This document shows positions 1 through 64,000 of a DNA stretch of 64,000 bases, piece after piece. A program made the position numbers and the translations under genes. Numbering within the stretch: position 1 is the first letter of the stretch; the number at the start of each line of letters is the position of its first letter. This stretch comes from Thiocystis minor. GTDB lineage: Bacteria > Pseudomonadota > Gammaproteobacteria > Chromatiales > Chromatiaceae. Under the pieces are notes generated by a model. It searched no databases, was not told the origin of the DNA, and worked only from the letters and a program-made list of their open reading frames with translations. The stretch lies in the NCBI RefSeq assembly GCF_016653465.1, contig NZ_NHSQ01000057.1, positions 1 through 64,000 on the forward strand, read 5' to 3'.

Positions 1-810
1 GGCGATCACGCAGGTCGCCTCCAGCGTCCCGCGGCGTCCGTCCGGGAGGGTCACCCGTTGCGCGTAAAGCCGTTGATGGACCTCGCGCGCCGCCCGTCCG
101 CGCCCCGCCGGCAGGACGAAGCGGATCTCGCCCAACGGTTCGCTCGCCAGCACCCGGTCCCACAAGCGATCGCCGTCGGGCAGGGCGCGGTTGTGCTTGG
201 CACGCAGCAGCCAGTCGGCGGGGTTGCCCAAATCGCGCGCGCCTCGCATGAGGTCAAGCAGATCGGCTTCGCGATCGGCCAGGTCGACCAGCCGGGTCTG
301 CGGCAGCTCGGCGGCCAGGTCCGCGACCCGCGCGTACCCTTCGCCCCAACGCACACTCTCCTTGATCCCCGGACGGGTGCCGTCGGGGTCTTTCGGCTCC
401 CGCGCCCACATCCAGGCATCCACCACGCCCAGCGGTTCGCGCGCGGGGGTGATGGCGTACGTGGGGTGCAAGTACATCCCGCGCTGGGCTTCAAAGCTCA
501 GTGGACCCAGGCCGTCAATCGCCTGTCCGTTGAAGTTCAACTCGGTGGTGTCCTGCACGCACAGCACCACCGGCTGGCTCGCCATGCGTTCGCGCGTGCA
601 TTGGCGATGCGGTTCCAGGATATCCATCCACTCGAACGTCTCCTGGGACAGAAAGCGAGACGCCGCCTGGGTCTCCGCCCAACCATGACACGCGCCCGGA
701 ATGCTCGCCGTGGGTCGCTCGGCCAGACGCTCCACCAATTGAACCACCCGCCGATCGCGGCGCGCGTCGCCCAGAGCGATCCCGCGAAATTCGTCTTCTG
801 CCCAGCCCAT
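1..810 (-). CDS. IS4-family (Tn5/IS50-like) transposase, 3' part beyond window edge
   Basis: The minus-strand frame is open from an ATG at 810 to base 1, so about 270 codons are visible and the C-terminus lies outside the window. A TTG at 837 is an alternative start; a TAA stop lies just upstream at 844-846. The N-terminus (FDGVCMGWAEDEFRG, then RRDRRVVQLVERL) matches the Tn5-type DNA-binding domain. A DTTELNF segment corresponds to the first catalytic Asp of the DDE nuclease and LADREADLLDL to the second. The third acidic residue (YREK motif) would be past the edge. It catalyses cut-and-paste transposition of its own element. The other long frames here are shadows. Whether the copy is intact cannot be judged. 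Confidence 0.8.
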   Translation of the reverse strand, partial: MGWAEDEFRGIALGDARRDRRVVQLVERLAERPTASIPGACHGWAETQAASRFLSQETFEWMDILEPHRQCTRERMASQPVVLCVQDTTELNFNGQAIDGLGPLSFEAQRGMYLHPTYAITPAREPLGVVDAWMWAREPKDPDGTRPGIKESVRWGEGYARVADLAAELPQTRLVDLADREADLLDLMRGARDLGNPADWLLRAKHNRALPDGDRLWDRVLASEPLGEIRFVLPAGRGRAAREVHQRLYAQRVTLPDGRRGTLEATCVIA

Positions 811-862
811 GCAGACCCCATCGAACAACTGTGCCAAAACCGGATTTTACCCGCACACGGGG

Positions 863-881
863 AGTTGTGTGTAATGGGATG
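863..881. repeat. Candidate terminal inverted repeat of the IS4-family element
   Basis: The stretch AGTTGTGTGTAATGGG just upstream of the transposase resembles the 19-bp Tn5 outer end (which reads ACTTGTGTATAAGAGTCAG in this orientation), agreeing at about 13 of 19 positions. Position relative to the gene is as expected for the transposase-proximal end. The partner repeat would lie outside the window, so the boundary and target duplication cannot be confirmed. Confidence 0.4.
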
Positions 882-904
882 CATTTAACTGCTTTTCTGG
901 CGCT

Positions 905-920
905 AAAGAGCTGGCTCTTT
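905..920 (+). terminator. Hairpin with T-run, possible intrinsic terminator
   Basis: AAAGAGC and GCTCTTT form a perfect 7-bp stem with a 2-nt loop, followed on the plus strand by TTATTAAT. It lies in the short gap between the 3' end of hsdM and the IS element. No plus-strand gene is known to read into it, so the role is uncertain. Confidence 0.3.
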
Positions 921-995
921 TTATTAATAGCTGAGAGGCGAAAGTCAAAACGGCCTTCATTGTATAGCGGCTTCGCAAATTTTTGAAATGGCCCA

Positions 996-2795
996 TCAGA
1001 CAGGCTCGTCTAGTAGAAGTTGCTCAATTTCTTTCATAACCTCCATCACCCGCCGCTCCTTCTCCAACATCTCCGCAATCAACGCCTCCGGCGACCGATG
1101 CTCCAACGCCTCCAGGCTATGCGGATTCTTGATGTCGAGATTGAACAGGGGCCAGTAGAGCCCGTCGCCGATGCCCTGCTCCTCTTTCTGCCGGGCGCGC
1201 AGAGCCGGGAGCCGATGCTTCAAGTCGCGGATCTCGCGCTCGGCCCGCTCCTGTTCCGCGCGCGAGTGCTCCGGCCGCTCGCGCCAGATGGCGAGCCGCT
1301 TCTCCAGATCCCGCAGTGTCCGCTCGGTCTCCAGCGCCTCCTGCCGCGCCCGCTCGGCGGCGTCCCAATGGGGCTGGGCCTGTTCGCGGGCGGCGGTCAG
1401 CCGCTCGGCGAACGGCAGTCTCCAGGCGCGCGCGTTCTCTTCGCGCTGGCCCCACCAGGCCAGACACGCCTCGAATTCGGCATAGTCCATGGGCTTGGTC
1501 TTGCTGTACTTCTTGCGTCCCTCCGGCGGGGGGATCTGGTAGAACCAGATGTCCTGGGTCGGTCCCGAGCGGTCGAAGAAGAGCAGATTGGCGGGGATGT
1601 CGGTATAGGGCGAGAAGACGCCCTCGGGCAGTCGCACGATGGTGTGCAGGTTGGAGCCCTTGACCAGCGCCTCCTTGATCCGCGCAGCGATGCCGTCAGC
1701 GAAGAGGGTGCCGTTGGGGACGACCACGGCGGCGCGTCCGCCGTTCTCAGCACCCTGTCCCGGCCGCCTCAGCTTGCGCATGATGAGTTGCAGGAAGAGC
1801 AGCGCGGTTTCGGCGGTGCGCATGTCCTCGGGGAAGCCGCCAAGGATGCCCTTCTCCTCCTCGCCGCCGAAGGGCGGATTGGTGAGGATGACATCCACCC
1901 GGTCGCGGTCGCCGATCTCGTTCAGTTTCACGTCCAGGCTGTTACGCGGGTCGATCCGGGGGTATTCGAGCCCGTGCAGCAGCAGGTTCATCTGGACCAG
2001 CAGATAGGGCAAGGGCTTGGCCTCGCCACCCTGGAGCGTACTGTTCTGTAGGGTGGCGCGGTCCTCGACGCTGTGGCATTGCGTCTCCAGGTGGCGCATG
2101 GCCTCGGCCAGAAAGCCGCCGGTGCCGCAGGCGGGGTCGAGGATGGTCTCGCCCAAGCGGGGATCGGTCACCTCCACCATGAAACGCACCACCGGACGCG
2201 GGGTGTAGAACTCGCCCGAGTCGCCCGCCGCGTCGCGCATCTCGCGCAGCATGGTCTCGTAGAGACGGCTCAGGGTGTGCATCTCGTCGGAGGCGTTGAA
2301 GTGGATGCCGTTGACCTTGTTGATGACATCGCGCAGCAGATAGCCGTTCTGCATGCGGTTCTGCAGGCCCTTGAAGACAGTGGCGATCACGTCGCGGCGG
2401 TCGCCGCCATTCGTTCCCTGAAGGTTGCGCAGATAGGTGAAGAGTCCGGGGCCTTCGCGACCGTTCGGCAGGACGGCGCGCTCCAGGTTGATGAAGGCGA
2501 TCAATTCGTCGCCGGTGATGCCGCCTTCATCCGTCGCCCAGTCGCGCCAGCGGTAGGGCGGGACGATAGCCGGCTGAAATGGCTTGCCCCGCAGGATCGC
2601 TTCGGTCTCGCGCCGCTGCTCCAGGTCGTCGAGAAACTTGAGGAACATGATCCAGGTGAGGATGGGCAGGCGGTCCAGCTCCCCCGAGAGCCCCTTGTCC
2701 TTGCGCATGATCTGGCGGGCGGATTTGACGATACCGCCGAGTTGCGCGGCGGTGGTCATGGGTTGACTTTGACTGGCGGTCTTCTGTCTGGGCAT
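996..2795 (-). CDS. hsdM: Type I restriction-modification system DNA methyltransferase subunit HsdM
   Basis: 599 aa, an adenine-N6 methyltransferase that with HsdS forms the modification complex of a type I system. An N-terminal helical HsdM domain (residues ~15-160) precedes the SAM-binding motif DPACGTGGF at 220-228 and the catalytic NPPF at 306-309. The C-terminal ~110 residues are charged and probably coiled coil. It is transcribed with and downstream of hsdR, higB and higA; the gap to higA is 15 bp. No hsdS specificity gene follows: within about 115 bp the sequence runs into the IS4-family element. The methylase domain itself looks intact. Confidence 0.93.
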   Translation of the reverse strand: MPRQKTASQSQPMTTAAQLGGIVKSARQIMRKDKGLSGELDRLPILTWIMFLKFLDDLEQRRETEAILRGKPFQPAIVPPYRWRDWATDEGGITGDELIAFINLERAVLPNGREGPGLFTYLRNLQGTNGGDRRDVIATVFKGLQNRMQNGYLLRDVINKVNGIHFNASDEMHTLSRLYETMLREMRDAAGDSGEFYTPRPVVRFMVEVTDPRLGETILDPACGTGGFLAEAMRHLETQCHSVEDRATLQNSTLQGGEAKPLPYLLVQMNLLLHGLEYPRIDPRNSLDVKLNEIGDRDRVDVILTNPPFGGEEEKGILGGFPEDMRTAETALLFLQLIMRKLRRPGQGAENGGRAAVVVPNGTLFADGIAARIKEALVKGSNLHTIVRLPEGVFSPYTDIPANLLFFDRSGPTQDIWFYQIPPPEGRKKYSKTKPMDYAEFEACLAWWGQREENARAWRLPFAERLTAAREQAQPHWDAAERARQEALETERTLRDLEKRLAIWRERPEHSRAEQERAEREIRDLKHRLPALRARQKEEQGIGDGLYWPLFNLDIKNPHSLEALEHRSPEALIAEMLEKERRVMEVMKEIEQLLLDEPV

Positions 2796-2810
2796 GGGGG
2801 CTCGTCTGGG

Positions 2811-3236
2811 TCAGGCGCGGGTTGCAATGAGATCGGAGTGGCGGCTGTCGCGGTCGGTGGCGGCACGCGGTGCGGGTTCTCGAATGAGGACATCCGCCGA
2901 GATGCCGAGCCCTTCGCTCAGCCGGCGGATCATGTTGAGACTGAGGGGGCGTTTGTGGTTGAGGATTTCCGATACCTTGGACTTGGAGCCGATGTAGGGC
3001 ACGAGATCCTGATTTTGGAACCCCATCTGATCCATGCGGAAGCGAATCGCCTCGATGGGGTCGGGTGGATCGATCGGGTAGCGCTCCTGTTCGTAGTGCT
3101 CGATGAGCAGGGCGAGCAGATCGATCTCTTCGGCTTCGGGAGTGTCGGGCGCTGGGTCCAGGTCCATGAGGTGGGTCAGACGCTCCAGCGCCTGGCGGTG
3201 CGCCTCGTCGGTCTTGATGATTCTTGGCTGGTTCAT
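2811..3236 (-). CDS. higA: HigA-type antitoxin, XRE-family HTH
   Basis: 141 aa from ATG 3236. A longer reading from 3278 would overlap higB, so the shorter start is preferred; it begins 13 bp after the higB stop. The N-terminal half is acidic (residues ~30-65) and the C-terminal half is a helix-turn-helix domain (FQNQDLVPYIGSKSKVSEIL) of the kind found in HigA antitoxins that pair with HigB. It should bind and neutralise the upstream toxin and repress the pair's promoter. It sits between hsdR and hsdM on the same strand, so the module is embedded in the restriction-modification operon. Confidence 0.82.
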   Translation of the reverse strand: MNQPRIIKTDEAHRQALERLTHLMDLDPAPDTPEAEEIDLLALLIEHYEQERYPIDPPDPIEAIRFRMDQMGFQNQDLVPYIGSKSKVSEILNHKRPLSLNMIRRLSEGLGISADVLIREPAPRAATDRDSRHSDLIATRA

Positions 3237-3249
3237 GGTCTGCACCCGC

Positions 3250-3534
3250 TCAGAAGCGTTGCTTGTTGTATTCGGCATGGGTTCCGACCCACTCGATCAC
3301 CACCAAGCCCTGCTGGTAGCGCACCTTCACGACGAGGCGATAGTGGTTGCCCTTGATGTTGAAGATGACCCGTTTGTTGGCCAGAAAGTCCGCGCTGCGG
3401 TGCCGGTTCCTGATGTCCTGCGGAGTGGACCAGGTGCTGCGCGAGACCTCGTCGAACCATGCTTCCAGTGCCGCCTTGGCGTTGGTGCGCCGCTCCCAGA
3501 AGGAGACGAGCTTGTCTCGGCCGACGACCTTCAT
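3250..3534 (-). CDS. higB: HigB-type mRNA interferase toxin
   Basis: 94 aa, full length for the HigB_toxin family (MKVVGRDKLVSFWERR at the N-terminus, basic core with KGNHYRLVVKVRY and the C-terminal VEWVGTHAEYNK-like motif, here VIEWVGTHAEYNKQRF). Known members cleave mRNA on the ribosome. The toxin gene precedes its antitoxin, the usual order for higBA. About 85 bp separate it from the end of hsdR, so it may have its own promoter. No damage is visible. Confidence 0.85.
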   Translation of the reverse strand: MKVVGRDKLVSFWERRTNAKAALEAWFDEVSRSTWSTPQDIRNRHRSADFLANKRVIFNIKGNHYRLVVKVRYQQGLVVIEWVGTHAEYNKQRF

Positions 3535-3619
3535 TGTAGGTTAACGGTTCCCAAATTGGGAATCAGAGATATTGATCCCATCTGGGCGTCGCGGGATCTT
3601 TGGCCAGTCGGCGGCATGC

Positions 3620-6270
3620 TCAATGCTGATACAGCAAGGCTTGCATTCGATCGACCGCCTGTTTCATCTGGAGAGCGCCGCCGAACAGGCCGGCGATCTC
3701 CATGGCGTTGCCGTGCTTAGAGATCGGCAGAACTCCCAGTGCGTCGGGGATGTTGAACTGGCTTGGGCCGAAATCACTGTACTTGTCGAGCAAGGCAGCG
3801 AGGATTTGACGCGCCTCGGGGCCGTACTGGTCGAAGAGGTCGGGATGCGCCTTGCGCAAATGCTGGGCGCGCTCCTTGCGGGTCCGCAAGGGCGACTCGA
3901 AGGCGAGATGACAGAGCAGGTCGAGCGGGTCGGCGTCGGATCGACCCGTGACGTCCGTCAACTCCGTGAAGGTGATCCCGCGCTCTTCCAGCGCCAGGAT
4001 GATTTCCTCCCGCTGCACGGGGTCGGCCCAGCGGTCCTGTAACTCATCGGCCGAGGTGAAGAGGGTGCGGATCTTGTCGGCGGTGTAGTCGGTGAACTGC
4101 ACCGCGCGCAGTTGGTTACCCTCGGCATCCAGTTCGTAGACGATGTGGGCGATGATCTCGATCTGGCCGCCATCCACGTAGAACTTCCGAGGCGGTGGCG
4201 GCGGGGGTGGCGGAGGCGGGGGTGGCGGAAGTTCCTCGGGCTCATCCGGGTCGATGTCGATCGTTTCTGGCTCTTCACCCTCCCGGTCATCGACATGCAT
4301 GTCGTCGCCCGTCGTCGTGATGAGCGTCTCCTCCTTGATCTCGCATCCAATGCCATCGATGGTGATCTCCTCTTCGAGATCGGGAAAGCCGTCGAAGTCC
4401 GGATCGGCGAAGTTGCGGGTCGCCGAGCCAGTGTAGTCTAGGATGTTGAACCAGGTCTTGCCGTAGTCCTCGCGCATCCGGGTGCCGCGACCGATGATCT
4501 GTTTGAACTCGGTCATGGAGTTGACGACACGGGCCAGGACAACGTTCTTGCAGGTGGGCGCGTCCACGCCCGTCGTGAGTAGCTGGGAGGTGGTGAGGAT
4601 GACCGGACTGGTGGTTTCAAGCTCCTGAAAGCGGCTCAGATGACCCTTGCCGAGCTTGCCTTCTTCCGAGGTGACGCGGGCGACGTAGTCCGGGTATTTC
4701 TGGACCAAATCGGTGTTGAGATTGTTCAGGGCGCGTCGCATCGCGTCGGCGTGCTCCTGATCGACACAGAAGACGATGGTCTTGGCGAAGCGGTCGGTGC
4801 GCCGCATGAAGTCGGTAAGATGGCGGGCGATGGCATCGGTGCGCGCGCGCAGGGCGATGATCCGCTCGAAGTCCTTGGTCTGATATTCCTCGTCCGGGAT
4901 CGCGCGGCCGTAACGGTCGACCTCGCCCTTGCTCGGGCGCCAGCCCATGGCATCCGCCTGGGTCACGATCCGATGCACGCGATAAGGGGCCAGGAAACCG
5001 TCCTGGATGCCCTGACGCAGACTGTAGGTGTAGAGCGGATTGCCGAAGTAGTCGTAGGTATCGCGGTTGTCCTCGCGCAGCGGGGTGGCCGTCATGCCGA
5101 GCTGATAGGCTGGCGCGAAGTAGTCGAGGATCTCGCGCCAGTTGCTGTCAGCGCGGGCACTGCCGCGATGACACTCGTCGACGATGACCAGATCGAAGAA
5201 ATCCCTTGGATAACCACGGTACAGACCGGGTCGGCGAGCATCCATCGCGATGGCCTGGTAGATGGCGAAATAGATCTCGCGGCTCTTGATGACCTCGCCC
5301 TCGATCTTGTGGCGGGCATCGCCGAAGGGGGCAAAGGTCTTGTCCTTGGGGTCGTCGATCAGGACGTTGCGGTCGGCGAGAAAGAGGATGCGGGGCTTGC
5401 GGTGCGCGCCCTCCCGATTCCAGCGGGCGTTCCAGAGCTTCCAGCAGATCTGGAAGGACACCACCGTTTTGCCGGTGCCCGTCGCCATGGTCAGCAGAAT
5501 GCGCCGCTTGCCTTGCAGGATCGCCTGTACCGTTCGGTTGATGGCGATCTCTTGGTAATAGCGAGGGACGTAGCCGGCGACATGGTGATAGGGGGCCAAG
5601 AGCTTGTCCGCGAGACGCGGCTCGATCCCCAGTCCGGCCTGCAATCTGGCGAACAGTTCGGCGGGTGTCGGAAAAGCGGTCAGCTCAGTTTCCCGCCCGG
5701 TCAGATAATCGAACTCGATGATCCAGTGACCGTTGGTGGCATAGGCGAACTTGAGGCCGAGGATCTCGGCGTAATCCTTCGATTGCTGCAAGCCTGTGCC
5801 GGGCGGATCGGATTCCGGTTTGGCCTCGACCACCGCGATCAGGAAATCGCGGATAAAGCGAAGCAGGTAGTTCTACTTTGTTAACTTTGACTGTCGCATA
5901 AATTAATGAATTTTAAGTTATTTTTTATTAGGCGCAATAAATCTTCATTTACTATGCCCCTATTGAAGATAGATGTTGGCGGTTTATGGGTGATTATAGG
6001 CGCTCAACGCGCCACTAGAACCCTATTGTTTATGTGTATTTTTGTTTATTATCATAAAATTTAAACACTTAAAGATTTTTTGAAGGTAACAAAGTAGAAG
6101 TAGTCAGCCCGCTTTCGATCCAAACGACGGGCGATATTTCCCTGGATCTCGATCCGTCCGTCGGTGAAGGTCTGCTGCTCGGTCATGGAATGAGGATGCT
6201 GCTCCCATCCCGCCTCCCTGAGCCTGGGGGTCACATAGACCCGACAGGTATCCGCCTCGTTCAATGACAT
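3620..6270 (-). pseudogene. hsdR: Type I restriction enzyme R subunit HsdR, interrupted by a 229-bp element
   Basis: Two pieces of one gene. Codons 1-57 (6270-6100) read MSLNEADTCRVYVTPRLREA... to RKRADY; the rest resumes at 5866 as LLRFIRDFLIAVVEAK and runs to 3620. Removing 229 bp plus one 4-bp duplication restores an 805-residue frame. Domains: N-terminal HSDR nuclease, Walker A ATGTGKT (about 185-191 of the rebuilt protein), DECH box, helicase lobe and an EcoEI-type C-terminal domain; a tract of 13 prolines lies at 4190-4235. The insert falls between the Asp of RADY and the ExK of VVEAK, i.e. through the PD-(D/E)XK active site, and puts a TAG in frame. A GTG at 5833 could still yield a 737-aa helicase without complete nuclease. 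Confidence 0.88.
5871..6099. mobile_element. 229-bp MITE-like element inserted in hsdR
   Basis: The ends TTCTACTTTGTTA (5871-5883) and TAACAAAGTAGAA (6087-6099) are perfect 13-bp inverted repeats; allowing one mismatch they extend to about 17 bp. GTAG at 5867-5870 and 6100-6103 is a 4-bp target duplication. The interior is strikingly AT-rich for this genome and has no credible ORF. These are the hallmarks of a miniature inverted-repeat element mobilised in trans. The parent transposase is not in the window; the IS4-family element at the left edge has different ends. Confidence 0.85.
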
Positions 6271-6416
6271 CCTCCGACATCCCCATGGCTTCATGCTTCG
6301 ACGAGCGATCTTCGCCCATCAATGGTGACGTGTAAAGCAAGCGCGTGCAAAGCCGCCTCTTCGGGATTGGTGTCCTCGGTTCGGGATTATCCGCATTGGG
6401 ATGCGCGATGGTTATA

Positions 6417-6484
6417 GGCGGACGCTCGTCCGCCAGTCGCCTGCAAGCGGGCTCCTACGGTAGGGGCACGCTTGCGGGCGACAG
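6417..6484. repeat. Hairpin plus inverted REP-like pair
   Basis: GGCGGAC/GTCCGCC (6417-6434) forms a perfect hairpin. It is followed by GTCGCCTGCAAGCGGGCTCC and, after a short loop, an inverted partner ending CGCTTGCGGGCGAC. Read on the minus strand the core is the REP-type sequence GTAGGAGCCCGCTTGC. The pair overlaps the 3' end of cobK and supplies its TAG stop. The rest of 6271-6416 holds no gene I can support and would contain the hsdR promoter. Confidence 0.7.
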
Positions 6485-7225
6485 CCAGGCGATGGCCTCC
6501 GCGACCGTCGTCGCCGTCGGCAGCGCGGGCCGCGCCGGGCGCTCGCGAATGATGACCCGAATCCCCCGCTCGCGCGCGGCGGTCAGCTTGGCGGCGGTTG
6601 CCTCGCCGCCGCTGTTCTTGCAGACGATGGTGTCGATCGCCTGGTCGTCGAGGAGCGCCCGCTCGCCGCCCAGATCGAAGGGTCCGCGCGCGAGCAGCAG
6701 CTCGCCGGCGGGGAAGGGCGGTAGGGGATCGGGCGGCGTCACCGCGCGGATCAGGAACCAGATCGCGTCGAGTCCGGCGAAGGGCGCCAGTTCCTGACGC
6801 CCGACCGCCAGCAGCACCCGGCGCGACCCGCCCCCGATCAGGGTCGCCACCGCTCCCGCCCAATCCGCGACCGACTCCCAACGGTCGCCGGGCACGGCGC
6901 TCCAGGCGGGACGTTCCAGCCGCAGCAGCGGCACCGCCGCGACGCGGCAGCCCTCGGCGGCGTTCCAGCCCATGCCGGCGGCGAAAGGGTGGGTCGCGTC
7001 GATGACCGCGCGGATCCCCTGTTCGCGTAGATAGTCCGCGAGGCCCGCCGCGCCGCCGAAACCGCCGATGCGTGTCTCGCCCGCCGGCAGCCGGGGATGG
7101 TCGGTGCGTCCCGCGAGCGAATTGATCACCCGCAGATCCGCGCGCGTCGTGAGCGCGTCGGCGAGGGCGTAGCCTTCCGTGGTGCCGCCGAGAATGAGGA
7201 TTTTAGTCTTCGTCTGGGTCTGCAT
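6455..7225 (-). CDS. cobK: Precorrin-6A reductase (CobK/CbiJ)
   Basis: 256 aa. NAD(P)H-dependent reduction of the precorrin-6A macrocycle in B12 synthesis. The N-terminus carries the family nucleotide-binding motif LILGGTTEG (residues ~10-18); DATHPFA near residue 97 and VCKNSGGEAT near 205 are family hallmarks. Length is typical. It is the last of three minus-strand cob genes, 70 bp after cobZB with a REP-like element in the gap. Its last codons (WLSPASVPLP) are written by a REP-like palindrome, so the native C-terminus may have been replaced; the catalytic core is unaffected. Confidence 0.9.
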   Translation of the reverse strand: MQTQTKTKILILGGTTEGYALADALTTRADLRVINSLAGRTDHPRLPAGETRIGGFGGAAGLADYLREQGIRAVIDATHPFAAGMGWNAAEGCRVAAVPLLRLERPAWSAVPGDRWESVADWAGAVATLIGGGSRRVLLAVGRQELAPFAGLDAIWFLIRAVTPPDPLPPFPAGELLLARGPFDLGGERALLDDQAIDTIVCKNSGGEATAAKLTAARERGIRVIIRERPARPALPTATTVAEAIAWLSPASVPLP

Positions 7226-7276
7226 TGGAACACCGAACCTGATCGTTTGCCGAAATAGAGCCGTTCAACCTCGCCA

Positions 7277-7301
7277 GTCGCCCGCAAGCGGGCTCCTACG
7301 G
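7277..7301. repeat. REP-like palindrome at the 3' end of cobZB
   Basis: CGCCCGCAAGCGGGCTCC followed by TACGG, the same core as at 6436-6460 and 9813-9836. CCCGC/GCGGG pairs internally. The TAG stop of the upstream reading frame (7296-7298) is part of the repeat. Confidence 0.65.
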
Positions 7302-8408
7302 ACCGCGAGCACGCGCATCGCCACGGCGGCGGTCCATCGCTTCGTTCACCAGGGCAAGGAAGCGGTAGCCGCCGTGGACGAATTTACCGTAAGGCAGCAG
7401 GAGAAAGAACGCCAGGACGCTGCCCAGGTGGAACGCGAGCAGGAGGCCCATGGCCGGCGTGGCGCGCCAGGCGAGCAGGGCCAGGCCGGTCGCCGCGACC
7501 AGGAACAACTGGGCCAGGAAGGCGCGATCCGCGGCGCGTGCCGCCGGGTCGGTCGGCGTGCGATCCTCCCGCCGCTGGAGCCAGGCCAGTCCCAGCGCGG
7601 CGATCGTCATGGCGATGCCGCCGAGCGTACCGAAGACAACCGGCAGGCTGAGCCAGGGGTAGGGCGCCTGCCAGCCCAGGAAATGGTGGTAGAGGCCGGC
7701 GGTCAAGGTGGCGACGAGACACAGCAGCAGACCGAGGAGCAGCGTCTGATGCAGCCAGCGGCGCCAGTGCGAGGGGCGGTCGTCGAGGTCGTTGCAGCCC
7801 GGTCCGCCACCGCGCTGGTTGCGCAGGGTCAGGACATCGCGCACGGCGGACCAGAGGACCGGCGCCGTGATCGGCTCCGGCGCCCCGGTGGCGCGCCAGT
7901 AGCGGCGCAGACCCGTCCCGATGGCCAGCAGCGACCAGCCGAGCGGGAGGACGCCGATCAGCACCATGACCCACCAGGGCAGGATGCGGTAGAAGGCCCC
8001 GGCGCCCGCGTGGGCGGCGAAGAGCGTTTCCGGGGGGACGCCGATCAGCACGATTCCGAGCAGCAGCCCAATGGCGCCGCCGGTGACGAGCAGGGCGATC
8101 CGCGGCTCCTGGGCGAGCAGACCGGACCAGGCTCGCGGCCAGGCGTACTCGGCATCATTGCGCTGGCGCGTCCGGGCCAGCGCGCGCGGGACATTGACGG
8201 CGAAGACATGCGGCGGGGCGTACTGGCAGGCATAGAGACAGTTGCGGCAGCCGTGACAGAGGTTCGCCAGGTGGGCGAGATCGGTGTCGGTCAGCGCGGG
8301 GCGGCGTTTCGCCGACTCGAAGAGATCGCAGAAGCCGTTGCAATAGCCGCAGACGTTGCAGATCCCGAGCACGCGGCGCGCCTCGGCGAGCGATTCATCC
8401 ACGGGCAT
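7296..8408 (-). CDS. CobZ/TcuB-like iron-sulfur membrane subunit (split precorrin-3B synthase)
   Basis: 370 aa. Two ferredoxin-type clusters sit at the N-terminus (C17/C20/C23/C27 and C51/C54/C57/C61), followed by several hydrophobic segments with scattered His residues, as in TcuB and in the C-terminal half of Rhodobacter CobZ. CobZ is known to replace CobG as the aerobic precorrin-3B synthase using FAD, Fe-S and b-heme. Here the flavin and Fe-S/membrane halves are separate genes overlapping by 14 bp. The cob neighbours favour a B12 role over tricarballylate oxidation. The stop codon lies in a REP-like repeat. Confidence 0.78.
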   Translation of the reverse strand: MPVDESLAEARRVLGICNVCGYCNGFCDLFESAKRRPALTDTDLAHLANLCHGCRNCLYACQYAPPHVFAVNVPRALARTRQRNDAEYAWPRAWSGLLAQEPRIALLVTGGAIGLLLGIVLIGVPPETLFAAHAGAGAFYRILPWWVMVLIGVLPLGWSLLAIGTGLRRYWRATGAPEPITAPVLWSAVRDVLTLRNQRGGGPGCNDLDDRPSHWRRWLHQTLLLGLLLCLVATLTAGLYHHFLGWQAPYPWLSLPVVFGTLGGIAMTIAALGLAWLQRREDRTPTDPAARAADRAFLAQLFLVAATGLALLAWRATPAMGLLLAFHLGSVLAFFLLLPYGKFVHGGYRFLALVNEAMDRRRGDARARGP

Positions 8409-9948
8409 GACGCGCCGCCTCCGCGCCGGCGATGCGCCCGAAGACGCAGCCGATGGTCAGGGCCAGACCCGACACATAGCCGCGTCCGATGAGGTTGGGG
8501 GCCATGATCATGCCTGCGGCGAAGAGGTTCTCGACGGTCCCGCCGTCGCGCAGCCGCACGCGCGTGTCGGCGTCCACGGCGATGCCGAAATAGGTGAAGG
8601 TGATGCCCGGACGCATGGGCCAGGCGCCGAAGGGCGGCTCGATCAGCGGGCGCGCGTGGCGCGATTTTGGCGGTTCCAGCCCGTCCGTGCGCCAGTCGCT
8701 GTCGTCCGCGCCCGCCACCGGCGGTCGGACGGCGGCGTTGTAGCGGGCGACAGTCTCCGCGAGCGCCGCCGCCGGGATCTCCAGTCTGGTCGCGAGCCCG
8801 GCGATGTTCTCGGCCGCGAGCGGCGGATAGAGCGACGGCGGCGCCTCCCGCAGACCCCGCGCGTCGAGGATCAGATAGGCGATCTGTCCCGGACAGGCGG
8901 CCAGTCGCTGGCCCCAGAGCGCGTAGCGCGTGGAGGCGGTATCGCCGCCCTCGTCGTGGATGCGCCGCCCGCTGGCATCCACCACGATCCCGGCCGGCAT
9001 GCAGCGCACCCGCGTGACGATCCCGCCGTCGTCGTTTGGCGAGCGCGCGTCCACGGCGACCAGATAGGCGCCGCGCGGATCGCCGACCGGCAGGGCGCCC
9101 TGACGCAGCAGGGCGTGCAAGACCTCCCCGGTCGCGAAGGGCGTGCCGCGATTGATGAAGCCGTCGGCGGCATCGCCCCACTGGTCGCGCAGCCAGTCCC
9201 GATTGGCCTGGGAGCCGCCGCAGCAGACGATCACGGTGCGCGGTTGGAGCGTCCTGGTGTCCGACCCCTGTTGGCAGTGGATCCGGTCCAGGTGTCCCTG
9301 GCCGATGCGCGGGTCGCGTACCGCGCCGCCGTAGCGGATCAGAACCCCGAGCCGCTCGGCCGTCGCGTAGAGCGCGTTGACCATGGCCGTGCCGCCGCCG
9401 AGCAGGAAGGCGGTTTTGCGCGAGGGCGGCAGCACCCCGCTCGCGGTCGGCTGAAACAGCACGCCGGCGCCGGCGAGCCAGTCCGCGATCTCCGCCGAGC
9501 CCTGGATCAAGCGCCGGGCCAGGGCGGGGTCGGTCGTGCCACCGGTCGCGCGCTGGAGATCGGACGCGAACTCCGCGTCTGGATAGACACCGACGGAGAG
9601 CGGCGAGGGCGATTCGTGCATGACCCGCAGGTTGCGCGAATGCCGGGTGTTGCCGCCGCGCAGCCAGCGGGGCGCCTCCTCCAGCAGCAGCACCGAGGCC
9701 CCGGCGCGCCGCGCGGCGATGGCCGCGCAGAGGGCCGCCGCGCCGCCGCCGATGACCAGCACGTCCGGTTGGGTCGGCAGAAGCCCGCTTGCAGGCGACA
9801 GACCGGGCAAGATCGCCCGCAAGCGGGCTCCTACGGTGGTGGATTGCGCCAAACCAGGAATCGCCGAGAGAGATTTGACAAGGGGCGAGGCTGACAAGAA
9901 GAATGCTCGATTGAATCCGCGAAACCTTAGATGAGGATGATCCGCCAT
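8395..9948 (-). CDS. CobZ/TcuA-like FAD-dependent oxidoreductase (split precorrin-3B synthase)
   Basis: About 517 aa from ATG 9948; an in-frame ATG at 9975 lies inside a repeat element and is less likely. A classical FAD-binding motif DVLVIGGGAAALCAAIAARR begins about 60 residues in, preceded by residues encoded by a REP-like palindrome pair, so the true start could be an alternative codon near 9780. The fumarate reductase/succinate dehydrogenase-type flavoprotein fold continues to GRGYVSGLALTIGCVFGRIA. Similar to the N-terminal half of CobZ and to TcuA. It would carry out hydroxylation and ring-lactone formation on precorrin-3A with the downstream subunit. Divergent from cobM. Confidence 0.75.
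   Translation of the reverse strand: MADHPHLRFRGFNRAFFLSASPLVKSLSAIPGLAQSTTVGARLRAILPGLSPASGLLPTQPDVLVIGGGAAALCAAIAARRAGASVLLLEEAPRWLRGGNTRHSRNLRVMHESPSPLSVGVYPDAEFASDLQRATGGTTDPALARRLIQGSAEIADWLAGAGVLFQPTASGVLPPSRKTAFLLGGGTAMVNALYATAERLGVLIRYGGAVRDPRIGQGHLDRIHCQQGSDTRTLQPRTVIVCCGGSQANRDWLRDQWGDAADGFINRGTPFATGEVLHALLRQGALPVGDPRGAYLVAVDARSPNDDGGIVTRVRCMPAGIVVDASGRRIHDEGGDTASTRYALWGQRLAACPGQIAYLILDARGLREAPPSLYPPLAAENIAGLATRLEIPAAALAETVARYNAAVRPPVAGADDSDWRTDGLEPPKSRHARPLIEPPFGAWPMRPGITFTYFGIAVDADTRVRLRDGGTVENLFAAGMIMAPNLIGRGYVSGLALTIGCVFGRIAGAEAARHARG
9782..9836. repeat. Inverted pair of REP-like elements inside the cobZA 5' region
   Basis: AGCCCGCTTGCAGGCGAC (9782-9799) and TCGCCCGCAAGCGGGCTC (9813-9830) are near-perfect inverses around a 13-nt spacer. 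In the cobZA frame they read GARLRAILPGLSPASGLLP, immediately before the conserved FAD motif, so either the gene starts after them or they have been accommodated as extra N-terminal residues. Confidence 0.7.
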
Positions 9949-9968
9949 GCAACCCTCCCGCTTCCCGA

Positions 9969-10200
9969 GCAGCAATTCTCAGTTTGAACGTCACTGTACG
10001 AGCAGTGGTGTCCCTGAAGTCGCTCGCGATGTCCCTGAAGCCGTTCGTGGTGAGGCCCTCGAACCATGAACGGCTTCACGCGCCGAGCCCCGGATTTCCC
10101 ATTCGCCCTTCGAGAGCCTCAGGACGAACGGGAAATCCTTCACTGTTCACATGATTCGTCTGGGTTTTTCGCTTCATCAGGCCATACTGAGAATTGCTGC
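9969..10200. mobile_element. 232-bp MITE-like element between cobZA and cobM
   Basis: Perfect 15-bp terminal inverted repeats GCAGCAATTCTCAGT (9969-9983) and ACTGAGAATTGCTGC (10186-10200) are flanked by the 7-bp direct repeat TTCCCGA (9962-9968 and 10201-10207), consistent with a target duplication. Inside are two strong hairpins: GCCGTTCGTGGT pairs with ACCATGAACGGC (10039-10074, one mismatch), and GGATTTCCC with GGGAAATCC (about 10091-10137) around TTCG/CGAA. No credible ORF. It lies in the divergent promoter region of two B12 operons, with its right end 44 bp before the cobM start. Confidence 0.75.
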
Positions 10201-10243
10201 TTCCCGAACCTCGGCTGGCAGGCACCGGTACGGAACCTGCCTA

Positions 10244-11059
10244 ATGGGTAAGGTCTGGTTCGTCGGCGCGGGGCCGGGTGCCCCGGATCTGATCACGGTG
10301 CGCGGCGCGCGGCTGCTGGCCGAGGCCGGGGCGATCCTCTATACCGGTTCGCTGGTGGCGGAGACCGTGCTGCAATGGGCGGGTAAGGACTGCGAGATCG
10401 CCGATTCCAAATCGATGGACCTGGAACAGGTCACGGCATGGCTGTTGGAGCGCGCCCAACGGCACGCGACGGTGGTACGGCTCCAGACCGGCGATCCGAC
10501 CCTCTACGGCGTCCTCGCCGAGCTGGCGCGTCCGCTCGATGCCGCCGGCATCCCGGTCGGGATCGTCTCCGGGGTCTCCTCCGCCATGGCCTCCGCCGCC
10601 GCGGCGGGCGAGTGCCTGACCCTGCCCGAGATCACCCAAACCGTCATCTTCACCCGGCTATCCGAGCGCACCCGGATGCCGGAGGACGAGTCCCTGACCG
10701 CGCTGGCCGCGCATGGCTGCACCCTGTGCATCTTTCTCTCGATCGAGCGCATCGCGGCCGTGGTCGAGCATCTGATCGCGGCCGGCTGGGCGCGCACGGC
10801 CCCGGTCGTGGTCGTGCACAAGGCGACCTGGCCCGACGAGGAACTGGTTCTGCGCGGCACGCTGGAGGACATCGCCGGGCGCTGCCGCGACGCCGGGGTC
10901 GAGCGGCAGGCGCTGATCCTGGTCAGCCCGGCCCTGGGCGCCCGATCACGCGCCGCCGGCCAATCCTCGAAGCTCTACGACGCGGCCTTTCCGCGCCGTT
11001 TCCGTCCGGCGCGGGAGGCCGGTTCAGCCAGCGACGAGCGAGAGACCGATGCGACTTGA
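10244..11059 (+). CDS. cobM: Precorrin-4 C11-methyltransferase (CobM/CbiF)
   Basis: 271 aa from ATG 10244 (MGKVWFVGAGPGAPDLITVRG); an upstream in-frame ATG lies in the inserted repeat and is discounted. This is a class III SAM-dependent methyltransferase of the tetrapyrrole family, adding the C-11 methyl group to precorrin-4. Visible family motifs: VGAGPGAPDL (SAM/substrate site), LQTGDPTLYG, VSGVSSAMASAAAAG and the LPEITQTVIFTR segment typical of CobM/CbiF. First gene of a plus-strand run; its last 11 bp overlap cbiZ. Confidence 0.93.
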   Translation: MGKVWFVGAGPGAPDLITVRGARLLAEAGAILYTGSLVAETVLQWAGKDCEIADSKSMDLEQVTAWLLERAQRHATVVRLQTGDPTLYGVLAELARPLDAAGIPVGIVSGVSSAMASAAAAGECLTLPEITQTVIFTRLSERTRMPEDESLTALAAHGCTLCIFLSIERIAAVVEHLIAAGWARTAPVVVVHKATWPDEELVLRGTLEDIAGRCRDAGVERQALILVSPALGARSRAAGQSSKLYDAAFPRRFRPAREAGSASDERETDAT

Positions 11060-12230
11060 GGAGACCGACCGCTATCTCCTCAGTCGCCACGGGCGCTATC
11101 TGACCGCCGAGCTGAGGCGGCCGCATCGCGTGCTCAGTACCTGCCGGATCAACGGCGGGCTGCGCGAGGATCTCACCCACATCGCCAACCACCAGAGCGG
11201 CGAGGGCGTCGCCCATGTCGTGCGGAAAGGCCATGACCTGGGTTCCGGGCTCGATGCCTATCACCGGGCCGCCTGCGCGGCCGGCCAGCTCCCGCCCGCC
11301 TCGACCGCGCTCATGGCGACCGCGGCCAATATGCAGTGCGCGGTGCTGGCGCGCGCGGATCACGCGGATCTGTCGGTCTCGGTGGCGGCGACCGCCGGCG
11401 TGCTCGGCAACGCGACCCGCGCCGGCGATCCGGCGGGCTTGCACGAGCACCGGGATGGCAGTCGCCCGCTGGGAGGCGAGGACGGCCAGGATTGTCCGGT
11501 CCAGGCCGCCGCCGCGATCGCGCCCCCGGAGGCGGGCGCGGGGACCATCGTGACCCTGGTCTTCGTCAACCAGCCTTGCACCCCGGCCTGTCTGGTACGG
11601 GCCGCGACCCTGGTCACCGAGGGCAAGAGCGCCGCCGTGCTGGACCTGCGCATGCCGAGTCTGCAATCGGGGAGGCTGGCGACCGGTACCGGGACCGATC
11701 AACTCGCCATCGCCGCGCCGCTGGCGCGCGCGGACGACTGGGAGCGGCACTGGGCCGGGAGCCACAATACCCTGGGCGAACTCCTGGGACGGGCGACCCA
11801 TGAGGCGGTGACTCGTTGTCTGCTGCTGCAAAACGGCGTCTGCGCCGAGCTGCGGCGCACGCTCTGCGGGGCACTGGGGCGCCATGGCTGCGACGAACCG
11901 ACCCTGCTGGAGCTGGCGCATGGCGAGCTGGATGCCGCGGATGCCAACTGTTTCGAGCGCAACCTGCTCGCCCTTGTCCATGATCCCCTGAGCGCGGCGG
12001 CGGCCTATGGACTCGCCGAGATCCTGGACCTGACGCGCACGGGGGTGCTGCATGCCGAGGCCGCCCGCGAGGCGATCCTGAATCAGGCGGCCCTGCTCGC
12101 GGCGGCGGTGGCCGTGACGCCCGAGCATTTCGGTCATTTTCGTGCCCTGCTGCAAGCGCGTCAGGATCTGCCGCCCGGTCGACTGGCGGCGCTGGCGGTC
12201 GTGAAGGGGTTCGAGCGCAAATGGCTGTGA
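11049..12230 (+). CDS. cbiZ: Adenosylcobinamide amidohydrolase (CbiZ)
   Basis: 393 aa. CbiZ removes the aminopropanol side chain of adenosylcobinamide so that salvaged corrinoids re-enter the pathway as cobyric acid. Motifs: LSTCRINGGLREDLTHIANH (about 30-50), HVVRKGHDLGSG, a STALMATAANMQ segment and TAGVLGNATRAGDPA, all characteristic of the family. The ~150-residue C-terminal part (from about residue 235) is less conserved and beyond the core CbiZ domain. Translationally coupled to cobM and followed after 10 bp by cbiB, whose product uses cobyric acid. Confidence 0.85.
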   Translation: MRLEETDRYLLSRHGRYLTAELRRPHRVLSTCRINGGLREDLTHIANHQSGEGVAHVVRKGHDLGSGLDAYHRAACAAGQLPPASTALMATAANMQCAVLARADHADLSVSVAATAGVLGNATRAGDPAGLHEHRDGSRPLGGEDGQDCPVQAAAAIAPPEAGAGTIVTLVFVNQPCTPACLVRAATLVTEGKSAAVLDLRMPSLQSGRLATGTGTDQLAIAAPLARADDWERHWAGSHNTLGELLGRATHEAVTRCLLLQNGVCAELRRTLCGALGRHGCDEPTLLELAHGELDAADANCFERNLLALVHDPLSAAAAYGLAEILDLTRTGVLHAEAAREAILNQAALLAAAVAVTPEHFGHFRALLQARQDLPPGRLAALAVVKGFERKWL

Positions 12231-12240
12231 GCAAGTGGTC

Positions 12241-13203
12241 ATGACCGAGCACCTGGCGCTCATCCTCGCCGCCTGCCTGCTCGACGTCGCCCTGGGCGAT
12301 CCGGTCTATCGCTGGCACCCCATCCGCCTGGTCGGAGACCTGATCCTGGCCGGCGAGCGCCTGTTCTTCGCTGTTGGGCTCAACGGGCGGCTGGGCGGCG
12401 TGCTGCACTGGTTGCTGACGGTGGCGGGCGCGCTGGGCGTCTGGTTCGGGATCCGCGCCGGGCTTGGCCTCGTCCACCCCTGGCTGGCGTTCCTTTGGGA
12501 TCTTTACATCGCCTATAGCCTGCTGTGCCTGCGTGGCTTGGTGGAGCAGGGCTGGCGTGTCCTGAGAGATCTTGAGGATCTTCCGGCCGCGCGCGAGCAC
12601 ATGAAGATGCTGGTCGGACGGGATACCGAGCCGCTAAAACGCGACGGGATCGTCCGCGCCACCATCGAAAGCCTGTCGGAGAATCTGACCGACGCGGTGC
12701 TGACGCCGCTCTGGGCGCTCTGTCTGTTCGGACTTCCGGGGCTGATTCTGGTCAAGGCGGTTTCGACGCTGGACTCCATGGTTGGCTACCGGAACGCGCG
12801 CTACGAGCGTTTCGGCTGGGCGGGCGCGCGCAGCGACGATCTGGTGCATTGGCTGCCGGCGCGGATCTCGGTCTTGCTGATCGCCGTCTCGGCCGCTCTC
12901 CTGCGTTTGCACCCCTGGCTCGCCCTCCGCTCGCCCTGGCGCTATCGCCGGTTGCTCCCGAGTCCCAATTCCGGCTGGAGCGAGGCCGCCTGTGCGGGCG
13001 CGCTGCGGGTCCGACTGCTGGGTCCGGTCTGGCGCGACGGCCAGTTGATCAATCGCGAGGTCTTCATGGGCGATCCGAACTGGCCAGCCGGTCTCGGGGC
13101 CGCGGATTTGCGTCGCGCGTTGACCTTGATTGCCCTCTGCTGTCTATTCGCGGTCGTTCTCGGATTGACGATGGCGTCCGATCGACTCCTGTTGCCATCA
13201 TGA
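12241..13203 (+). CDS. cbiB: Adenosylcobinamide-phosphate synthase (CbiB/CobD)
   Basis: 320 aa from ATG 12241; an in-frame GTG two codons upstream is possible. This integral inner-membrane enzyme condenses cobyric acid with (R)-1-amino-2-propanol (phosphate). The N-terminal LDVALGDPVYRWHPIRLVG is a family signature, as are the central GIVRATIESLSENLTDAVLTPL segment (split here: IVRATIESLSENLTD) and VGYRNARYERFGWAGAR. Four or five hydrophobic segments are visible. Same transcription unit as cobM and cbiZ; a hexamer-repeat hairpin follows. Confidence 0.9.
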   Translation: MTEHLALILAACLLDVALGDPVYRWHPIRLVGDLILAGERLFFAVGLNGRLGGVLHWLLTVAGALGVWFGIRAGLGLVHPWLAFLWDLYIAYSLLCLRGLVEQGWRVLRDLEDLPAAREHMKMLVGRDTEPLKRDGIVRATIESLSENLTDAVLTPLWALCLFGLPGLILVKAVSTLDSMVGYRNARYERFGWAGARSDDLVHWLPARISVLLIAVSAALLRLHPWLALRSPWRYRRLLPSPNSGWSEAACAGALRVRLLGPVWRDGQLINREVFMGDPNWPAGLGAADLRRALTLIALCCLFAVVLGLTMASDRLLLPS

Positions 13204-13231
13204 TCATCGCTTGAGCAAGCTGCACAGTGAC

Positions 13232-13306
<75 letters not shown>

Positions 13307-13375
13307 ATTGACTCATCTGCAAGCATTTGGCGCCCTCAAGCACTCTAGCGGCCATCCACTCACGGGAATGTCACG

Positions 13376-14431
13376 ATGAATAACAGTGTTGGCTGGATCC
13401 AGAATCCCTGCCCGCCGATCGATCTGGCCGCCGCCGAGGCGGCCCATTGCCGCCAGGATCAGCTCACCAAGCCCAGGGGGTCGCTCGGGCGTCTGGAGGA
13501 GATGGCCATCCGGCTCTGCGGGATGCAGGGCACGGCGACGCCCTCGCCCGACCCGGTCCAGATCCTCCAGTTCGTCTCGGATCATGGCGTAGCCGCGGAG
13601 GGCATCTCGCTTTTTCCGCAGGTGGTCAGCGTCCAGATGCTCCACAACATCGCTCGCGGCGGTGCGGCCGTTTCGGTCATGGCGGAGGCGGTCGGTGCCC
13701 GGATGGAGATCTTCGATCTGGGGGTCGTGACCGACCCCGGTCCGATCGAGGGGGTGCGGTCGGAGCGTCTCGGGGCGGGCAGCGGAAACATCGCGCGCGA
13801 ACCGGCGATGACCGAGGAACAACTCGCGGCGGCGCTCGCTCTCGGGCGCGCCGCAGTCGAGCGCGCGCTCGCCAACGGGGCCAGACTTCTCGTCTGCGGC
13901 GAGATGGGCATCGGCAACACCACCCCGGCCACCGCGCTCGCCTGCGCACTGCTGGGTCTGGAGCCGGCCGCGCTCGCCGGCCCTGGGACCGGACTCGATG
14001 CCGGCGGCGTCTCGCGCAAGGCGGCCGTGGTCGCCAAGGCCCTGGCGCTGCATGCCGCACCCGGCCGCGCAACGCTCGAACTGCTGCGCCGGCTTGGCGG
14101 CTTCGACATCGCGGCCAGCGCCGGCGCCTATATCGCCGCCGCCCAGCGGGGGCTGCCGATCCTGGTGGACGGCTTCATCATGAGTTCGGCCGCGCTTGTC
14201 GCCGTGCGACTCAACCCTGGTGTACGCGACTGGATGCTTTTCGCGCACCGCTCGGCCGAGCCGGGTCACCGCCACATGATGGAAGCGCTGGGCGCCGATC
14301 CCTATCTCGACCTGGGGCTGCGGCTCGGCGAGGCGACCGGGGCGGAGACCATGGTTCCCCTGTTGCGGCTCGCCTGCGTCGTCCACCAGCGGATGGCCAC
14401 CTTCGCGGAGGCTGGGGTGAGCGAGGTCTGA
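13376..14431 (+). CDS. cobT: Nicotinate-nucleotide--dimethylbenzimidazole phosphoribosyltransferase (CobT)
   Basis: 351 aa. Transfers phosphoribose from nicotinate mononucleotide to 5,6-dimethylbenzimidazole, making alpha-ribazole phosphate for the lower loop of cobalamin. Visible family features: DQLTKPRGSLGRLEEMA near the N-terminus, FVSDHGVAAEGISLFPQ, the GEMGIGNTTPA motif (about 178-188), GTGLDAGGVSRK and FIMSSAALVA. The catalytic Glu expected near the C-terminus fits the GLRLGEATGAE segment (about 316). Length is standard. Five bp before cobC, so the two are probably coupled. Confidence 0.95.
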   Translation: MNNSVGWIQNPCPPIDLAAAEAAHCRQDQLTKPRGSLGRLEEMAIRLCGMQGTATPSPDPVQILQFVSDHGVAAEGISLFPQVVSVQMLHNIARGGAAVSVMAEAVGARMEIFDLGVVTDPGPIEGVRSERLGAGSGNIAREPAMTEEQLAAALALGRAAVERALANGARLLVCGEMGIGNTTPATALACALLGLEPAALAGPGTGLDAGGVSRKAAVVAKALALHAAPGRATLELLRRLGGFDIAASAGAYIAAAQRGLPILVDGFIMSSAALVAVRLNPGVRDWMLFAHRSAEPGHRHMMEALGADPYLDLGLRLGEATGAETMVPLLRLACVVHQRMATFAEAGVSEV

Positions 14432-14435
14432 GATC

Positions 14436-15029
14436 GTGGCCGAGCGTTTCCTGGATCTATTGCGCCATGGCGAGGTCCAGGGCGGCACGCGTTTTCGCGG
14501 CGATCGGGACGATCCGCTGAGCCCGCTCGGCTGGGAGCAGATGCGGCTCGCCACGTCGGATCTCACCGGCTGGACGCGTATCCTCAGTTCGCCGTCGCGT
14601 CGCTGCGTCGAGTTCGCGCGCGAGCTGGCCGACGGTTTGGGGTTGCCGATCGAGGCGCGTTTGGCGTTCCGGGAGCGCGGATTCGGCGCCTGGGAAGGGC
14701 TCGCCGTGGACCAGATTCCCGCCGAGGCGCTCCATGACTTCTGGGCCGATCCGGTCGGCTACACGCCGCCGGACGCCGAGACCTTCACGGCGTTTCGAGC
14801 GCGCGTCCTGGACGGCTGGCGCGCCCTGCGGAGCGAGCCCGATCCGCACAGCCTGCTCGTCACCCATGGCGGAGTCATCCGGATCCTGGCGGCCGAGGTG
14901 CTGCGGATGTCCGAGGACGCCTTCTTTCTGTTCGAGGTTCCCCATGCCAGCCGCACCCGTCTGCGGATTCCCGACCCGCCTTGGCGGACGAGCCTCGTTT
15001 TTCATCGGTCGGTCCCGCCGCGCGTTTAA
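14436..15029 (+). CDS. cobC: Alpha-ribazole phosphatase-like histidine phosphatase (CobC)
   Basis: 197 aa with a GTG start 4 bp after the cobT stop. The N-terminal LRHGE (catalytic His within the first 15 residues) and the later VTHGGVIRIL motif define the histidine phosphatase (phosphoglycerate mutase-like) superfamily. Its position directly behind cobT argues for alpha-ribazole-5'-phosphate dephosphorylation. A substrate role cannot be read from the sequence alone, as the superfamily is broad. cobS and cobU, often nearby, are not in this window. Confidence 0.82.
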   Translation: MAERFLDLLRHGEVQGGTRFRGDRDDPLSPLGWEQMRLATSDLTGWTRILSSPSRRCVEFARELADGLGLPIEARLAFRERGFGAWEGLAVDQIPAEALHDFWADPVGYTPPDAETFTAFRARVLDGWRALRSEPDPHSLLVTHGGVIRILAAEVLRMSEDAFFLFEVPHASRTRLRIPDPPWRTSLVFHRSVPPRV

Positions 15030-15115
15030 CGGGCCGGTAGCCAGCGGTGCGCGCACTGCATTACCATCGAAACCCTCGACGACTGACGTCTCGCCCTTTG
15101 CTGGAGTCTTAATCC

Positions 15116-15997
15116 TTGAAGTTCACGGTCGACGAATTCCGCGCCTGGAAGCATAAATGCGTGACCCTGCTCGGCATGTCCGGGGTCGGCAAGACCTATC
15201 TCTCGGCGATGCTGCGCAACAGCGACTGGTTCCATTACTCGGGCGACTATCGCATCGGCACCCGCTATCTGGACGAACCGATCCTGGATCTGATCAAGGC
15301 GCGGGCGATGCGCGATCCCTTCCTGCGCGATCTGCTGCGCCGCGATTGGATCACCATCCGCAACATCATCAAGATTCACGATCTGGGGCCGGTCCTGAGC
15401 TTCATCGGCAAGCTCGGCAATCCCGAACTGGGCGGTTTGCCGCTGGCGGAATTCAGCCGGCGTCAGGCGCTCTATCGCGAGGCCGAGATCGCGGCCATGC
15501 TCGATGTGCCGGATTTCGTGCGCAAGGCGCGCGAGATTTACTGCTATCCGCATCTGGTCAACGATGTCGGCGGGAGTCTGTGCGAACTCGACGAACCGCG
15601 CGTCATCGATCTGCTCGCCCGACACAGCCTGATTTTCTATATCCGCGTGCCGGAGGCGGACGAAATCAAGCTGATTCAGCGTGCTCAGGCCGATCCCAAG
15701 CCGCTCTATTATCGACCCGATTTTTTGCGCGCCGCACTTAAGGATTATCTGGCCGAGCATGCGCTGGACTATGTCGCCGAAATCGAACCCGACGCCTTCA
15801 CGCGCTGGGTCTTTCCGCGCCTGTTCCACTCGCGGGTACCCCGCTACGAGGCGATCGCCCGACCCCATGGCTACACGGTCTCCTCGGTGGATGTCGCGGG
15901 GGTGCGCGACGAGCAGGATTTTCTGCTGCTGATCGAGTCGGCGATCGCGCACTCCGAGACCCCTGCGACGCTTGCAACGCCCCGTGCAGAGATCTAG
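15116..15997 (+). CDS. Uncharacterised P-loop ATPase/kinase-like protein
   Basis: 293 aa, starting at a TTG (15116), the first good start in the frame. The only clear motif is a Walker A, GMSGVGKT, at residues 20-27. Downstream are a YSGDYRIGTRYLDEPI segment, PHLVNDVGGSLCELDE (a possible Walker-B/lid region) and an LIFYIRVPEADE stretch. The small-molecule-kinase-like layout suggests an NTPase, but I recognise no named family. It follows cobC by 86 bp on the same strand and is followed by a hexamer-repeat hairpin, so it may end the B12 transcription unit without necessarily sharing its function. Confidence 0.7.
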   Translation: MKFTVDEFRAWKHKCVTLLGMSGVGKTYLSAMLRNSDWFHYSGDYRIGTRYLDEPILDLIKARAMRDPFLRDLLRRDWITIRNIIKIHDLGPVLSFIGKLGNPELGGLPLAEFSRRQALYREAEIAAMLDVPDFVRKAREIYCYPHLVNDVGGSLCELDEPRVIDLLARHSLIFYIRVPEADEIKLIQRAQADPKPLYYRPDFLRAALKDYLAEHALDYVAEIEPDAFTRWVFPRLFHSRVPRYEAIARPHGYTVSSVDVAGVRDEQDFLLLIESAIAHSETPATLATPRAEI

Positions 15998-16034
15998 TGC
16001 TTCGCTGCTCAAGTTCCGAGACCGGGGCCTCCTC

Positions 16035-16109
16035 GTTGTCGTTGTCGTTGTCGTTGTCGTAATCGCGGTCTCGACATGGCGAATAATCGACAACGACAAC
16101 GACAACGAC
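16035..16109. repeat. Second GTTGTC hexamer array with inverted complement
   Basis: Four GTTGTC units (16035-16058), a ~30-nt spacer containing TAATCGCGGTCTCGACATGG, then GACAACGACAACGACAACGAC (in two blocks, 16089-16109). Same architecture as 13233-13306 with a different spacer. Located just after the P-loop gene. The remaining 16110-16328 region before rluB shows no gene; a short CCCCC/GGGGG hairpin occurs near 16285-16305 in the probable rluB leader. Confidence 0.72.
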
Positions 16110-16328
16110 CTGAGACGGTCTGGGGACTTTCGCTCAGTTGCACTAGGCGTATGTCTGATGCACAGATCCGCGTCCTTCGGATTTTCGACATGTTAGGATG
16201 CATTTTCGATTCGGCATGAATTCCCGTTCCGGCCTTGGTTTCAGCATTTCTGTAAGATAACTCATCAATGAGGACGCGGTGCCTCCCCCTCCTGAGCTGT
16301 GGGGGACGCCGCGCGAGTGTGATTTTTT

Positions 16329-17207
16329 ATGAAAAACGACCGACGTCCGCCGCGGTATCCCTCCACCGAGGAGGCGGTGCGACTTCAAAAGTTGCTGGCC
16401 GAGGCCGGCTTGGGCTCGCGCCGCGAGATCGAGTGCTGGATCACGGAAGGTCGGGTCCGGGTGAACGGCACCCTGGCCAAGCTTGGCGATCGCGCGACCA
16501 GCGCGGACCGTATCCGCATCGATAGCCGGGAGGTGAAGCTCAAGCGCCAGCGCGAGACCATCCCTCAGATCATTGCCTATCACAAACCCGAGGGCGAACT
16601 GGTGACCCGGCGCGACCCGGAGGAGCGACCGACCGTCTTTCGGCGTCTGCCCAGACCGAAGGAGGGGCGCTGGATCGCCGTGGGCCGACTGGATATCAAC
16701 ACCTCCGGCCTGATTCTGTTCACCAACGACGGCGAACTTGCCAACCGTTTGATGCACCCGTCACGCGAGATCGAGCGCGAATACGCGGCGCGTATCCTCG
16801 GCGAGATACCTGACGGTACCCTGGAGCGTCTGACCACCGGCATCGAGTTGGAGGACGGTCCAGCCCGGTTCGACGCTGTCACCGATCAGGGCGGAACGGG
16901 CGCGAACCATTGGTTTAATGTGGTGCTGCGCGAGGGTCGCAACCGCGAGGTGCGCCGGTTGTGGGAAGCGGCTGGCTGTACCGTCAGCCGGCTGATCCGC
17001 ATCCGTTACGGCAATATCGAACTGGGACGGCGTCTCTTTACCGGCAACTGGCGTCCTCTGACCGAGGAAGAGCAGACCGCCCTGATGGCGCTGGCCGGAC
17101 TGAGCGTGCCGGAACGGCCGCGGCCGCGCAAGTTCGGACCAAAGATCGGGCACCCGACCTCTTCGGGAGGACCGACGCGTCACGGTGGTCCCAAATGGGG
17201 CCGCTGA
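16329..17207 (+). CDS. rluB: 23S rRNA pseudouridine synthase RluB-like
   Basis: 292 aa. An S4-type RNA-binding domain at the N-terminus (VRLQKLLAEAGLGSRREIE, residues ~18-36; VRVNG) precedes the RsuA/RluB/E/F catalytic domain. GRLDINTSGLILFTNDGEL contains the catalytic Asp (about residue 120). EGRNREVRRLWEAAG is a further family block. The basic C-terminal tail is typical of RluB, which converts U2605 of 23S rRNA. Member assignment within RsuA/RluB/E/F is by length and S4 domain. Convergent with rarA. Confidence 0.87.
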   Translation: MKNDRRPPRYPSTEEAVRLQKLLAEAGLGSRREIECWITEGRVRVNGTLAKLGDRATSADRIRIDSREVKLKRQRETIPQIIAYHKPEGELVTRRDPEERPTVFRRLPRPKEGRWIAVGRLDINTSGLILFTNDGELANRLMHPSREIEREYAARILGEIPDGTLERLTTGIELEDGPARFDAVTDQGGTGANHWFNVVLREGRNREVRRLWEAAGCTVSRLIRIRYGNIELGRRLFTGNWRPLTEEEQTALMALAGLSVPERPRPRKFGPKIGHPTSSGGPTRHGGPKWGR

Positions 17208-17280
17208 GATCGGGCGATTTGTGAGTCAAAGCCGCCCATCCATCCGTCTCAGGCGTCAACGGGGTGAAGTTTCTCGGAAA

Positions 17281-18600
17281 TCACCTTGAACCTCGCCCCG
17301 CCGCCTGATCGAGCGTCCGGAGTCGCTCCAGCTTCTCGCGAATGCGAATCTCCAGACCCCGATCCACCGGTTCATAGTAGCGGCGTTCGCCCAATTCCTC
17401 GGGGAAATAGACCTCGCCGGCGGCGTAAGCCTCTGGCTCGTCGTGGGCGTAGCGATAAGCGCGACCGTGACCGAGTTCCTTCAGCAGTTTAGTGGGCGCG
17501 TTGCGCAGATGGACCGGAACGTCAAGCGAACCGGAGGTGCGCGCATCCATTAGTGCCGCTTTCCATGCCGTATAGACCGCATTGCTCTTGGCGGCACAGG
17601 CCAGATAGATGACCGCCTGGGCCAGCGCCAATTCGCCCTCGGGGGAGCCGAGCCGTTCCAGTGCATCCCAGGCGTTCATGGCGAGATCGAGCGCGCGCGG
17701 ATCGGCGTTTCCGATATCCTCGCTGGCCATGCGCGCGACACGGCGGGCGAGGTAGAGCGGATCGCAACCGCCATCGATCATCCGCGCCAGCCAGTAAAGC
17801 GCGGCGTCCGGGGCTGAACCGCGTACCGATTTATGCAGGGCCGAGATTTGATCGTAAAAGATATCTCCGCCCTTGTCGAAACGTCGCACCGGATCGGCGA
17901 TGACCTCGGCGACGGTTGCGATCTCGATGGTTTTGCCGGTCGTCAACTGGACCGCCAGTTCCAGCAGATTCAAGGCGCGGCGGGCGTCGCCATCCGCGGT
18001 TTGGGCCAGGAGTCGAGCGGCCTCGTCCGGCAGAATCAGGTTTTGTTCGCCAAACCCGTGGGTCGGGTCGGCGAGCGCGCGCATCAACACCCGTCGGATG
18101 TCATCGACCGTCAGCGCCTTGAGGACATAGACCCGCGCCCGCGACAGCAGCGCGTTGTTGAGCGAGAAGGAAGGGTTTTCGGTGGTTGCGCCGATGAAGG
18201 TCAGGGTGCCGTTTTCGACATGAGGCAGAAAGGCGTCCTGCTGACCCTTGTTGAAGCGATGGACCTCGTCGATGAACAGCAGCGTGCCGCGCTGCTCCAG
18301 CCGACGCATGCGCTGTGCCTCGGCGACCGCCTCGCGGATTTCCTTGACGCCGGCCAGCACCGCCGACAGGTTCAGGAAATGGGCGCCCGATTGACGCGCG
18401 ATCAGGCGCGCCAGCGTGGTTTTACCGGTACCCGGCGGTCCCCAGAGAACCATGGAATGCAGCCGGCTGGACTCGATGGAACGACGCAGGGGTTTGCCGG
18501 GGGCGAGAAGGTGCGCCTGTCCGACGAATTCCTCCAGGGTGACAGGACGCAGGCGATCCGCGAGCGGCGCGTCCTCGGATCCGGTCATCATGGGTGTCAA
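17281..18600 (-). CDS. rarA: Replication-associated recombination protein A (RarA/MgsA)
   Basis: 439 aa AAA+ ATPase acting at stalled replication forks. [16 protein letters not shown] at the N-terminus, Walker A GPPGTGK at 54-60, Walker [16 protein letters not shown], sensor ATTENPSF, and a C-terminal region with [17 protein letters not shown] are all standard for RarA. Start ATG overlaps the lolA stop by 4 bp, giving the order ftsK-lolA-rarA seen in E. coli and relatives. No damage visible. Confidence 0.95.
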
Positions 18601-19274
18601 TCAATCTGTAGGAAGTCGTCCACGTCACGCTGATCAATCTTGAAGAGATCGGCTTTGAGATTGGCATTCCGCTGCGCCCCGGTGAAATTGAGCCGAGTCT
18701 CCTGGCCGAAGCTGTCCTGCATGATGAGACTGTCGAGCGTGTCCTTGCCGAAGCCGATCTCGATCCGCACGACGTCGGTTTCCTGATCCTTTGGAATCAA
18801 TTCCACCCAGTCGCGGCCATCCGTGCTCTCGATCGATCGCGCCTCGAAATGCTGCTCGATCGGCCCTGGATTGGCGAGCAGAAGCGCCGGTGTCCCGCGC
18901 AGCGCCTTGTCCTGACTCTGATGCGAGACCTGTTTCAAATCCAGGTCATGGAGATAGACGCGCTTGCCATCGGCGATGATGACCTGCTTCGTGGGGGTGG
19001 CGTACTCCCAGCGGAAACGGCCTGGGCGCTGGAGATAGAGCGTTCCGCGAGCCTCCATCATCTGGGTACGGTCGGCGTTGAAGGTGTATTGCTCGAAATC
19101 CGCCCGGAGACTGTTCAGGCTGGAGAGGTAGGCGTCGACCCGATTCGCTCCATCGGCGCTGGCCGCGCCGACAAGCCAGAACAGGATGAGGGCGGCGAGC
19201 CAGGGTTGCCAGTGCGGTTCGAGCGCGCGATGGGTGATTGAACCGGGCGTCGGAGGGTTGGCGGTGGGGAACAT
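18597..19274 (-). CDS. lolA: Outer-membrane lipoprotein carrier protein LolA
   Basis: 225 aa periplasmic chaperone that ferries lipoproteins from LolCDE to LolB. The N-terminus carries an export signal (hydrophobic [16 protein letters not shown], residues ~24-39) after an unusually long polar leader, so the real start may be downstream of ATG 19274. Family features follow: [36 protein letters not shown], and [12 protein letters not shown]. It overlaps rarA by 4 bp and follows ftsK by about 105 bp. Confidence 0.92.
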
Positions 19275-19379
19275 GGTCGGACTTCCTGGTGTTGCGTTCG
19301 TCGTCTTTAAAGGTGTGATTGGTTTCGGAGTGGGGGAGACCGCGAGACCGCCGACAACATGTCGGCGGTCTCAGGGCGG

Positions 19380-21929
19380 TTAATCCCCGACCGGAGGCGG
19401 GGCCAGAACCTCGCGGTTACCGTTGGTTTCGGCCGCGCCGACGATACCGATGCGCTCCATTTCCTCGATCATGCGGGCGGCGCGGTTATAACCAATCTTG
19501 AGCCGGCGCTGGACCCCCGAGATGGAGGCGCGGCGGCTCTCCACCACGATCTGGACCGCTTCGTCGAACAGCGGATCGGTATCCTCGGTCTCGCCGCGCG
19601 GTTCGGGGTCGATGCCCGGCAGCGATTCGGAGGGTTCTCGCAAGACATCGTCGATATAGCTCGGCGGGCCATATTGCTGCTTGAGAAAGTCCACGACGTG
19701 ATGGACCTCGTGATCGTCGACGAAGGCGCCATGCACGCGCTGCGGGATATTGCCGCCTGGCGGCAGATAGAGCATGTCGCCATGGCCGAGCAATTGCTCC
19801 GCGCCCATCTGGTCAAGCACCGTGCGCGAGTCGATCCGCGAGGAGACCTGGAAAGCGATGCGGGTGGGGATGTTGGCCTTGATCAGGCCGGTCAGCACAT
19901 CCACCGAGGGGCGCTGGGTGGCGAGCAGCAGATGGATGCCCGATGCGCGTGCCTTCTGCGCCAGACGCGCGATTAGCTCCTCGACCTTCTTGCCGACGAC
20001 CATCATCATGTCGGCGAGTTCGTCGATGATGACCACGATATAGGGCAGATGGCCGAGCGTGGGCACCGCGACGCCGGACTCCAGGTCGAAATCGGCGCCG
20101 AGGATCGGATCCGGAATCGGTTCTCCGGCGGCCTCGGCGTCGGCGACCTGGCGATTATAGCCGCCGATGTTGCGCACCCCGAGCTTGGCCATCAGCCGGT
20201 AGCGGCGTTCCATCTCGCCGACACACCAGCGCAGCGCGTTGGCGGCCTCCTTCATGTCGGTGACGACGGGCGTCAGCAGATGCGGAATGCCCTCGTAGAC
20301 CGAGAGTTCCAGCATTTTTGGGTCGACCATGATGAGTCGCACGTCCTCCGGCCCGGCCTTGTAGAGCAGGCTGAGGATCATGGCATTGATGGCAACCGAC
20401 TTGCCGGAACCGGTGGTGCCCGCGATCAGCGCATGCGGCATGCGCGCCAGATCGACCACCACGGGCAGTCCGGAGATGTTGGTGCCCATGCCCAGGGTCA
20501 GTGGCGAGGCTGCCTCCTGGTAGATCGCGGAGGCGAAGATTTCGCGCAGGAAAACGGTTTCGCGCTCTTTGTTGGGGATTTCGATCCCGATCACCGATTT
20601 GCCCGGAATGATCTCGACCACGCGCACGCTGATGGTGGAGAGCGCGCGCGCCAGATCCCGCGCCAGTCCGGTGATCTTGCTGGCCTTGATACCGGGGGCC
20701 AGTTGCAGCTCGAAGAGTGTGACCACGGGGCCGGGATAGACGGCGACGACCCTGACCTCGACCCCGAAATCCGCCAGATTGGATTCCACCTGGCGCGAGA
20801 GATCCTCGATCTGTTCCTCGGAGTAGCCGCGTCCGGTCTTGCGCGGGGCATCCAGCAGATCCAGCGGCGGGCGGGCCTGCTCTCCTAAAGGCGCTTGATC
20901 GGATCGAAGGGCATTGAGCGCCGGCGCGATCCGCGGTTCTGACTTTGCAAGCATTTTTAGGATCTTTTTCACCGGCGGCGCATCTCGGAGCACGGGCTTT
21001 TGCATGCGGATCGGATCCGCGATGTCCCTCGTTTCATCCGTCTCGGTTGGCGAATCGGTCTCCATCTCCTCCGGCTCGACCATGGCATTTTGCACACTCC
21101 GCGGCAATCGCGCGGACGGTTGCCGAGCGCGGATGACGGGTTGCGCATGCGTCAACTCGTGCAACAGAGCTTTCGATGATGGAGGGTCGATCAGGTTCAA
21201 TTCACTGGGCAAGCCGTGACCGGCGTCGTCCGTCTCGGCGGCGCCCGTTCGACGGGCGAAGGACAGGTGGGCGGTGGCACCTCCAAGCACCGTCCAAACC
21301 GAACGCGCGCCCTGGAGCACCACTGCCCCGATGTTGTCGAGCAGCCCCAGCCAGGAGATCCCGGAAAACAGGGTCGCGCTGACAAGCAAGGCGCCGACTA
21401 ACAGCAGATCCGCGCCGGGAGCATTGAAGGCATCCAGCATCCAACTGCTGACCTGCCTGCCGAGCCATCCGCCCGCGGCGCCTTCGCCACTTTCGCCGCC
21501 CGCGCTCGTGGGGAGTTGGAGTCCGAAGGCTTGAACGTGCATCGAGGCAAGACCGCAACCCGCGGCGATGGTAAACAGGAAGCCGACCCAGCGCAGCGAG
21601 AGCAGCCAGGCGCGCAGGGTCGGTTCCTCGCCGCGTCCGCGGAACACCAGCCAAGCGCTCCATGCCACCATAAAGGGGAGCAGGTAGGCGAGAAAACCGA
21701 ATAGAGTCAGTGCGGCATCCGCAAACCAGGCGCCGGCGCGGCCGCCGGCGTTGGTCGCCTGACTGGTCTCGCTCACGTAGGACCAGCCGGGATCCGCTGG
21801 CGAATAACTCATCAGCGAGATCGTCAGATAAATCGCCACGCACATCAGGGTCCACATGGCGCCCTCGCGCAGCGCGCGCTCAACGTAATCGCTGAACGTC
21901 AATTGACCGTAACGTGTTGCCTGTGCCAT
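19380..21929 (-). CDS. ftsK: DNA translocase FtsK
   Basis: About 849 aa. Start set at ATG 21929, which has GGAG 8 nt upstream; the longer TTG start at 21941 would overlap that ribosome site. N-terminal membrane domain with four or more hydrophobic segments (residues ~30-200), a shorter linker than in E. coli, then the RecA-like motor with Walker A GTTGSGKS (about 504-511), the [16 protein letters not shown] block and the DELADMMMV Walker B. The C-terminus is the winged-helix gamma domain that reads KOPS and activates XerD at dif. A dif-like site lies about 9 kb away in this window. Confidence 0.95.
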
Positions 21930-22258
21930 GCGAATCTCCAAATATTCCGGAGCATTATAATCTTATCGGCGTTTTCTCGCGCGAATTCCGCCCCGATGTC
22001 GACCGCTTGCAAGGGACGCGGGGCGAGCAGCATTGGACGGTGTATCGGCGCTTTGGCGCGAACGAATGGTATGATTAGTGATCGGTATGCGGGGTCAAAG
22101 TGCAAAAAACGAATCTTCCCGGCCTTGCTCCCCGTTGGACCGATGAGCGCCGAGCCTGCCGTTCAGGTTGTTTCCGAACCGTGATGATCGATCACTGCCG
22201 GTCGCCGTTCGGCTGAGATTGCTCGAAACCATGCACTTCACCGCAGGCGCAATTTGGC

Positions 22259-24970
22259 ATGAAAGTTCGTATCACAAGCAAGCTACTGATCATCTTGATC
22301 CTAACCGCGCTCGTTCCGCTGTTGATCGTCGGCTGGGTCGGTTATCGCAGTACCCTCAGCATCAGCCAGATTGCCTCGGAGGCCAACCGCGAAGTCGCCG
22401 AGCTGGCGATGTCCGACAGCAGCGCGGCCCTGTCCGCCGAACTCAAAACCCGCTTGCTGGCCCTCACCGAACGCCATGCCGGCGATGTGAACGAAATTCT
22501 GAAGCAGGTGCAGGGCGATACGGTGAAGCTGGCCGATTTAGGAACCTATCTCTACAACCATGCCGAGACCCTGAAGCGCTACGCCTTGCCGAGTACCTAC
22601 GAGCCCGCGCCGGAACACAAATCCTTCGGCAGCCGACAGGAAAACCGCAATTCCTGGCTTGCAGTCTTCGGCAACGAAGTCGATGAGAAGGGGCGGGTCA
22701 GCAAGGAGACGCTGAAAGAAATCCAACTGACCGAATATATGGATATCCTCTTTAACAGCATCGCCGCCACCAACCCCTACGCGGTCCAGATGTACATCAA
22801 CACCGCCGGACAGTTGTCGCGCGGCATGCCGTTCGTCAACGGCGAATTCAAATGGGTCGACGGTCCCAAACAATTCAGTCAGGCCCCGGATGTCACCGCC
22901 TTCGATTTCTATTATCTGGCCGACGCCGAGCACAACCCGGATCGCGGCCCCGCGTGGACCGAACTCTACTGGGATCCGGCGGGTCTGGGCTGGATGGTCT
23001 CCAGCATCGCGCCGGTCTATCGCGGGGATCGAGTGGTCGCCGTCACCGGCATCGATATCACGCTCGATCAGATCGTCAAGGGCATCCTAAGCCTCCAGGT
23101 CGAGCAGAGCGGTTTCGCCTTTCTGATGTCGGGCACGGGTCAGGCCATCGCGTTCCCGGAACGGGCGTCCGAGTTCCTCGAATTCCAGGGGAGTTTCGAG
23201 GGCGAATTCAAGCGCAACGAGGCCTTTGCCCATCAGTTGAGCAAGGTGCGCGATCCGGCCTTTCAGCGGATTGTCGCGGCCATGGGGCAGGGCGCGCACG
23301 AACTGACCACCTATACCGATTCCAAGACCGGCGAGGAGTATTTTCTCGCCTATCACCCGATCCCGGTCACGGGCTGGAGCGTCGCCATCGCGGTGCCCGT
23401 GCGGGAGGTGATCGCGCCAGCGCTGCTCACCAATCAGAAGATCGAGCAGAGCCGCGAGCGCACCGCCGCCATGCTGAACGCGCGCGCGCAGTCGCTGGTC
23501 GAGACCTTTTTGTGGCTGCTCTTTGGGATCGTGCTGGCCTTGATCCCGGTCGCGCTGATTTTCGCGCGCAGTATTTCGCGACCGATCCATACGTTGGCCG
23601 AGGGTTCGCGGCGGGTCGGCGCGGGAGATCTCGGTCATCGGATCCAACTGCATTCCGGCGACGAGATCGAGGATCTGGCGGCGACCTTCAATCAGATGGC
23701 GAACGATTTGCAGACCAAGATCGACGAGATCGAGACCGCCAACCTGGAATTGCTGGAACTCGACCAGCTCAAGTCGAAATTCATCTCGATGGCCTCGCAC
23801 GAGCTGCGCACCCCACTGATTGCGATCCAGGGTTATGTGGACCTGATTCGCGAGGGGAAAGGCGGTGAGATTTCGGCGGACCAGCGCAAGATGCTGGATA
23901 CGGTCTCGCGCAACGCGACCCGGCTGGCCCGCATCGTCGCCGAACTGCTCGACATTTCGCGTATCGAGGAGAACAAACTGGTGCTGGAACGCATGCCGGT
24001 TTCGTTGAGCCGGATCGTCCGGGAGATTGCCGACGAACAGCAGCCCTATCTCGACAGTCGCGGCCACACGCTGACCCTGGAACTCGCTGAGGACCTGCCG
24101 CTGGTCAACGGCGATCTGGATCGTCTGTCCCAAGTGGTGATCAACCTGCTGGGGAATGCGGTGAAATACACCCCCGATGGGGGGCAAATCAAGATCGGTG
24201 TCCAGGCGCGGGACGGGCAGGTGCATCTGGAGGTGACCGATAACGGCATCGGGATTCGCCAAGAGGATCTCGGGAAACTCTTCAAGCGGTTCTCGACGCT
24301 CGGCGATATCACCAAGCACCGCACCGGCAAGAACGAGTTCATGGCGGGCGGCACCGGTCTTGGGCTCTCCATCGTCCAGGGCATCGTGCAGGCCCACGAG
24401 GGCGAGATCCGGGTGGAGAGCGAATACGGCCAGGGCAGCACCTTCCATGTGATCCTGCCGATCGCCGCGGATCAGACGCCGCTCAGCGACGACTCCGTCG
24501 TCAGGCCGCTGCGCGTGCGCACAGCGGACGAGAGTGCGCCCGCGTTCAAGGTCATTCATTTCGAGCAACCGGAGGAGCCCCAGATCGATCTGCCCGAGGA
24601 CCAGCGTCTTTCCATCCTGGTGGTCGATGACGAGGCGGATGTGATCACGTTCACGCGCGATCTGCTCGAAGAGCGCTATACGATTCTCAGCGCCCTGACC
24701 AGCGCGACCGCCATCCGGGAGGCGATCAGCCGCAAGCCGGATTTGGTGCTGTTGGACGCCTGGATCCCCGGCATTTCAGGCTACGATATCTGTCGCACCC
24801 TCAAGCGCAACAGCAACACCAAGGATACGCCGATCATCATCTTTACCGCCGCCACTCAGCAGATCGACGAGCAGCGGGCGCGCGAGGCCGGCGCGGACGG
24901 CTTTGTCACCAAGCCCTTCCGCCGCGAGCAGATGATCGAACTGATCGAGAGCTTCCGGGGGCGCGGCTAA
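22259..24970 (+). CDS. Membrane hybrid sensor histidine kinase with Cache, HAMP and C-terminal receiver
   Basis: 903 aa. An N-terminal transmembrane segment (residues ~7-27) leads to a large periplasmic dCache-type sensor ([16 protein letters not shown], ending before a second TM near 418-440), a HAMP domain, HisKA with the phosphorylated His514 in ASHELRTPL, an HATPase with [10 protein letters not shown] and [10 protein letters not shown], and a receiver domain with ILVVDDEAD and phospho-acceptor D833. The Cache sensor suggests an extracellular small-molecule ligand, not identifiable here. Its stop overlaps the start of the next kinase by one base (TAATG), so the two are probably translated and function together. 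Confidence 0.9.
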
Positions 24971-26643
24971 TGGAGCCTCGCCCGAAGCTGCTGATCGTGG
25001 ATGACGAACAGAGTATTCGCGAGTTTATCCGCGAACTGTTCAAAGACCAATACGACATCCTGCAGGCGGCCGATGGCACGGATGCCCTGGTGATGCTGGA
25101 ATCGGAGGATGCGATCGACGTCGTCCTGCTGGACATCATGATGCCCGGCCTGGATGGTTTCGAGGTGTTGGAGATTCTCAAATCCAATCCGCACCTGGCG
25201 CATTTGCGCGTCATCATGCTCAGCGCCAAAAGCGATGTCGATAGCAAAGTCAAAGCCTTTGCGGCGGGTGCGGTGGATTTCGTCAACAAACCCTTCGAGG
25301 TAAGTGAGCTGGCGGCCCGTCTGAATACGCAAATCCGCTTGAGCCGCGTCGATGCCGAACTCAAACAGGCCAAATTGAACGCGGAATCGGCAAATCACGC
25401 GAAGAGCGAATTTCTAGCGAATATGAGCCATGAAATCCGCACCCCGCTGAATGCCATCATCGGCATGAGCGAACTGCTGACGGCGACGCAACTCGACTCG
25501 ACCCAACGCGACTTTGTCAGCATTATCGAGACCAGCGGGAATGCGTTGCTTGATTTGATCAGCGATATTCTCGATTACTCGAAGATCGAGGCGGGGATGC
25601 TGGAGCTTCATCCCATCCGCTTCGACCTCAAGGAATGCGTTCAGGGCGCGCTAAGCATCGTCAGGAACCGAGCACGGGAGAAAGGCCTCGACCTGCATGT
25701 CGAGTTGGATCCGAACCTACCGCGCGAATTCATCGGGGACGACCGTCGCCTGAGACAGATCATCGTCAATCTGGTCAGCAACGCGGTGAAGTTCACTGAA
25801 CGGGGGAGTATTGGCATCTCGCTGACCGGGCATCACGCGGCGTCTTGCTCGCCCGGCGTCGCGACGTCAGCAGGCAGCCTGGACATCGATGTCGTCTACC
25901 GGCTGATCTTGAAGGTACAGGATACCGGCGTCGGCATTCCCCGGGAGGCGCAGTCGCGGCTGTTCAAAAAATTCAGCCAGGTGGACGCGTCCACGACCCG
26001 GCGTTATGGCGGAACCGGTTTGGGGCTGGCGATCTGTCGGCGTTTGTCCGAACTGATGGGAGGTAGCATCGAGGTCGACAGCAGCGGCGTTCCAGGGCAG
26101 GGCAGCACCTTTTCCTGTTCTTTTTCGATGACGGCAGGCCGGCATCAGCAAGCGGCAGAGTCAGCTTTTGATAGCATGGATGAAGATCGCGAGCATCTCG
26201 ATCACGTCAAGGGCGGCGAACCATCGATCCCATCGCAATACAGACCAGCCAAGCCACGAAAACAGGAGACTGATCTGCTGCCCGATTTACGGATTCTGCT
26301 CGCCGAGGACAATCCAATCAACCAATTGGTGGCGCTAAAGCTGCTTAAGTCGATCGGTCTTCGAGCTGAAGTAGTCAGCAATGGGCTAGAGGCGGTGGCG
26401 GCGGCCAGAGAGCGCCTCTACGACGTCATTCTGATGGATATCCAAATGCCAGAACTTGATGGCATCTGTGCCAGCCGCCAGATTCGGCAACTCCCAGGTC
26501 AGCATCGGACAAGGATTATCGCGCTGACGGCCAATGCAACGGAAGAAGATCGCCGAGCCTGCCTGGATGCTGGGATGAATGACTTTGCAACCAAGCCTAT
26601 TCGAATAAACAAGCTTGTGGAAATACTGCGAAGTTGCTGTTAA
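24970..26643 (+). CDS. Soluble hybrid kinase: receiver-HisKA-HATPase-receiver
   Basis: 557 aa without membrane segments. Receiver 1 (LLIVDDEQS at the start, acceptor D55), a short coiled linker, HisKA with H154 in [20 protein letters not shown], an HATPase with [11 protein letters not shown] and [10 protein letters not shown], then receiver 2 with [11 protein letters not shown] and acceptor D490 in [11 protein letters not shown]. No Hpt or output domain is present, so phosphate must pass to another protein. Coupled to the upstream membrane kinase (TAATG), it likely continues a multistep relay. No DNA-binding target gene is obvious next door. Confidence 0.9.
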
Positions 26644-26724
26644 AAAAGATTTTCCACAACGATCCAATCACGCAATATCTGAAAATAAACCAAGGCTTGC
26701 GGATTTTTTCGAACGATACCCGAT

Positions 26725-26757
26725 AAAAACCGCAGGATCCGCTAACGGATCCTGCGG
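26725..26757 (-). terminator. Intrinsic terminator of the cold-shock gene
   Basis: CCGCAGGATCCG and CGGATCCTGCGG pair perfectly over 12 bp with a 4-nt loop, and on the minus strand the stem is followed by TTTTTATC. It lies 47 bp downstream of the csp stop codon. Confidence 0.85.
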
Positions 26758-26803
26758 ATGTCACTCATGGGACGATGTTACCGGTAACCGGTCAAACCGC
26801 CGA

Positions 26804-27016
26804 TCAGTTCGGAGTGACATTCTCTGCTTGCGGCCCCTTTGGACCCTGGGTCACTTCCATTGTCACCCGCTGACCTTCCAGCAGAGTTTTCCGTCCTGCG
26901 CCATTGATGGCGCTGTGATGGACGAACACGTCCTTGCCACCCTCCCGCTCAATGAAACCATAACCCTTCTCGTCATTGAACCACTTGACCGTACCGGAAA
27001 CCAATTCGCCTGCCAT
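26804..27016 (-). CDS. CspA-family cold-shock protein
   Basis: 70 aa, the standard single-domain size. RNP1 (KGYGFIE) and RNP2 (VFVHHSAI) RNA-binding motifs are intact, after VKWFNDE. It binds single-stranded RNA/DNA and melts secondary structure. Which Csp paralogue it is cannot be told from one copy. The upstream region to about 27170 is a plausible long 5' leader, common in this family. A strong terminator follows. Confidence 0.95.
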
Positions 27017-27608
27017 ATCGACCTCATCACTTTAGACGTACCAACCTGAGTTGGCATTACTCAAACCCGGCCTCTTCGTGAGGCCAGTGTCACGCCCACT
27101 CGAAACCGAGTGGAATTCCATTCAACACCACAAACCCCAAGTTGAACCGCACCCATCTAAGGTATGCGTAGCTTCGGGGTTCCGACAAGCAGGTCTCAAC
27201 CGACCGACTTAATCATTTTAAAAAATGAATTTCAAGAACTACCGAAAGCTCAAATTGAGCCGTTGTTAAGGAGCAACACATGGGCGGTTCATGCCAGATC
27301 AATAAAGGAAGGGAAGTCAGGCTGCAAAAGTAACATTAGTAAAATGATAGCACTCAGTGTTCATAAGGCAACTCCCTGCGATGATTTGACAGGGGCGAAC
27401 GGGGCGGATCCACAGGTCTTGGTTTCGCTGGAATCCGTTGCTTTATAGAAGTCTAGTGTACATCGAAATTGCAAAAAGTCTCTCTAAATAAATGCAGATC
27501 ACAGAAGCAAATCGATTGCTTTAAGGCAATCGATTTGTTTTAGCGATGAACGCCGGTCTCGCGGCGGTTCCAATTGTCGAACCCCGGATCGTTGTCGTCA
27601 TCGCTTAC
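27017..27608. other. 592-bp intergenic region between csp and tsaB
   Basis: Holds the csp promoter and leader (near 27017-27170) and a perfect hairpin at 27508-27537. A 94-codon plus-strand frame at 27164-27448 has no recognisable domain and a composition unlike a real protein, so I do not call it. The part around 27200-27500 is AT-richer than its neighbours. Confidence 0.5.
27508..27537 (+). terminator. Perfect 12-bp hairpin with short T-run
   Basis: CAAATCGATTGC and GCAATCGATTTG with a 6-nt loop, then TTTTAG on the plus strand and AAAACA on the minus-strand side. It lies 70 bp beyond the tsaB stop, so it may act in both directions. The T-run favours the plus strand, where no gene is evident. 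Confidence 0.45.
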
Positions 27609-28283
27609 TTACGTCCGTGTGACCTGATCCCTGAGATACACGGGTGCAGCCAACTCAGGAGGCATCTGCCGACCCATAAGCATTTTCGCGGCGGCCATGA
27701 CGGCGATGTCACGAGCCTCGCAAAAGATATCCGGATTGGCGTCGAACAGGGCGTCCCCGACGCGCGTCCTCAAACGGGCTGCGTAGGCGGCCCATCCGGA
27801 ACCAACGCCATACCAGTCGATCTCCGCAGGGAACTCGACCCGATCCGGAGAGTACACCCGTTCCTCGCACAGGGGCGCGGCAAGCCCGTCATCGCACACC
27901 TCAAAGCATCCCCAATAGACCTCGTCCATGCGGGCGTCGAGCGCAGCGAGCAGGCGACGTTGACCGCCGCGGCGGAACTGGCCCTGCGCCAGCGCACCCA
28001 GAGTCGAGATTGGGACGACGGGCAGATGGGCACCGAACGCGGCGCCCTGGATGACCGAGACCGCGATCCGCACTCCGGTAAATGAACCGGGGCCTCGTCC
28101 AAAGGCCAGTGCGTCGAGATCGGTCAGGCGAAGCCCGGCCCGATCCAACAGCGTCTGCATCATTGGCAGGATACGCTCGCCATGTCGGCGGGGTGCGATT
28201 TCGAACAATTGATCAATCGCTCCATCCATCAGAAGAGCGGCGGAGCAGGCATCGCCGGAGGTGTCGATCGCAAGCAATTTCAT
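27609..28283 (-). CDS. tsaB: tRNA threonylcarbamoyladenosine biosynthesis protein TsaB
   Basis: 224 aa from ATG 28283 (MKLLAIDTSGDACSAALL); the open frame continues far upstream, but homology begins here. TsaB is the scaffold partner of TsaD in making t6A37 on ANN-decoding tRNAs. Typical features are the ASKHA-like N-terminal DTS motif, RHGERILPM, and AFGRGPGSFTGVRIA (about 65-79). The atypical C-terminus VYLRDQVTRT is family-like. It stands alone between csp and an unknown gene. Confidence 0.93.
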   Translation of the reverse strand: MKLLAIDTSGDACSAALLMDGAIDQLFEIAPRRHGERILPMMQTLLDRAGLRLTDLDALAFGRGPGSFTGVRIAVSVIQGAAFGAHLPVVPISTLGALAQGQFRRGGQRRLLAALDARMDEVYWGCFEVCDDGLAAPLCEERVYSPDRVEFPAEIDWYGVGSGWAAYAARLRTRVGDALFDANPDIFCEARDIAVMAAAKMLMGRQMPPELAAPVYLRDQVTRT

Positions 28284-28378
28284 GGTCTGTAGCCAGGGCA
28301 GAGGAGGTTCGTCGGTTTTCAGGAAACCGGATCGCAGCCGACCGATGCGCAAAAGAAATGGGCGCGACAAACAGGCTT

Positions 28379-29386
28379 TTACAATACGTTGCTTGTGATC
28401 CGGCCAGTTCTTGCACTGGATAAGCGATCGCCCTGAGGGTGAAAAGTTCGGGATGATCTTACCCGGCAGTCGTTCGATCCGCACGAGTTCCGGGGAGACG
28501 CAATTGTATACTCGGAATTTTCTAGCCGATGAACAAAAGAGTAGGGCGCCTGCAAAACCCAACCACGGAAGGTGGAGTCGAGTGGGGCGGCTTGCTGGCG
28601 TGGCGGTTCGTCCTCGGAAATCGCCACGAGAAATAGTCGGATTCGACCCAGCATTCGCTGAGGATCTTCCAGCAATGCTTGCGTGGCCCAGCCTGCCAGT
28701 CCCTCCAGGAACGAGTCGGTATTGACGACGGACTCATTGAGTTGAGCCGCCAGTCCAAACAGCAGCAGTTGTTTGTACTCCAACTCAGGGTCGGTCCAAC
28801 TGGCGCCTGTTGCCGATCGCCTGGTTGCTGCGGTGAAGCTTAAGCGTTGAGTCATCAAATCGATGTGGAGCGCGTGAAGATCGCGCCAGGTTTCGAGTGG
28901 CAGGCGGGTTTTCCAGCGTGCCGCGTAATGAAGCTGTCGGCTGGCGAATCGGAACAGGTTGCGAATCGCCCATTCGCGTTGGCGCTCATGTCGCTCAGAT
29001 CCCGGGTTGCTCTGTCGATCGAGTTGGCGCAGGGTTTGGTTCAGGTTGATGAACATGAGCCGGTAGAGACGCTGTTCGAGGGTGACGCCGCCAGGTATCG
29101 GTAGGGGTTGCGCATCGGCAAAATCGGGTTTGGGGAGACCCGCGCAGGTCTTGAGCAGGGGGATCTTCAGCGCGGACAAGACGGACAGTCGTCGGTTGCT
29201 CGAAAGCTCCGCCCTGCGCAAGTGTTCCAGCGCCAGAATCAGCGCCGGTCCCGAATGGCGTATTCCGGCGGACCTGAGCGCCGTCAGCCAGTCGCTCAAT
29301 TTATCCAGACTGCCATCGAAACGTGGGCGAGCGTATTCCCGAATCGTCAGCGGGGATGGTAATGAAGGGGCATCGAAGATCAGCAT
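28379..29386 (-). CDS. Conserved-looking hypothetical protein
   Basis: About 335 aa from ATG 29386 (MLIFDAPSLPSPL); an in-frame start at 29428 is possible. No signal peptide or transmembrane segment, and no motif I recognise. It is rich in Leu, Arg and Gln and probably mostly alpha-helical (for example LSDWLTALRSAGIRHSGPAL and LEQRLYRLMFINLNQTLRQ). Codon use resembles the neighbouring chromosomal genes, so it is likely real. It precedes tsaB by about 95 bp on the same strand. Confidence 0.6.
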   Translation of the reverse strand: MLIFDAPSLPSPLTIREYARPRFDGSLDKLSDWLTALRSAGIRHSGPALILALEHLRRAELSSNRRLSVLSALKIPLLKTCAGLPKPDFADAQPLPIPGGVTLEQRLYRLMFINLNQTLRQLDRQSNPGSERHERQREWAIRNLFRFASRQLHYAARWKTRLPLETWRDLHALHIDLMTQRLSFTAATRRSATGASWTDPELEYKQLLLFGLAAQLNESVVNTDSFLEGLAGWATQALLEDPQRMLGRIRLFLVAISEDEPPRQQAAPLDSTFRGWVLQAPYSFVHRLENSEYTIASPRNSCGSNDCRVRSSRTFHPQGDRLSSARTGRITSNVL

Positions 29387-29646
29387 GGCGCATACTCCGA
29401 TCACGAAACGAGGCAGAACCACAACCATCAGGAGTGTTGATCGCGGTCGCTCGGTTCTGTGGGGGCTCGGTGTCGTTCCTGAGATGCTAGCGCGAAGGGC
29501 GTGCTCGGATGTGCCAATGAATACGCAAGTTCAGCACATCCGTCGGGGCGAATTCACTGCTTTGAGACCGAAACCGCATTGCACCGAGCGCGTTGGTGAC
29601 CGTGAGATCGGGTGCGGCCGTCTCCGCGCTGGCTTCTAGAGACAAT

Positions 29647-30636
29647 TTAAAGAAAGGACTGCAGGATGGCCCGGGTTTCTGCGGTCGAGATCCGTGGCCC
29701 AAGATTCGTGACCAGCTTGGCCGAGGCGGCGGAGGCAAGATCGCCTGCGCGCTGGTGATCCCAGCCCTGGCTCAGGCCGAATAGGAAGGCCCCGGCGAAC
29801 ATGTCGCCAGCGCCAACCGTATCCACGGCATCCACCTTGACTGGAGCAATCTCGATCAGCGTTCTGCCGTCCCAGACCAGGGCTCCCTTGGAGCCGCGGG
29901 TGATGGCAAATTTCTTGCTGATGGTCTTGATATAGTCCAAGGCACGCGGCAAATCCCCAGTGTCAGCCATGCCCATGGCCTCGAATTCATTGGCAAACAG
30001 CAGCTCGACGCCAGAGCCGATCATCTCCAGCAGTCCCTGCTTAAAGAACTTGACCATGTTGGGATCGGACAACGAGAGGGCGGTCTTAACGCCAGCCGCG
30101 TCGGCGATCCGTTTTGCCTCGATGGAAGCGTGACGCGCGGCATCCGAGGTCGCCAGATAACCTTCCGTGTAGAACCATTCGGAGTCCCGCAGGGTCTCTT
30201 CGATCAGTTCCTGGGTAGAGAGGCTGCCACTGACGCCAAGAAAGGTACACATGGTTCGGTCACTGTCCGGGGTCACCAACACCACGCAGCGGCCGGTGTG
30301 GCCTTGGGCCTTCTCGGTATGATGGTTGGTATCGACGCCGCCATCGAGAAGATCCCGCATGTAGAAATGGCCCAGCTCATCGTCGGCGACCTTGCAGGAG
30401 TAAAAGCCTTTTCCGCCAAACTGGCTGAAGGCGATGATCGAATTGGCCGCCGATCCGCCGGATCCGCGCTGGTGATGGTGGTCTTTGAGATGGTTCATGA
30501 TGCTCGTCTGCTGGGCCTCGTCGACCAGGGTCATAACCCCTTTGTCGATGCCCAGAATGTTTAGATCATGAAAATCCACTTCATACTCCATGTCGACCAG
30601 TGCGTTGCCGATTCCGTAGATATGATATTTCGACAT
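29647..30636 (-). CDS. PfkB-family carbohydrate/nucleoside kinase (adenosine-kinase-like)
   Basis: 329 aa. N-terminal YGIGNALVDMEYEV and GSGGSAANSI are PfkB signature-1 type; the C-terminal VDTVGAGDMFAGAFLFGL (residues ~271-288) is signature 2 with the catalytic Asp in GAGD. ATP-dependent phosphorylation of a sugar or nucleoside is expected; the sequence most resembles the adenosine-kinase-like subgroup common in proteobacteria, but the substrate is not proven. Its start lies about 100 bp from the dif site. Confidence 0.88.
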   Translation of the reverse strand: MSKYHIYGIGNALVDMEYEVDFHDLNILGIDKGVMTLVDEAQQTSIMNHLKDHHHQRGSGGSAANSIIAFSQFGGKGFYSCKVADDELGHFYMRDLLDGGVDTNHHTEKAQGHTGRCVVLVTPDSDRTMCTFLGVSGSLSTQELIEETLRDSEWFYTEGYLATSDAARHASIEAKRIADAAGVKTALSLSDPNMVKFFKQGLLEMIGSGVELLFANEFEAMGMADTGDLPRALDYIKTISKKFAITRGSKGALVWDGRTLIEIAPVKVDAVDTVGAGDMFAGAFLFGLSQGWDHQRAGDLASAASAKLVTNLGPRISTAETRAILQSFL

Positions 30637-30733
30637 GATTGCTCCGTGGTTGGGTCGCTAAAGGAGGCAATTGTACAGGGCGAAGGCGATCCGAACTTGT
30701 TGGAGCATATTTAGGATCGCACAGATGACAACG

Positions 30734-30761
30734 ACTTAACATAATATACATTATGCGCAAT
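30734..30761. other. Chromosomal dif site (XerCD recombination) / left attachment site
   Basis: The 28 bp read ACTTAACATAA (XerD arm), TATACA (core) and TTATGCGCAAT (XerC arm). Against the reverse complement of E. coli dif, 25 of 28 positions agree. dif is where XerCD resolves chromosome dimers under FtsK control, so this marks the replication terminus. A 25-bp direct repeat of its core and XerC arm plus CCAGGAG recurs at 36466-36490, bounding an integrated element. Confidence 0.88.
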
Positions 30762-30795
30762 CCAGGAGACGGCGCAGGCGGGCACCGAGCCAGCC

Positions 30796-31416
30796 TTGGC
30801 GCGGCCCCAACGGCGCACACGGCGAGCCAAGACCGATGACAACTTGTCCGCGTCGCCCGCGACCTTGGTCAAGTTGTCCACGTCCGCCGACTGGTCGGAT
30901 GCCGAACTGCTGGCCGAAGGATTCGCGGTCAATCCCAAGACCTTGCGCGCGTTGCAGCGGGCCTGCCGGTTCTCCGACCAACAAGCGGCGTCCGCCTGTC
31001 TGGTGTCGCTGCGGACCTATCGCCGTTGGCTCGCCAGCGGCAACCCCGATCCGACGGCGCTGCGCTTGCTGTCCATCCTCGCGGGCTATGTCCCGTGGTC
31101 GGGCTGGGCTGGCTGGGAAGTTCACAACGGCTATCTGTTTCCGCCGGGCTACTCCCGTGGCGGGATCCCGCCGGCGGAATTCTTCGCCCTGGTCTTCTAT
31201 CGCCAACAGGTCAGCGTCTACCAAGAAGTCAACGCGACGCTCAAGGCGCGCGTGGCGGCCTTGGAGTCCTCGGCGGATGCGGGCGCGCGTCAGGCGGCGG
31301 ATCGGGCGCTCTCGATGCAGCTCCAGGCGCTTGCGGGTCAGGTCCAGGCGCTGGGGTCGGAACTCGCGGCGTTAGGTGCCCGTACCTGTAACACGGGCAC
31401 TTTGTCTCATGGGTGA
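30796..31416 (+). CDS. Phage DUF3653-like protein with HTH segment
   Basis: 206 aa, probable TTG start (30796); no in-frame ATG lies nearby, so the start is tentative. After a basic N-terminus, SDQQAASACLVSLRTYRRW (about 57-75) looks like a helix-turn-helix, followed by VPWSGWAGWEVHNGYLFPPG and a tail with coiled-coil character. This arrangement occurs in short regulators of filamentous phages. The stop overlaps the rep start (GTGA), so the two are translationally coupled. In the circular element it would be the first gene reading away from the attachment site. Confidence 0.65.
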   Translation: MARPQRRTRRAKTDDNLSASPATLVKLSTSADWSDAELLAEGFAVNPKTLRALQRACRFSDQQAASACLVSLRTYRRWLASGNPDPTALRLLSILAGYVPWSGWAGWEVHNGYLFPPGYSRGGIPPAEFFALVFYRQQVSVYQEVNATLKARVAALESSADAGARQAADRALSMQLQALAGQVQALGSELAALGARTCNTGTLSHG

Positions 31417-32636
31417 GACTCCGACACCGAAAACCGGGGTTCCGCGTGCTGATTGATTGGGTCACGGCACGGGCTCCCTTCGACGCTTTTTCCGCGGCGG
31501 ATTGGGACAAGCTCCGCCTGCTGGGCGATCGGATTCAACGGCTCGATCCGCGCACCGGCGAGCTGCGTTGGGAAACCTCGGCCTGGGATTCGATCCGGTC
31601 GGATTCTCACGGGCTGTCGTATCGCTGCGGTTCCGATGCCTTTTGGTTCCAGGGTTCGCCCGCTCGGGTCATCGGCGATGGCGACAACACCTTCAGTTCG
31701 GGCGCGGCCGCGGCGCTGGATCTGGCCGGCTGCGTTCGGCGGATGCGTGATTTCGTCTTGCCGGTCCTGGGCGTGTCCGCTCCGCCGGTCGAGCGGTGCG
31801 TGGTCTCGCGGGTCGATGTGACGGCGAATCTGTTGCTCTCCGGTCCGACGGATGTGCGCGCGGCGCTGGCGGTGCTGCGCAATTGCGAAGGCGGGCGCTA
31901 TCGCGTCTCCCAGCAGGCGGGCGATACGGTGTATTGGGGCGGGAAAAGCCGTCTCATGAAAGGCAAGGCGTATGCGAAAGGACCGCATTTGGAATACCAA
32001 CTGCGCAACAAGAACTATCGTGGGCCGGAATACAGCCCCGAGCAATTGATGGGAGCGAATGCCTTATTGCGATTGGAATGTACGATTGGTGCGCAATGGT
32101 GGCGTGAACGCGCTGGCAAGCATTGGTTAGAGATCACGGCAGAAGACCTAAAGAATAAATGGGCGAACTATTTTCATCGCATGTTGGGTACTTCAGAGAT
32201 TACCGAAATGAATGTAAGTACCTTATTACAATTGTTTGTAGGAGCAAATTCTTTGAATTTATAAAAATCTATAATATAAAATATTAATTTTAAAAGATAT
32301 TTTAAAATACTGAACCGAAGTCGATATTTTCACTCGCCACTCTTGATTCTATTGAGGTACTTAGAGACACGAATCAATACAGCGGCGAAGACGTCAGGTC
32401 AGGCGAAGGCGGCCATCGGGTGTTGGGCCTTGATTAAGGCGTATGGCTGGGAAAAGGCGCGGGAAATGTCTTCCAAGCCGACTTGGTACCGCAATCTTGC
32501 GGTTCTGCGCGCGGCCGGGTTGTCGGATGCGGATCTGTCGGCGGGGACGGTGGTTCCCTTCCGGCGTTCGTTGATGGAGTTCCAGATGGTCGAGAGTTGG
32601 GACCATTTACAACAATTGCGGCGGCTGGCGGCGTAG
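31413..32636 (+). pseudogene. Filamentous-phage replication initiation protein (gpII/CRI type), interrupted
   Basis: The first piece, GTG 31413 to a TAA at 32262-32264 (283 aa), carries the phage replication protein core: SRVDVTANLLLSG, then YRVSQQAGDTVYWGGKSR and GKAYAKGPHLEYQ. The C-terminal piece is at 32364-32636 (ETRINTAAKTSGQAKAAIG ... WYRNLAVLRAAGLSDADLS), typical of the Phage_X region. Both are in the same frame. Excising 32214-32363 (150 bp) joins EMN to ETR and yields a protein of about 357 aa. Members nick the phage origin for rolling-circle replication. Loss of the C-terminal domain may cripple it, though the N-terminal piece could retain activity. Confidence 0.75.
32214..32363. 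mobile_element. 150-bp AT-rich insert with inverted ends in the rep gene
   Basis: TAAGTACCT (32215-32223) and AGGTACTTA (32355-32363) are perfect 9-bp inverted repeats, extending to about 14 of 17 with mismatches. The interior is extremely AT-rich and holds stops in the rep frame. Removal restores the frame exactly. I could not find a convincing target duplication, so it may be a MITE-like insertion or another kind of rearrangement. Confidence 0.55.
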
Positions 32637-32671
32637 GACCATGCCCAGTACGCCATTGAATGAGGTTGGAC

Positions 32672-32917
32672 ATGAAACCGGATGGCGTGTTGCTGGGCGT
32701 GGCCGTGGCCAACGGGCGCGACGAATTCTTGATGGACTATCAATGGCGGCCGCCTGGCGGCCTGATTACGGTTTGGTCATTGACGGCGGACTTGGCGCGT
32801 TTGTATGCCAGCCAGCGTCAAGCGATGCGCGCGGTTCGTCGTTTCTGGCGGGCGGATTATTGCTTGGTCGAAGTCTATGACCGTGGTCATCAATTGTGGG
32901 TGGGCTGGCTTCGTTAA
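32672..32917 (+). CDS. Small hypothetical phage protein
   Basis: 81 aa from ATG 32672 (MKPDGVLLGVAVANGR); a second in-frame ATG at 32660 gives 85 aa. No recognised domain. It contains a Trp-rich, basic C-terminal half (YASQRQAMRAVRRFWRADY). It sits 35 bp after the rep remnant on the same strand and 12 bp before the next ORF, consistent with an operon of small phage genes. A DNA-binding or accessory role is possible but unsupported. Confidence 0.5.
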   Translation: MKPDGVLLGVAVANGRDEFLMDYQWRPPGGLITVWSLTADLARLYASQRQAMRAVRRFWRADYCLVEVYDRGHQLWVGWLR

Positions 32918-32929
32918 GGAAAAATCGAA

Positions 32930-33289
32930 ATGGCAATTCAAGTACAACTCAATTCGTTTGAATTTCAGGATTCTGATTTTCAGGTCAACCCGTCGCCCTT
33001 GTTCGCCTGGGCGTGGGGCGATGCCGTGGACCAATGGCGTCTTGGTCATCCGTGGCTATCTTGCTCAACGCTGCTTTGCTTGGCGGGCGATGTCCTCTCT
33101 GCGGTCTGCTTTGTGGCGCTGCGCTGGCCGTTTCAACGGTTGCTGTTGTGGGCTTGGGAAGGTCTGACCGATGACCAATTCAATTCCTTGATGGACTATC
33201 AGAATCAACAGCGGGCGTTGCGGACGGCCCCCCTCGCCTCCTCGCGTCCGTCTTCGCCAGCGATTCTTGATTTGCCGGAGCTGTCATGA
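32930..33289 (+). CDS. Small hypothetical protein with one hydrophobic segment
   Basis: 119 aa from ATG 32930, with AAGG-type purine-rich sequence upstream (AAGGAAAAATCGAA). A hydrophobic stretch LSCSTLLCLAGDVLSAVCFV (about 43-62), then a hydrophobic Trp-rich run, suggests one or two membrane passes. No similarity to filamentous coat or adsorption proteins is evident. The stop overlaps the next ORF by 4 bp (ATGA). Confidence 0.5.
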   Translation: MAIQVQLNSFEFQDSDFQVNPSPLFAWAWGDAVDQWRLGHPWLSCSTLLCLAGDVLSAVCFVALRWPFQRLLLWAWEGLTDDQFNSLMDYQNQQRALRTAPLASSRPSSPAILDLPELS

Positions 33290-33600
33290 CCGCGAAATCA
33301 CCGTATAGCGTTCGCGGTATTGCCGAACAGATGCAGAAGGAATACGGGACAACCAAGGGGCTCTCCAAATCGACCATTTACCGAAGAATCAATCACCAAG
33401 GGAAGAAACGTCAGCGGCGTTTGAACACTGTCCCAATTGCGCCAACGTCCGAAATGGGACAGTTAGAGATAGATCGTCGGCGCGAGGTACTTATGCAGTT
33501 CTTGGAAGGCTCGGCCGGTTCCGCTCTGTTGGCGCTGTTGGATTATCCCGGCGGCGTCGATCATTTTCGGGCTTGGCTCGATGCCAGGGTAGCGAAATAA
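33286..33600 (+). CDS. Small HTH-like protein
   Basis: 104 aa starting in a 4-bp ATGA overlap with the upstream gene. The N-terminal YSVRGIAEQMQKEYGTTKGL followed by SKSTIYRRIN looks like a helix-turn-helix with a spacer helix. The middle is basic (GKKRQRRLN) and the C-terminal half (LMQFLEGSAGSALLALLDYP) hydrophobic and helical. Probably a DNA-binding accessory or regulatory protein of the element. One arm of an inverted repeat pair lies inside it (33427-33463). Confidence 0.5.
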   Translation: MTAKSPYSVRGIAEQMQKEYGTTKGLSKSTIYRRINHQGKKRQRRLNTVPIAPTSEMGQLEIDRRREVLMQFLEGSAGSALLALLDYPGGVDHFRAWLDARVAK

Positions 33601-33626
33601 GGTCTTTCGGCCTGATCGGTTCCGTT

Positions 33627-33665
33627 GACTGTCCCATTTCGGAAGTCTTCCGTTTTGGGACAGTC
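33627..33665. repeat. 39-nt perfect two-stage hairpin
   Basis: GACTGTCCCA pairs with TGGGACAGTC (10 bp); inside a symmetric TTT/TTT bulge, CGGAA pairs with TTCCG around a GTC loop. The outer arms recur in the upstream ORF as ACTGTCCCA (33427-33435) and TGGGACAGT (33455-33463). Placement in the only gap of the plus-strand gene run, together with the ssDNA-phage-type context, suggests an origin, packaging or termination structure. Confidence 0.6.
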
Positions 33666-33723
33666 GACAGGGCGGTTCGGTCCGGATCTCTCGAAGATTA
33701 AGTTTCGCGTGGGGTGGCATGAA

Positions 33724-34734
33724 ATGTCGGTCGATGTTCTTTACCGCTGGGCTCATGACCCGTCAAACGTGCTTGTGGATGTGTCCAAGCTGGACTCCGA
33801 TTCCAGGGGCGGGCCTTATACCTGTATCGCCTGCGGGCGGGGCTTGATACCCAAGCTGGGAGCGGTCAAAACGCATCATTTCGCGCATGCGGTTTCGGTT
33901 GCGGCAACATGTTCGGGTGAGTCTTACCTCCACAAGCTGGGAAAGTTGATGTTTGTTCGCGGTTTCGAGTCGGCGCGTGAAGGCGGGCGAGCGGTCAAGC
34001 TGTGTTATGACCGTCCGCTTTTGTGTGGCATCGCCGATTGTGAATACCGTTCTGAACACGCTTTTCATGATTTGGCTCGGATATTCGATAGGGTCGAAAT
34101 CGAAGCGCCTTATCGGGGCTGCGTGGTGGATGTGTTGTTGAGCGATTCCAGGTCGGATCGAGTCTTGGCTGTTGAAATGGCGGTGACTCATCAATGCGAT
34201 GCGGAGAAAATAGCCCGTGGTTTCCCCATTGTTGAGTTGGTCATCCGATCAGAAGCGCAATGTAAGGCGCTGGCGGCGCATTACCCAAGGATAGATTCTT
34301 ATCGTGCATTCAACTTCAAAACGATACCTCCTCGTCGCGTTCTGCCTTATAGCTGTCGCGACTGCCCAGGGGCCGATCTTTTCTTGGTCCATGCATCGGG
34401 CAAGCCCTTTATGAAATCGCCATACCTCGGGGAGTCATTGCCTAGCAATCGGCTCTTTACTCATGTGTTCGGGGTTTCGTCATCAATTTCTGACGTGGCG
34501 GGTATGCGATTCTTCGAGGGCGTTTTTCTGGCGTTAGAGGCCGGTCATCAGGTGGTATGGCGTCCGACTGAAAAACGTATTTGGGCGAATCTCTACGACT
34601 GGTTGCGCGCACAAGGCGAGCAAGGCCGGCGACGTGCAAAGTTGATGGGCCTGACGTTGGATCGACCAAAAATCGCGATTAATTCTTATCGTGATTGGTC
34701 GCGCGCTTATGGGTCGCGCGCTTATTGGTCTTGA
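33724..34734 (+). CDS. CoiA-like zinc-finger nuclease, probable cargo gene
   Basis: 336 aa from ATG 33724; a TTG start at 33625 would run through the hairpin and is unlikely. The N-terminus has a CoiA-type metal site: C34 and C37 (YTCIACGR), H51/H52 and H55 (THHFAH), C63, E66 and H70 (CSGESYLH). Next comes a restriction-endonuclease-like segment with D136 (CVVDVLL) and E151 (VLAVEMAVTH), a degenerate PD-(D/E)XK. A further Cys pair (SCRDCPGAD) lies near residue 225. CoiA acts in competence in Gram-positives; related proteins occur on mobile elements. Function here is inferred only. Ends one base before the decayed HTH fragment on the other strand. Confidence 0.55.
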   Translation: MSVDVLYRWAHDPSNVLVDVSKLDSDSRGGPYTCIACGRGLIPKLGAVKTHHFAHAVSVAATCSGESYLHKLGKLMFVRGFESAREGGRAVKLCYDRPLLCGIADCEYRSEHAFHDLARIFDRVEIEAPYRGCVVDVLLSDSRSDRVLAVEMAVTHQCDAEKIARGFPIVELVIRSEAQCKALAAHYPRIDSYRAFNFKTIPPRRVLPYSCRDCPGADLFLVHASGKPFMKSPYLGESLPSNRLFTHVFGVSSSISDVAGMRFFEGVFLALEAGHQVVWRPTEKRIWANLYDWLRAQGEQGRRRAKLMGLTLDRPKIAINSYRDWSRAYGSRAYWS

Positions 34735-34735
34735 G

Positions 34736-34930
34736 TCACAACGGGGCCAGAGTCACCAAGGGGTCGGTATCGGCGGGTTTTGAGGGGTTGGGCGTTGAAT
34801 CTTGAGTACTTTTTCCAGACTGGATTTTGTTCTCAAGAATCTTGCCAACACCACGATGAGTCATGCCAAGCTCAGAAGCTATCTCCCGTTGAGTCTTGCC
34901 CTCGCCAGCTAAGCAACAAGATTGCCAAGT
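34736..34930 (-). pseudogene. 3' fragment of an HTH gene (copy 1)
   Basis: An open minus-strand frame with no start codon of its own, closed upstream by a TAG at 34931-34933. It reads GEGKTQREIASELGMTHRGV then GKILENKIQSGKSTQDSTPN and PSKPADTDPLVTLAPL. The HTH (QREIASELGMTHRGV) and the TPNPSKPAD tail recur in copy 2 at 35036-35360, so this is a duplicated and truncated gene end. The PLVT codons correspond to one AGTCACCAAGGGG motif on the plus strand (34751-34763). Confidence 0.6.
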
Positions 34931-34999
34931 CTAGGGACGATTCAGATTCAACGTGTTACGTCATCCGATAACCTGTCACCATTGAACGCTATCAGACTT

Positions 35000-35046
35000 A
35001 GTCACCAAGGGGGCGTAGTCACCAAGGGGGCCGAGTCACCAAGGGG
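35000..35046. repeat. Three tandem 17-bp units built on AGTCACCAAGGGG
   Basis: Units start at 35000, 35017 and 35034; each begins AGTCACCAAGGGG with a variable 4-nt end. The same 13-mer also occurs at 34751-34763 in the 3' end of HTH copy 1. Likely slippage expansion of the 3' end of the duplicated HTH gene. Not a CRISPR: there are no spacers. Confidence 0.65.
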
Positions 35047-35700
35047 ACAGGTACATCATGGGGCCGGAATCGGCGGGTTTTGAAGGGTTAGGCGTTGATT
35101 TTTGATTACGAACCTCAATCCGCATTTTTACGTTTTGTTTATCCAAATCGGACAAGGACCGTTTTGGATAAACACGTTGAATACGGCCTACAAACAGTCT
35201 GTTGAGAAATACCAAGTTCAGCCGCTATTTCACGCTGAGTCTTGCCCTCCCCTGATAAACGCTCAATCGTGGCATTACGTTCGGCAGTCGCCCAGTTCCT
35301 TGTTTGGCCAATTTGCGCACTCGTCGCTTTTTGGCCAATCGTCTTGGGTGGGCACCAAGGCGGCGGGGCGCTCCAGGGCGCTCCAAGTCCTTGGGGTCGG
35401 CCTTGTTCAGTTTTTGCAGACTGGAATTTCTGAACAGGCGCGGGGGCGTCCGCGTCCTTTGCGGCGAAGCCTGCGGAGCCGCAAGAAGGACGCGTGGCGC
35501 TCCAGGGCGCTCTCAGAACGCGCTATAGCCTCTCCAAAGCCATCCGGGCGTCTCTGGGTCACTCCGGACGCTCCAGGGCACTCCGGGCGCTCCAGGGCGC
35601 TCTCAGGCCGCGCGGTGTCATCAGGATGGGTGACACGCTTTCGCCCCCCCTCACCCTGGCCGAACCTCTTCACCTTTGCACCGGTAGAGGCCCCCTGCAT
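35036..35700 (-). pseudogene. Frameshifted HTH gene with repeat-rich N-terminal part (copy 2)
   Basis: Minus strand. The 3' part reads ERNATIERLSGEGKTQREIA and AELGISQQTV; after dropping one T near 35190 it continues VGRIQRVYPKRSLSDLDKQN and ends RNQKSTPNPSKPADSG...SPW at a TGA (35036-35038). Upstream, frames change again around 35407: a 97-codon open stretch (35407-35700) has repeated LERPEC-type units and a basic RRKGRGRPR patch. On the plus strand these show as repeated CGCTCCAGGGCGCTC words between about 35376 and 35606. A single ancestral HTH/AT-hook-like DNA-binding protein decayed by frameshifts fits best. 34931-35035 and 35701-35890 hold no gene I can support. Confidence 0.5.
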
Positions 35701-35890
35701 CGGGATAAGGTGTCACGGGATCCGCTGCCCTGGGCATACCACTAAGGGCGTTGAGCGTCCCAACAGGCCGTCTCTCCGGGTCGGAGTGTCAATCGGCGCG
35801 GCTGTGGTCAGGTTCTACGCTGTGATGCCTCGCGCGATTGATGCGGAGACCCTGGATGGATCTCTCTGGCGGTAGTGATTGAGCCGCGCC

Positions 35891-36304
35891 CTACCCTTCT
35901 TTTTCCTTTGTGGCTGGTAGTGGAATTCTTTCAGGGGCGTTCGCGTAGATGGTCAGCCAGGTTTTGTTTCCAGGGGCGAAATTCTGTTCCAGTCCGCACG
36001 CACGGCAGTAGCCATCCACAACTTCGATGATGGCGGCCTTGTTCGCCTCGGGAAGATTCATTGCGCGTTCCAATGTCTGCTTCAGGATCGCGTCTTGGTT
36101 CATCTTGCTGATGTCTAGGAGCAAGGAATCCGGCGAGCAACTGAAGGCTTCCATCAGCTTGTAAAGCGTCGAGAGCTTCGGGTCTCCTTCGTCTTGCTCC
36201 AGTTTCGAAATATGGCCCACTCGGATTCCTGTCCGTTCGGATACCTGAAGCTGGTTCCAGCCTTTGTCTTGGCGCATGCGCCGCATATTTTTGCCGAGTG
36301 ACAT
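35891..36304 (-). CDS. XRE/lambda-repressor-like regulator of the element
   Basis: 137 aa. The HTH occupies residues ~4-60 (MRRMRQDKGWNQLQVSERTG then IRVGHISKLEQ), followed by a helical middle and a C-terminal region with GYCRACGLEQN, a possible half zinc site. It is the only intact minus-strand gene in the element. In the circular form it would be divergent from the DUF3653-rep operon across the attachment site, the arrangement of RstR and rstA in CTX-type phages, so a repressor role is likely. Confidence 0.75.
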   Translation of the reverse strand: MSLGKNMRRMRQDKGWNQLQVSERTGIRVGHISKLEQDEGDPKLSTLYKLMEAFSCSPDSLLLDISKMNQDAILKQTLERAMNLPEANKAAIIEVVDGYCRACGLEQNFAPGNKTWLTIYANAPERIPLPATKEKEG

Positions 36305-36465
36305 GCTGTGTCTCCGCTGATGATTCTATGGGCAACAATCATTCGCCTGTAGTAGCATCTTAAGCGGTCATTTTGTCACTGTAGGCTTGCATTCCTCTGT
36401 AGCGTTGGTTAAATTTCTCCTCTAGCGGTATTGACAGGCTCTGGAGGAGCAATGGGGCAACCAGC
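36305..36465. promoter_or_regulatory. Probable repressor promoter/operator region
   Basis: The upstream region of the XRE gene up to the right attachment site. Three direct CTGTAG words (start near 36347, 36379 and 36397) could be operator half-sites, and a TTGACA occurs at 36431-36436. On circularisation this segment would join the 30762-30795 leader of the DUF3653 gene. No clear -10 partner could be assigned. Confidence 0.35.
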
Positions 36466-36490
36466 ATATACATTATGCGCAATCCAGGAG
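36466..36490. other. Right attachment site: partial dif copy
   Basis: 25-bp direct repeat of 30744-30768: core TATACA (36467-36472), XerC arm TTATGCGCAAT (36473-36483), then CCAGGAG. The XerD-arm position (36456-36466, GGCAACCAGCA) does not match the consensus, as expected when a phage attP supplies that side. After it, 36491-36585 holds only an 11-codon frame (ATG 36500) behind AGGAGG and no supported gene. Confidence 0.85.
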
Positions 36491-36585
36491 GTTGACGCCA
36501 TGCGCCATTGCTCGTTCAAACCGCGGAAGGCGTGACGGGTCTCGATACGCCAGTCTCCTAGCGGGTCAACTCGACTCTCGCCGAT

Positions 36586-37593
36586 TCAGTAGCCGTGCGG
36601 ATTTTTTGACTGCCAGCGCCAGGCGTCGGTCACCATGTCGTCAATCCCATGCTCGGCCTGCCATCCCAATTCAGTCCGCGCCAGGGTAGGATCGGCGTAA
36701 CAGACGGCGATGTCGCCCGCGCGGCGCGCGACGATGTCATAGGGAACTGGCCGCCCGCTCACCCGCTCGAAGGCGGCGACCATCTCCAGCACGCTGTACC
36801 CCTGTCCGGTTCCCAGGTTATGCACCATCACCCCCGGTTGCGACGGGAGCTTGCGCAGGGCCGCGAGATGACCGCGCGCCAGGTCGACGACATGAATATA
36901 GTCGCGCACACCCGTGCCATCGGCCGTCGGATAATCGTTGCCGAACACCCGCAGCCGCGGCAGCTTGCCCACGGCGACTTGAGCGACATAGGGCATCAGA
37001 TTGTTCGGAATTCCGTTGGGATCCTCGCCAATGCGCCCGCTCGGATGGGCGCCGACCGGATTGAAATAGCGCAGGAGCGAGATATTCCAGGCATGGTCCG
37101 AGATAGACAAATCGCGCAGGATCTCCTCGATGAAGAGTTTGGAGCGACCATAGGGATTGGTGGCCAAGAGCGGAAAATCTTCGCGGATCGGCACGCTGGC
37201 GGGATCGCCATAGACGGTCGCCGAGGAGCTGAAAACGAGATTTTTAACCCCGGCCGCCGCCATCGCCTGACAGAGCGAGAGGGTGCCACCAAGATTGTTG
37301 TCGTAGTAATGCAGCGGCATCTCGACCGACTCGCCAACGGCCTTGAGTCCAGCGAAGTGGATCACGGCATCGAAACGGTCTTCGCGCAGGATGGCGTCCA
37401 GGGCTGGACGATCCCGCAGATCGGCCTGCACGAATCCCAGATCCTTGCCGGCGATTCCGCGCACCCGATGCAGCGATTCCTCCTTGCTGTTGCTGAGGTT
37501 GTCGACAACGACGACCCGCATGCCCGCCGCCAGCAGTTCCACGCAGGTGTGGCTACCGATATACCCCGCCCCGCCCGTCACCAGAACCCGCAT
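36586..37593 (-). CDS. galE: UDP-glucose 4-epimerase (GalE)
   Basis: 335 aa short-chain dehydrogenase interconverting UDP-glucose and UDP-galactose for surface polysaccharide. N-terminal NAD motif [27 protein letters not shown] and the catalytic YGRSK (Tyr and Lys of YxxxK, about 147-151); [15 protein letters not shown] is the GalE-specific segment. Full length. It is the first chromosomal gene to the right of the integrated element. Confidence 0.95.
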
Positions 37594-37639
37594 CGCACCT
37601 CTCCTTATTCTTTGGAATGGAGTTGCTAGTGTAGCCGAA

Positions 37640-38104
37640 TCAGGCGTCCGTCAAGTCTGGCCCGTGAGTCCCTCCGTCGATTCGCAGACGCTGACGCAGA
37701 CGTCTCAGTTGCTCGGGATCGAGCGCGTCGGCGAACAAGGGCAGCACATGGCGGCGCAGCCGCCCGGAGCGAAAATTGAGCACCACCAGGGGCAGGCTCA
37801 CGAAGGTCGCCGGAGACAGGCTCGCCTCGATTTCGGCGCCAGAGTTCAGGGTGAGGAGCCAGTCCCCGTCGGATTGCCACAGCACCGTCCGAATCGACCA
37901 GGGCGCCCGTCTCAGCACATGAACCGCAAAGGCATGGAAGGCGCTAAGTCCCACCAGAATCCATAAAGGATCACGATAGGGATAGATCGGCAGCATGACG
38001 ACGACCGCGCCGGCCAGTCCGTGAGTCAATCCAGTAAAGACGGCCAGTCGCCAGGATCGTCGGGGACGGATCAATAGTGGCGGACGTTCGCGGTGAAACG
38101 CCAC
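37640..38104 (-). CDS. ygfX: YgfX/CptA-like inner-membrane protein
   Basis: 154 aa. Two close hydrophobic segments (about 20-38 and 45-63) near the N-terminus and a cytoplasmic C-terminal part with [16 protein letters not shown], typical of the YgfX family. It directly follows sdhE (6 bp), the conserved partner gene. E. coli YgfX (CptA) was reported to act on cytoskeletal proteins; SdhE also has a flavinylation role, so a toxin-antitoxin reading of the pair is doubtful. Confidence 0.75.
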
Positions 38105-38110
38105 GCCGGA

Positions 38111-38452
38111 TTACCGTTCGGTCCGAGGCGGCGTCCGCTGGCCGTGCAGCATTGCGTCGGGCGAGGTCGGCCGCTCCCGCGTGACCTCGACGATCCGCCG
38201 GACCAGCTCGCGCAGATCCAGATCCGGGGGATCGGTGCGCGCCATGAACCAATCGCTCAGACAGGTATCCTGCTTGTCGAGCAATCGCCTGAAGGTCAGC
38301 CGCTCCGGCTCGGTCAGATCGCTGTAGCCAAGATCGAGAAAGCGATCCAGCAGATGATCGAGTTCCAGCATCCCGCGTCGACACTGCCAGCGCAGACGAC
38401 GAATTTGCTGATCCGTGGACAGCGAGGAAAGATCCCGCATCTCAGACTCCAT
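38111..38452 (-). CDS. sdhE: FAD assembly factor SdhE
   Basis: 113 aa (alternative start at 38440). The hallmark RRGMLELD (RGxxE motif, about 26-33) lies in a small helical domain; the C-terminal ~25 residues (TSPDAMLHGQRTPPRTER) extend the usual 85-90 aa protein. SdhE promotes covalent FAD attachment to succinate dehydrogenase and related flavoproteins. Paired with ygfX downstream; its start overlaps the end of the truncated kinase gene by 11 bp. Confidence 0.87.
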   Translation of the reverse strand: MESEMRDLSSLSTDQQIRRLRWQCRRGMLELDHLLDRFLDLGYSDLTEPERLTFRRLLDKQDTCLSDWFMARTDPPDLDLRELVRRIVEVTRERPTSPDAMLHGQRTPPRTER

Positions 38453-38984
38453 GCTGTTCGCCGATCTTCTGTTCCAGTCTGGCTAGATCATGCACCACCC
38501 CGCTGCCGAAACTCAAGCGAAGACCGGATACCGGGTCGAACTTAAGCAGGCTGGCCTCATCGCGTCGATGCCCCATCCGCGATTGGATCCGCGTGTCCAG
38601 CCTACCCTCCGCCACGGCTCCCAAGGCCCAGCGCAGGTTGCGAACCGGCTTGGCGAAGTACCAGGCAAGCAAGGCACTGGCCGACAGACAGCCGAGCAGG
38701 ATGGCGAGCATCGGCAGATAGGGTGGTGGCGGTCCATGACCCGACGGTGGTGGACCAAAGCCCGGAACCCCAGGGGGCGGACCGGTTGGCGGGCCAAGCT
38801 CCCATCGGACACCGGACTCGGGATCGACCATCCGCCAGTCATCGGGCAGGAAGCGGGGAGGCGGCTCTGGCGGTCGCGGCGACCAGGAGCCATCGACGAT
38901 GGCGATCGTCAGGAACAACGCAATCGCTGCGAGCCCCTGCGCCAGCAGAAAGGCGAGAAAAAACTTCCAGAACAGGCGTCCCAT
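38442..38984 (-). pseudogene. Truncated sensor histidine kinase (sensor and HAMP only)
   Basis: 180 aa from ATG 38984 (MGRLFWKFFLAFLLAQGLAA). Two TM segments flank a Pro-rich periplasmic loop (PPTGPPPGVPGFGPPP), then a HAMP start (AKPVRNLRWALGAVAEGRLD). At GHRRDE, where HAMP helix 2 should begin, the sequence switches to unrelated residues and ends 36 codons later. HisKA and ATPase domains are missing, so it cannot autophosphorylate. No continuation is found in other frames, which points to deletion. The residual protein may still be made. Confidence 0.65.
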
Positions 38985-39155
38985 CGCGGGGGGTATTCCC
39001 GAATCAACTGATCGCCCTGGCCACGGACACTCTGGATCCAGGCGCGGCCATCCGTTTTGTGAATCGTTTTTTACAACGTATCTGGCATAGCATCTGGTGT
39101 TCGTGCAACGGTTCCATCTCACCGGAGCCATCAAGCGTCCGGATATTGACGCGAT

Positions 39156-40280
39156 TTAAACGAACTCACGACTGATGCGGCGCAATCGGTCTAAGGAGTC
39201 CTGGAGAGGAATGATGACAGGCGCAAGCTTGCGGCGCATGAGACTGCCGAGCGTGGTGGAGTCAGGCAGGATCGGCCGAATCAGGCCATACCCCACACCA
39301 GAGAGGAACCGCATGGCCGCGATTTCGGAGGCGAGGAGTGGCTCCTGCAGCAGAATCTTGGCGACATCAAGGTAGGCTCTATCCGGGTTGGCGAACCGCG
39401 TGGCATCCGCCAGCAGATCGTCGATCGCGAGATCGGGGTCGCCAGCCGGCCGCAGCACGGCGAAATACTCGCGCAGACAGACGAAGGTCGCGAGCACGAC
39501 ATCCTGACTGGGCGGCTTGGCCAGCACGGCCGCAACCGTCTTAAGGAACGCCTGTCCGCGCTCCGAGTAGACCCGCTGGAGCAGCACCGCGACAGCATCG
39601 CCCTGCCCCGCCAGGTCATGGACGGCTCCGGCGAGCGCACGCGCGGGAGCTGGTTCCGGCAGATCGTCCGGCAATGCCTGGAGAAATCCAACCAGATAAG
39701 ATGGCTTGCGCGCGGCTTTACGCCAGAGGTCGCCGCGCCCTTCGCGGTCGAGCAATCCCGGCTGCAACACCAGCCGAACCGATTCGACGATCGCCTCGCT
39801 CTCCGTCTCGAAGGGCAGATATTCGATCAGATACTCCGCGAGAACCTGGCCCATGGCGCTTCGGGCGACGGCGAGATTGGAGAGCATGCGCCGCGCATTG
39901 CCGGCGTCTTCCATGGCCCACCAGGCGCGCCGCGCCAGTTCGTCGGTTAGGCCCGGGGCGCAGACGGCGGCGACCACGGCCTCTGGCTCGCCGAGCAGCA
40001 ACAGTTGCGCGAGGCTTTCGTCGCGCATCTGGCCCATCCGGGTCCAGCGTTGCAGATAGATAGGGTAACCGCCGGGGGAGCCCAGGACATGGCCGGAGAG
40101 CAGTTCCCTGACCCGGCGCAGATACTGATCCGCGCGAGTATTGGGATTCAGTCGGATGGTGACTTCGCCCTGAACACCAAGGCTCTGAACAATCATCCGG
40201 CTCTCGTCGATACGGATCGCCTGCGGTTGATTGGCAAGCAGGACGTTGAGCCTGAGAGTATCCTCGGGACTGAGATCCAT
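39156..40280 (-). CDS. dsrS: DsrS-like protein
   Basis: 374 aa, no signal peptide or TM segment, largely helical. No catalytic motif is visible. I assign DsrS from its size (about 41 kDa), cytoplasmic character and position directly after a DsrR-like gene, the order dsrR-dsrS at the end of the Allochromatium vinosum dsr cluster. DsrS has no defined biochemical activity but contributes to oxidation of stored sulfur. The assignment is by context and resemblance and needs a database comparison. Confidence 0.55.
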   Translation of the reverse strand: MDLSPEDTLRLNVLLANQPQAIRIDESRMIVQSLGVQGEVTIRLNPNTRADQYLRRVRELLSGHVLGSPGGYPIYLQRWTRMGQMRDESLAQLLLLGEPEAVVAAVCAPGLTDELARRAWWAMEDAGNARRMLSNLAVARSAMGQVLAEYLIEYLPFETESEAIVESVRLVLQPGLLDREGRGDLWRKAARKPSYLVGFLQALPDDLPEPAPARALAGAVHDLAGQGDAVAVLLQRVYSERGQAFLKTVAAVLAKPPSQDVVLATFVCLREYFAVLRPAGDPDLAIDDLLADATRFANPDRAYLDVAKILLQEPLLASEIAAMRFLSGVGYGLIRPILPDSTTLGSLMRRKLAPVIIPLQDSLDRLRRISREFV

Positions 40281-40319
40281 CGAATCAAGACGCCCTTGCT
40301 GATGGGGAAGCGAGCATCG

Positions 40320-40634
40320 CTAATCCTCGATCGGCGGCTTATAGTTCGGGTCTTTCGGGTTGAGAAAGATGAAATGGAACTGGCCCGGTTCAATTTCGAC
40401 AAAATCCATGGTCGCTTGATCCAGTAGCGGAACCTGCTCGGGCGTCATGACGATATCGATACCCTCACAGGTCATCCGAATGTCATCCTCGGTCAGTTCG
40501 TCGAACCCCATGCGATAGTCGATACTGCCATCCGGCTGCTGGGCAGCAGCCAAGCGCAACGACATACCCTCGGTGCCACCCTGATTCGCCGCCTTGATAA
40601 CCTGTTCGGCGGCTGCTGCTGTGAGTTTGAACAT
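40320..40634 (-). CDS. dsrR: DsrR-like A-type scaffold homologue lacking cluster cysteines
   Basis: 104 aa IscA/SufA/ErpA fold: MFKLTAAAAEQVIKAANQGG, MSLRLAAAQQPDGSIDYRMG, and a C-terminal QFHFIFLNPKDPNYKPP. True A-type carriers have three conserved Cys, two in a C-terminal CGCG-like motif. Here the only Cys is in MTCEGID, so Fe-S binding is unlikely. That loss is the known hallmark of DsrR, implicated in post-transcriptional control of the dsr system. 39 bp upstream of dsrS on the same strand. Confidence 0.72.
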   Translation of the reverse strand: MFKLTAAAAEQVIKAANQGGTEGMSLRLAAAQQPDGSIDYRMGFDELTEDDIRMTCEGIDIVMTPEQVPLLDQATMDFVEIEPGQFHFIFLNPKDPNYKPPIED

Positions 40635-40850
40635 CTCGGACCTTTACTTGTTGGCTATCCGCTTTGGAACTGTCACAAGTTTAAACCTTATGATGTCGGT
40701 TTTGGACAGCGTCGCTTACTCGGCATGTCCTCGGTCAACGATCCTGGTCATGTCGACTGTCCAGATTGACGCCAGGCAACAAGCTAGCGAACCGGCCGGT
40801 TAGGCATTGGCGAAAAAGCCTTCATGAAACGCAACCATGCTCTCGATGCG

Positions 40851-41600
40851 CTATACACCCAGTTCATTCCGGGCACCGTACCAGCGTTGATAGAGTTCGC
40901 GGCTTTTCAGCGGACGCTCGCCCAGATAGGGCGTCAGTATCCCGCGCAGCAGGATCCGCGCCTCCCGTCGCTGCGCGAGATCCAGATCCTCGCCCCGCGT
41001 TAGGGCCAGCAGCGTCGCGCCGGACAGCACCGGCCCCGTCTCGACCGCCGCCGCCCGGCGCAATCCCCGTTCCGCCTCGTAACGATAAGACCGCTCCGCC
41101 AGCACGGGTTCCCGCCCGCCCGCCTCCCGATCCAGCGTCGGACCATAGCCCAATTCGTCCAGCAGACGCAGCTCGAACCGACGCAGCAGCGTCTCAAGCT
41201 CGACTCCCTCGGCCAGACGCGCGAGCGCGTCCTGATAGAAGGCGAAAAGCGGGTCATGCGAATCGTGCCGGGCGAGCAGGCGAACCAGCAGTTCATTGAG
41301 ATAAAAACCACCCAGCAGGGCACGCCCCTGAAGTGCCATCGGGCGACCCGCGCCCTCGCTGCGGGTCAGGGTACGGACCTCGCCGCGCCCGACCGCCCCA
41401 AGCCATAAGGGTTGAAAAGGTTGCAGCAGCGCACTCGCCGGATTGCGCGGCCGACGCGCACCCTTGGCGATCACGGCAAAGCGCCCTACCCCGATCCCGA
41501 AGACCTCCAGCAGCAGACTGGTATTGGTATAGTCGCGCCGGTGCAGCACAAACGCCTGGAACAGTCCATCCCGAGTACGCGCGGGTGCAAGTCCGGTCAT
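40851..41600 (-). CDS. recO: DNA repair protein RecO
   Basis: 249 aa. RecO loads RecA at gaps with RecF and RecR. N-terminal OB fold (AFVLHRRDYTNTSLLLEVF, GRFAVIAKGARRP) and the helical domain with LLGGFYLNELLVRLLARHD and LLRRFELRLLDELGYGP. The C-terminal zinc-binding cysteines found in some RecO proteins are absent, which is common in gammaproteobacteria. Follows era by 42 bp in the usual rnc-era-recO order. Confidence 0.92.
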   Translation of the reverse strand: MTGLAPARTRDGLFQAFVLHRRDYTNTSLLLEVFGIGVGRFAVIAKGARRPRNPASALLQPFQPLWLGAVGRGEVRTLTRSEGAGRPMALQGRALLGGFYLNELLVRLLARHDSHDPLFAFYQDALARLAEGVELETLLRRFELRLLDELGYGPTLDREAGGREPVLAERSYRYEAERGLRRAAAVETGPVLSGATLLALTRGEDLDLAQRREARILLRGILTPYLGERPLKSRELYQRWYGARNELGV

Positions 41601-41642
41601 GTCATTCGATCGCTGACAACTGAAAACCGACCACTGAAAACG

Positions 41643-42578
41643 TTATTGGTCTTCGCGATACCCAAGACTGGCGATGGCCGCCTCGTCGCTCGACCAGCTC
41701 TTCTTGATCTTGACCCAGACTTCCAGATGCACCGGGCAGTCGAACAGCTTCTGCATCTCCTGGCGGGCCTGGCTGGCCGCGGCCTTGAGCGCCTCGCCTT
41801 GCTTGCCGATGATGATCGCTTTTTGACTCGCGCGCTCCACCCAAATCAGCGCATGGATCTGATAGCGTCCGTCCACCTGCTCGAAGCGTTCGATCTCGAC
41901 CGATGTCCGATACGGGAGTTCCTCCCCATAACGCTGCATCAACTGCTCGCGTACCAGTTCGGCGGCGAAAAAGCGTTCGGAACGGTCGGTGAGCTGATCT
42001 TCCGGAAACAGCGGTTCGCCCTTTGGCAGGGCCGCCAGCACCGCCTGCTCCAACGCCTCGACCTGATCCCCATGGGTCGCGGAAACTGGGATCAGGGCCA
42101 CAAAATCATGACGCTTGGACAGGATTTGCAGATAGGGGAGCAACGCCTGCTTGTCAGCCACCCGATCGACCTTGTTGACCACCGCGATCACTGGCACGCC
42201 GGCCAGGGCGACCGCCTCCAGCGCCTTGGCGTCTTCCTCGGTCCAGCGCAGCGCCTCGACGACCAGCAGGGCCAGATTGGTGTCGCTGAGCGTCGTGCGC
42301 GCGGCGCGATTCAGATAGCGGTTGAGCGCGCTGCCGCCGCGCTGATGGATACCGGGCGTGTCGACGAACAGGATCTGACCCTCGGGACGGGTTTTGATGC
42401 CGAGGATGGAGTGGCGCGTGGTCTGGGCCTTGTGGGAGGTAATGGCCAGTTTCTGTCCAAGGATGCGATTGAGCAGCGTCGATTTACCCACATTGGGACG
42501 GCCGACGATGGCCACATAGCCGCAATGTCCGGGCGCGGCGTCGGCGACACTCTCGTCCGGCATCTTTTGGTCGGTCAT
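41643..42578 (-). CDS. era: GTPase Era
   Basis: 311 aa from ATG 42578, in a 4-bp ATGA overlap with rnc; longer readings extend into rnc. GTPase motifs G1 GRPNVGKST, G3 DTPGIH and G4 NKVD, and a C-terminal KH domain (about 210-295) with WVERASQKAIIIGKQGEALK. Era binds 16S rRNA near its 3' end during 30S assembly. Slightly N-terminally extended relative to E. coli. Confidence 0.96.
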   Translation of the reverse strand: MTDQKMPDESVADAAPGHCGYVAIVGRPNVGKSTLLNRILGQKLAITSHKAQTTRHSILGIKTRPEGQILFVDTPGIHQRGGSALNRYLNRAARTTLSDTNLALLVVEALRWTEEDAKALEAVALAGVPVIAVVNKVDRVADKQALLPYLQILSKRHDFVALIPVSATHGDQVEALEQAVLAALPKGEPLFPEDQLTDRSERFFAAELVREQLMQRYGEELPYRTSVEIERFEQVDGRYQIHALIWVERASQKAIIIGKQGEALKAAASQARQEMQKLFDCPVHLEVWVKIKKSWSSDEAAIASLGYREDQ

Positions 42579-43249
42579 TTTTCGATTTGCTCCAACATGG
42601 CCTGGGCGGCCGACTGTTCGGCGCGCCGACGGCTGCTGCCCGTGCCGAAAGCGCACAGATTCCTGTCGGTCAACAGACAACTGACGGTAAAGATCTGATC
42701 GTGCTGATCGCCGCCGATCTCGGTCACGACATAGTCAGGCAGGGGCCACTTGCGCGACTGCAACCACTCCTGGAGACGGGTTTTGGGATCCTTGCCCGAC
42801 TGCGCCGCGCTGGTGTCGTCGAGCCGCTCGGCGAACAGTCTCATGACCACGGTTTGCGTGGCCGCGAAACCGGCATCCAGATAGACGGCGCCCAGCACGG
42901 CCTCCAGCGCATCCGCCAGAATGGAATCGCGCGCATGGCCGCCGGTGCGCAACTCGCCCGCACCCAGCCTCAAATAATCGCCAAGGCGCAGACCGCGCGC
43001 CAGCCCGGCCAACGATTCGCGTTTCACCAGCGAGGCCCGCATGCGACTCAGGGTGCCCTCGTCAGCCTCGGGAAAACGCTCCCAAAGCACCTCGGCGATC
43101 AGGAAACCGATCAGGGCATCGCCGAGAAATTCCAGTCTTTCGTTGTTGAACGCCCCCGCGCTACGGTGCGTCAGTCCCTGTTCAAGCAGGTCTTCGCGTT
43201 TGAACGAATGCCCCAGGGCAAGCGCCAGACGGCGCGGATCCGCATTCAC
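42575..43249 (-). CDS. rnc: Ribonuclease III
   Basis: 224 aa. Catalytic signature NERLEFLGDALIG (E40 and D44) and ADALEAVLGAVYLD supply the metal ligands; the C-terminal dsRNA-binding domain ends with GSSRRRAEQSAAQAMLEQIE. Processes rRNA precursors and structured mRNA. Overlaps era by 4 bp and the preceding DUF4845 gene by 4 bp, so all three are translationally coupled. Confidence 0.96.
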   Translation of the reverse strand: MNADPRRLALALGHSFKREDLLEQGLTHRSAGAFNNERLEFLGDALIGFLIAEVLWERFPEADEGTLSRMRASLVKRESLAGLARGLRLGDYLRLGAGELRTGGHARDSILADALEAVLGAVYLDAGFAATQTVVMRLFAERLDDTSAAQSGKDPKTRLQEWLQSRKWPLPDYVVTEIGGDQHDQIFTVSCLLTDRNLCAFGTGSSRRRAEQSAAQAMLEQIEK

Positions 43250-43635
43250 TGGGTCTTCACATCCACCTGGTAAGTGAACATCGCGACAGCATCGACATTG
43301 AAAAAGAGATGCACGCGCTGTTCGTAGTTGACCGTCACCTGATAGGTATTCTGTTCCAGCTTTTTGATGTCGAAATCCTTGGTGGTGATATTGGCCACGC
43401 TGTTGACATCCATGCGCTTGCCGATCGTATCGGCGATCCCGCGCGCTCCGCCCTGAAGGGTCTCGGATTGCTCGGCCACGCCGGTCATGATAGAGCGGAT
43501 GGTCCAGAAGTTGAGATAGAGCGGTCCGAGCTTCAACAGGAGCGTCATGAAAAAGGCGATCAGCCCTATGGTAAAGATGATGCCGAGCATCCCCATGCCG
43601 CGCTGGCGCGAACCGAACCCAGACATTTTGCGCAT
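43246..43635 (-). CDS. DUF4845 small membrane protein
   Basis: 129 aa. A basic N-terminus (GSRQRGMGMLG) then one transmembrane helix (GIIFTIGLIAFFMTLLLKLG, about 16-35) and a periplasmic domain ending VHLFFNVDAVAMFTYQVDVK. The DUF4845 family is found between lepB and rnc in many proteobacteria, as here, and resembles type IV pilin-like N-termini. Function unknown. Confidence 0.85.
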   Translation of the reverse strand: MRKMSGFGSRQRGMGMLGIIFTIGLIAFFMTLLLKLGPLYLNFWTIRSIMTGVAEQSETLQGGARGIADTIGKRMDVNSVANITTKDFDIKKLEQNTYQVTVNYEQRVHLFFNVDAVAMFTYQVDVKTQ

Positions 43636-43660
43636 TACAGATCTCTCCTAAGGACGCGGT

Positions 43661-44503
43661 TTAGTGAATTCCATCGCCCAGACGCGACCAGGCGATCGGC
43701 AGGCCGTCGCGCGCCCCATCCCAATGCATCCAGATCGCGAAGGCTTTACCGACTAGATTCGCGTCCGGCACGAACCCCCAGCACCGGCTGTCGTTGCTGT
43801 TGTCGCGATTGTCGCCCATCACAAAATAGTGCCCCGGCGGAACCCGGATCGAACCGAGCGCCAGCTTCTGACAGCCAAAAGGCAGATTCGGTGCGTTGGA
43901 GCGGGTCAGGATCCGATGTTCGACCCCGTCCAGACTCTCCAGGGCCTCGCGCGCGCCGGTCATTTCGATCCCGGAACCCTCGCCCGAGAAAGCGCCGATC
44001 GGCAGTTGGCCCATGGGTTCGCCATTCACGAAGACGGTCTTGTTCCGATAATCGATCTCGTCGCCCGGCAGACCGATCACGCGCTTGATGTAGTCGGTCG
44101 TGGGATCCAGGGGAAATTTGAACACGAGCACATCGCCGCGCTGGGGCTCGCCGAGTTCGATGAATTTGCGATTCAGCACCGGCAGCCGCAGACCGTAGGC
44201 AAATTTGTTGACCAGGATGAAATCGCCAGTCAAAAGGGTCGGCATCATCGAATTGGACGGAATCCGGAATGGCTCCACCAGAAAGGAGCGCAGGATCAGA
44301 ACCGCGAAAATGACCGGGAAAAATGAGCGCGCGTATTCGACCAGGATCGGCTCGCGATAGCCGAATTTGCCCTCCTCGACCTGTGCGCCGGCGGCATCGG
44401 CCAACCGACGCCGGCGCGGCGCGAACAGCAGCGCATCGATCAGCCAGATACCACCGGTCAGGACCGATGCCAGGACGAGAAAAGCGGGGAAATCAAACGT
44501 CAT
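43661..44503 (-). CDS. lepB: Signal peptidase I (LepB)
   Basis: 280 aa inner-membrane protease that cleaves Sec and Tat signal peptides. Two N-terminal TM segments; catalytic Ser85 in IPSNSMMPTL and general base Lys141 in DYIKRVIGLPGDEI; C-terminal FVMGDNRDNSNDSRCWGFV is family box E. Positioned between lepA and rnc as in most gammaproteobacteria. No irregularity. Confidence 0.96.
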   Translation of the reverse strand: MTFDFPAFLVLASVLTGGIWLIDALLFAPRRRRLADAAGAQVEEGKFGYREPILVEYARSFFPVIFAVLILRSFLVEPFRIPSNSMMPTLLTGDFILVNKFAYGLRLPVLNRKFIELGEPQRGDVLVFKFPLDPTTDYIKRVIGLPGDEIDYRNKTVFVNGEPMGQLPIGAFSGEGSGIEMTGAREALESLDGVEHRILTRSNAPNLPFGCQKLALGSIRVPPGHYFVMGDNRDNSNDSRCWGFVPDANLVGKAFAIWMHWDGARDGLPIAWSRLGDGIH

Positions 44504-44620
44504 TAGGAATCCTTATGGTGTTTTCGGCCGTATCACTTGAAACCGCGCCCCGAACGAAATGCGTCATGTTCATTTTATGTCGGGTTCTAAGGGCTTTTTC
44601 GGCCTCCGTGGAGACGCGGT

Positions 44621-46423
44621 TTAATTATCCTTGCCGACTTGCAGCACGGCAAGAAAGGCTTCTTGCGGGATATCCACTTTGCCGACCTGCTTCATGCGCT
44701 TCTTGCCTGCCTTCTGCTTCTCCAGCAGCTTGCGCTTGCGGGTCGCGTCGCCGCCGTAACATTTCGCGGTCACGTTCTTGCGCAAAGGCTTGACCGTGGT
44801 GCGGGCGATGATCTTGGATCCGATGGCAGCCTGGATCGCGACCTCGAACATCTGGCGCGGGATGAGATCCTTCATGCGGACGGTCACGTCATGGCCGCGC
44901 GCCTGCGAAACGGCGCGGTGCACGATGGAGGACAGCGAGTCAACCTTGTCGCCATTGATGAGGATATCCAGCTTGACCAGATCGGACGTCTGGAAACGCT
45001 TGAATTCGTATTCAAAAGAGGCAAAGCCCCGGCTGCACGACTTGAGCCGGTCGAAAAAGTCGAGCACCACCTCGCTCAACGGCAGTTCATAGGTCGCCTG
45101 CACCTGACCGCCCAGATACTGAAGCTGCTTCTGAACGCCGCGCTTCTCGATACAGAGATTGATGACCGCGCCCAGATAGTCCTGCGGCACCAGGATATGG
45201 GCCTCGATGATCGGCTCGCGCACCTCGCTGAACTTGCCCGGCTCGGGCAGGTTGGCGGGATTGTCGATCTTGATCAGTTCGCCGTCGCTGCGCAGCACCT
45301 CGTAGACCACCGTCGGGGCGGTGGTGATGAGATCGAGATCGTATTCGCGTTCGAGACGTTCCTGGATGATTTCCATGTGCAGCATCCCAAGGAAGCCGCA
45401 GCGAAAACCGAACCCGAGCGCCTGCGACACCTCGGGCTCGTAATGCAGCGCGGCATCGTTGAGCCGCAGCTTGGCGAGCGCCTCGCGTAGATCCTCGTAG
45501 TCGTCCGAGATCACCGTGTAGAGCCCGGCGAACACCCGCGGACGCATCTCCTTGAAACCGGGGAGCTTGGGCGCCGGGTGGTCGGGGCGGGTGATGGTAT
45601 CGCCCACCGGCGCGCCGTCGATCTCCTTGATGCCGGCGACCATGTAACCGACCTCGCCAGCGCTCAGGACGTCGCGCTCGGTCTTCTTGGGGGTGAAGAC
45701 ACCGACCCCGTCGACCTGCTGAGTACGACCGGTCGACATGATCAGGATCTTATCGCGCCGACGCATCTCGCCATTCATGACCCGCACCAGCGACACCACG
45801 CCCACATAGGGATCGAACCAGGAGTCGATGATCAGCGCCTGCAGCGGCGCCTTGGGGTCGCCGGTCGGCGCGGGAATGTGCTCGACCAGCGCCTCCAGCA
45901 GATCCGGGATACCCTCGCCGGTCTTGGCGCTGACACGCAGCGCATGCTCGGCATCCAGACCGATGATTTCCTCGATTTCCCGGATCACCCGTTCCGGCTC
46001 GGCGGACGGCAGGTCGATCTTGTTCAGGACCGGCAGCACCTCCAGCCCCTGTTCGATGGCGGTATAACAGTTGGCGACGCTCTGCGCCTCGACGCCCTGG
46101 GCGGCATCGACCACCAGCAGCGCGCCCTCGCAGGCGGCTAGCGAGCGCGAGACCTCATAGGAGAAATCCACATGCCCCGGCGTGTCGATGAAATTCAACT
46201 GATAGGTCTCGCCATTGCGGGCCAGATAGTCGAGCGTCACGCTCTGCGCCTTGATGGTGATCCCGCGCTCGCGCTCCAGATCCATGGAGTCCAGCACCTG
46301 GCTGGACATCTCGCGGTCGGTCAGCGCGCCGCTGAGCTGGATGAAACGGTCGGCAATGGTCGATTTTCCGTGATCGATATGGGCGATGATCGAAAAATTG
46401 CGGATATGGCTGATGTCGGTCAT
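44621..46423 (-). CDS. lepA: Elongation factor 4 (LepA)
   Basis: 600 aa translational GTPase. G1 AHIDHGKST, effector region [21 protein letters not shown]3 DTPGHVDF and G4 NKIDLP; EF-G-like domains II, III and V; then the LepA-specific C-terminus with [20 protein letters not shown]. Proposed to act in ribosome assembly or back-translocation. About 117 bp upstream of lepB. Confidence 0.97.
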
Positions 46424-46676
46424 CGAGAATCTGGACGCCGGGGGCTAATAAATGCGATGGGGACAGGGGTCCATGACAGAGGGTCGGGACGACGCCAACC
46501 AGGGGCGCTGGCGGCGACCGAGGCCACCGGCCACCTCACGAACGAACCTGCACGGGAAACCGCGTCATAGTAACAGACCTGAGCGGATCGGCGCACCGAT
46601 CCGTTTGGCTACTGGCTCTGGCTACTCAGCGACGGACGACGCACCGATCCCGCCAGGTCTCCGCTTCTGGCCGGCG

Positions 46677-48146
46677 TCAGAGCTTCGGCATCTGGATGAC
46701 GTAAAACATGCGGCTGTCCGCGCGCTGGACCAGAACCGCCACCGGGCGCCCGGGCTGAATGGATTCGAGGATCCGGTTAAACTCATTCATATCGGCAACG
46801 GGCTGATGATCGAGCATGAGAATGAGATCGCCCGCACGCAGACCGGCTTGATGAGCGGGTCCGGCATCGACACTTTCCACCAACACGCCGCCCTTCTCGA
46901 TCTCCAGCAACTGACGCTGCTCGGCGGTCAGGTCACGCACAATGAGACCGATTCGATTGGCCGGCATCTCCTTGCGGGGGGACTCTTCGCCCGCGAGCTG
47001 TTCGTCCTCGGGGAGTTCCTCGATCTTGACGCCGAGGTCGACCTTTTCGCCTCGCCGCAACACCTGAAGAGTCGCCGTCTCGCCGACCCCTGTTGCGCCG
47101 ACCAATGGCGGCAAGTCGCTCGATGTCAGGACCTCGCGGCCATTGAAGCTCAAAATGATATCGCCCGGGCGCAGATCGGCCGCCGCCGCCGGGCTATTGG
47201 GCAAGACCTGCGCGACTAGCGCGCCGCGCGGCTGGGGCATGCCGAAAGTTTCGGCCAGCTCGCGGGTCACGTCCTGGATCAGCACGCCCAGCCAGCCGCG
47301 ACTGACCTTACCCTTGGTCTTGAGCTGATTGACCACATCCATGGCGACATCGATCGGGATGGCGAACGATAGACCCATGAAGCCACCGGTGCGACTGTAG
47401 ATCTGACTGTTGACGCCCACCACCTCGCCATTCAGGTTGAAGAGCGGTCCGCCGGAGTTGCCGGGATTGATGGCCACGTCCGTCTGAATGAAAGGCACGT
47501 AATTCTCGGTCGGCAGGCTGCGGCCCTTGGCGCTGACGATGCCGGCGGTGGCCGATGCCTCGAAACCAAAAGGCGAGCCGATCGCAAGCACCCATTCGCC
47601 CACCTGCAAATTCTTCGAGGAGCCGATTCTGGCAACCGGCAGCCCTTCGCCAGCCACTTTCAGAAGCGCCATGTCGCTGCGCTTGTCGGTCCCGACCAAG
47701 GTTGCGACGAACTCGCGGCGATCGCTGGTCCGTACCACAATCTCGTCGGCCCCATCGACAACGTGCGAATTCGTCAGGATATAACCGTCCGACGAGACGA
47801 TGAAGCCCGAGCCTAGCGAACGCGATTGCAGGGCATCGTCTGGGGTCTCACCCTCTTCGCCAAAAAAATGGCGGAAAAAATCTTGCAGCGGGCTGTCTTC
47901 CGGCAGGTCCGGAACAGAAAATTCGCGAGGGGCCGTCAGTGATTGTGCCGACTGCTTGGTGCTGATATTGACCACGACAGGGCCATTATCGCTGACCAAG
48001 GACGTAAAGTCGGGCAGCTCTCGGCTTAAGGCACTTCCAGGGGTTAGCGTCACAATCAGTAACGCGGTCAGAGCGAGCGACAGGACGGGCATGGGTCGCA
48101 TGGTGACTCCGGTCATAGAGAGGTTTGCGGATTGGAATATTTTCAT
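46677..48146 (-). CDS. mucD: Periplasmic Do-type serine protease (MucD/DegQ-like)
   Basis: 489 aa with a signal peptide (VLSLALTALLIVTLTPGSA). Trypsin-like domain with triad H128 (TNSHVV), D158 (KRSDMAL) and S231 (GNSGGPL), then two PDZ domains (around 270-370 and 400-485). Degrades misfolded envelope proteins; in the rpoE-mucABCD arrangement it is the last member. ATGA overlap with rseC supports the chosen start, though M16 is an alternative. Confidence 0.93.
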   Translation of the reverse strand: MKIFQSANLSMTGVTMRPMPVLSLALTALLIVTLTPGSALSRELPDFTSLVSDNGPVVVNISTKQSAQSLTAPREFSVPDLPEDSPLQDFFRHFFGEEGETPDDALQSRSLGSGFIVSSDGYILTNSHVVDGADEIVVRTSDRREFVATLVGTDKRSDMALLKVAGEGLPVARIGSSKNLQVGEWVLAIGSPFGFEASATAGIVSAKGRSLPTENYVPFIQTDVAINPGNSGGPLFNLNGEVVGVNSQIYSRTGGFMGLSFAIPIDVAMDVVNQLKTKGKVSRGWLGVLIQDVTRELAETFGMPQPRGALVAQVLPNSPAAAADLRPGDIILSFNGREVLTSSDLPPLVGATGVGETATLQVLRRGEKVDLGVKIEELPEDEQLAGEESPRKEMPANRIGLIVRDLTAEQRQLLEIEKGGVLVESVDAGPAHQAGLRAGDLILMLDHQPVADMNEFNRILESIQPGRPVAVLVQRADSRMFYVIQMPKL

Positions 48147-48619
48147 TCTTGGAAATCTTCGCGAATCTCTGGCGGCGGAACCGCGCTCGCAGCGACTTCA
48201 AGCCGCCGCAGGATCAACGGATCCGGCGCGGAGGTGACACTGTAGCCGCGCTGCCAGATCATTGCCAGTGCAAGACCGAGGAGGGCGCCCAACAAGCTGG
48301 TCGCATCGGCATGGGTACCCCCCAGGGTTTCGCCCATCAGCGCGCCGGCAAGCAAGGCCAGAACCGGCGCTAGATAGGCCGCCGCGGCGGCCTTCAGTAG
48401 ACTCTGTTCCGGGATCCCGATGACCACCTGATCGCCAACCGCGGCATTTGCCTGGTTCAGCGCGGACAGTTCGACGGCTCGCCGTCCGACATAACGTTCC
48501 AGGAACGATGTCCCGCAGGCGTTCTGGACGGCGCAGGTTCCGCATGCGGTTCGCCGCTGGGTCCGTACCCGAACCGAATCCCCGGAGCGCGCGACCACGG
48601 TCCCCTGTTCCTCGATCAT
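48143..48619 (-). CDS. rseC: RseC/MucC-like sigma-E regulator
   Basis: 158 aa. N-terminal cytoplasmic part with a cysteine cluster (C26, C29, C35 in ACGTCAVQNACG), then two transmembrane segments (about 80-98 and 104-122). RseC/MucC modulates sigma-E activity, and related proteins join SoxR reduction. Overlaps mucD and rseB by 4 bp each. Confidence 0.88.
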   Translation of the reverse strand: MIEEQGTVVARSGDSVRVRTQRRTACGTCAVQNACGTSFLERYVGRRAVELSALNQANAAVGDQVVIGIPEQSLLKAAAAAYLAPVLALLAGALMGETLGGTHADATSLLGALLGLALAMIWQRGYSVTSAPDPLILRRLEVAASAVPPPEIREDFQE

Positions 48620-49575
48620 GGCATCAACCGAGCGCCCGCGATCGCGGCCTCGACCGTTGCCGCCGGCACTTCGCCGATGACGGTCACCTGATGCCCGTCG
48701 ATTTTCCTGCCGGTGGCATGCACGGCGCCAATATTGGTCAGACCGTCCAGACCCTCCTCGGCACCATCCTCGACATAGATCGAGTAGGCGGACAGTCGAT
48801 CCGTAAACAGGAAATGTTCGGCCACGGAACCATCGGTCTGCTTGATTTTATTGTGCATCACGAGTTGAAAACCCTTGGGAGGATCACTAAAGCGCCAGCG
48901 GCTCATCGACTCGGTCACGGGAGCATTGCGAACGGGCTGCCCAACCAGGGCAGGCGCCACACCATCGGAGGCTTTAAAGACGATGGAGGTGAACATCAGT
49001 TGCTCAAGCGGCTCCTGATCCTGGTCGATCAGGTCGGACTTCAGCGGCAGCGCGGTCTCTCGGTCGATATGAAACCGATAGCCGTAACGGAGCCGGTCCC
49101 GCGGGATAATGCCGACCACATCGGTATCGCGGCCCGCGATACGAGCGGTCCCAAGAATTCCCGCGTGATAATGATTTTTCAGCAGGGCGGGATCGATTCC
49201 ATCGGTTGCGAGGATATGACCGCCGCCATGACGCTCGACCGAGAGCGGATGTCCATCGGGGAGCGCGCACAGGACGCGATCGCGTTCCCTGGCCACCGCG
49301 CGCACTGGACCGCTTAATGAAATCAGCCGCTCCTGGACCCGTCCCTCTTCGACATGATGCAGAAGGCTGAGTGTCTCCAGACGATTCTCGTGCAGATAAA
49401 CCAGGACTCCCTCGTAGTTTAACGATCGCAATGCCTCGGCCATGCGTTCGAGCAGAATCCCGACTTGCTGTGTCGTGTCCGCGGGCGGCATCTCCTCCGC
49501 GGTCGCTGCGCTCAGGGCCGGACCGGCCGCGCCGAGCCCGCACAAACAGAGGAATCCAAACAGCCGAAAGGACAT
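48616..49575 (-). CDS. rseB: Sigma-E factor regulatory protein RseB (MucB)
   Basis: 319 aa from ATG 49575, 7 bp beyond the rseA stop, giving a tidy signal peptide (MSFRLFGFLCLCGLGAAG). In-frame ATGs at 49599 and 49617 would overlap rseA. Features: ALRSLNYEGVLVYLHENRLE, then RVQERLISLSGPVRAVARER, both typical of the large lipid-sensing domain; the small C-terminal domain follows. RseB shields periplasmic RseA from DegS. Confidence 0.9.
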   Translation of the reverse strand: MSFRLFGFLCLCGLGAAGPALSAATAEEMPPADTTQQVGILLERMAEALRSLNYEGVLVYLHENRLETLSLLHHVEEGRVQERLISLSGPVRAVARERDRVLCALPDGHPLSVERHGGGHILATDGIDPALLKNHYHAGILGTARIAGRDTDVVGIIPRDRLRYGYRFHIDRETALPLKSDLIDQDQEPLEQLMFTSIVFKASDGVAPALVGQPVRNAPVTESMSRWRFSDPPKGFQLVMHNKIKQTDGSVAEHFLFTDRLSAYSIYVEDGAEEGLDGLTNIGAVHATGRKIDGHQVTVIGEVPAATVEAAIAGARLMP

Positions 49576-49582
49576 CCGCGGG

Positions 49583-50170
49583 CTAGCGTGGAAGTTCATA
49601 ACCGACGAATGTCGCATAGTGGAGCATACCTTTGGCCCCGGTCGCGGGTGCGGTCTCTTGGTGGGTCACCAGAAACAGATCGAGCTTACTGGCGAGATCG
49701 GGGCGATCCAACTGCCAACGCCCGCCCATCCGATCGGGGAGCGGTTCGCGACTGGCGAGTGGCGTCATCTTGATTGCGCCGTTGGAGAAAATGGCGGCAT
49801 CCCGCAGCAGGGTTGGAGCCACGAAGATCGCCAGAAAGGCAACGCTGGCGGCGAGCGCCATGCCAACGAGCGACGAGTACTGCAGCCGTGTCCGGTGTGC
49901 GTGTCGACGCGGGAGGATTCGGGGCGGCTCCAAGGCAAGCGATTCGCGTACCCGGTCGGCGACCCCCCGGTGCTCGAAAGCGAAATGTTCGCCACGAATC
50001 GCGAGTCCAATCAGATGATTGCGCTCCCAGGTTTTGCGCAGGCTCGCATCCTCTGCCAGGGCATCGAGCAGGCGCGCGGCGCTCGCCGGGTCGAGTTCGC
50101 CATCCTGCAATTCGGAAAGCCGTTGTCGTTGCTCGTCAATCAGTCGATGCTCATCGGTCATTGGGTTCAC
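49583..50170 (-). CDS. rseA: Anti-sigma-E factor RseA (MucA)
   Basis: 195 aa. N-terminal sigma-binding domain (LSELQDGELDPASAARLLDA), a single transmembrane helix (about 96-114, VGMALAASVAFLAIFVAP) and a periplasmic tail. Holds RpoE at the membrane until cleaved by DegS and RseP. A second ATG three codons in is an alternative. Lies 127 bp after rpoE and before rseB in the usual order. Confidence 0.9.
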   Translation of the reverse strand: MNPMTDEHRLIDEQRQRLSELQDGELDPASAARLLDALAEDASLRKTWERNHLIGLAIRGEHFAFEHRGVADRVRESLALEPPRILPRRHAHRTRLQYSSLVGMALAASVAFLAIFVAPTLLRDAAIFSNGAIKMTPLASREPLPDRMGGRWQLDRPDLASKLDLFLVTHQETAPATGAKGMLHYATFVGYELPR

Positions 50171-50297
50171 GCCTGAGCTGGATATCGTCGGGTTTCAATT
50201 GGGTTCCAAGTGATCGACGTGGCGTCATACGCCCCATCGAAGGTCCGGACCGGCTTGCGCGCCACCTGACCGAGTCGGGTGCCAGCGCTTCATCGAA

Positions 50298-50876
50298 TCA
50301 GTCCTCAAGCAAGGGCCGCAGCCGTTTGTCGATGACCTCCCGGGCGCGAAAGATCCGTGATCTGACGGTGCCGATCGGACAGTCCATGGCAGTGGCGATT
50401 TCTTCATAACTCATTCCTTCAAATTCCCGCAGCACGATGGCCGTGCGCAGATCGTCGGGTAACTCGTCAAGCGCGCGCTGGACCGTCATGGCAATCTCAT
50501 CGGTCAGCAGGAGCCGCTCGGGGGTCGCCGACTCGCGCAGGCGGCGCCCCATGTCCATCTGTTCAGCCAGCTCGGCCTCGATATCGTCGCCGGGCGGCCG
50601 GCGCCCCTGGGCGACCAGGTGATTCTTGACGGTATTGACCGCGATCCGATAAAGCCAGGTATAAAAAGCGCTTTCGCCACGGAACCCCGGCAAGGCACGA
50701 TACGCCTTGATAAAGGCGTCCTGGGTCACATCCATGACTTCGCTCGAATCCCGGATGTATCGGGAGATCAAGTTTGCTACCTTCTGCTGATATTTCAGAA
50801 CCAGCAGGTCGAAGGCACGCGTGTCTCCCGCCTGAGCACGCCCAACCAGTTCGTGATCGGACTGGCGCTCAGACAT
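50298..50876 (-). CDS. rpoE: RNA polymerase sigma-E factor (RpoE/AlgU)
   Basis: 192 aa from ATG 50876 (MSERQSDHELVGRAQAGDTR). Region 2 with VTQDAFIKAYRALPGFRGES and FYTWLYRIAVNTVKN, region 4 with LREFEGMSYEEIATAMDCPI then GTVRSRIFRAREVI. ECF02-type sigma factor controlling envelope stress. First gene of rpoE-rseA-rseB-rseC-mucD, and divergent from nadB as in many gammaproteobacteria. Confidence 0.96.
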   Translation of the reverse strand: MSERQSDHELVGRAQAGDTRAFDLLVLKYQQKVANLISRYIRDSSEVMDVTQDAFIKAYRALPGFRGESAFYTWLYRIAVNTVKNHLVAQGRRPPGDDIEAELAEQMDMGRRLRESATPERLLLTDEIAMTVQRALDELPDDLRTAIVLREFEGMSYEEIATAMDCPIGTVRSRIFRAREVIDKRLRPLLED

Positions 50877-50918
50877 GAATTCGTTCCGCCGGGCTTGCAA
50901 CCATCGGTTCCGTTGGCA

Positions 50919-50944
50919 TGGACAATTCACCGAAAAAGAAGTTC
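50919..50944 (-). promoter_or_regulatory. Candidate sigma-E autoregulatory promoter of rpoE
   Basis: On the minus strand GAACTT (50944-50939) is followed after exactly 16 nt by TCCA, close to the sigma-E consensus GGAACTT-N16-TCnnA. The predicted start of transcription would be about 35-40 nt before the rpoE ATG. Autoregulation is known for rpoE operons. Confidence 0.55.
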
Positions 50945-51115
50945 TTGAAAATGGATGAGATGCGGCCGCGGCAGGCCAAATCATCAACCAAATCTTGATC
51001 CAGGTCGACTTAAGGGTAGGTTCTGGATACCACCGGGTTTTATGAGCGCAGCAGCGCTGGCGCATCCGAGACCGTCGCGGACTGAATTTTTCCGCCTTCC
51101 AAGTGAGCACATTCC

Positions 51116-52744
51116 ATGTCCGAACATTCTTTTCGTCATGACGTACTGATCCTCGGCAGCGGCGCCGCAGGCCTTAGCCTGGCGCTGCGTCTGCGCGAGG
51201 ATCTCTCCGTGGCGGTCATCTCCAAGCGTGAACTCAGCGAGGGCAGCACGCTGTATGCCCAAGGCGGAATCTCCGCGGTTCTCGATGCCACGGACTCGAT
51301 CGAATCGCACGTTCAGGACACCCTCAAGGCCGGCGCGGGGCTCTGCGATCGCAAGGCGGTGCGGCACGTCGTCGAGCGCGGCCCCGACAACATCCGCTGG
51401 CTGCTCGACCAGGGCGTCGAATTCACGCGCGACGCGGAATTCGCCTCCGCCGGCGGCTATCATCTTACCCGCGAGGGCGGCCACAGCCACCGACGCATCG
51501 TGCATGCCGCCGATGCCACGGGGCATGCCATCGAGACCACGCTGGAGGCCCAGGTCCGTGCCAGACCCAATGTCACAGTCTACGAACAGCATATCGCGGT
51601 CGACCTGATCACCTCCAGACATCTTCAAGATCACCGGGAGCACCGCTGTCTTGGTGCCTATATCTTCAACCGCGCAATCGACCGGGTCGAGACCTTTCTG
51701 GCTCGCTTCGTCGTGCTTGCGACCGGCGGTGCCAGCAAGGTCTATCTCTATACCAGCAATCCGGATGTCTCCACCGGCGACGGTATTGCCATGGCCTGGC
51801 GCGCGGGCTGCCGGGTCGCCAACATGGAGTTCATGCAGTTCCACCCCACCTGTCTCTATCATCCGGAGGCGCGCACCTTCCTGATCACCGAGGCATTGCG
51901 GGGCGAGGGTGCGCACCTGCTGCTGCCCGACGGCGAGCGCTTCATGCCGCGCTTCGACAGCCGTGCCGAACTCGCGCCCCGCGACATCGTCGCACGCGCC
52001 ATCGACCACGAAATGAAGCGGCTCGGCACCGAATGCGTGTACCTGGACATTTCTCGCCGTCCGGCGAATTTTATCGTCGAGCACTTTCCGACCATCCATA
52101 AGCGCTGCCTTGAATTAGGGATCGACATCACCCGCGAACCGATTCCGGTTGTCCCCGCCGCGCACTATACCTGCGGTGGTGTGATGGTCGATCAACATGC
52201 CCGCACCGACCTGACCGGTCTCTATGCCAGCGGCGAAACCGCGTATACCGGGTTGCACGGCGCCAATCGCATGGCGAGTAATTCGCTGCTGGAATGTCTG
52301 GTCTATTCGGAGTCGGCGGCCCAGGACATCGAACGTCGGATCGGTGGGTATCCAGCGCCGCCGGACGTGCCCGACTGGGACGAGAGCCGGGTGACCGAAC
52401 CCGACGAGGAGGTGGTGGTGACGCACAATTGGGACGAGTTGCGCCGATTCATGTGGGATTATGTCGGCATCGTGCGAACCAATAAACGACTGCGTCGCGC
52501 CAAGCGGCGGGCCGATCTACTTGCCCAAGAGGTGATCGAATACTACAGCCACTTCCGGGTCAGCAACGACTTGATCGAATTGCGTAATCTGCTCGAAGTC
52601 GCGGATCTCATCATTCAATCGGCGTTGCGCCGCCGCGAGAGCCGGGGATTGCATTACACGTTGGATTTTCCCAACAAGGATGCCAGCCAGCGCGTACCCA
52701 CGATCCTGATCCCGGATTATTATCAACCACGCGTGGATTGTTGA
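51116..52744 (+). CDS. nadB: L-aspartate oxidase (NadB)
   Basis: 542 aa flavoprotein making iminoaspartate for NAD synthesis. FAD motif [17 protein letters not shown] at the N-terminus, [17 protein letters not shown], the substrate-loop [15 protein letters not shown], and [20 protein letters not shown] with the FAD contact typical of NadB and SdhA relatives. The helical C-terminal domain is complete. Divergent from rpoE. Confidence 0.96.
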
Positions 52745-52897
52745 GCCCGGGTCGTTCAGCTATCGTGTTGTCGAGTGACCGCTGGCAATCGCCCAGATAA
52801 AGGAATCGGATGACGGCAGGAACTTCCAGCGCTTGTGATGCGAGCGCTGGAGTCCAATCACAATGACTCTCATGACACAAATCGTGCCATCCAAGCG

Positions 52898-53110
52898 TTA
52901 TTCCTTGTTTCTCCTTGATTCTTGAAGCATTTTAATATAGTCCAAGCGAACCTGACAACTTCTCCAGTCAAGTTGCGTGCAACCATCGGCTTCTTCGCAG
53001 TCAAACTGGCACCGTGCGAGATCATCGGGCACTTCAGTAATCCACCAGCTTACCCAACTCCTCCAAGCACTCTGAAGGAAACGAACAGGGGGGAGTAACG
53101 TGTTTTCCAT
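52898..53110 (-). CDS. Small Cys-rich hypothetical protein
   Basis: 70 aa from ATG 53110 (MENTLLPPVRFLQ); an ATG at 53128 adds six residues. Trp-rich N-terminal half (SAWRSWVSWWITEVPDD) and a C-terminal half with four Cys (ARCQFDCEEADGCTQLDWRS and CQVRL). The spacing could suit a metal site. Moderately supported: the frame is open and the composition looks like a real protein. The flanking 52745-52897 and 53111-53386 stretches hold no other gene I can support. Confidence 0.45.
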   Translation of the reverse strand: MENTLLPPVRFLQSAWRSWVSWWITEVPDDLARCQFDCEEADGCTQLDWRSCQVRLDYIKMLQESRRNKE

Positions 53111-53386
53111 CCGCCTCTCCTTGTACACGCAATCGCCTAAATCAAACTGCCTCCGCTTTTATACGGCTAGTGTGCTATTTCGAGTCATGAACCAAGGTTT
53201 CATGAGCACACAAATCAGCAGAGCAATCGCCGCAATCAAGTCGATCGAACAGATTCAAATGTCGACAGATTGTTAACGCAATAAATGCTTAGGTATTTAA
53301 CCTTAACCGGCGAAAAAACACAATTTATCCTCAGGCGAAATCGTGCGCTGGATCACTCGTCGGAGAAAGAAGCCGCATCTGCCTAG

Positions 53387-56065
53387 CTAGAGAACCTTGC
53401 TTACCAGCTTGATCGCCAAATCCTGCGGATCGCTCTCGATGCGGAATCCGAGCGATTTGACCAATGCCAGCATCCGGTTGTTGGCGGTCAATACCTCGCC
53501 ATCCATCACCCGGAACCCGCGCGAGCGGGCGTTCTGCATCAGCGAGCGCATCAGCCGGGCGCCGATCCCGAGATTGCGCCAGGTGTCCGAGACGACGATG
53601 GCGAACTCGCAGTCCTCGCCGCCCGGCCGGGACATATAGCGGGCCACGCCGACCTCGATCTCGACGCCGTCGTTCTCGACCACCCCGATCAGGGCCATCT
53701 CGCGGTCGTAGTCGATTTGGGTGAATCGCACCAGCATCTCCGGCGTCAGTTCCTTGATTGCCTGCATAAACCGGAAATATTTGGTCTGCTCCGACAGGCC
53801 GCGCACGAATTCCTGCTCCAGCTCGGCGTCCTCGGGGCGGATCGGACGGATCACCAGATCCCGACCGTCGGGCAGTTGCGCGCGTTCGATCAGATGGCTC
53901 GGGTAGGGATGGATGGCCATGTGGCCATAGGTCGGCTGCTGGGGCGGGCGATAGTCGACATGGATGCGGGCATCGACCGCGATCACTTCCTTGTCGTTGC
54001 CGATCAGCGGATTGATGTCCATGCGGATGATCTCGGGCAACTCGCAGACCATCTCCGAGACCCGTTGCAGGATCTTGGCCAGGGCGACGCGATTCATCGG
54101 CGGCATGTGCTGGAAGGCGCCCATCAAACGCACAATGCGGGTGTGATCGATCATGGTCTCGATGATGAAGGCATTGAGTGGCGGCAGACCCAGCGCCCGG
54201 TCTTCCAGCACCTCCTCCTGGGTGCCGCCGGCCCCGAAGCTGATCACCGGGCCGAAGATTTTGTCGCGGAACACGGTGACCATCAACTCGCGCGCGGCCC
54301 GCGTCGAGGCCATGTGCTCGACGGTAATGCCTTCGAGCCGCGCCTCGGGACGCAGCCGCTTGGCGCGGTCGACAATCTCGGTGAAGATCCGGCGCACCGA
54401 CAGGGCGTCGTCGATGTTCAGCCGCACCCCATCGACATCCGATTTGTGCTCCAGATCCGGCGAGTTGATCTTCATCACCACCGGAAAGCCCAGCACTTCG
54501 GCGGCCATCAGCGCCTCGTTCGGCGTGCGCGTCAAGACCGCCTGCATGGTTGGAACGCGAAAGGCCGACAGGATCGCCTTAGCCTCCACCGTGCCGAGCG
54601 TCTTGCGGCCCTCGGCCATCACGCCCTCGATGATCAGACGCGCCCCCTCGACATCGGGCGGATCCTCGTGGGAGAGCGGCGCGGGCGACTGCATCAGCAG
54701 CTTCTGATTGCGGTGATGGGTAGCCAGGAAGGAAAAGGCTTCAGCCGCCGCCTCCGGGCTCTCGAACTGCGGAACGTCGTTCGCGGACAGCAGCGCCTGT
54801 GCCTCGACGACCCGCTTGCCGCCCATCCAGCAGGCCAGCACCGGCTTGCGGCTAGCCTTGGCCGCCTCGATGACCTGATTGGCGGTCGCGACCGGATCCC
54901 CAAAGACCAACGGAGACAGGATACAGAGCACCCCATCGACTTCATCGTCCGCGAGACAGGCATTGAGCGCCAACCGATAGCGCTCGGGCGGCGCGTCGCC
55001 GATGATATCCACCGGATTGCCGTGCGACCAGTACCCCGGCAGCCCCTGCTCCAGCGTCTGGCGCGTGGCATCGCTGAACTGCGCCAGCGTCAGCCCCAGT
55101 TCCACCATGCGATCGGCCGCCAGGACGCCTGGCCCGCCGCCGTTGGTGATGATGGCGATGCGGTCCCCGGCCAGCCGGCGACGGGTGCCGAAGACCTGGG
55201 CGGCGGCGAACAACTGATCCAGATCCGAGACCTGGACCACGCCCGCGCGCTCGGTCACGGCCCGAAACACGTCCGGGGAGCCGACAAAACCGCCGGTATG
55301 CGACTTGATCGCGCGCGTCCCGGCCGGATGCCGTCCGGCCTTGACCACGATCACCGGCTTGAGCCGCGCGGCGGCGCGCAATCCGCTCATGAAATGGCGG
55401 GCATGGCGGATGCCTTCCACATAGAGCAGGATGCACTGGGTCTGAGTGTCGAGCGCGAGATAATCCAGAATGTCGCCAAAGTCCACATCGGCTGCCGCGC
55501 CCAGGGACACTACGGCGGAAAAGCCCACCTTGCGCCGTTCGGACCAATCGATCATCGCGGTGCAGATGGCGCCGGATTGCGAGACCAGCGCGACGTTGCC
55601 GGGGTGCGGCAGATCCTGGCCCACGCTTGCGTTGAGTCCGTGCTGCGGACGCATCACCCCCAGACAATTCGGTCCGAGCACCCGGATGCGATGGCGCCGG
55701 GCCGCCTCGACCATCTTCTCCTGCAAGACCTTGCCGCGTTCGCCGTGCTCGCCGAAACCGGCGGAGTGGACTACCGCCACCTTGACGCCGTAGCCGCCGC
55801 ACTGATCGAGAATCGCCGGAACCGCCTCGGCGGGCGCGGCGATCAGCGCCAGATCGACCTGCTTGTCGAGCGCCTTCAGATTCGGATAACAAGGTTCGTC
55901 GGCGACCTGATCGTATTTCGGATTGATGGCGTAACAGTGACCCTTGAACCCGCCCGCGAGCAGGTTGCGAAACACCATGCCGCCGATCGAGCCCTCACTG
56001 TCGCTCGCGCCAAAAACCGCCACGGCACTGGGTGTAAAGAGTTGATCGATATCTGATAAGCGCAT
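53387..56065 (-). CDS. Pat-type protein lysine acetyltransferase: acyl-CoA synthetase-like plus GNAT domain
   Basis: 892 aa from ATG 56065 (MRLSDIDQLFTPSAVAVFGA); longer readings run into the divergent gene's promoter. Domain order: CoA-binding domain, succinyl-CoA-synthetase-like flavodoxin domains, ATP-grasp (about 490-700), then a C-terminal GNAT domain (about 730-890) with GVARYMSRPGGEDCEFAIVV and NLGIGARLMRSLMQNARSRG, the acetyl-CoA loop. Pat/PatZ enzymes acetylate acetyl-CoA synthetase and other proteins. It is divergent from a histone-deacetylase-like gene 145 bp away, suggesting an acetylation/deacetylation pair. Confidence 0.9.
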   Translation of the reverse strand: MRLSDIDQLFTPSAVAVFGASDSEGSIGGMVFRNLLAGGFKGHCYAINPKYDQVADEPCYPNLKALDKQVDLALIAAPAEAVPAILDQCGGYGVKVAVVHSAGFGEHGERGKVLQEKMVEAARRHRIRVLGPNCLGVMRPQHGLNASVGQDLPHPGNVALVSQSGAICTAMIDWSERRKVGFSAVVSLGAAADVDFGDILDYLALDTQTQCILLYVEGIRHARHFMSGLRAAARLKPVIVVKAGRHPAGTRAIKSHTGGFVGSPDVFRAVTERAGVVQVSDLDQLFAAAQVFGTRRRLAGDRIAIITNGGGPGVLAADRMVELGLTLAQFSDATRQTLEQGLPGYWSHGNPVDIIGDAPPERYRLALNACLADDEVDGVLCILSPLVFGDPVATANQVIEAAKASRKPVLACWMGGKRVVEAQALLSANDVPQFESPEAAAEAFSFLATHHRNQKLLMQSPAPLSHEDPPDVEGARLIIEGVMAEGRKTLGTVEAKAILSAFRVPTMQAVLTRTPNEALMAAEVLGFPVVMKINSPDLEHKSDVDGVRLNIDDALSVRRIFTEIVDRAKRLRPEARLEGITVEHMASTRAARELMVTVFRDKIFGPVISFGAGGTQEEVLEDRALGLPPLNAFIIETMIDHTRIVRLMGAFQHMPPMNRVALAKILQRVSEMVCELPEIIRMDINPLIGNDKEVIAVDARIHVDYRPPQQPTYGHMAIHPYPSHLIERAQLPDGRDLVIRPIRPEDAELEQEFVRGLSEQTKYFRFMQAIKELTPEMLVRFTQIDYDREMALIGVVENDGVEIEVGVARYMSRPGGEDCEFAIVVSDTWRNLGIGARLMRSLMQNARSRGFRVMDGEVLTANNRMLALVKSLGFRIESDPQDLAIKLVSKVL

Positions 56066-56210
56066 GGGGTTTGCCCTCCGGGGCAAAAAAGCGGTTAATC
56101 TGCGGTACTGCCGCCGGAGTGCGGCAATGAAAAATCTGGACATCGCCTGAATCAAGAATCGCACGGGACCAGCCGCGTCACGCACAGCGATCAAGCCTTG
56201 AGGAGCTGAC

Positions 56211-57146
56211 ATGAACCTCGCCTTTATCTCTCACCCGTCCTGCCAGGAACACCGCATGGGCGCACATCATCCCGAATGTCCCGAGCGGCTCTACGCCATC
56301 CAGGATCGACTGATCGCCTCCGGCATGGAGATGCTGGTCAGTCATTATGACGCACCGGCGGCCAGCGTCGAGCAGCTCGCCCGCGTCCATGATCCCGACT
56401 ATATCCAGCACATCCTCGACACCGCGCCGCGAGACGCCGACACGCTGACCTGGATCGACGGCGGCGACACGGCCATGAACCAGCATTCGCTGGAGGCGGC
56501 GCTGCATGCCGCCGGGGCCGCGATCCAGGCGGTGGACCTGGTCATGAGCGACAAGCACCACGCCGCCTTCTGCAGCGTGCGTCCGCCGGGCCACCATGCC
56601 GGACGGCGCAGCGGCAGCGGATTCTGCATCTTCAACAACCTCGCCGTCGGCGCCGCCCACGCACTCGAACAGCATGGACTGGAGCGCATCGCCATCGTCG
56701 ATGTCGACGTGCATCATGGCGACGGCACCGAGGATATTTTCAGCGGCGACGAGCGCGTACTCTTCTGCTCCAGCTTCCAGCATCCCTTTTACCCCGGCAC
56801 CGGCGCCGACAGCAAAGCGCCCAACGTCATCAACCTGCCGCTGCCAAGGCTCACCGACGGCGCCGCCTTCAAGGCCGCCGCCGAAGCCGCCTGGCTGCCA
56901 CGCATCGACGCCTTCGCCCCGCAGTTGATCATGATCTCCGCCGGCTTCGACGGTCATATTGAAGACGACATGGCCCACTTCAATCTGCACACCTCGGACT
57001 ATGGCTGGATCACGCGCGAGCTGCACAAGCTCGCGCTCAAGCATTGTCAGGAGCGGGTGGTGTCCTGTCTGGAAGGCGGCTACACGCTGTCGGCGCTCGG
57101 GCGTTGCGTGAGCGCCCATATCGACGAATTGATCGGACATGCCTGA
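56211..57146 (+). CDS. Histone deacetylase-family amidohydrolase
   Basis: 311 aa zinc hydrolase of the arginase/HDAC superfamily. Key residues: HHAGRRSGSGFCIFNN (active-site His pair region), DVDVHHGDGTEDIF with the metal-binding Asp and His, and ISAGFDGHIEDDMA with the second Asp; C-terminal LEGGYTLSAL. Family members remove acetyl groups from lysines or polyamines. Its divergent neighbour is a Pat-type acetyltransferase, so protein deacetylation is plausible. Confidence 0.9.
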   Translation: MNLAFISHPSCQEHRMGAHHPECPERLYAIQDRLIASGMEMLVSHYDAPAASVEQLARVHDPDYIQHILDTAPRDADTLTWIDGGDTAMNQHSLEAALHAAGAAIQAVDLVMSDKHHAAFCSVRPPGHHAGRRSGSGFCIFNNLAVGAAHALEQHGLERIAIVDVDVHHGDGTEDIFSGDERVLFCSSFQHPFYPGTGADSKAPNVINLPLPRLTDGAAFKAAAEAAWLPRIDAFAPQLIMISAGFDGHIEDDMAHFNLHTSDYGWITRELHKLALKHCQERVVSCLEGGYTLSALGRCVSAHIDELIGHA

Positions 57147-57265
57147 ACGGGGCTCGGCGCTCTTGCTGCAATGCAGCATCAGGATAGCCCGGCTACTTGA
57201 GGGTTGCAATTCCCCTGGCCCGGCGATCCCGGAAGAGGGGGTGCCGAGTTGCGCTCGGCGGCTTC

Positions 57266-57287
57266 GCTCCGGCCTAACGGCCGGAGC
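57266..57287. repeat. Perfect 9-bp hairpin after the HDAC gene
   Basis: GCTCCGGCC and GGCCGGAGC around TAAC, in the 173-bp gap between two convergent genes. No T-run follows on either side. Could terminate weakly in both directions or be a repeat. Confidence 0.5.
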
Positions 57288-57319
57288 GCCGACTGCAAGT
57301 CGACGAGTTCGACGAACTC

Positions 57320-57907
57320 CTATTCGCTGCTTTCCAAATCGCTAATCAGAGATGCACGGACCGCTGGCGTGACATCGGTCCGATGAGAGTACTCGGGATG
57401 GTCGATGCCGATGGACAGCGCGGCGCCTTCCTGGAGCGCGGCGATCATGGGCGCCGAGAGCTCGAAGCGCAGAAAATGCACCGCCGAGGTTCTGGTCGCG
57501 CCCTCGCGCTCCAGATCTTCGTCGGCGATCGCATAGACCCTGTCGCATCCGGCGATCCGGACCCAGACGCGATCCTCGATCCCGCGCAGACGCGCCAGCG
57601 CCTCGCGGCGCTCCTCGGCATCCTCGTACTCGATCATGAAGGTTGCCTTCCAGTTGGCGCCGTCCGGGACCATGGGATTGTAGGCGTCCAGTTCGTCCTG
57701 AATCCCCTGGGACTCGAAGATGCGCTCGACCCGCAGCATCTCCTGGATCTGATACTGCATGGTCAGGCGGTCTTCGAAATAGAGCGCGGCGTAGGCGCCG
57801 ATGGCGACTTGGCGGTGCTTCTTGTGCGCCATGACCCTGGCGCGAAAGTCGCCGCGAACCTGCGCGTACTGCTCCAGGCTGTACAAATCGTCTCGCGTCA
57901 GATGCAT
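57320..57907 (-). CDS. DUF3501 family protein
   Basis: 195 aa soluble protein (MHLTRDDLYSLEQYAQVRGD). Family features include VAIGAYAALYFEDRLTMQYQ and EMLRVERIF. Function unknown, but DUF3501 genes usually follow an Fe-S oxidoreductase and often rubrerythrin, as here with the Fe-S gene 62 bp upstream on the same strand. A role in oxidative or peroxide stress is suggested by the glutathione peroxidase next in the run. Confidence 0.85.
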   Translation of the reverse strand: MHLTRDDLYSLEQYAQVRGDFRARVMAHKKHRQVAIGAYAALYFEDRLTMQYQIQEMLRVERIFESQGIQDELDAYNPMVPDGANWKATFMIEYEDAEERREALARLRGIEDRVWVRIAGCDRVYAIADEDLEREGATRTSAVHFLRFELSAPMIAALQEGAALSIGIDHPEYSHRTDVTPAVRASLISDLESSE

Positions 57908-57969
57908 GTTCGTCTCCGCTTGATCTGGCAGCGCCCTGCAGCGGGTGCCCGAGTGTCAGAAAACCTGTT

Positions 57970-59310
57970 TCAGAGACCGTAGGCCAGGCGCAGCAGGCTC
58001 AGCGGATGACGTTGCTGGCCGTCGCGGCCCAGCGCATGGGCGATATGGGCGCCCGCCATCGGGCAATCGCTGCCGAAATGATCGGGCGCCGCCTTGTCGA
58101 CGCGACCCGCCACCGGTCGCACGATCTTCATGGCGGCGTCGTAGGATTCTTTTTTCACGGCATAGGTCCCGTCGTGGCCCGAGCAGCGCTCGACGATCTC
58201 GACCGTCGTGCCCGGCACCAAGGCCAGGATCTCGCGGGTCTTCTGTCCGATATTCTGGACCCGTTGATGACAGGATGCCTGATAGACCACGCTACCTAGG
58301 GGCTGCTTGAAGTCCAGGTTCAGCTTGCCTTGCTTGTGGCGCAGCATCAGGTACTCGAAGGGATCGAAGATCCGCGACTTGACCAACTGGACATCGGGAT
58401 CCTCGGGGAACATCAGCGGCAGTTCCTGCTTGAACATCAGCACGCAGGACGGGATCGGCGCGACGATGTCCCAGCCGTCCTCGATCAGCCGCTTGAGCAC
58501 CGGGATATTGGCCTCCTTGGCGGCCTTCACCGCATCCAGATCGCCCAGTTCCAGCTTGGGCATGCCGCAGCAGTGTTCCTTTTCCGCCAGGGTCACCGGG
58601 ATACCCGAATGCTCGAAGACGGCGATCAGATCCTGACCGACGTCGGGCTCGTTGAAATTGCCATAGCAGGTCGTGAACAAGGCCACCTTGCCGGTGGTGG
58701 TTCCGGCCGGCTCGCCCGTCGCGATCCGACCGATCCGCGCCTTCTCTTGCTTGCGGAGGGTCCGACTTCGGTATTCGGGGACGCGGGCATCCCGATGGAC
58801 CTCAAGGATCGCCTCCAGCGCGCGGCGTCCGAGCGGGTTTGCGTTGACCGCGTTTACGAGACCATTGACGATTGGAAAGCCGACCAGCGCGCCGACCCGA
58901 TCCGTGCTCGTCAGCACCCGATCACGGAATTTGACCTTGCCCTGTCGGTATTTGACCGCCTTGGCCCGCAGCATCAGATGCGGAAAGTCGAGATTCCATT
59001 CATGCGGTGGCACATAGGGACACTTGGTCATGTAGCAGAGGTCGCACAGATAGCAGTGATCGACCACCTTCCAATAGTCATCCTTGGCGACGCTGTCCAC
59101 CTCCAGACTTTCGGACTCGTCGACCAGATCGAACAGGGTCGGAAAGGATTGGCAGAGACTCACGCAACGGCGGCAGCCGTGACAGACATCGAAGACGCGC
59201 TCCAATTCCTGGTAGAGCGCGTCTTCGTCGTAAAACGCAGGGCTTTGCCAATCGAGCGGATGGCGGGTGGGCGCTTCGAGGCTTCCCTCCCGAAGAGTGG
59301 GCGTCGCCAT
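57970..59310 (-). CDS. Fe-S oxidoreductase (GlpC/HdrD-like, two CCG domains)
   Basis: 446 aa. Two N-terminal [4Fe-4S] motifs, C43/C46/C49/C53 and C86/C89/C92/C97, followed by two cysteine-rich CCG domains (EKEHCCGMPKLELGD about 238-252; YQASCHQRVQNIG and VERCSGHDGTY toward the C-terminus). Similar to GlpC and heterodisulfide-reductase-like subunits that pass electrons to quinone or thiol sites. The electron donor is unknown. Forms a unit with the DUF3501 gene downstream and lies 31 bp after the peroxidase gene. Confidence 0.85.
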   Translation of the reverse strand: MATPTLREGSLEAPTRHPLDWQSPAFYDEDALYQELERVFDVCHGCRRCVSLCQSFPTLFDLVDESESLEVDSVAKDDYWKVVDHCYLCDLCYMTKCPYVPPHEWNLDFPHLMLRAKAVKYRQGKVKFRDRVLTSTDRVGALVGFPIVNGLVNAVNANPLGRRALEAILEVHRDARVPEYRSRTLRKQEKARIGRIATGEPAGTTTGKVALFTTCYGNFNEPDVGQDLIAVFEHSGIPVTLAEKEHCCGMPKLELGDLDAVKAAKEANIPVLKRLIEDGWDIVAPIPSCVLMFKQELPLMFPEDPDVQLVKSRIFDPFEYLMLRHKQGKLNLDFKQPLGSVVYQASCHQRVQNIGQKTREILALVPGTTVEIVERCSGHDGTYAVKKESYDAAMKIVRPVAGRVDKAAPDHFGSDCPMAGAHIAHALGRDGQQRHPLSLLRLAYGL

Positions 59311-59341
59311 GGGTCTCGCTCCTTTTGGTCAGTGGTTTCAT

Positions 59342-59887
59342 TCAAAGCAGCTTTTCGATCGCCTTTACCACCTTCGCGCTCTCCGGTCCGGTGGTGCTGA
59401 TGAAATGATCGACGAGATTGCCGTTGCGGTCGATCAGATATTTATAAAAATTCCACTTCGGATAGGGCGCGCCAGCCGCGGCGAGGCGCTCGAACAGGGG
59501 AGCTGCCCTGCCCTTCTTCACACTGACCTTCTCGAACATGGGGAACTCCACCGAGTAGGTCAGTCGGCAGAATTTCTGGATCTCTTCCTCCGAACCCGGA
59601 TCCTGATTGGCGAAATCGTTGGACGGGAAGCCGAGAACGACGAACCCCCGATCCTGATATTTGCGAAAGAGTGCTTCGAGCCCCTCGTATTGAGGCGTGA
59701 AACCGCACTTGCTGGCGGTGTTAACGATCAGGATCACCTTGCCCTGATACGCCTCGCAGAGATTCACGCTCTCCTCGCCGGCGAGTCGGCGCACATCGAG
59801 ATCCAGCAGGGACGAACAGCTTTTCGGGTCGGCCGCCGCCGTAGCGCTGACAGCGGTCAGCCCAAGCGCAAACAGGGTATTTTTCAT
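59342..59887 (-). CDS. Periplasmic glutathione peroxidase-family thiol peroxidase
   Basis: 181 aa with a signal peptide (LFALGLTAVSATAAADP, cleavage likely after Ala19). Peroxidatic Cys61 in NTASKCGFTPQYEGL, Gln and Trp partners in GFPSNDFANQDPGSE and YPKWNFYKYL. A second Cys (about 88-92, KFC) could resolve a disulfide. Reduces hydroperoxides, here outside the cytoplasm. Reads in the same direction as the Fe-S/DUF3501 pair. Confidence 0.88.
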   Translation of the reverse strand: MKNTLFALGLTAVSATAAADPKSCSSLLDLDVRRLAGEESVNLCEAYQGKVILIVNTASKCGFTPQYEGLEALFRKYQDRGFVVLGFPSNDFANQDPGSEEEIQKFCRLTYSVEFPMFEKVSVKKGRAAPLFERLAAAGAPYPKWNFYKYLIDRNGNLVDHFISTTGPESAKVVKAIEKLL

Positions 59888-60142
59888 CGCAATCCTCCGG
59901 TTGAAACCTCCCCTTCAGGGGGATAATACCCAGGGGGTAACCCATTCAGTAGCCGTGTCGCCTGGCTTAGCCGGGCGCGGATTGAAACATGAACGATCTC
60001 TTTCGGGTGAGAGTGGACGGGTCAGGAAAAACAGGTCGGGCGGTTCGGGCGGGATTGCAATACCCGCACCCGCACCGATCATGTTTTGAACGCCACAGCA
60101 GCCTTTCGCGGGCGACGATCAACCACAGACAACGGAACGGAT

Positions 60143-60886
60143 ATGAACGATTGGGTTAAAGCAAAGGTTATCGGCAAGCACCAGTGGGCCGAGGGTCTCT
60201 ACAGTCTGCAATTCGACGCGCCGATCGCCGATTTCAAGGCAGGTCAGTACATCAAGGTCGCGCTCGACATCGAGGGCGAGCGCATCGGCCGTCCTTATTC
60301 GCTGGTCAATGCCCCACAGGATCGCCCGCTGGAAGTCTATTTCAACGAGGTTCCGGAAGGTCCGCTGACACCGCCGCTCTCCGCCCTGAATCCCGGCGAC
60401 GAGGTTTGGATGACGAACACGGCGGGCGGCATCTTCACCCTCGAAACGGTGGAGCCGGCCGAGACGCTCTGGTTGCTCGCGACCGGCACCGGACTTGGCG
60501 TCTATCTCTCGATCCTACGCACCGCCGAACCCTGGGAGCGTTTCCAGCGCGTGATCCTGGTCCATGGCGTGCGCCAAGCAGCGGACCTTGCCTATGGCGA
60601 AACACTGGCCGAGATCGCCGGCCGTTATGGGGATCGCTTCAGCTTCATCGCCGCGGTGAGCCGCGAGCAGACTCCGGGCGCCCTGCCCGGCCGCATCACG
60701 GATCTCCTGACCGGCGGCCAGTTGGAGGCCCAGGTCGGCGCGACCATCGATCCGGCGACCAGCCATGTGATGCTGTGCGGGAACTCGGCCATGATCAAGG
60801 ACGCGAAGGCGATCCTGGAGGCACGCGGACTCGTCCGCCATCGTCGCCACGCGCCCGGCCAGTACACCACCGAGCAGTATCATTGA
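60143..60886 (+). CDS. fpr: Ferredoxin--NADP(+) reductase
   Basis: 247 aa from ATG 60143 (MNDWVKAKVIGKHQWAEG); the longer frame from 60086 adds unlikely residues. FAD-binding RPYSLVNAPQDRP, NADP-binding ATGTGLGVYLSIL (about 113-125), VILVHGVRQAADLAY, and the C-terminal CGNSAMIKDAKAIL. Transfers electrons between NADP(H) and ferredoxin or flavodoxin. Divergent from the peroxidase gene; 255 bp lie between them with no other gene. Confidence 0.92.
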   Translation: MNDWVKAKVIGKHQWAEGLYSLQFDAPIADFKAGQYIKVALDIEGERIGRPYSLVNAPQDRPLEVYFNEVPEGPLTPPLSALNPGDEVWMTNTAGGIFTLETVEPAETLWLLATGTGLGVYLSILRTAEPWERFQRVILVHGVRQAADLAYGETLAEIAGRYGDRFSFIAAVSREQTPGALPGRITDLLTGGQLEAQVGATIDPATSHVMLCGNSAMIKDAKAILEARGLVRHRRHAPGQYTTEQYH

Positions 60887-60901
60887 TCCTAAAAAGAACA
60901 G

Positions 60902-61037
60902 TTGAACCGCAAAAAACACGAAGAACGCCAAGTCGTTCAATGTCTTGTCTGGATGACGAGAGTTACCCAAAGGGTGATCGTCATGCATATTGCAAGCCCT
61001 TGCTATTCTTTGTGTCCTTTGCGCCTTTGCGGTTCAA
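60902..61037. repeat. Inverted repeat bounded by TTGAACCGCAAA
   Basis: TTGAACCGCAAA (60902-60913) and TTTGCGGTTCAA (61026-61037) are perfect 12-bp inverses about 110 bp apart. The right arm continues inward as a run of CTTTGCG/CTTTGTG words of a type dispersed in many bacterial genomes. No ORF inside and no clear target duplication. Confidence 0.55.
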
Positions 61038-61104
61038 AATGCCGAATTTAGGTTGATGCGAACGCAACCAGCCAAAGGATACGAAGAAAACACGAGGTGA
61101 TGTC

Positions 61105-62333
61105 ATGCACGCGGACGTGATCGTCATCGGAGCCGGTTTGTCGGGATTAGCCTGCGCGCTCCGGCTGCGCGCCAGCGGTCTGGAGCCGCTGGTGCTGGAG
61201 GCCGCCGATGGAGTCGGCGGTCGCGTGCGCACCGACCATCGCCAGGGTTTTCTGCTGGACCGCGGATTCCAGGTCTTGCAGACCTGGTATCCCGAGGCCC
61301 GACAGTGGCTCGACTTCGCGCGCTTGGATCTGCGTCCCTTTTACCCCGGCGCGCTGGTCCACGCCGAGGGCCGGTTGCATCGGGTCAGCGCTGTCTGAAG
61401 GGCGACCTGGAAACCCTCTACAACCGTCCGGAATGCACCGCGCTGGAACGGCTGCGCGCGGCCGGATTCTCGGCGCGCATGATCGAGCGCTTTTTCAAAC
61501 CTTTCTTCAGCGGCGTCTTTTTCGAGCCGGATTTGAGCGTTTCCTCGCGTGCCTTCGAGTTCGTTTTCCGTGCCTTCGCGCTGGGCGACACCGCGCTCCC
61601 GGCCCACGGCATGGGCGAGATTCCGGCCCAACTCGCGGCGCGACTCCCGGCGGACCGCATCCGGCTGGGTTGCCGGGTCGCGCGCATCGCGGACCGGCAG
61701 GCCATGCTGGACTCCGGCGAACGTCTAAGCGCCCGCGCCATCGTGATCGCCACCGACATGCGCGAAACCACCTGTCTGCTCGGCCAACCGCAACCCGCCG
61801 CGATGGCCACTCGCGGCACGACCTGCTGTTACTTTGGGGCCGATCAAGCGCCCTTCGACGGCCCCTATCTCGTGCTCAATGGCGAGGGACGGGGACGCAT
61901 CAACAGTCTGCTCTGTCCGAGCAATCTCTCGGCACACTACGCCCCGCCCGGTCAAACCCTGATCGCCGTCAATACGCACGGCGCGGACCACAACCCAGAC
62001 ACGCTGGAAACCGACCTGCGCCATGAACTCGCGCACTGGTTCGGCACCGCGGTCGATGATTGGACGCGTCTTGCGGTCTACCGGATTCCTCATGCCCTGC
62101 CGGCGCAGACGTCGCCCGTGCGATACCCCGGCAAATCGCCTCTGCGTCAATCGGAGTGGCTATGGACCTGCGGGGAATACCAGTCCGCACCGTCGATCCA
62201 GTGGGCGCTGCACTCCGGCCGGCGCGCGGGCGAGGAGATCGTGGGCGAATTGCTTGGCAAGGGCGACGACCGCGATGCGGAGGAGCGTCGCGGCTCCCTT
62301 TCGGCAGGCAGGGAACGATCTAAACACCAATAG
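61105..62333 (+). pseudogene. FAD-dependent amine oxidase/desaturase-like gene with internal deletion and frameshift
   Basis: Frame 1 (ATG 61105) gives DVIVIGAGLSGLACALRLRA, VGGRVRTDH and RGFQVLQTWYPEA, then stops at 61396-61398 after GRLHRVSAV. A different frame continues from about 61390 as CLKGDLETLYNRPECTALER to 62333, with the C-terminal FAD block WLWTCGEYQSAPSIQWALHS and GRRAGEEI. Relatives have about 40 more residues between these parts, so a deletion of roughly 120 bp not divisible by three has shifted the frame. Family: NAD(P)/FAD protoporphyrinogen/phytoene-desaturase-like. Probably inactive. Confidence 0.75.
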
Positions 62334-62902
62334 AAAAATCGATCATGGCGGCTCTCCGGGAGGTCAGGATGGTAACCTTAGCGGGTTTCGCCCCCAAGAG
62401 CCGCCGCCCTTATCCAGAACTCACGTTAATTAGATATGTACTGTACTGAGGCGATTGTTAATCGTAACTGCCGCGCTTGTTGGCCAACATCTCATTTTTA
62501 AATGCTACGATGCGAGACATGACCCCGATCCTTTCGATCCTTGCTTGTGTTTGTCAAGGGAATACACGATGATCACGAGAAATTGATGATGCTTGTGCGG
62601 GAACATGGATCCCTTTTTGGGGATTGGAGGCTCAAGGAAAAGCCGGAAGGGGTCTTGCCAGTCCCCGGCAGCAGGAGGGAAGCGGGTGAAGAATGATCAA
62701 TTTCCTAAAAATTTTGAAAATTTTTAGGATTTTTAGGGGTAAGCAAGAAGGTGGTTATGAATGCTGGTACGCCAATAGGTCATTCTGTCTAAATCGCGTC
62801 CATAACGAGATGTGCCGTTTCGAGAGGTCGGCTAGGTTGGCAGCCCTGCGTGACACCGGAGTCAATGCAGTTTAAGCAATTCAAATTTATAGGGATAAGC
62901 AG
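62334..62902. other. 569-bp leader region of the tandem sorting-signal genes
   Basis: No supported gene; a 60-codon frame at 62693-62875 shows nothing recognisable. Two structured parts stand out: GCCGG..GGGG pairing with CCCCGGC at about 62642-62671, and a near-perfect palindrome CCTAAAAATTT/AAATTTTTAGG at 62704-62728 followed by another TTTTTAGG. I cannot match these to a known riboswitch. The palindrome could be an operator. Confidence 0.45.
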
Positions 62903-63460
62903 ATGAACAGACCGAAGTGGAAATGGAAATGGCTAAGTGTACTATTGCTTATGCCCGGTTTAGCCGCAGCGCAGGTGGACGACGGCAGCATTACATTTGG
63001 GCCAGTGGGGACAAGTATACCGACGCTGGGCGGTACTGCACTCCTATTAGTCGCATTGTTTCTCGGGTTCCTTGCCTATCAGGCCATACGCAAGAACCAG
63101 GGCCGTGGCAACGCTGTCTCGCTCCTTGCCGGTACCCTGGTCATCGGGTCTTTGGCCAGCGCCGCAGGTGGTTTCGCGCTGATGCGCGATGCTGATGCCG
63201 GGACCGGGTTCGGGTTTCCGATCAAAATTCCGTCGGGGCAAGTTATCTCGTTCGGCTGCGCCCCGGACATGTATTTTGAAAATCTTTCTGGTGTGACGAT
63301 GCAAGTCAACGTGCTGACTCTTCCGTCGAAATGTACTCTAACGACCGTCCCCGACGACGACTACTCGTATCCACCCTGTACGCTTTACCGCCAACTTACA
63401 AATTCGGCCCGGTGCGTTATCGACTGTGATGCAATCTTATGTCGGGGGGAGATGAAGTAG
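62903..63460 (+). CDS. Midcut-by-XrtH-like exosortase substrate, copy 1
   Basis: 185 aa. Signal peptide (WLSVLLLMPGLAAAQ, 10-24), short SITFGPVGT segment, then IPTL (39-42) starting a hydrophobic helix (43-61) closed by a basic RKNQGRG patch: the IPTL-type sorting signal of exosortase H, but placed mid-protein. A second hydrophobic helix (71-93) and a Cys-containing C-terminal domain follow (FGCAPDMYF, SKCTLT, NSARCVIDCDAILC). Known family logic is that XrtH cuts in the middle. Its TAG stop directly abuts the ATG of copy 2. No exosortase gene is in the window. Confidence 0.7.
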   Translation: MNRPKWKWKWLSVLLLMPGLAAAQVDDGSITFGPVGTSIPTLGGTALLLVALFLGFLAYQAIRKNQGRGNAVSLLAGTLVIGSLASAAGGFALMRDADAGTGFGFPIKIPSGQVISFGCAPDMYFENLSGVTMQVNVLTLPSKCTLTTVPDDDYSYPPCTLYRQLTNSARCVIDCDAILCRGEMK

Positions 63461-64000
63461 ATGAACAGACTTACGCTGATTTCGAAGTGGAGAGGGCTGA
63501 GTGTACTATTGCTTTTGCCAGGCTTAGCCGCAGCGCAGACGAACGGCAGCATTACATTTGGGCCAGTGGGGACCAGTATACCGACGCTGGGCGGTACCGC
63601 ACTCCTGTTGGTCGCATTGTTTCTCGGGTTTCTTGCCTATCAGGCCATACGCAAGAACCAGGGCCGTGGCAACGCTATCTCGCTCCTTGCAGGTACCCTG
63701 GTCATCGGGTCTTTAGCCAGCGCCGCAGGTGGTTTCGCGCTGATGCGCGATGCTGATGCCGCCGTGATGGGGTTTACGATCGACATTCCGGCGGGGAAAG
63801 TTTTCTCGTTCGGCTGCGGCCCGTTAAATTATTTTGATAATAAATCTGGTGTGCCGATGCAAGTCAACGCGCTGACTCTTCCGCCGAACTGTACTCCACT
63901 GACCCACCCCTCGGTTCCAACCTGTACGCTTTACAGCCAACTTACAAATTCGGCCCGGTGCGTTATCGACTGTGATATGACCTTATGTCTGGCGCCTAGC
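63461..64000 (+). CDS. Midcut-by-XrtH-like exosortase substrate, copy 2 (runs off edge)
   Basis: At least 180 aa, open to the last base. Nearly identical to copy 1 from SITFGPVGTSIPTLGG through the second hydrophobic helix, but diverged in the first 15 residues and in the C-terminal Cys domain (FGCGPLNYF, PPNCTPL, VPTCTLY, ARCVIDCDMTLC). It starts immediately after the copy-1 stop. The pattern of a conserved sorting core with variable C-terminal domain suggests a recent tandem duplication with divergence of the exposed part. Confidence 0.7.
   Translation, partial: MNRLTLISKWRGLSVLLLLPGLAAAQTNGSITFGPVGTSIPTLGGTALLLVALFLGFLAYQAIRKNQGRGNAISLLAGTLVIGSLASAAGGFALMRDADAAVMGFTIDIPAGKVFSFGCGPLNYFDNKSGVPMQVNALTLPPNCTPLTHPSVPTCTLYSQLTNSARCVIDCDMTLCLAPS

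Follow-up and report, generated by a model that had tools for sequence, protein, structure and literature searches.

The window (the whole 64,000-nucleotide stretch of DNA analysed) begins inside a transposase gene, followed by a type I restriction-modification system whose hsdR gene is divided into two pieces by a short element. The features are as follows.

1-810, minus strand: transposase with a Tnp_DNA_bind domain (PF14706, E = 2.6e-22) at the contig start, adjoining the 3' end of hsdM
996-2795, minus strand: hsdM, open, 599 aa (PF02384, E = 1.1e-56; PF12161)
2811-3278, minus strand: probable HigA-type antitoxin partner, named by position and by eye; no Pfam family found
3250-3534, minus strand: HigB-type toxin gene between hsdR and hsdM (PF09907, E = 2.8e-30)
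3620-5866, minus strand: 3' piece of hsdR, 748 aa plus stop, LLRF...VVEAK..., with the ExK, the helicase and the C-terminal domain (EcoAI/FtnUII type)
5867-5870, plus strand: target-site duplication GTAG, left copy
5871-5883, plus strand: left terminal inverted repeat, 13 bp, perfect (TTCTACTTTGTTA)
6087-6099, minus strand: right terminal inverted repeat, a perfect copy of the left 13 bp
6100-6103, plus strand: target-site duplication GTAG, right copy
6100-6270, minus strand: 5' piece of hsdR, 57 codons, MSLNEAD...RADY, a stretch unbroken in relatives and carrying the presumed nuclease Asp

The interrupted hsdR gene

The 57 aa and 748 aa encoded by the two pieces add up to 805 residues and form a single frame when the element is removed, in agreement with the sequence-only reading, in which RADY was separated from LLRF...VVEAK by the element. 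Asp...ExK is the nuclease motif of type I HsdR. The insertion point is one residue past the Asp of RADY and the ExK lies in VVEAK, which bears out the earlier placement of the break between the Asp and the ExK of the PD-(D/E)XK nuclease. As it stands, the 5' piece encodes 69 aa and ends 12 codons into the element, and the 3' frame is closed immediately ahead of LLRF by an in-frame TAG in the inverted repeat; the list of open reading frames begins the 3' piece at GTG 5833, within AVVEAK, giving 737 aa. Tested as 3620-5833, this piece matches NF046051 (EcoAI/FtnUII type R, E = 3.6e-284) and PADLOC REase_I (5.7e-200) and contains the PF04851 (ResIII) and PF08463 (EcoEI_R_C) domains. Like other EcoAI/FtnUII type I R proteins (NF046051), the gene has RADY...VEAK and the same domain order, but it is interrupted between the Asp and the ExK, and this EcoAI-type HsdR lacks one continuous frame for its PD-(D/E)XK, helicase and C-terminal domains, the break falling after RADY. 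The helicase part and hsdM are both open, as had been proposed. Because the Asp is parted from the ExK, the nuclease should be dead even with a translation restart at GTG 5833, and, judging from the position of the insertion, the system very probably cannot restrict. hsdS is not among the genes identified in the parts of the window that were scanned, where the 3' end of hsdM adjoins the transposase gene at the contig start. A 233-bp segment here (649-881) recurs at 94% identity at the start of another locus of the genome (L005), which holds a copy of the element with unmatched duplications.

A search for HsdR over 204 genomes of the family gave a match of any strength in 130, and 29 relatives were fetched (L099-L127). 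The Asp...ExK stretch is unbroken in one frame in 20 of these, including L100, whose protein is 93% identical; for the remaining nine, no frame was picked (L099, L118) or the frame was without the motif. At the DNA level, the alignment across the junction that the sequence-only reading had recommended is gap-free in L100 (86%), L099 (84%) and L102 (79%), and L101 and L103 also matched, at lower scores. The HsdR match of L099 contains a single in-frame TAG.

A multicopy element with IS701-type ends

The element occupies 5871-6099 (229 bp), with a GC content of 30% versus 62% for the whole window; coordinates, end matches and base composition all accord with its first description as AT-rich, bounded by perfect 13-bp inverted ends and flanked by a duplicated GTAG. 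The 13-mer end has just two matches in the window at no more than one mismatch, whereas 100 shuffles averaged 0.00 matches. Six-frame translation found stop codons in all six frames and no transposase gene. No RNA family was found by Rfam over 5700-6300 at E ≤ 1, and no promoter-like or terminator-like sites were found over 5800-6200. The element folds better than its shuffles, both as DNA (z = -3.5) and as RNA (z = -5.5); the paired inverted ends contribute to these scores, and we assign no role to the fold.

The genome, a 5.30-Mb draft of 198 contigs, contains 24 complete copies of the element, all identical, a number that is a lower bound given six further partial matches at contig ends, although two partial matches could represent a single divided copy. 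One of the six (C3) appears to be nested inside another copy. Matching 4-bp duplications, NTAN throughout, flank 23 of the 24 complete copies, the exception being L005 (CTAC/TTAA). TTAA occurs seven times and CTAA three times; TTAG, CTAG, GTAA and CTAC occur twice each, and GTAG, TTAC, CTAT, ATAG and ATAA once each. We use the term MITE for multicopy elements under about 500 bp that have inverted repeats and a target duplication, contain no transposase gene and share their ends with an insertion sequence (IS). By its size, ends, duplication and copy number, and by the IS with matching ends described below, the element at 5871-6099 is a non-autonomous MITE, and its 24 identical copies with 23 matching duplications represent a recent burst.

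Elsewhere the element is rare. Within the family, 2 of 210 genomes matched it, namely its own and one of the same genus, a Thiocystis metagenome-assembled genome (MAG) with a full-length copy at 88% identity (L087) and unmatched flanks (CTAT/TTAA). It was absent from the plasmid collection searched, and no viral contigs matched the end pattern. The same 13-bp ends were found in seven stretches (L087-L093) across four named genome sets. Six of these (L088-L093; 214-236 bp) combine the same perfect 13-bp ends with different cores and come from a Gammaproteobacteria MAG, a Verrucomicrobia MAG and Desulfamplus, so that the end sequence is shared across phyla. With at most 53% identity to our element by global alignment, they were rejected as the same element and share its end type only. 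Their 4-bp flanks match in L088, L091, L092 and L093 (in the last as CTCC, not NTAN) and, as in L087, are unmatched in L089 and L090.

An IS with matching ends is also present in the same genome, so that both parts of the genome-wide search suggested by the sequence-only reading, for other copies and for such an IS, gave positive results. Its left end, TTCTACTTTGTTA, was found at three sites (C45, C116 and C88) and its right end, TTCTACTTTGTCA, which is one base off, at six (C11, C70, C131, C132, C154 and C179). A C-terminal transposase fragment matches the IS701-family profile NF033540 (E = 7.9e-29; 101 bits, below the cut-off of 150), and searches of the contigs did not recover the central part of the IS. 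This C-terminal piece has matches of any strength in 35 of 204 family genomes. The complete IS was recovered from a sister genome (G008; one contig, 5.0 Mb), which has 13 matches to the fragment at 92% identity. Paired ends, all perfect 13-mers (TTCTACTTTGTTA), occur in ten of the 13 fetched stretches; eight pairs span 1520 bp and one 1519 bp. Matching NTAN duplications (TTAG, CTAA, TTAC or TTAA) flank eight of the nine unambiguous pairs, those of L225 being unmatched (TTAA/CTAA), and L219 is ambiguous in having two left ends, with ATAA matching when the outer one is taken. The full-length transposase scores 280 bits against NF033540 (cut-off 150) and contains DDE_5 (PF13546, E = 3e-45).

IS701-family elements make a 4-bp target duplication, YTAR. 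The shared ends and duplications suggest that the MITE was probably moved by an IS701 transposase. It differs from the family in having no transposase, the ends alone being in common; by eye, no sequence shared by MITE and IS was seen past the first 13-17 bases, and an origin as a simple internal deletion of the local IS was rejected on this ground. Among other members of the family, the IS701 element of Thiodictyon syntrophicum pTs417 resembles the MITE in its perfect 13-bp ends (TTCTACTTTGTTA), with unmatched flanks (CTAG/CTAA), whereas that of Allochromatium tepidum pAt1 carries two mismatches per end and is flanked on both sides by TTAA.

Two alternatives bear on whether the insertion is genuine. 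The common frame of the two hsdR pieces across the empty site would also be expected if the element were a functional part of the gene, as a regulated or programmed interruption. Identical copies at 23 other sites, the presence of the element in so few family genomes, and the unbroken stretch in 20 of the 29 HsdR relatives, the other nine giving no motif-bearing frame, make this highly improbable. The repeated sequence might likewise be an artefact of assembly in a draft of 198 contigs with partial copies at six contig ends; however, the flanks differ among the 24 complete copies, the duplications match at 23 of them and the related 88% copy lies in a separate genome, and we give this explanation almost no credence. 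A recent burst of an IS701-ended MITE that split the nuclease of HsdR and is depleted within genes is, as a whole account, strongly favoured.

Genes hit by the burst

A codon-model gene finder placed 11 of the 24 copies within genes; two of these lie at a stop codon (L006 and L020), and one gene hit that was missed (L015) was added, giving ten. This is far fewer than the 234 of 300 random TA sites that fell inside genes (p = 0.0003), in a comparison in which the flanks of the copies were shorter than those of the control and at least two genuine gene insertions (L015 and hsdS on C179) escaped the finder. By the finder alone (9 of 24) the p value is 0.00006, and with 11 of 24 it is 0.001. The random sites were drawn, with weighting by length, from 60 stretches (808,614 bases), mostly the first 20 kb of contigs picked by number. 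Flanking GC content is 0.54 at the copies and 0.60 around random TA sites. At contig ends, the finder called two of six one-sided sites genic, and one of these two falls at a stop codon. Besides hsdR, the interrupted genes are the following.

L003: HsdM of a second type I system, interrupted one residue ahead of NPPF
L018: Hhe gene
L017: PLD-helicase gene, with an abrupt junction in the frame before the helicase motifs
L009: BPTD_3080 restriction enzyme, its frame stopping at profile position 534 of 970
L002: gene with a sacsin-like ATP-binding domain (NF047352, 84.8 bits, cut-off 50; weak TmtA match, 7.4e-08)
L010: DUF2857 gene
L015: IS701 transposase gene, the copy lying near the gene start
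L008: autotransporter-like gene, named by eye
L013: IS66-like transposase gene, named by eye

The genes at L017 and L009 seem to have suffered other damage besides the MITE. In addition, a copy of the IS701 parent lies inside an hsdS on C179 (Methylase_S, 23.5 bits, cut-off 22) that belongs to a third type I system, whose HsdM scores 270.7 bits against TIGR00497 (cut-off 242.75). The order there (L202, 281-5395) is an open hsdM, a HipA-like gene (by eye) and then the hsdS cut by the IS. In the second system (L201 on C124, 4111-9416), an open EcoAI-type hsdR is followed by a gene for an Mrr_cat protein, which lies between it and the MITE-split hsdM. Around the split sacsin-like gene (L200 on C176, 1720-14999), very long frames stand in a row, possibly an undescribed defence system.

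PADLOC (E ≤ 1e-30), applied to seven of the ten gene-interior copies (all except L008, L013 and L015), identified four of the ten as lying in defence genes: HsdR, HsdM, Hhe and PLD_Helicase. In the control, 300 random TA sites hit 170 distinct genes, among which at least nine defence genes were read manually, a count resting on 25 of 54 families: TmtA, DrmD, Cas8c, an SNF2 helicase, PtuA, PtuB, DUF499/HEC-01A, a type IIG enzyme and ATPase_I-A. Hits to PD-T4-6, mad3, mad6 and DndA/SspA, which we take to be likely kinases or housekeeping proteins, were omitted from the count. Of these nine, four could be assigned to their genes by scanning 20 of the 170 singly together with DrmD, and carry nine of the 300 sites. 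Fisher's exact test by gene gave p = 0.003 with nine control genes, 0.013 with 15 and 0.030 with 20; when the index case was removed, the corresponding values were 0.016, 0.049 and 0.093. The comparison by site (four of 24, with 16 of 300 assumed for the control) gave p = 0.05, and 0.14 when the index case was left out. The enrichment for defence genes is no more than suggestive.

These figures raise the alternative that the burst was not neutral, the MITE marking an active disarming in which the loss of defence was favoured (by its cost, by self-targeting or by phage-free culture) or defence genes were preferred targets. The gene-level excess over the control (about nine in 170), which persists at p = 0.016 without the index case, argues for it, as do a fifth hit gene outside that count (BPTD_3080), a possible sixth (the sacsin-like gene) and the parent IS within the hsdS of the third type I system. 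The control is soft, however, with p rising to 0.030, or 0.093 without the index case, when 20 control genes are assumed; the per-site comparison is at p = 0.05 and 0.14; two of the hit genes (L009 and L017) look otherwise damaged; and in G008 only one of ten paired IS701 copies is genic, by the same finder trained on the genome of the window, its host gene resembling the DUF2857 gene of L010 by eye. In view of the soft control and the lack of such a pattern for the IS of the sister genome, we rank the enrichment as a rival rather than as our main claim, and consider active disarming unlikely. Stated more broadly, the proposal is that a recent IS701-MITE burst selectively dismantled phage defences (one subunit in each of three type I systems, namely R, M and, through the parent IS, S, together with Hhe, PLD-helicase and BPTD_3080) whose loss was either far better tolerated than that of other genes or favoured; in this form we regard it as somewhat more plausible, yet still doubtful.

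Precedents and proposed course of events

MITEs that inactivate restriction-modification genes are of a known kind; the notable part here is the number of defence genes hit. A report on Pseudomonas syringae (PMC6053426) describes such inactivation and, in pv. actinidiae, MITEPsy3, which is 102 bp long, has 78 copies and is ascribed to an IS. MITEPsy3 resembles our element in being short, high-copy, attributed to an IS and inserted in restriction-modification genes that it inactivates, but differs in size and in its proposed parent (ISPsy25), whereas the 229-bp element belongs with the IS701 group and hits type I systems. In Microcystis aeruginosa PCC 7806, a 187-bp MITE with 31-33 identical copies (PMC11448079) is likewise mainly intergenic with some genic copies and has an IS with matching ends in the same genome; it differs in its ISL3-family parent and its 8-nt duplications. 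For Anabaena sp. 90, another report (PMC3542288) gives 147 MITEs, 15 of which are within disrupted ORFs, and the portion of PMC3718332 that we consulted places MITEs in a variable region, with no MITE-cut restriction-modification gene seen there. In the literature searched, no report was found of an IS701-type MITE like the 229-bp element.

In the course of events that we propose, an IS701 transposase would recognise the MITE ends and insert the MITE at NTAN sites, giving the 4-bp duplication. A recent burst would have spread at least 24 identical copies, one of them into hsdR, between the Asp and the ExK of its PD-(D/E)XK nuclease. Most in-gene copies may then have been removed by selection, or AT-richer DNA may have been preferred as a target, and the surviving gene insertions would be mainly in dispensable genes, several phage-defence genes included.

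With its identical copies and clean duplications, this strain offers a snapshot of a transposon burst ahead of decay. Surviving insertions are rarer in genes than expected by chance, and those within genes frequently hit defence genes. Should a whole-genome test bear this pattern out, bursts of this kind would be a rapid way for bacteria to lose their immunity, leaving them exposed to phages and foreign DNA.
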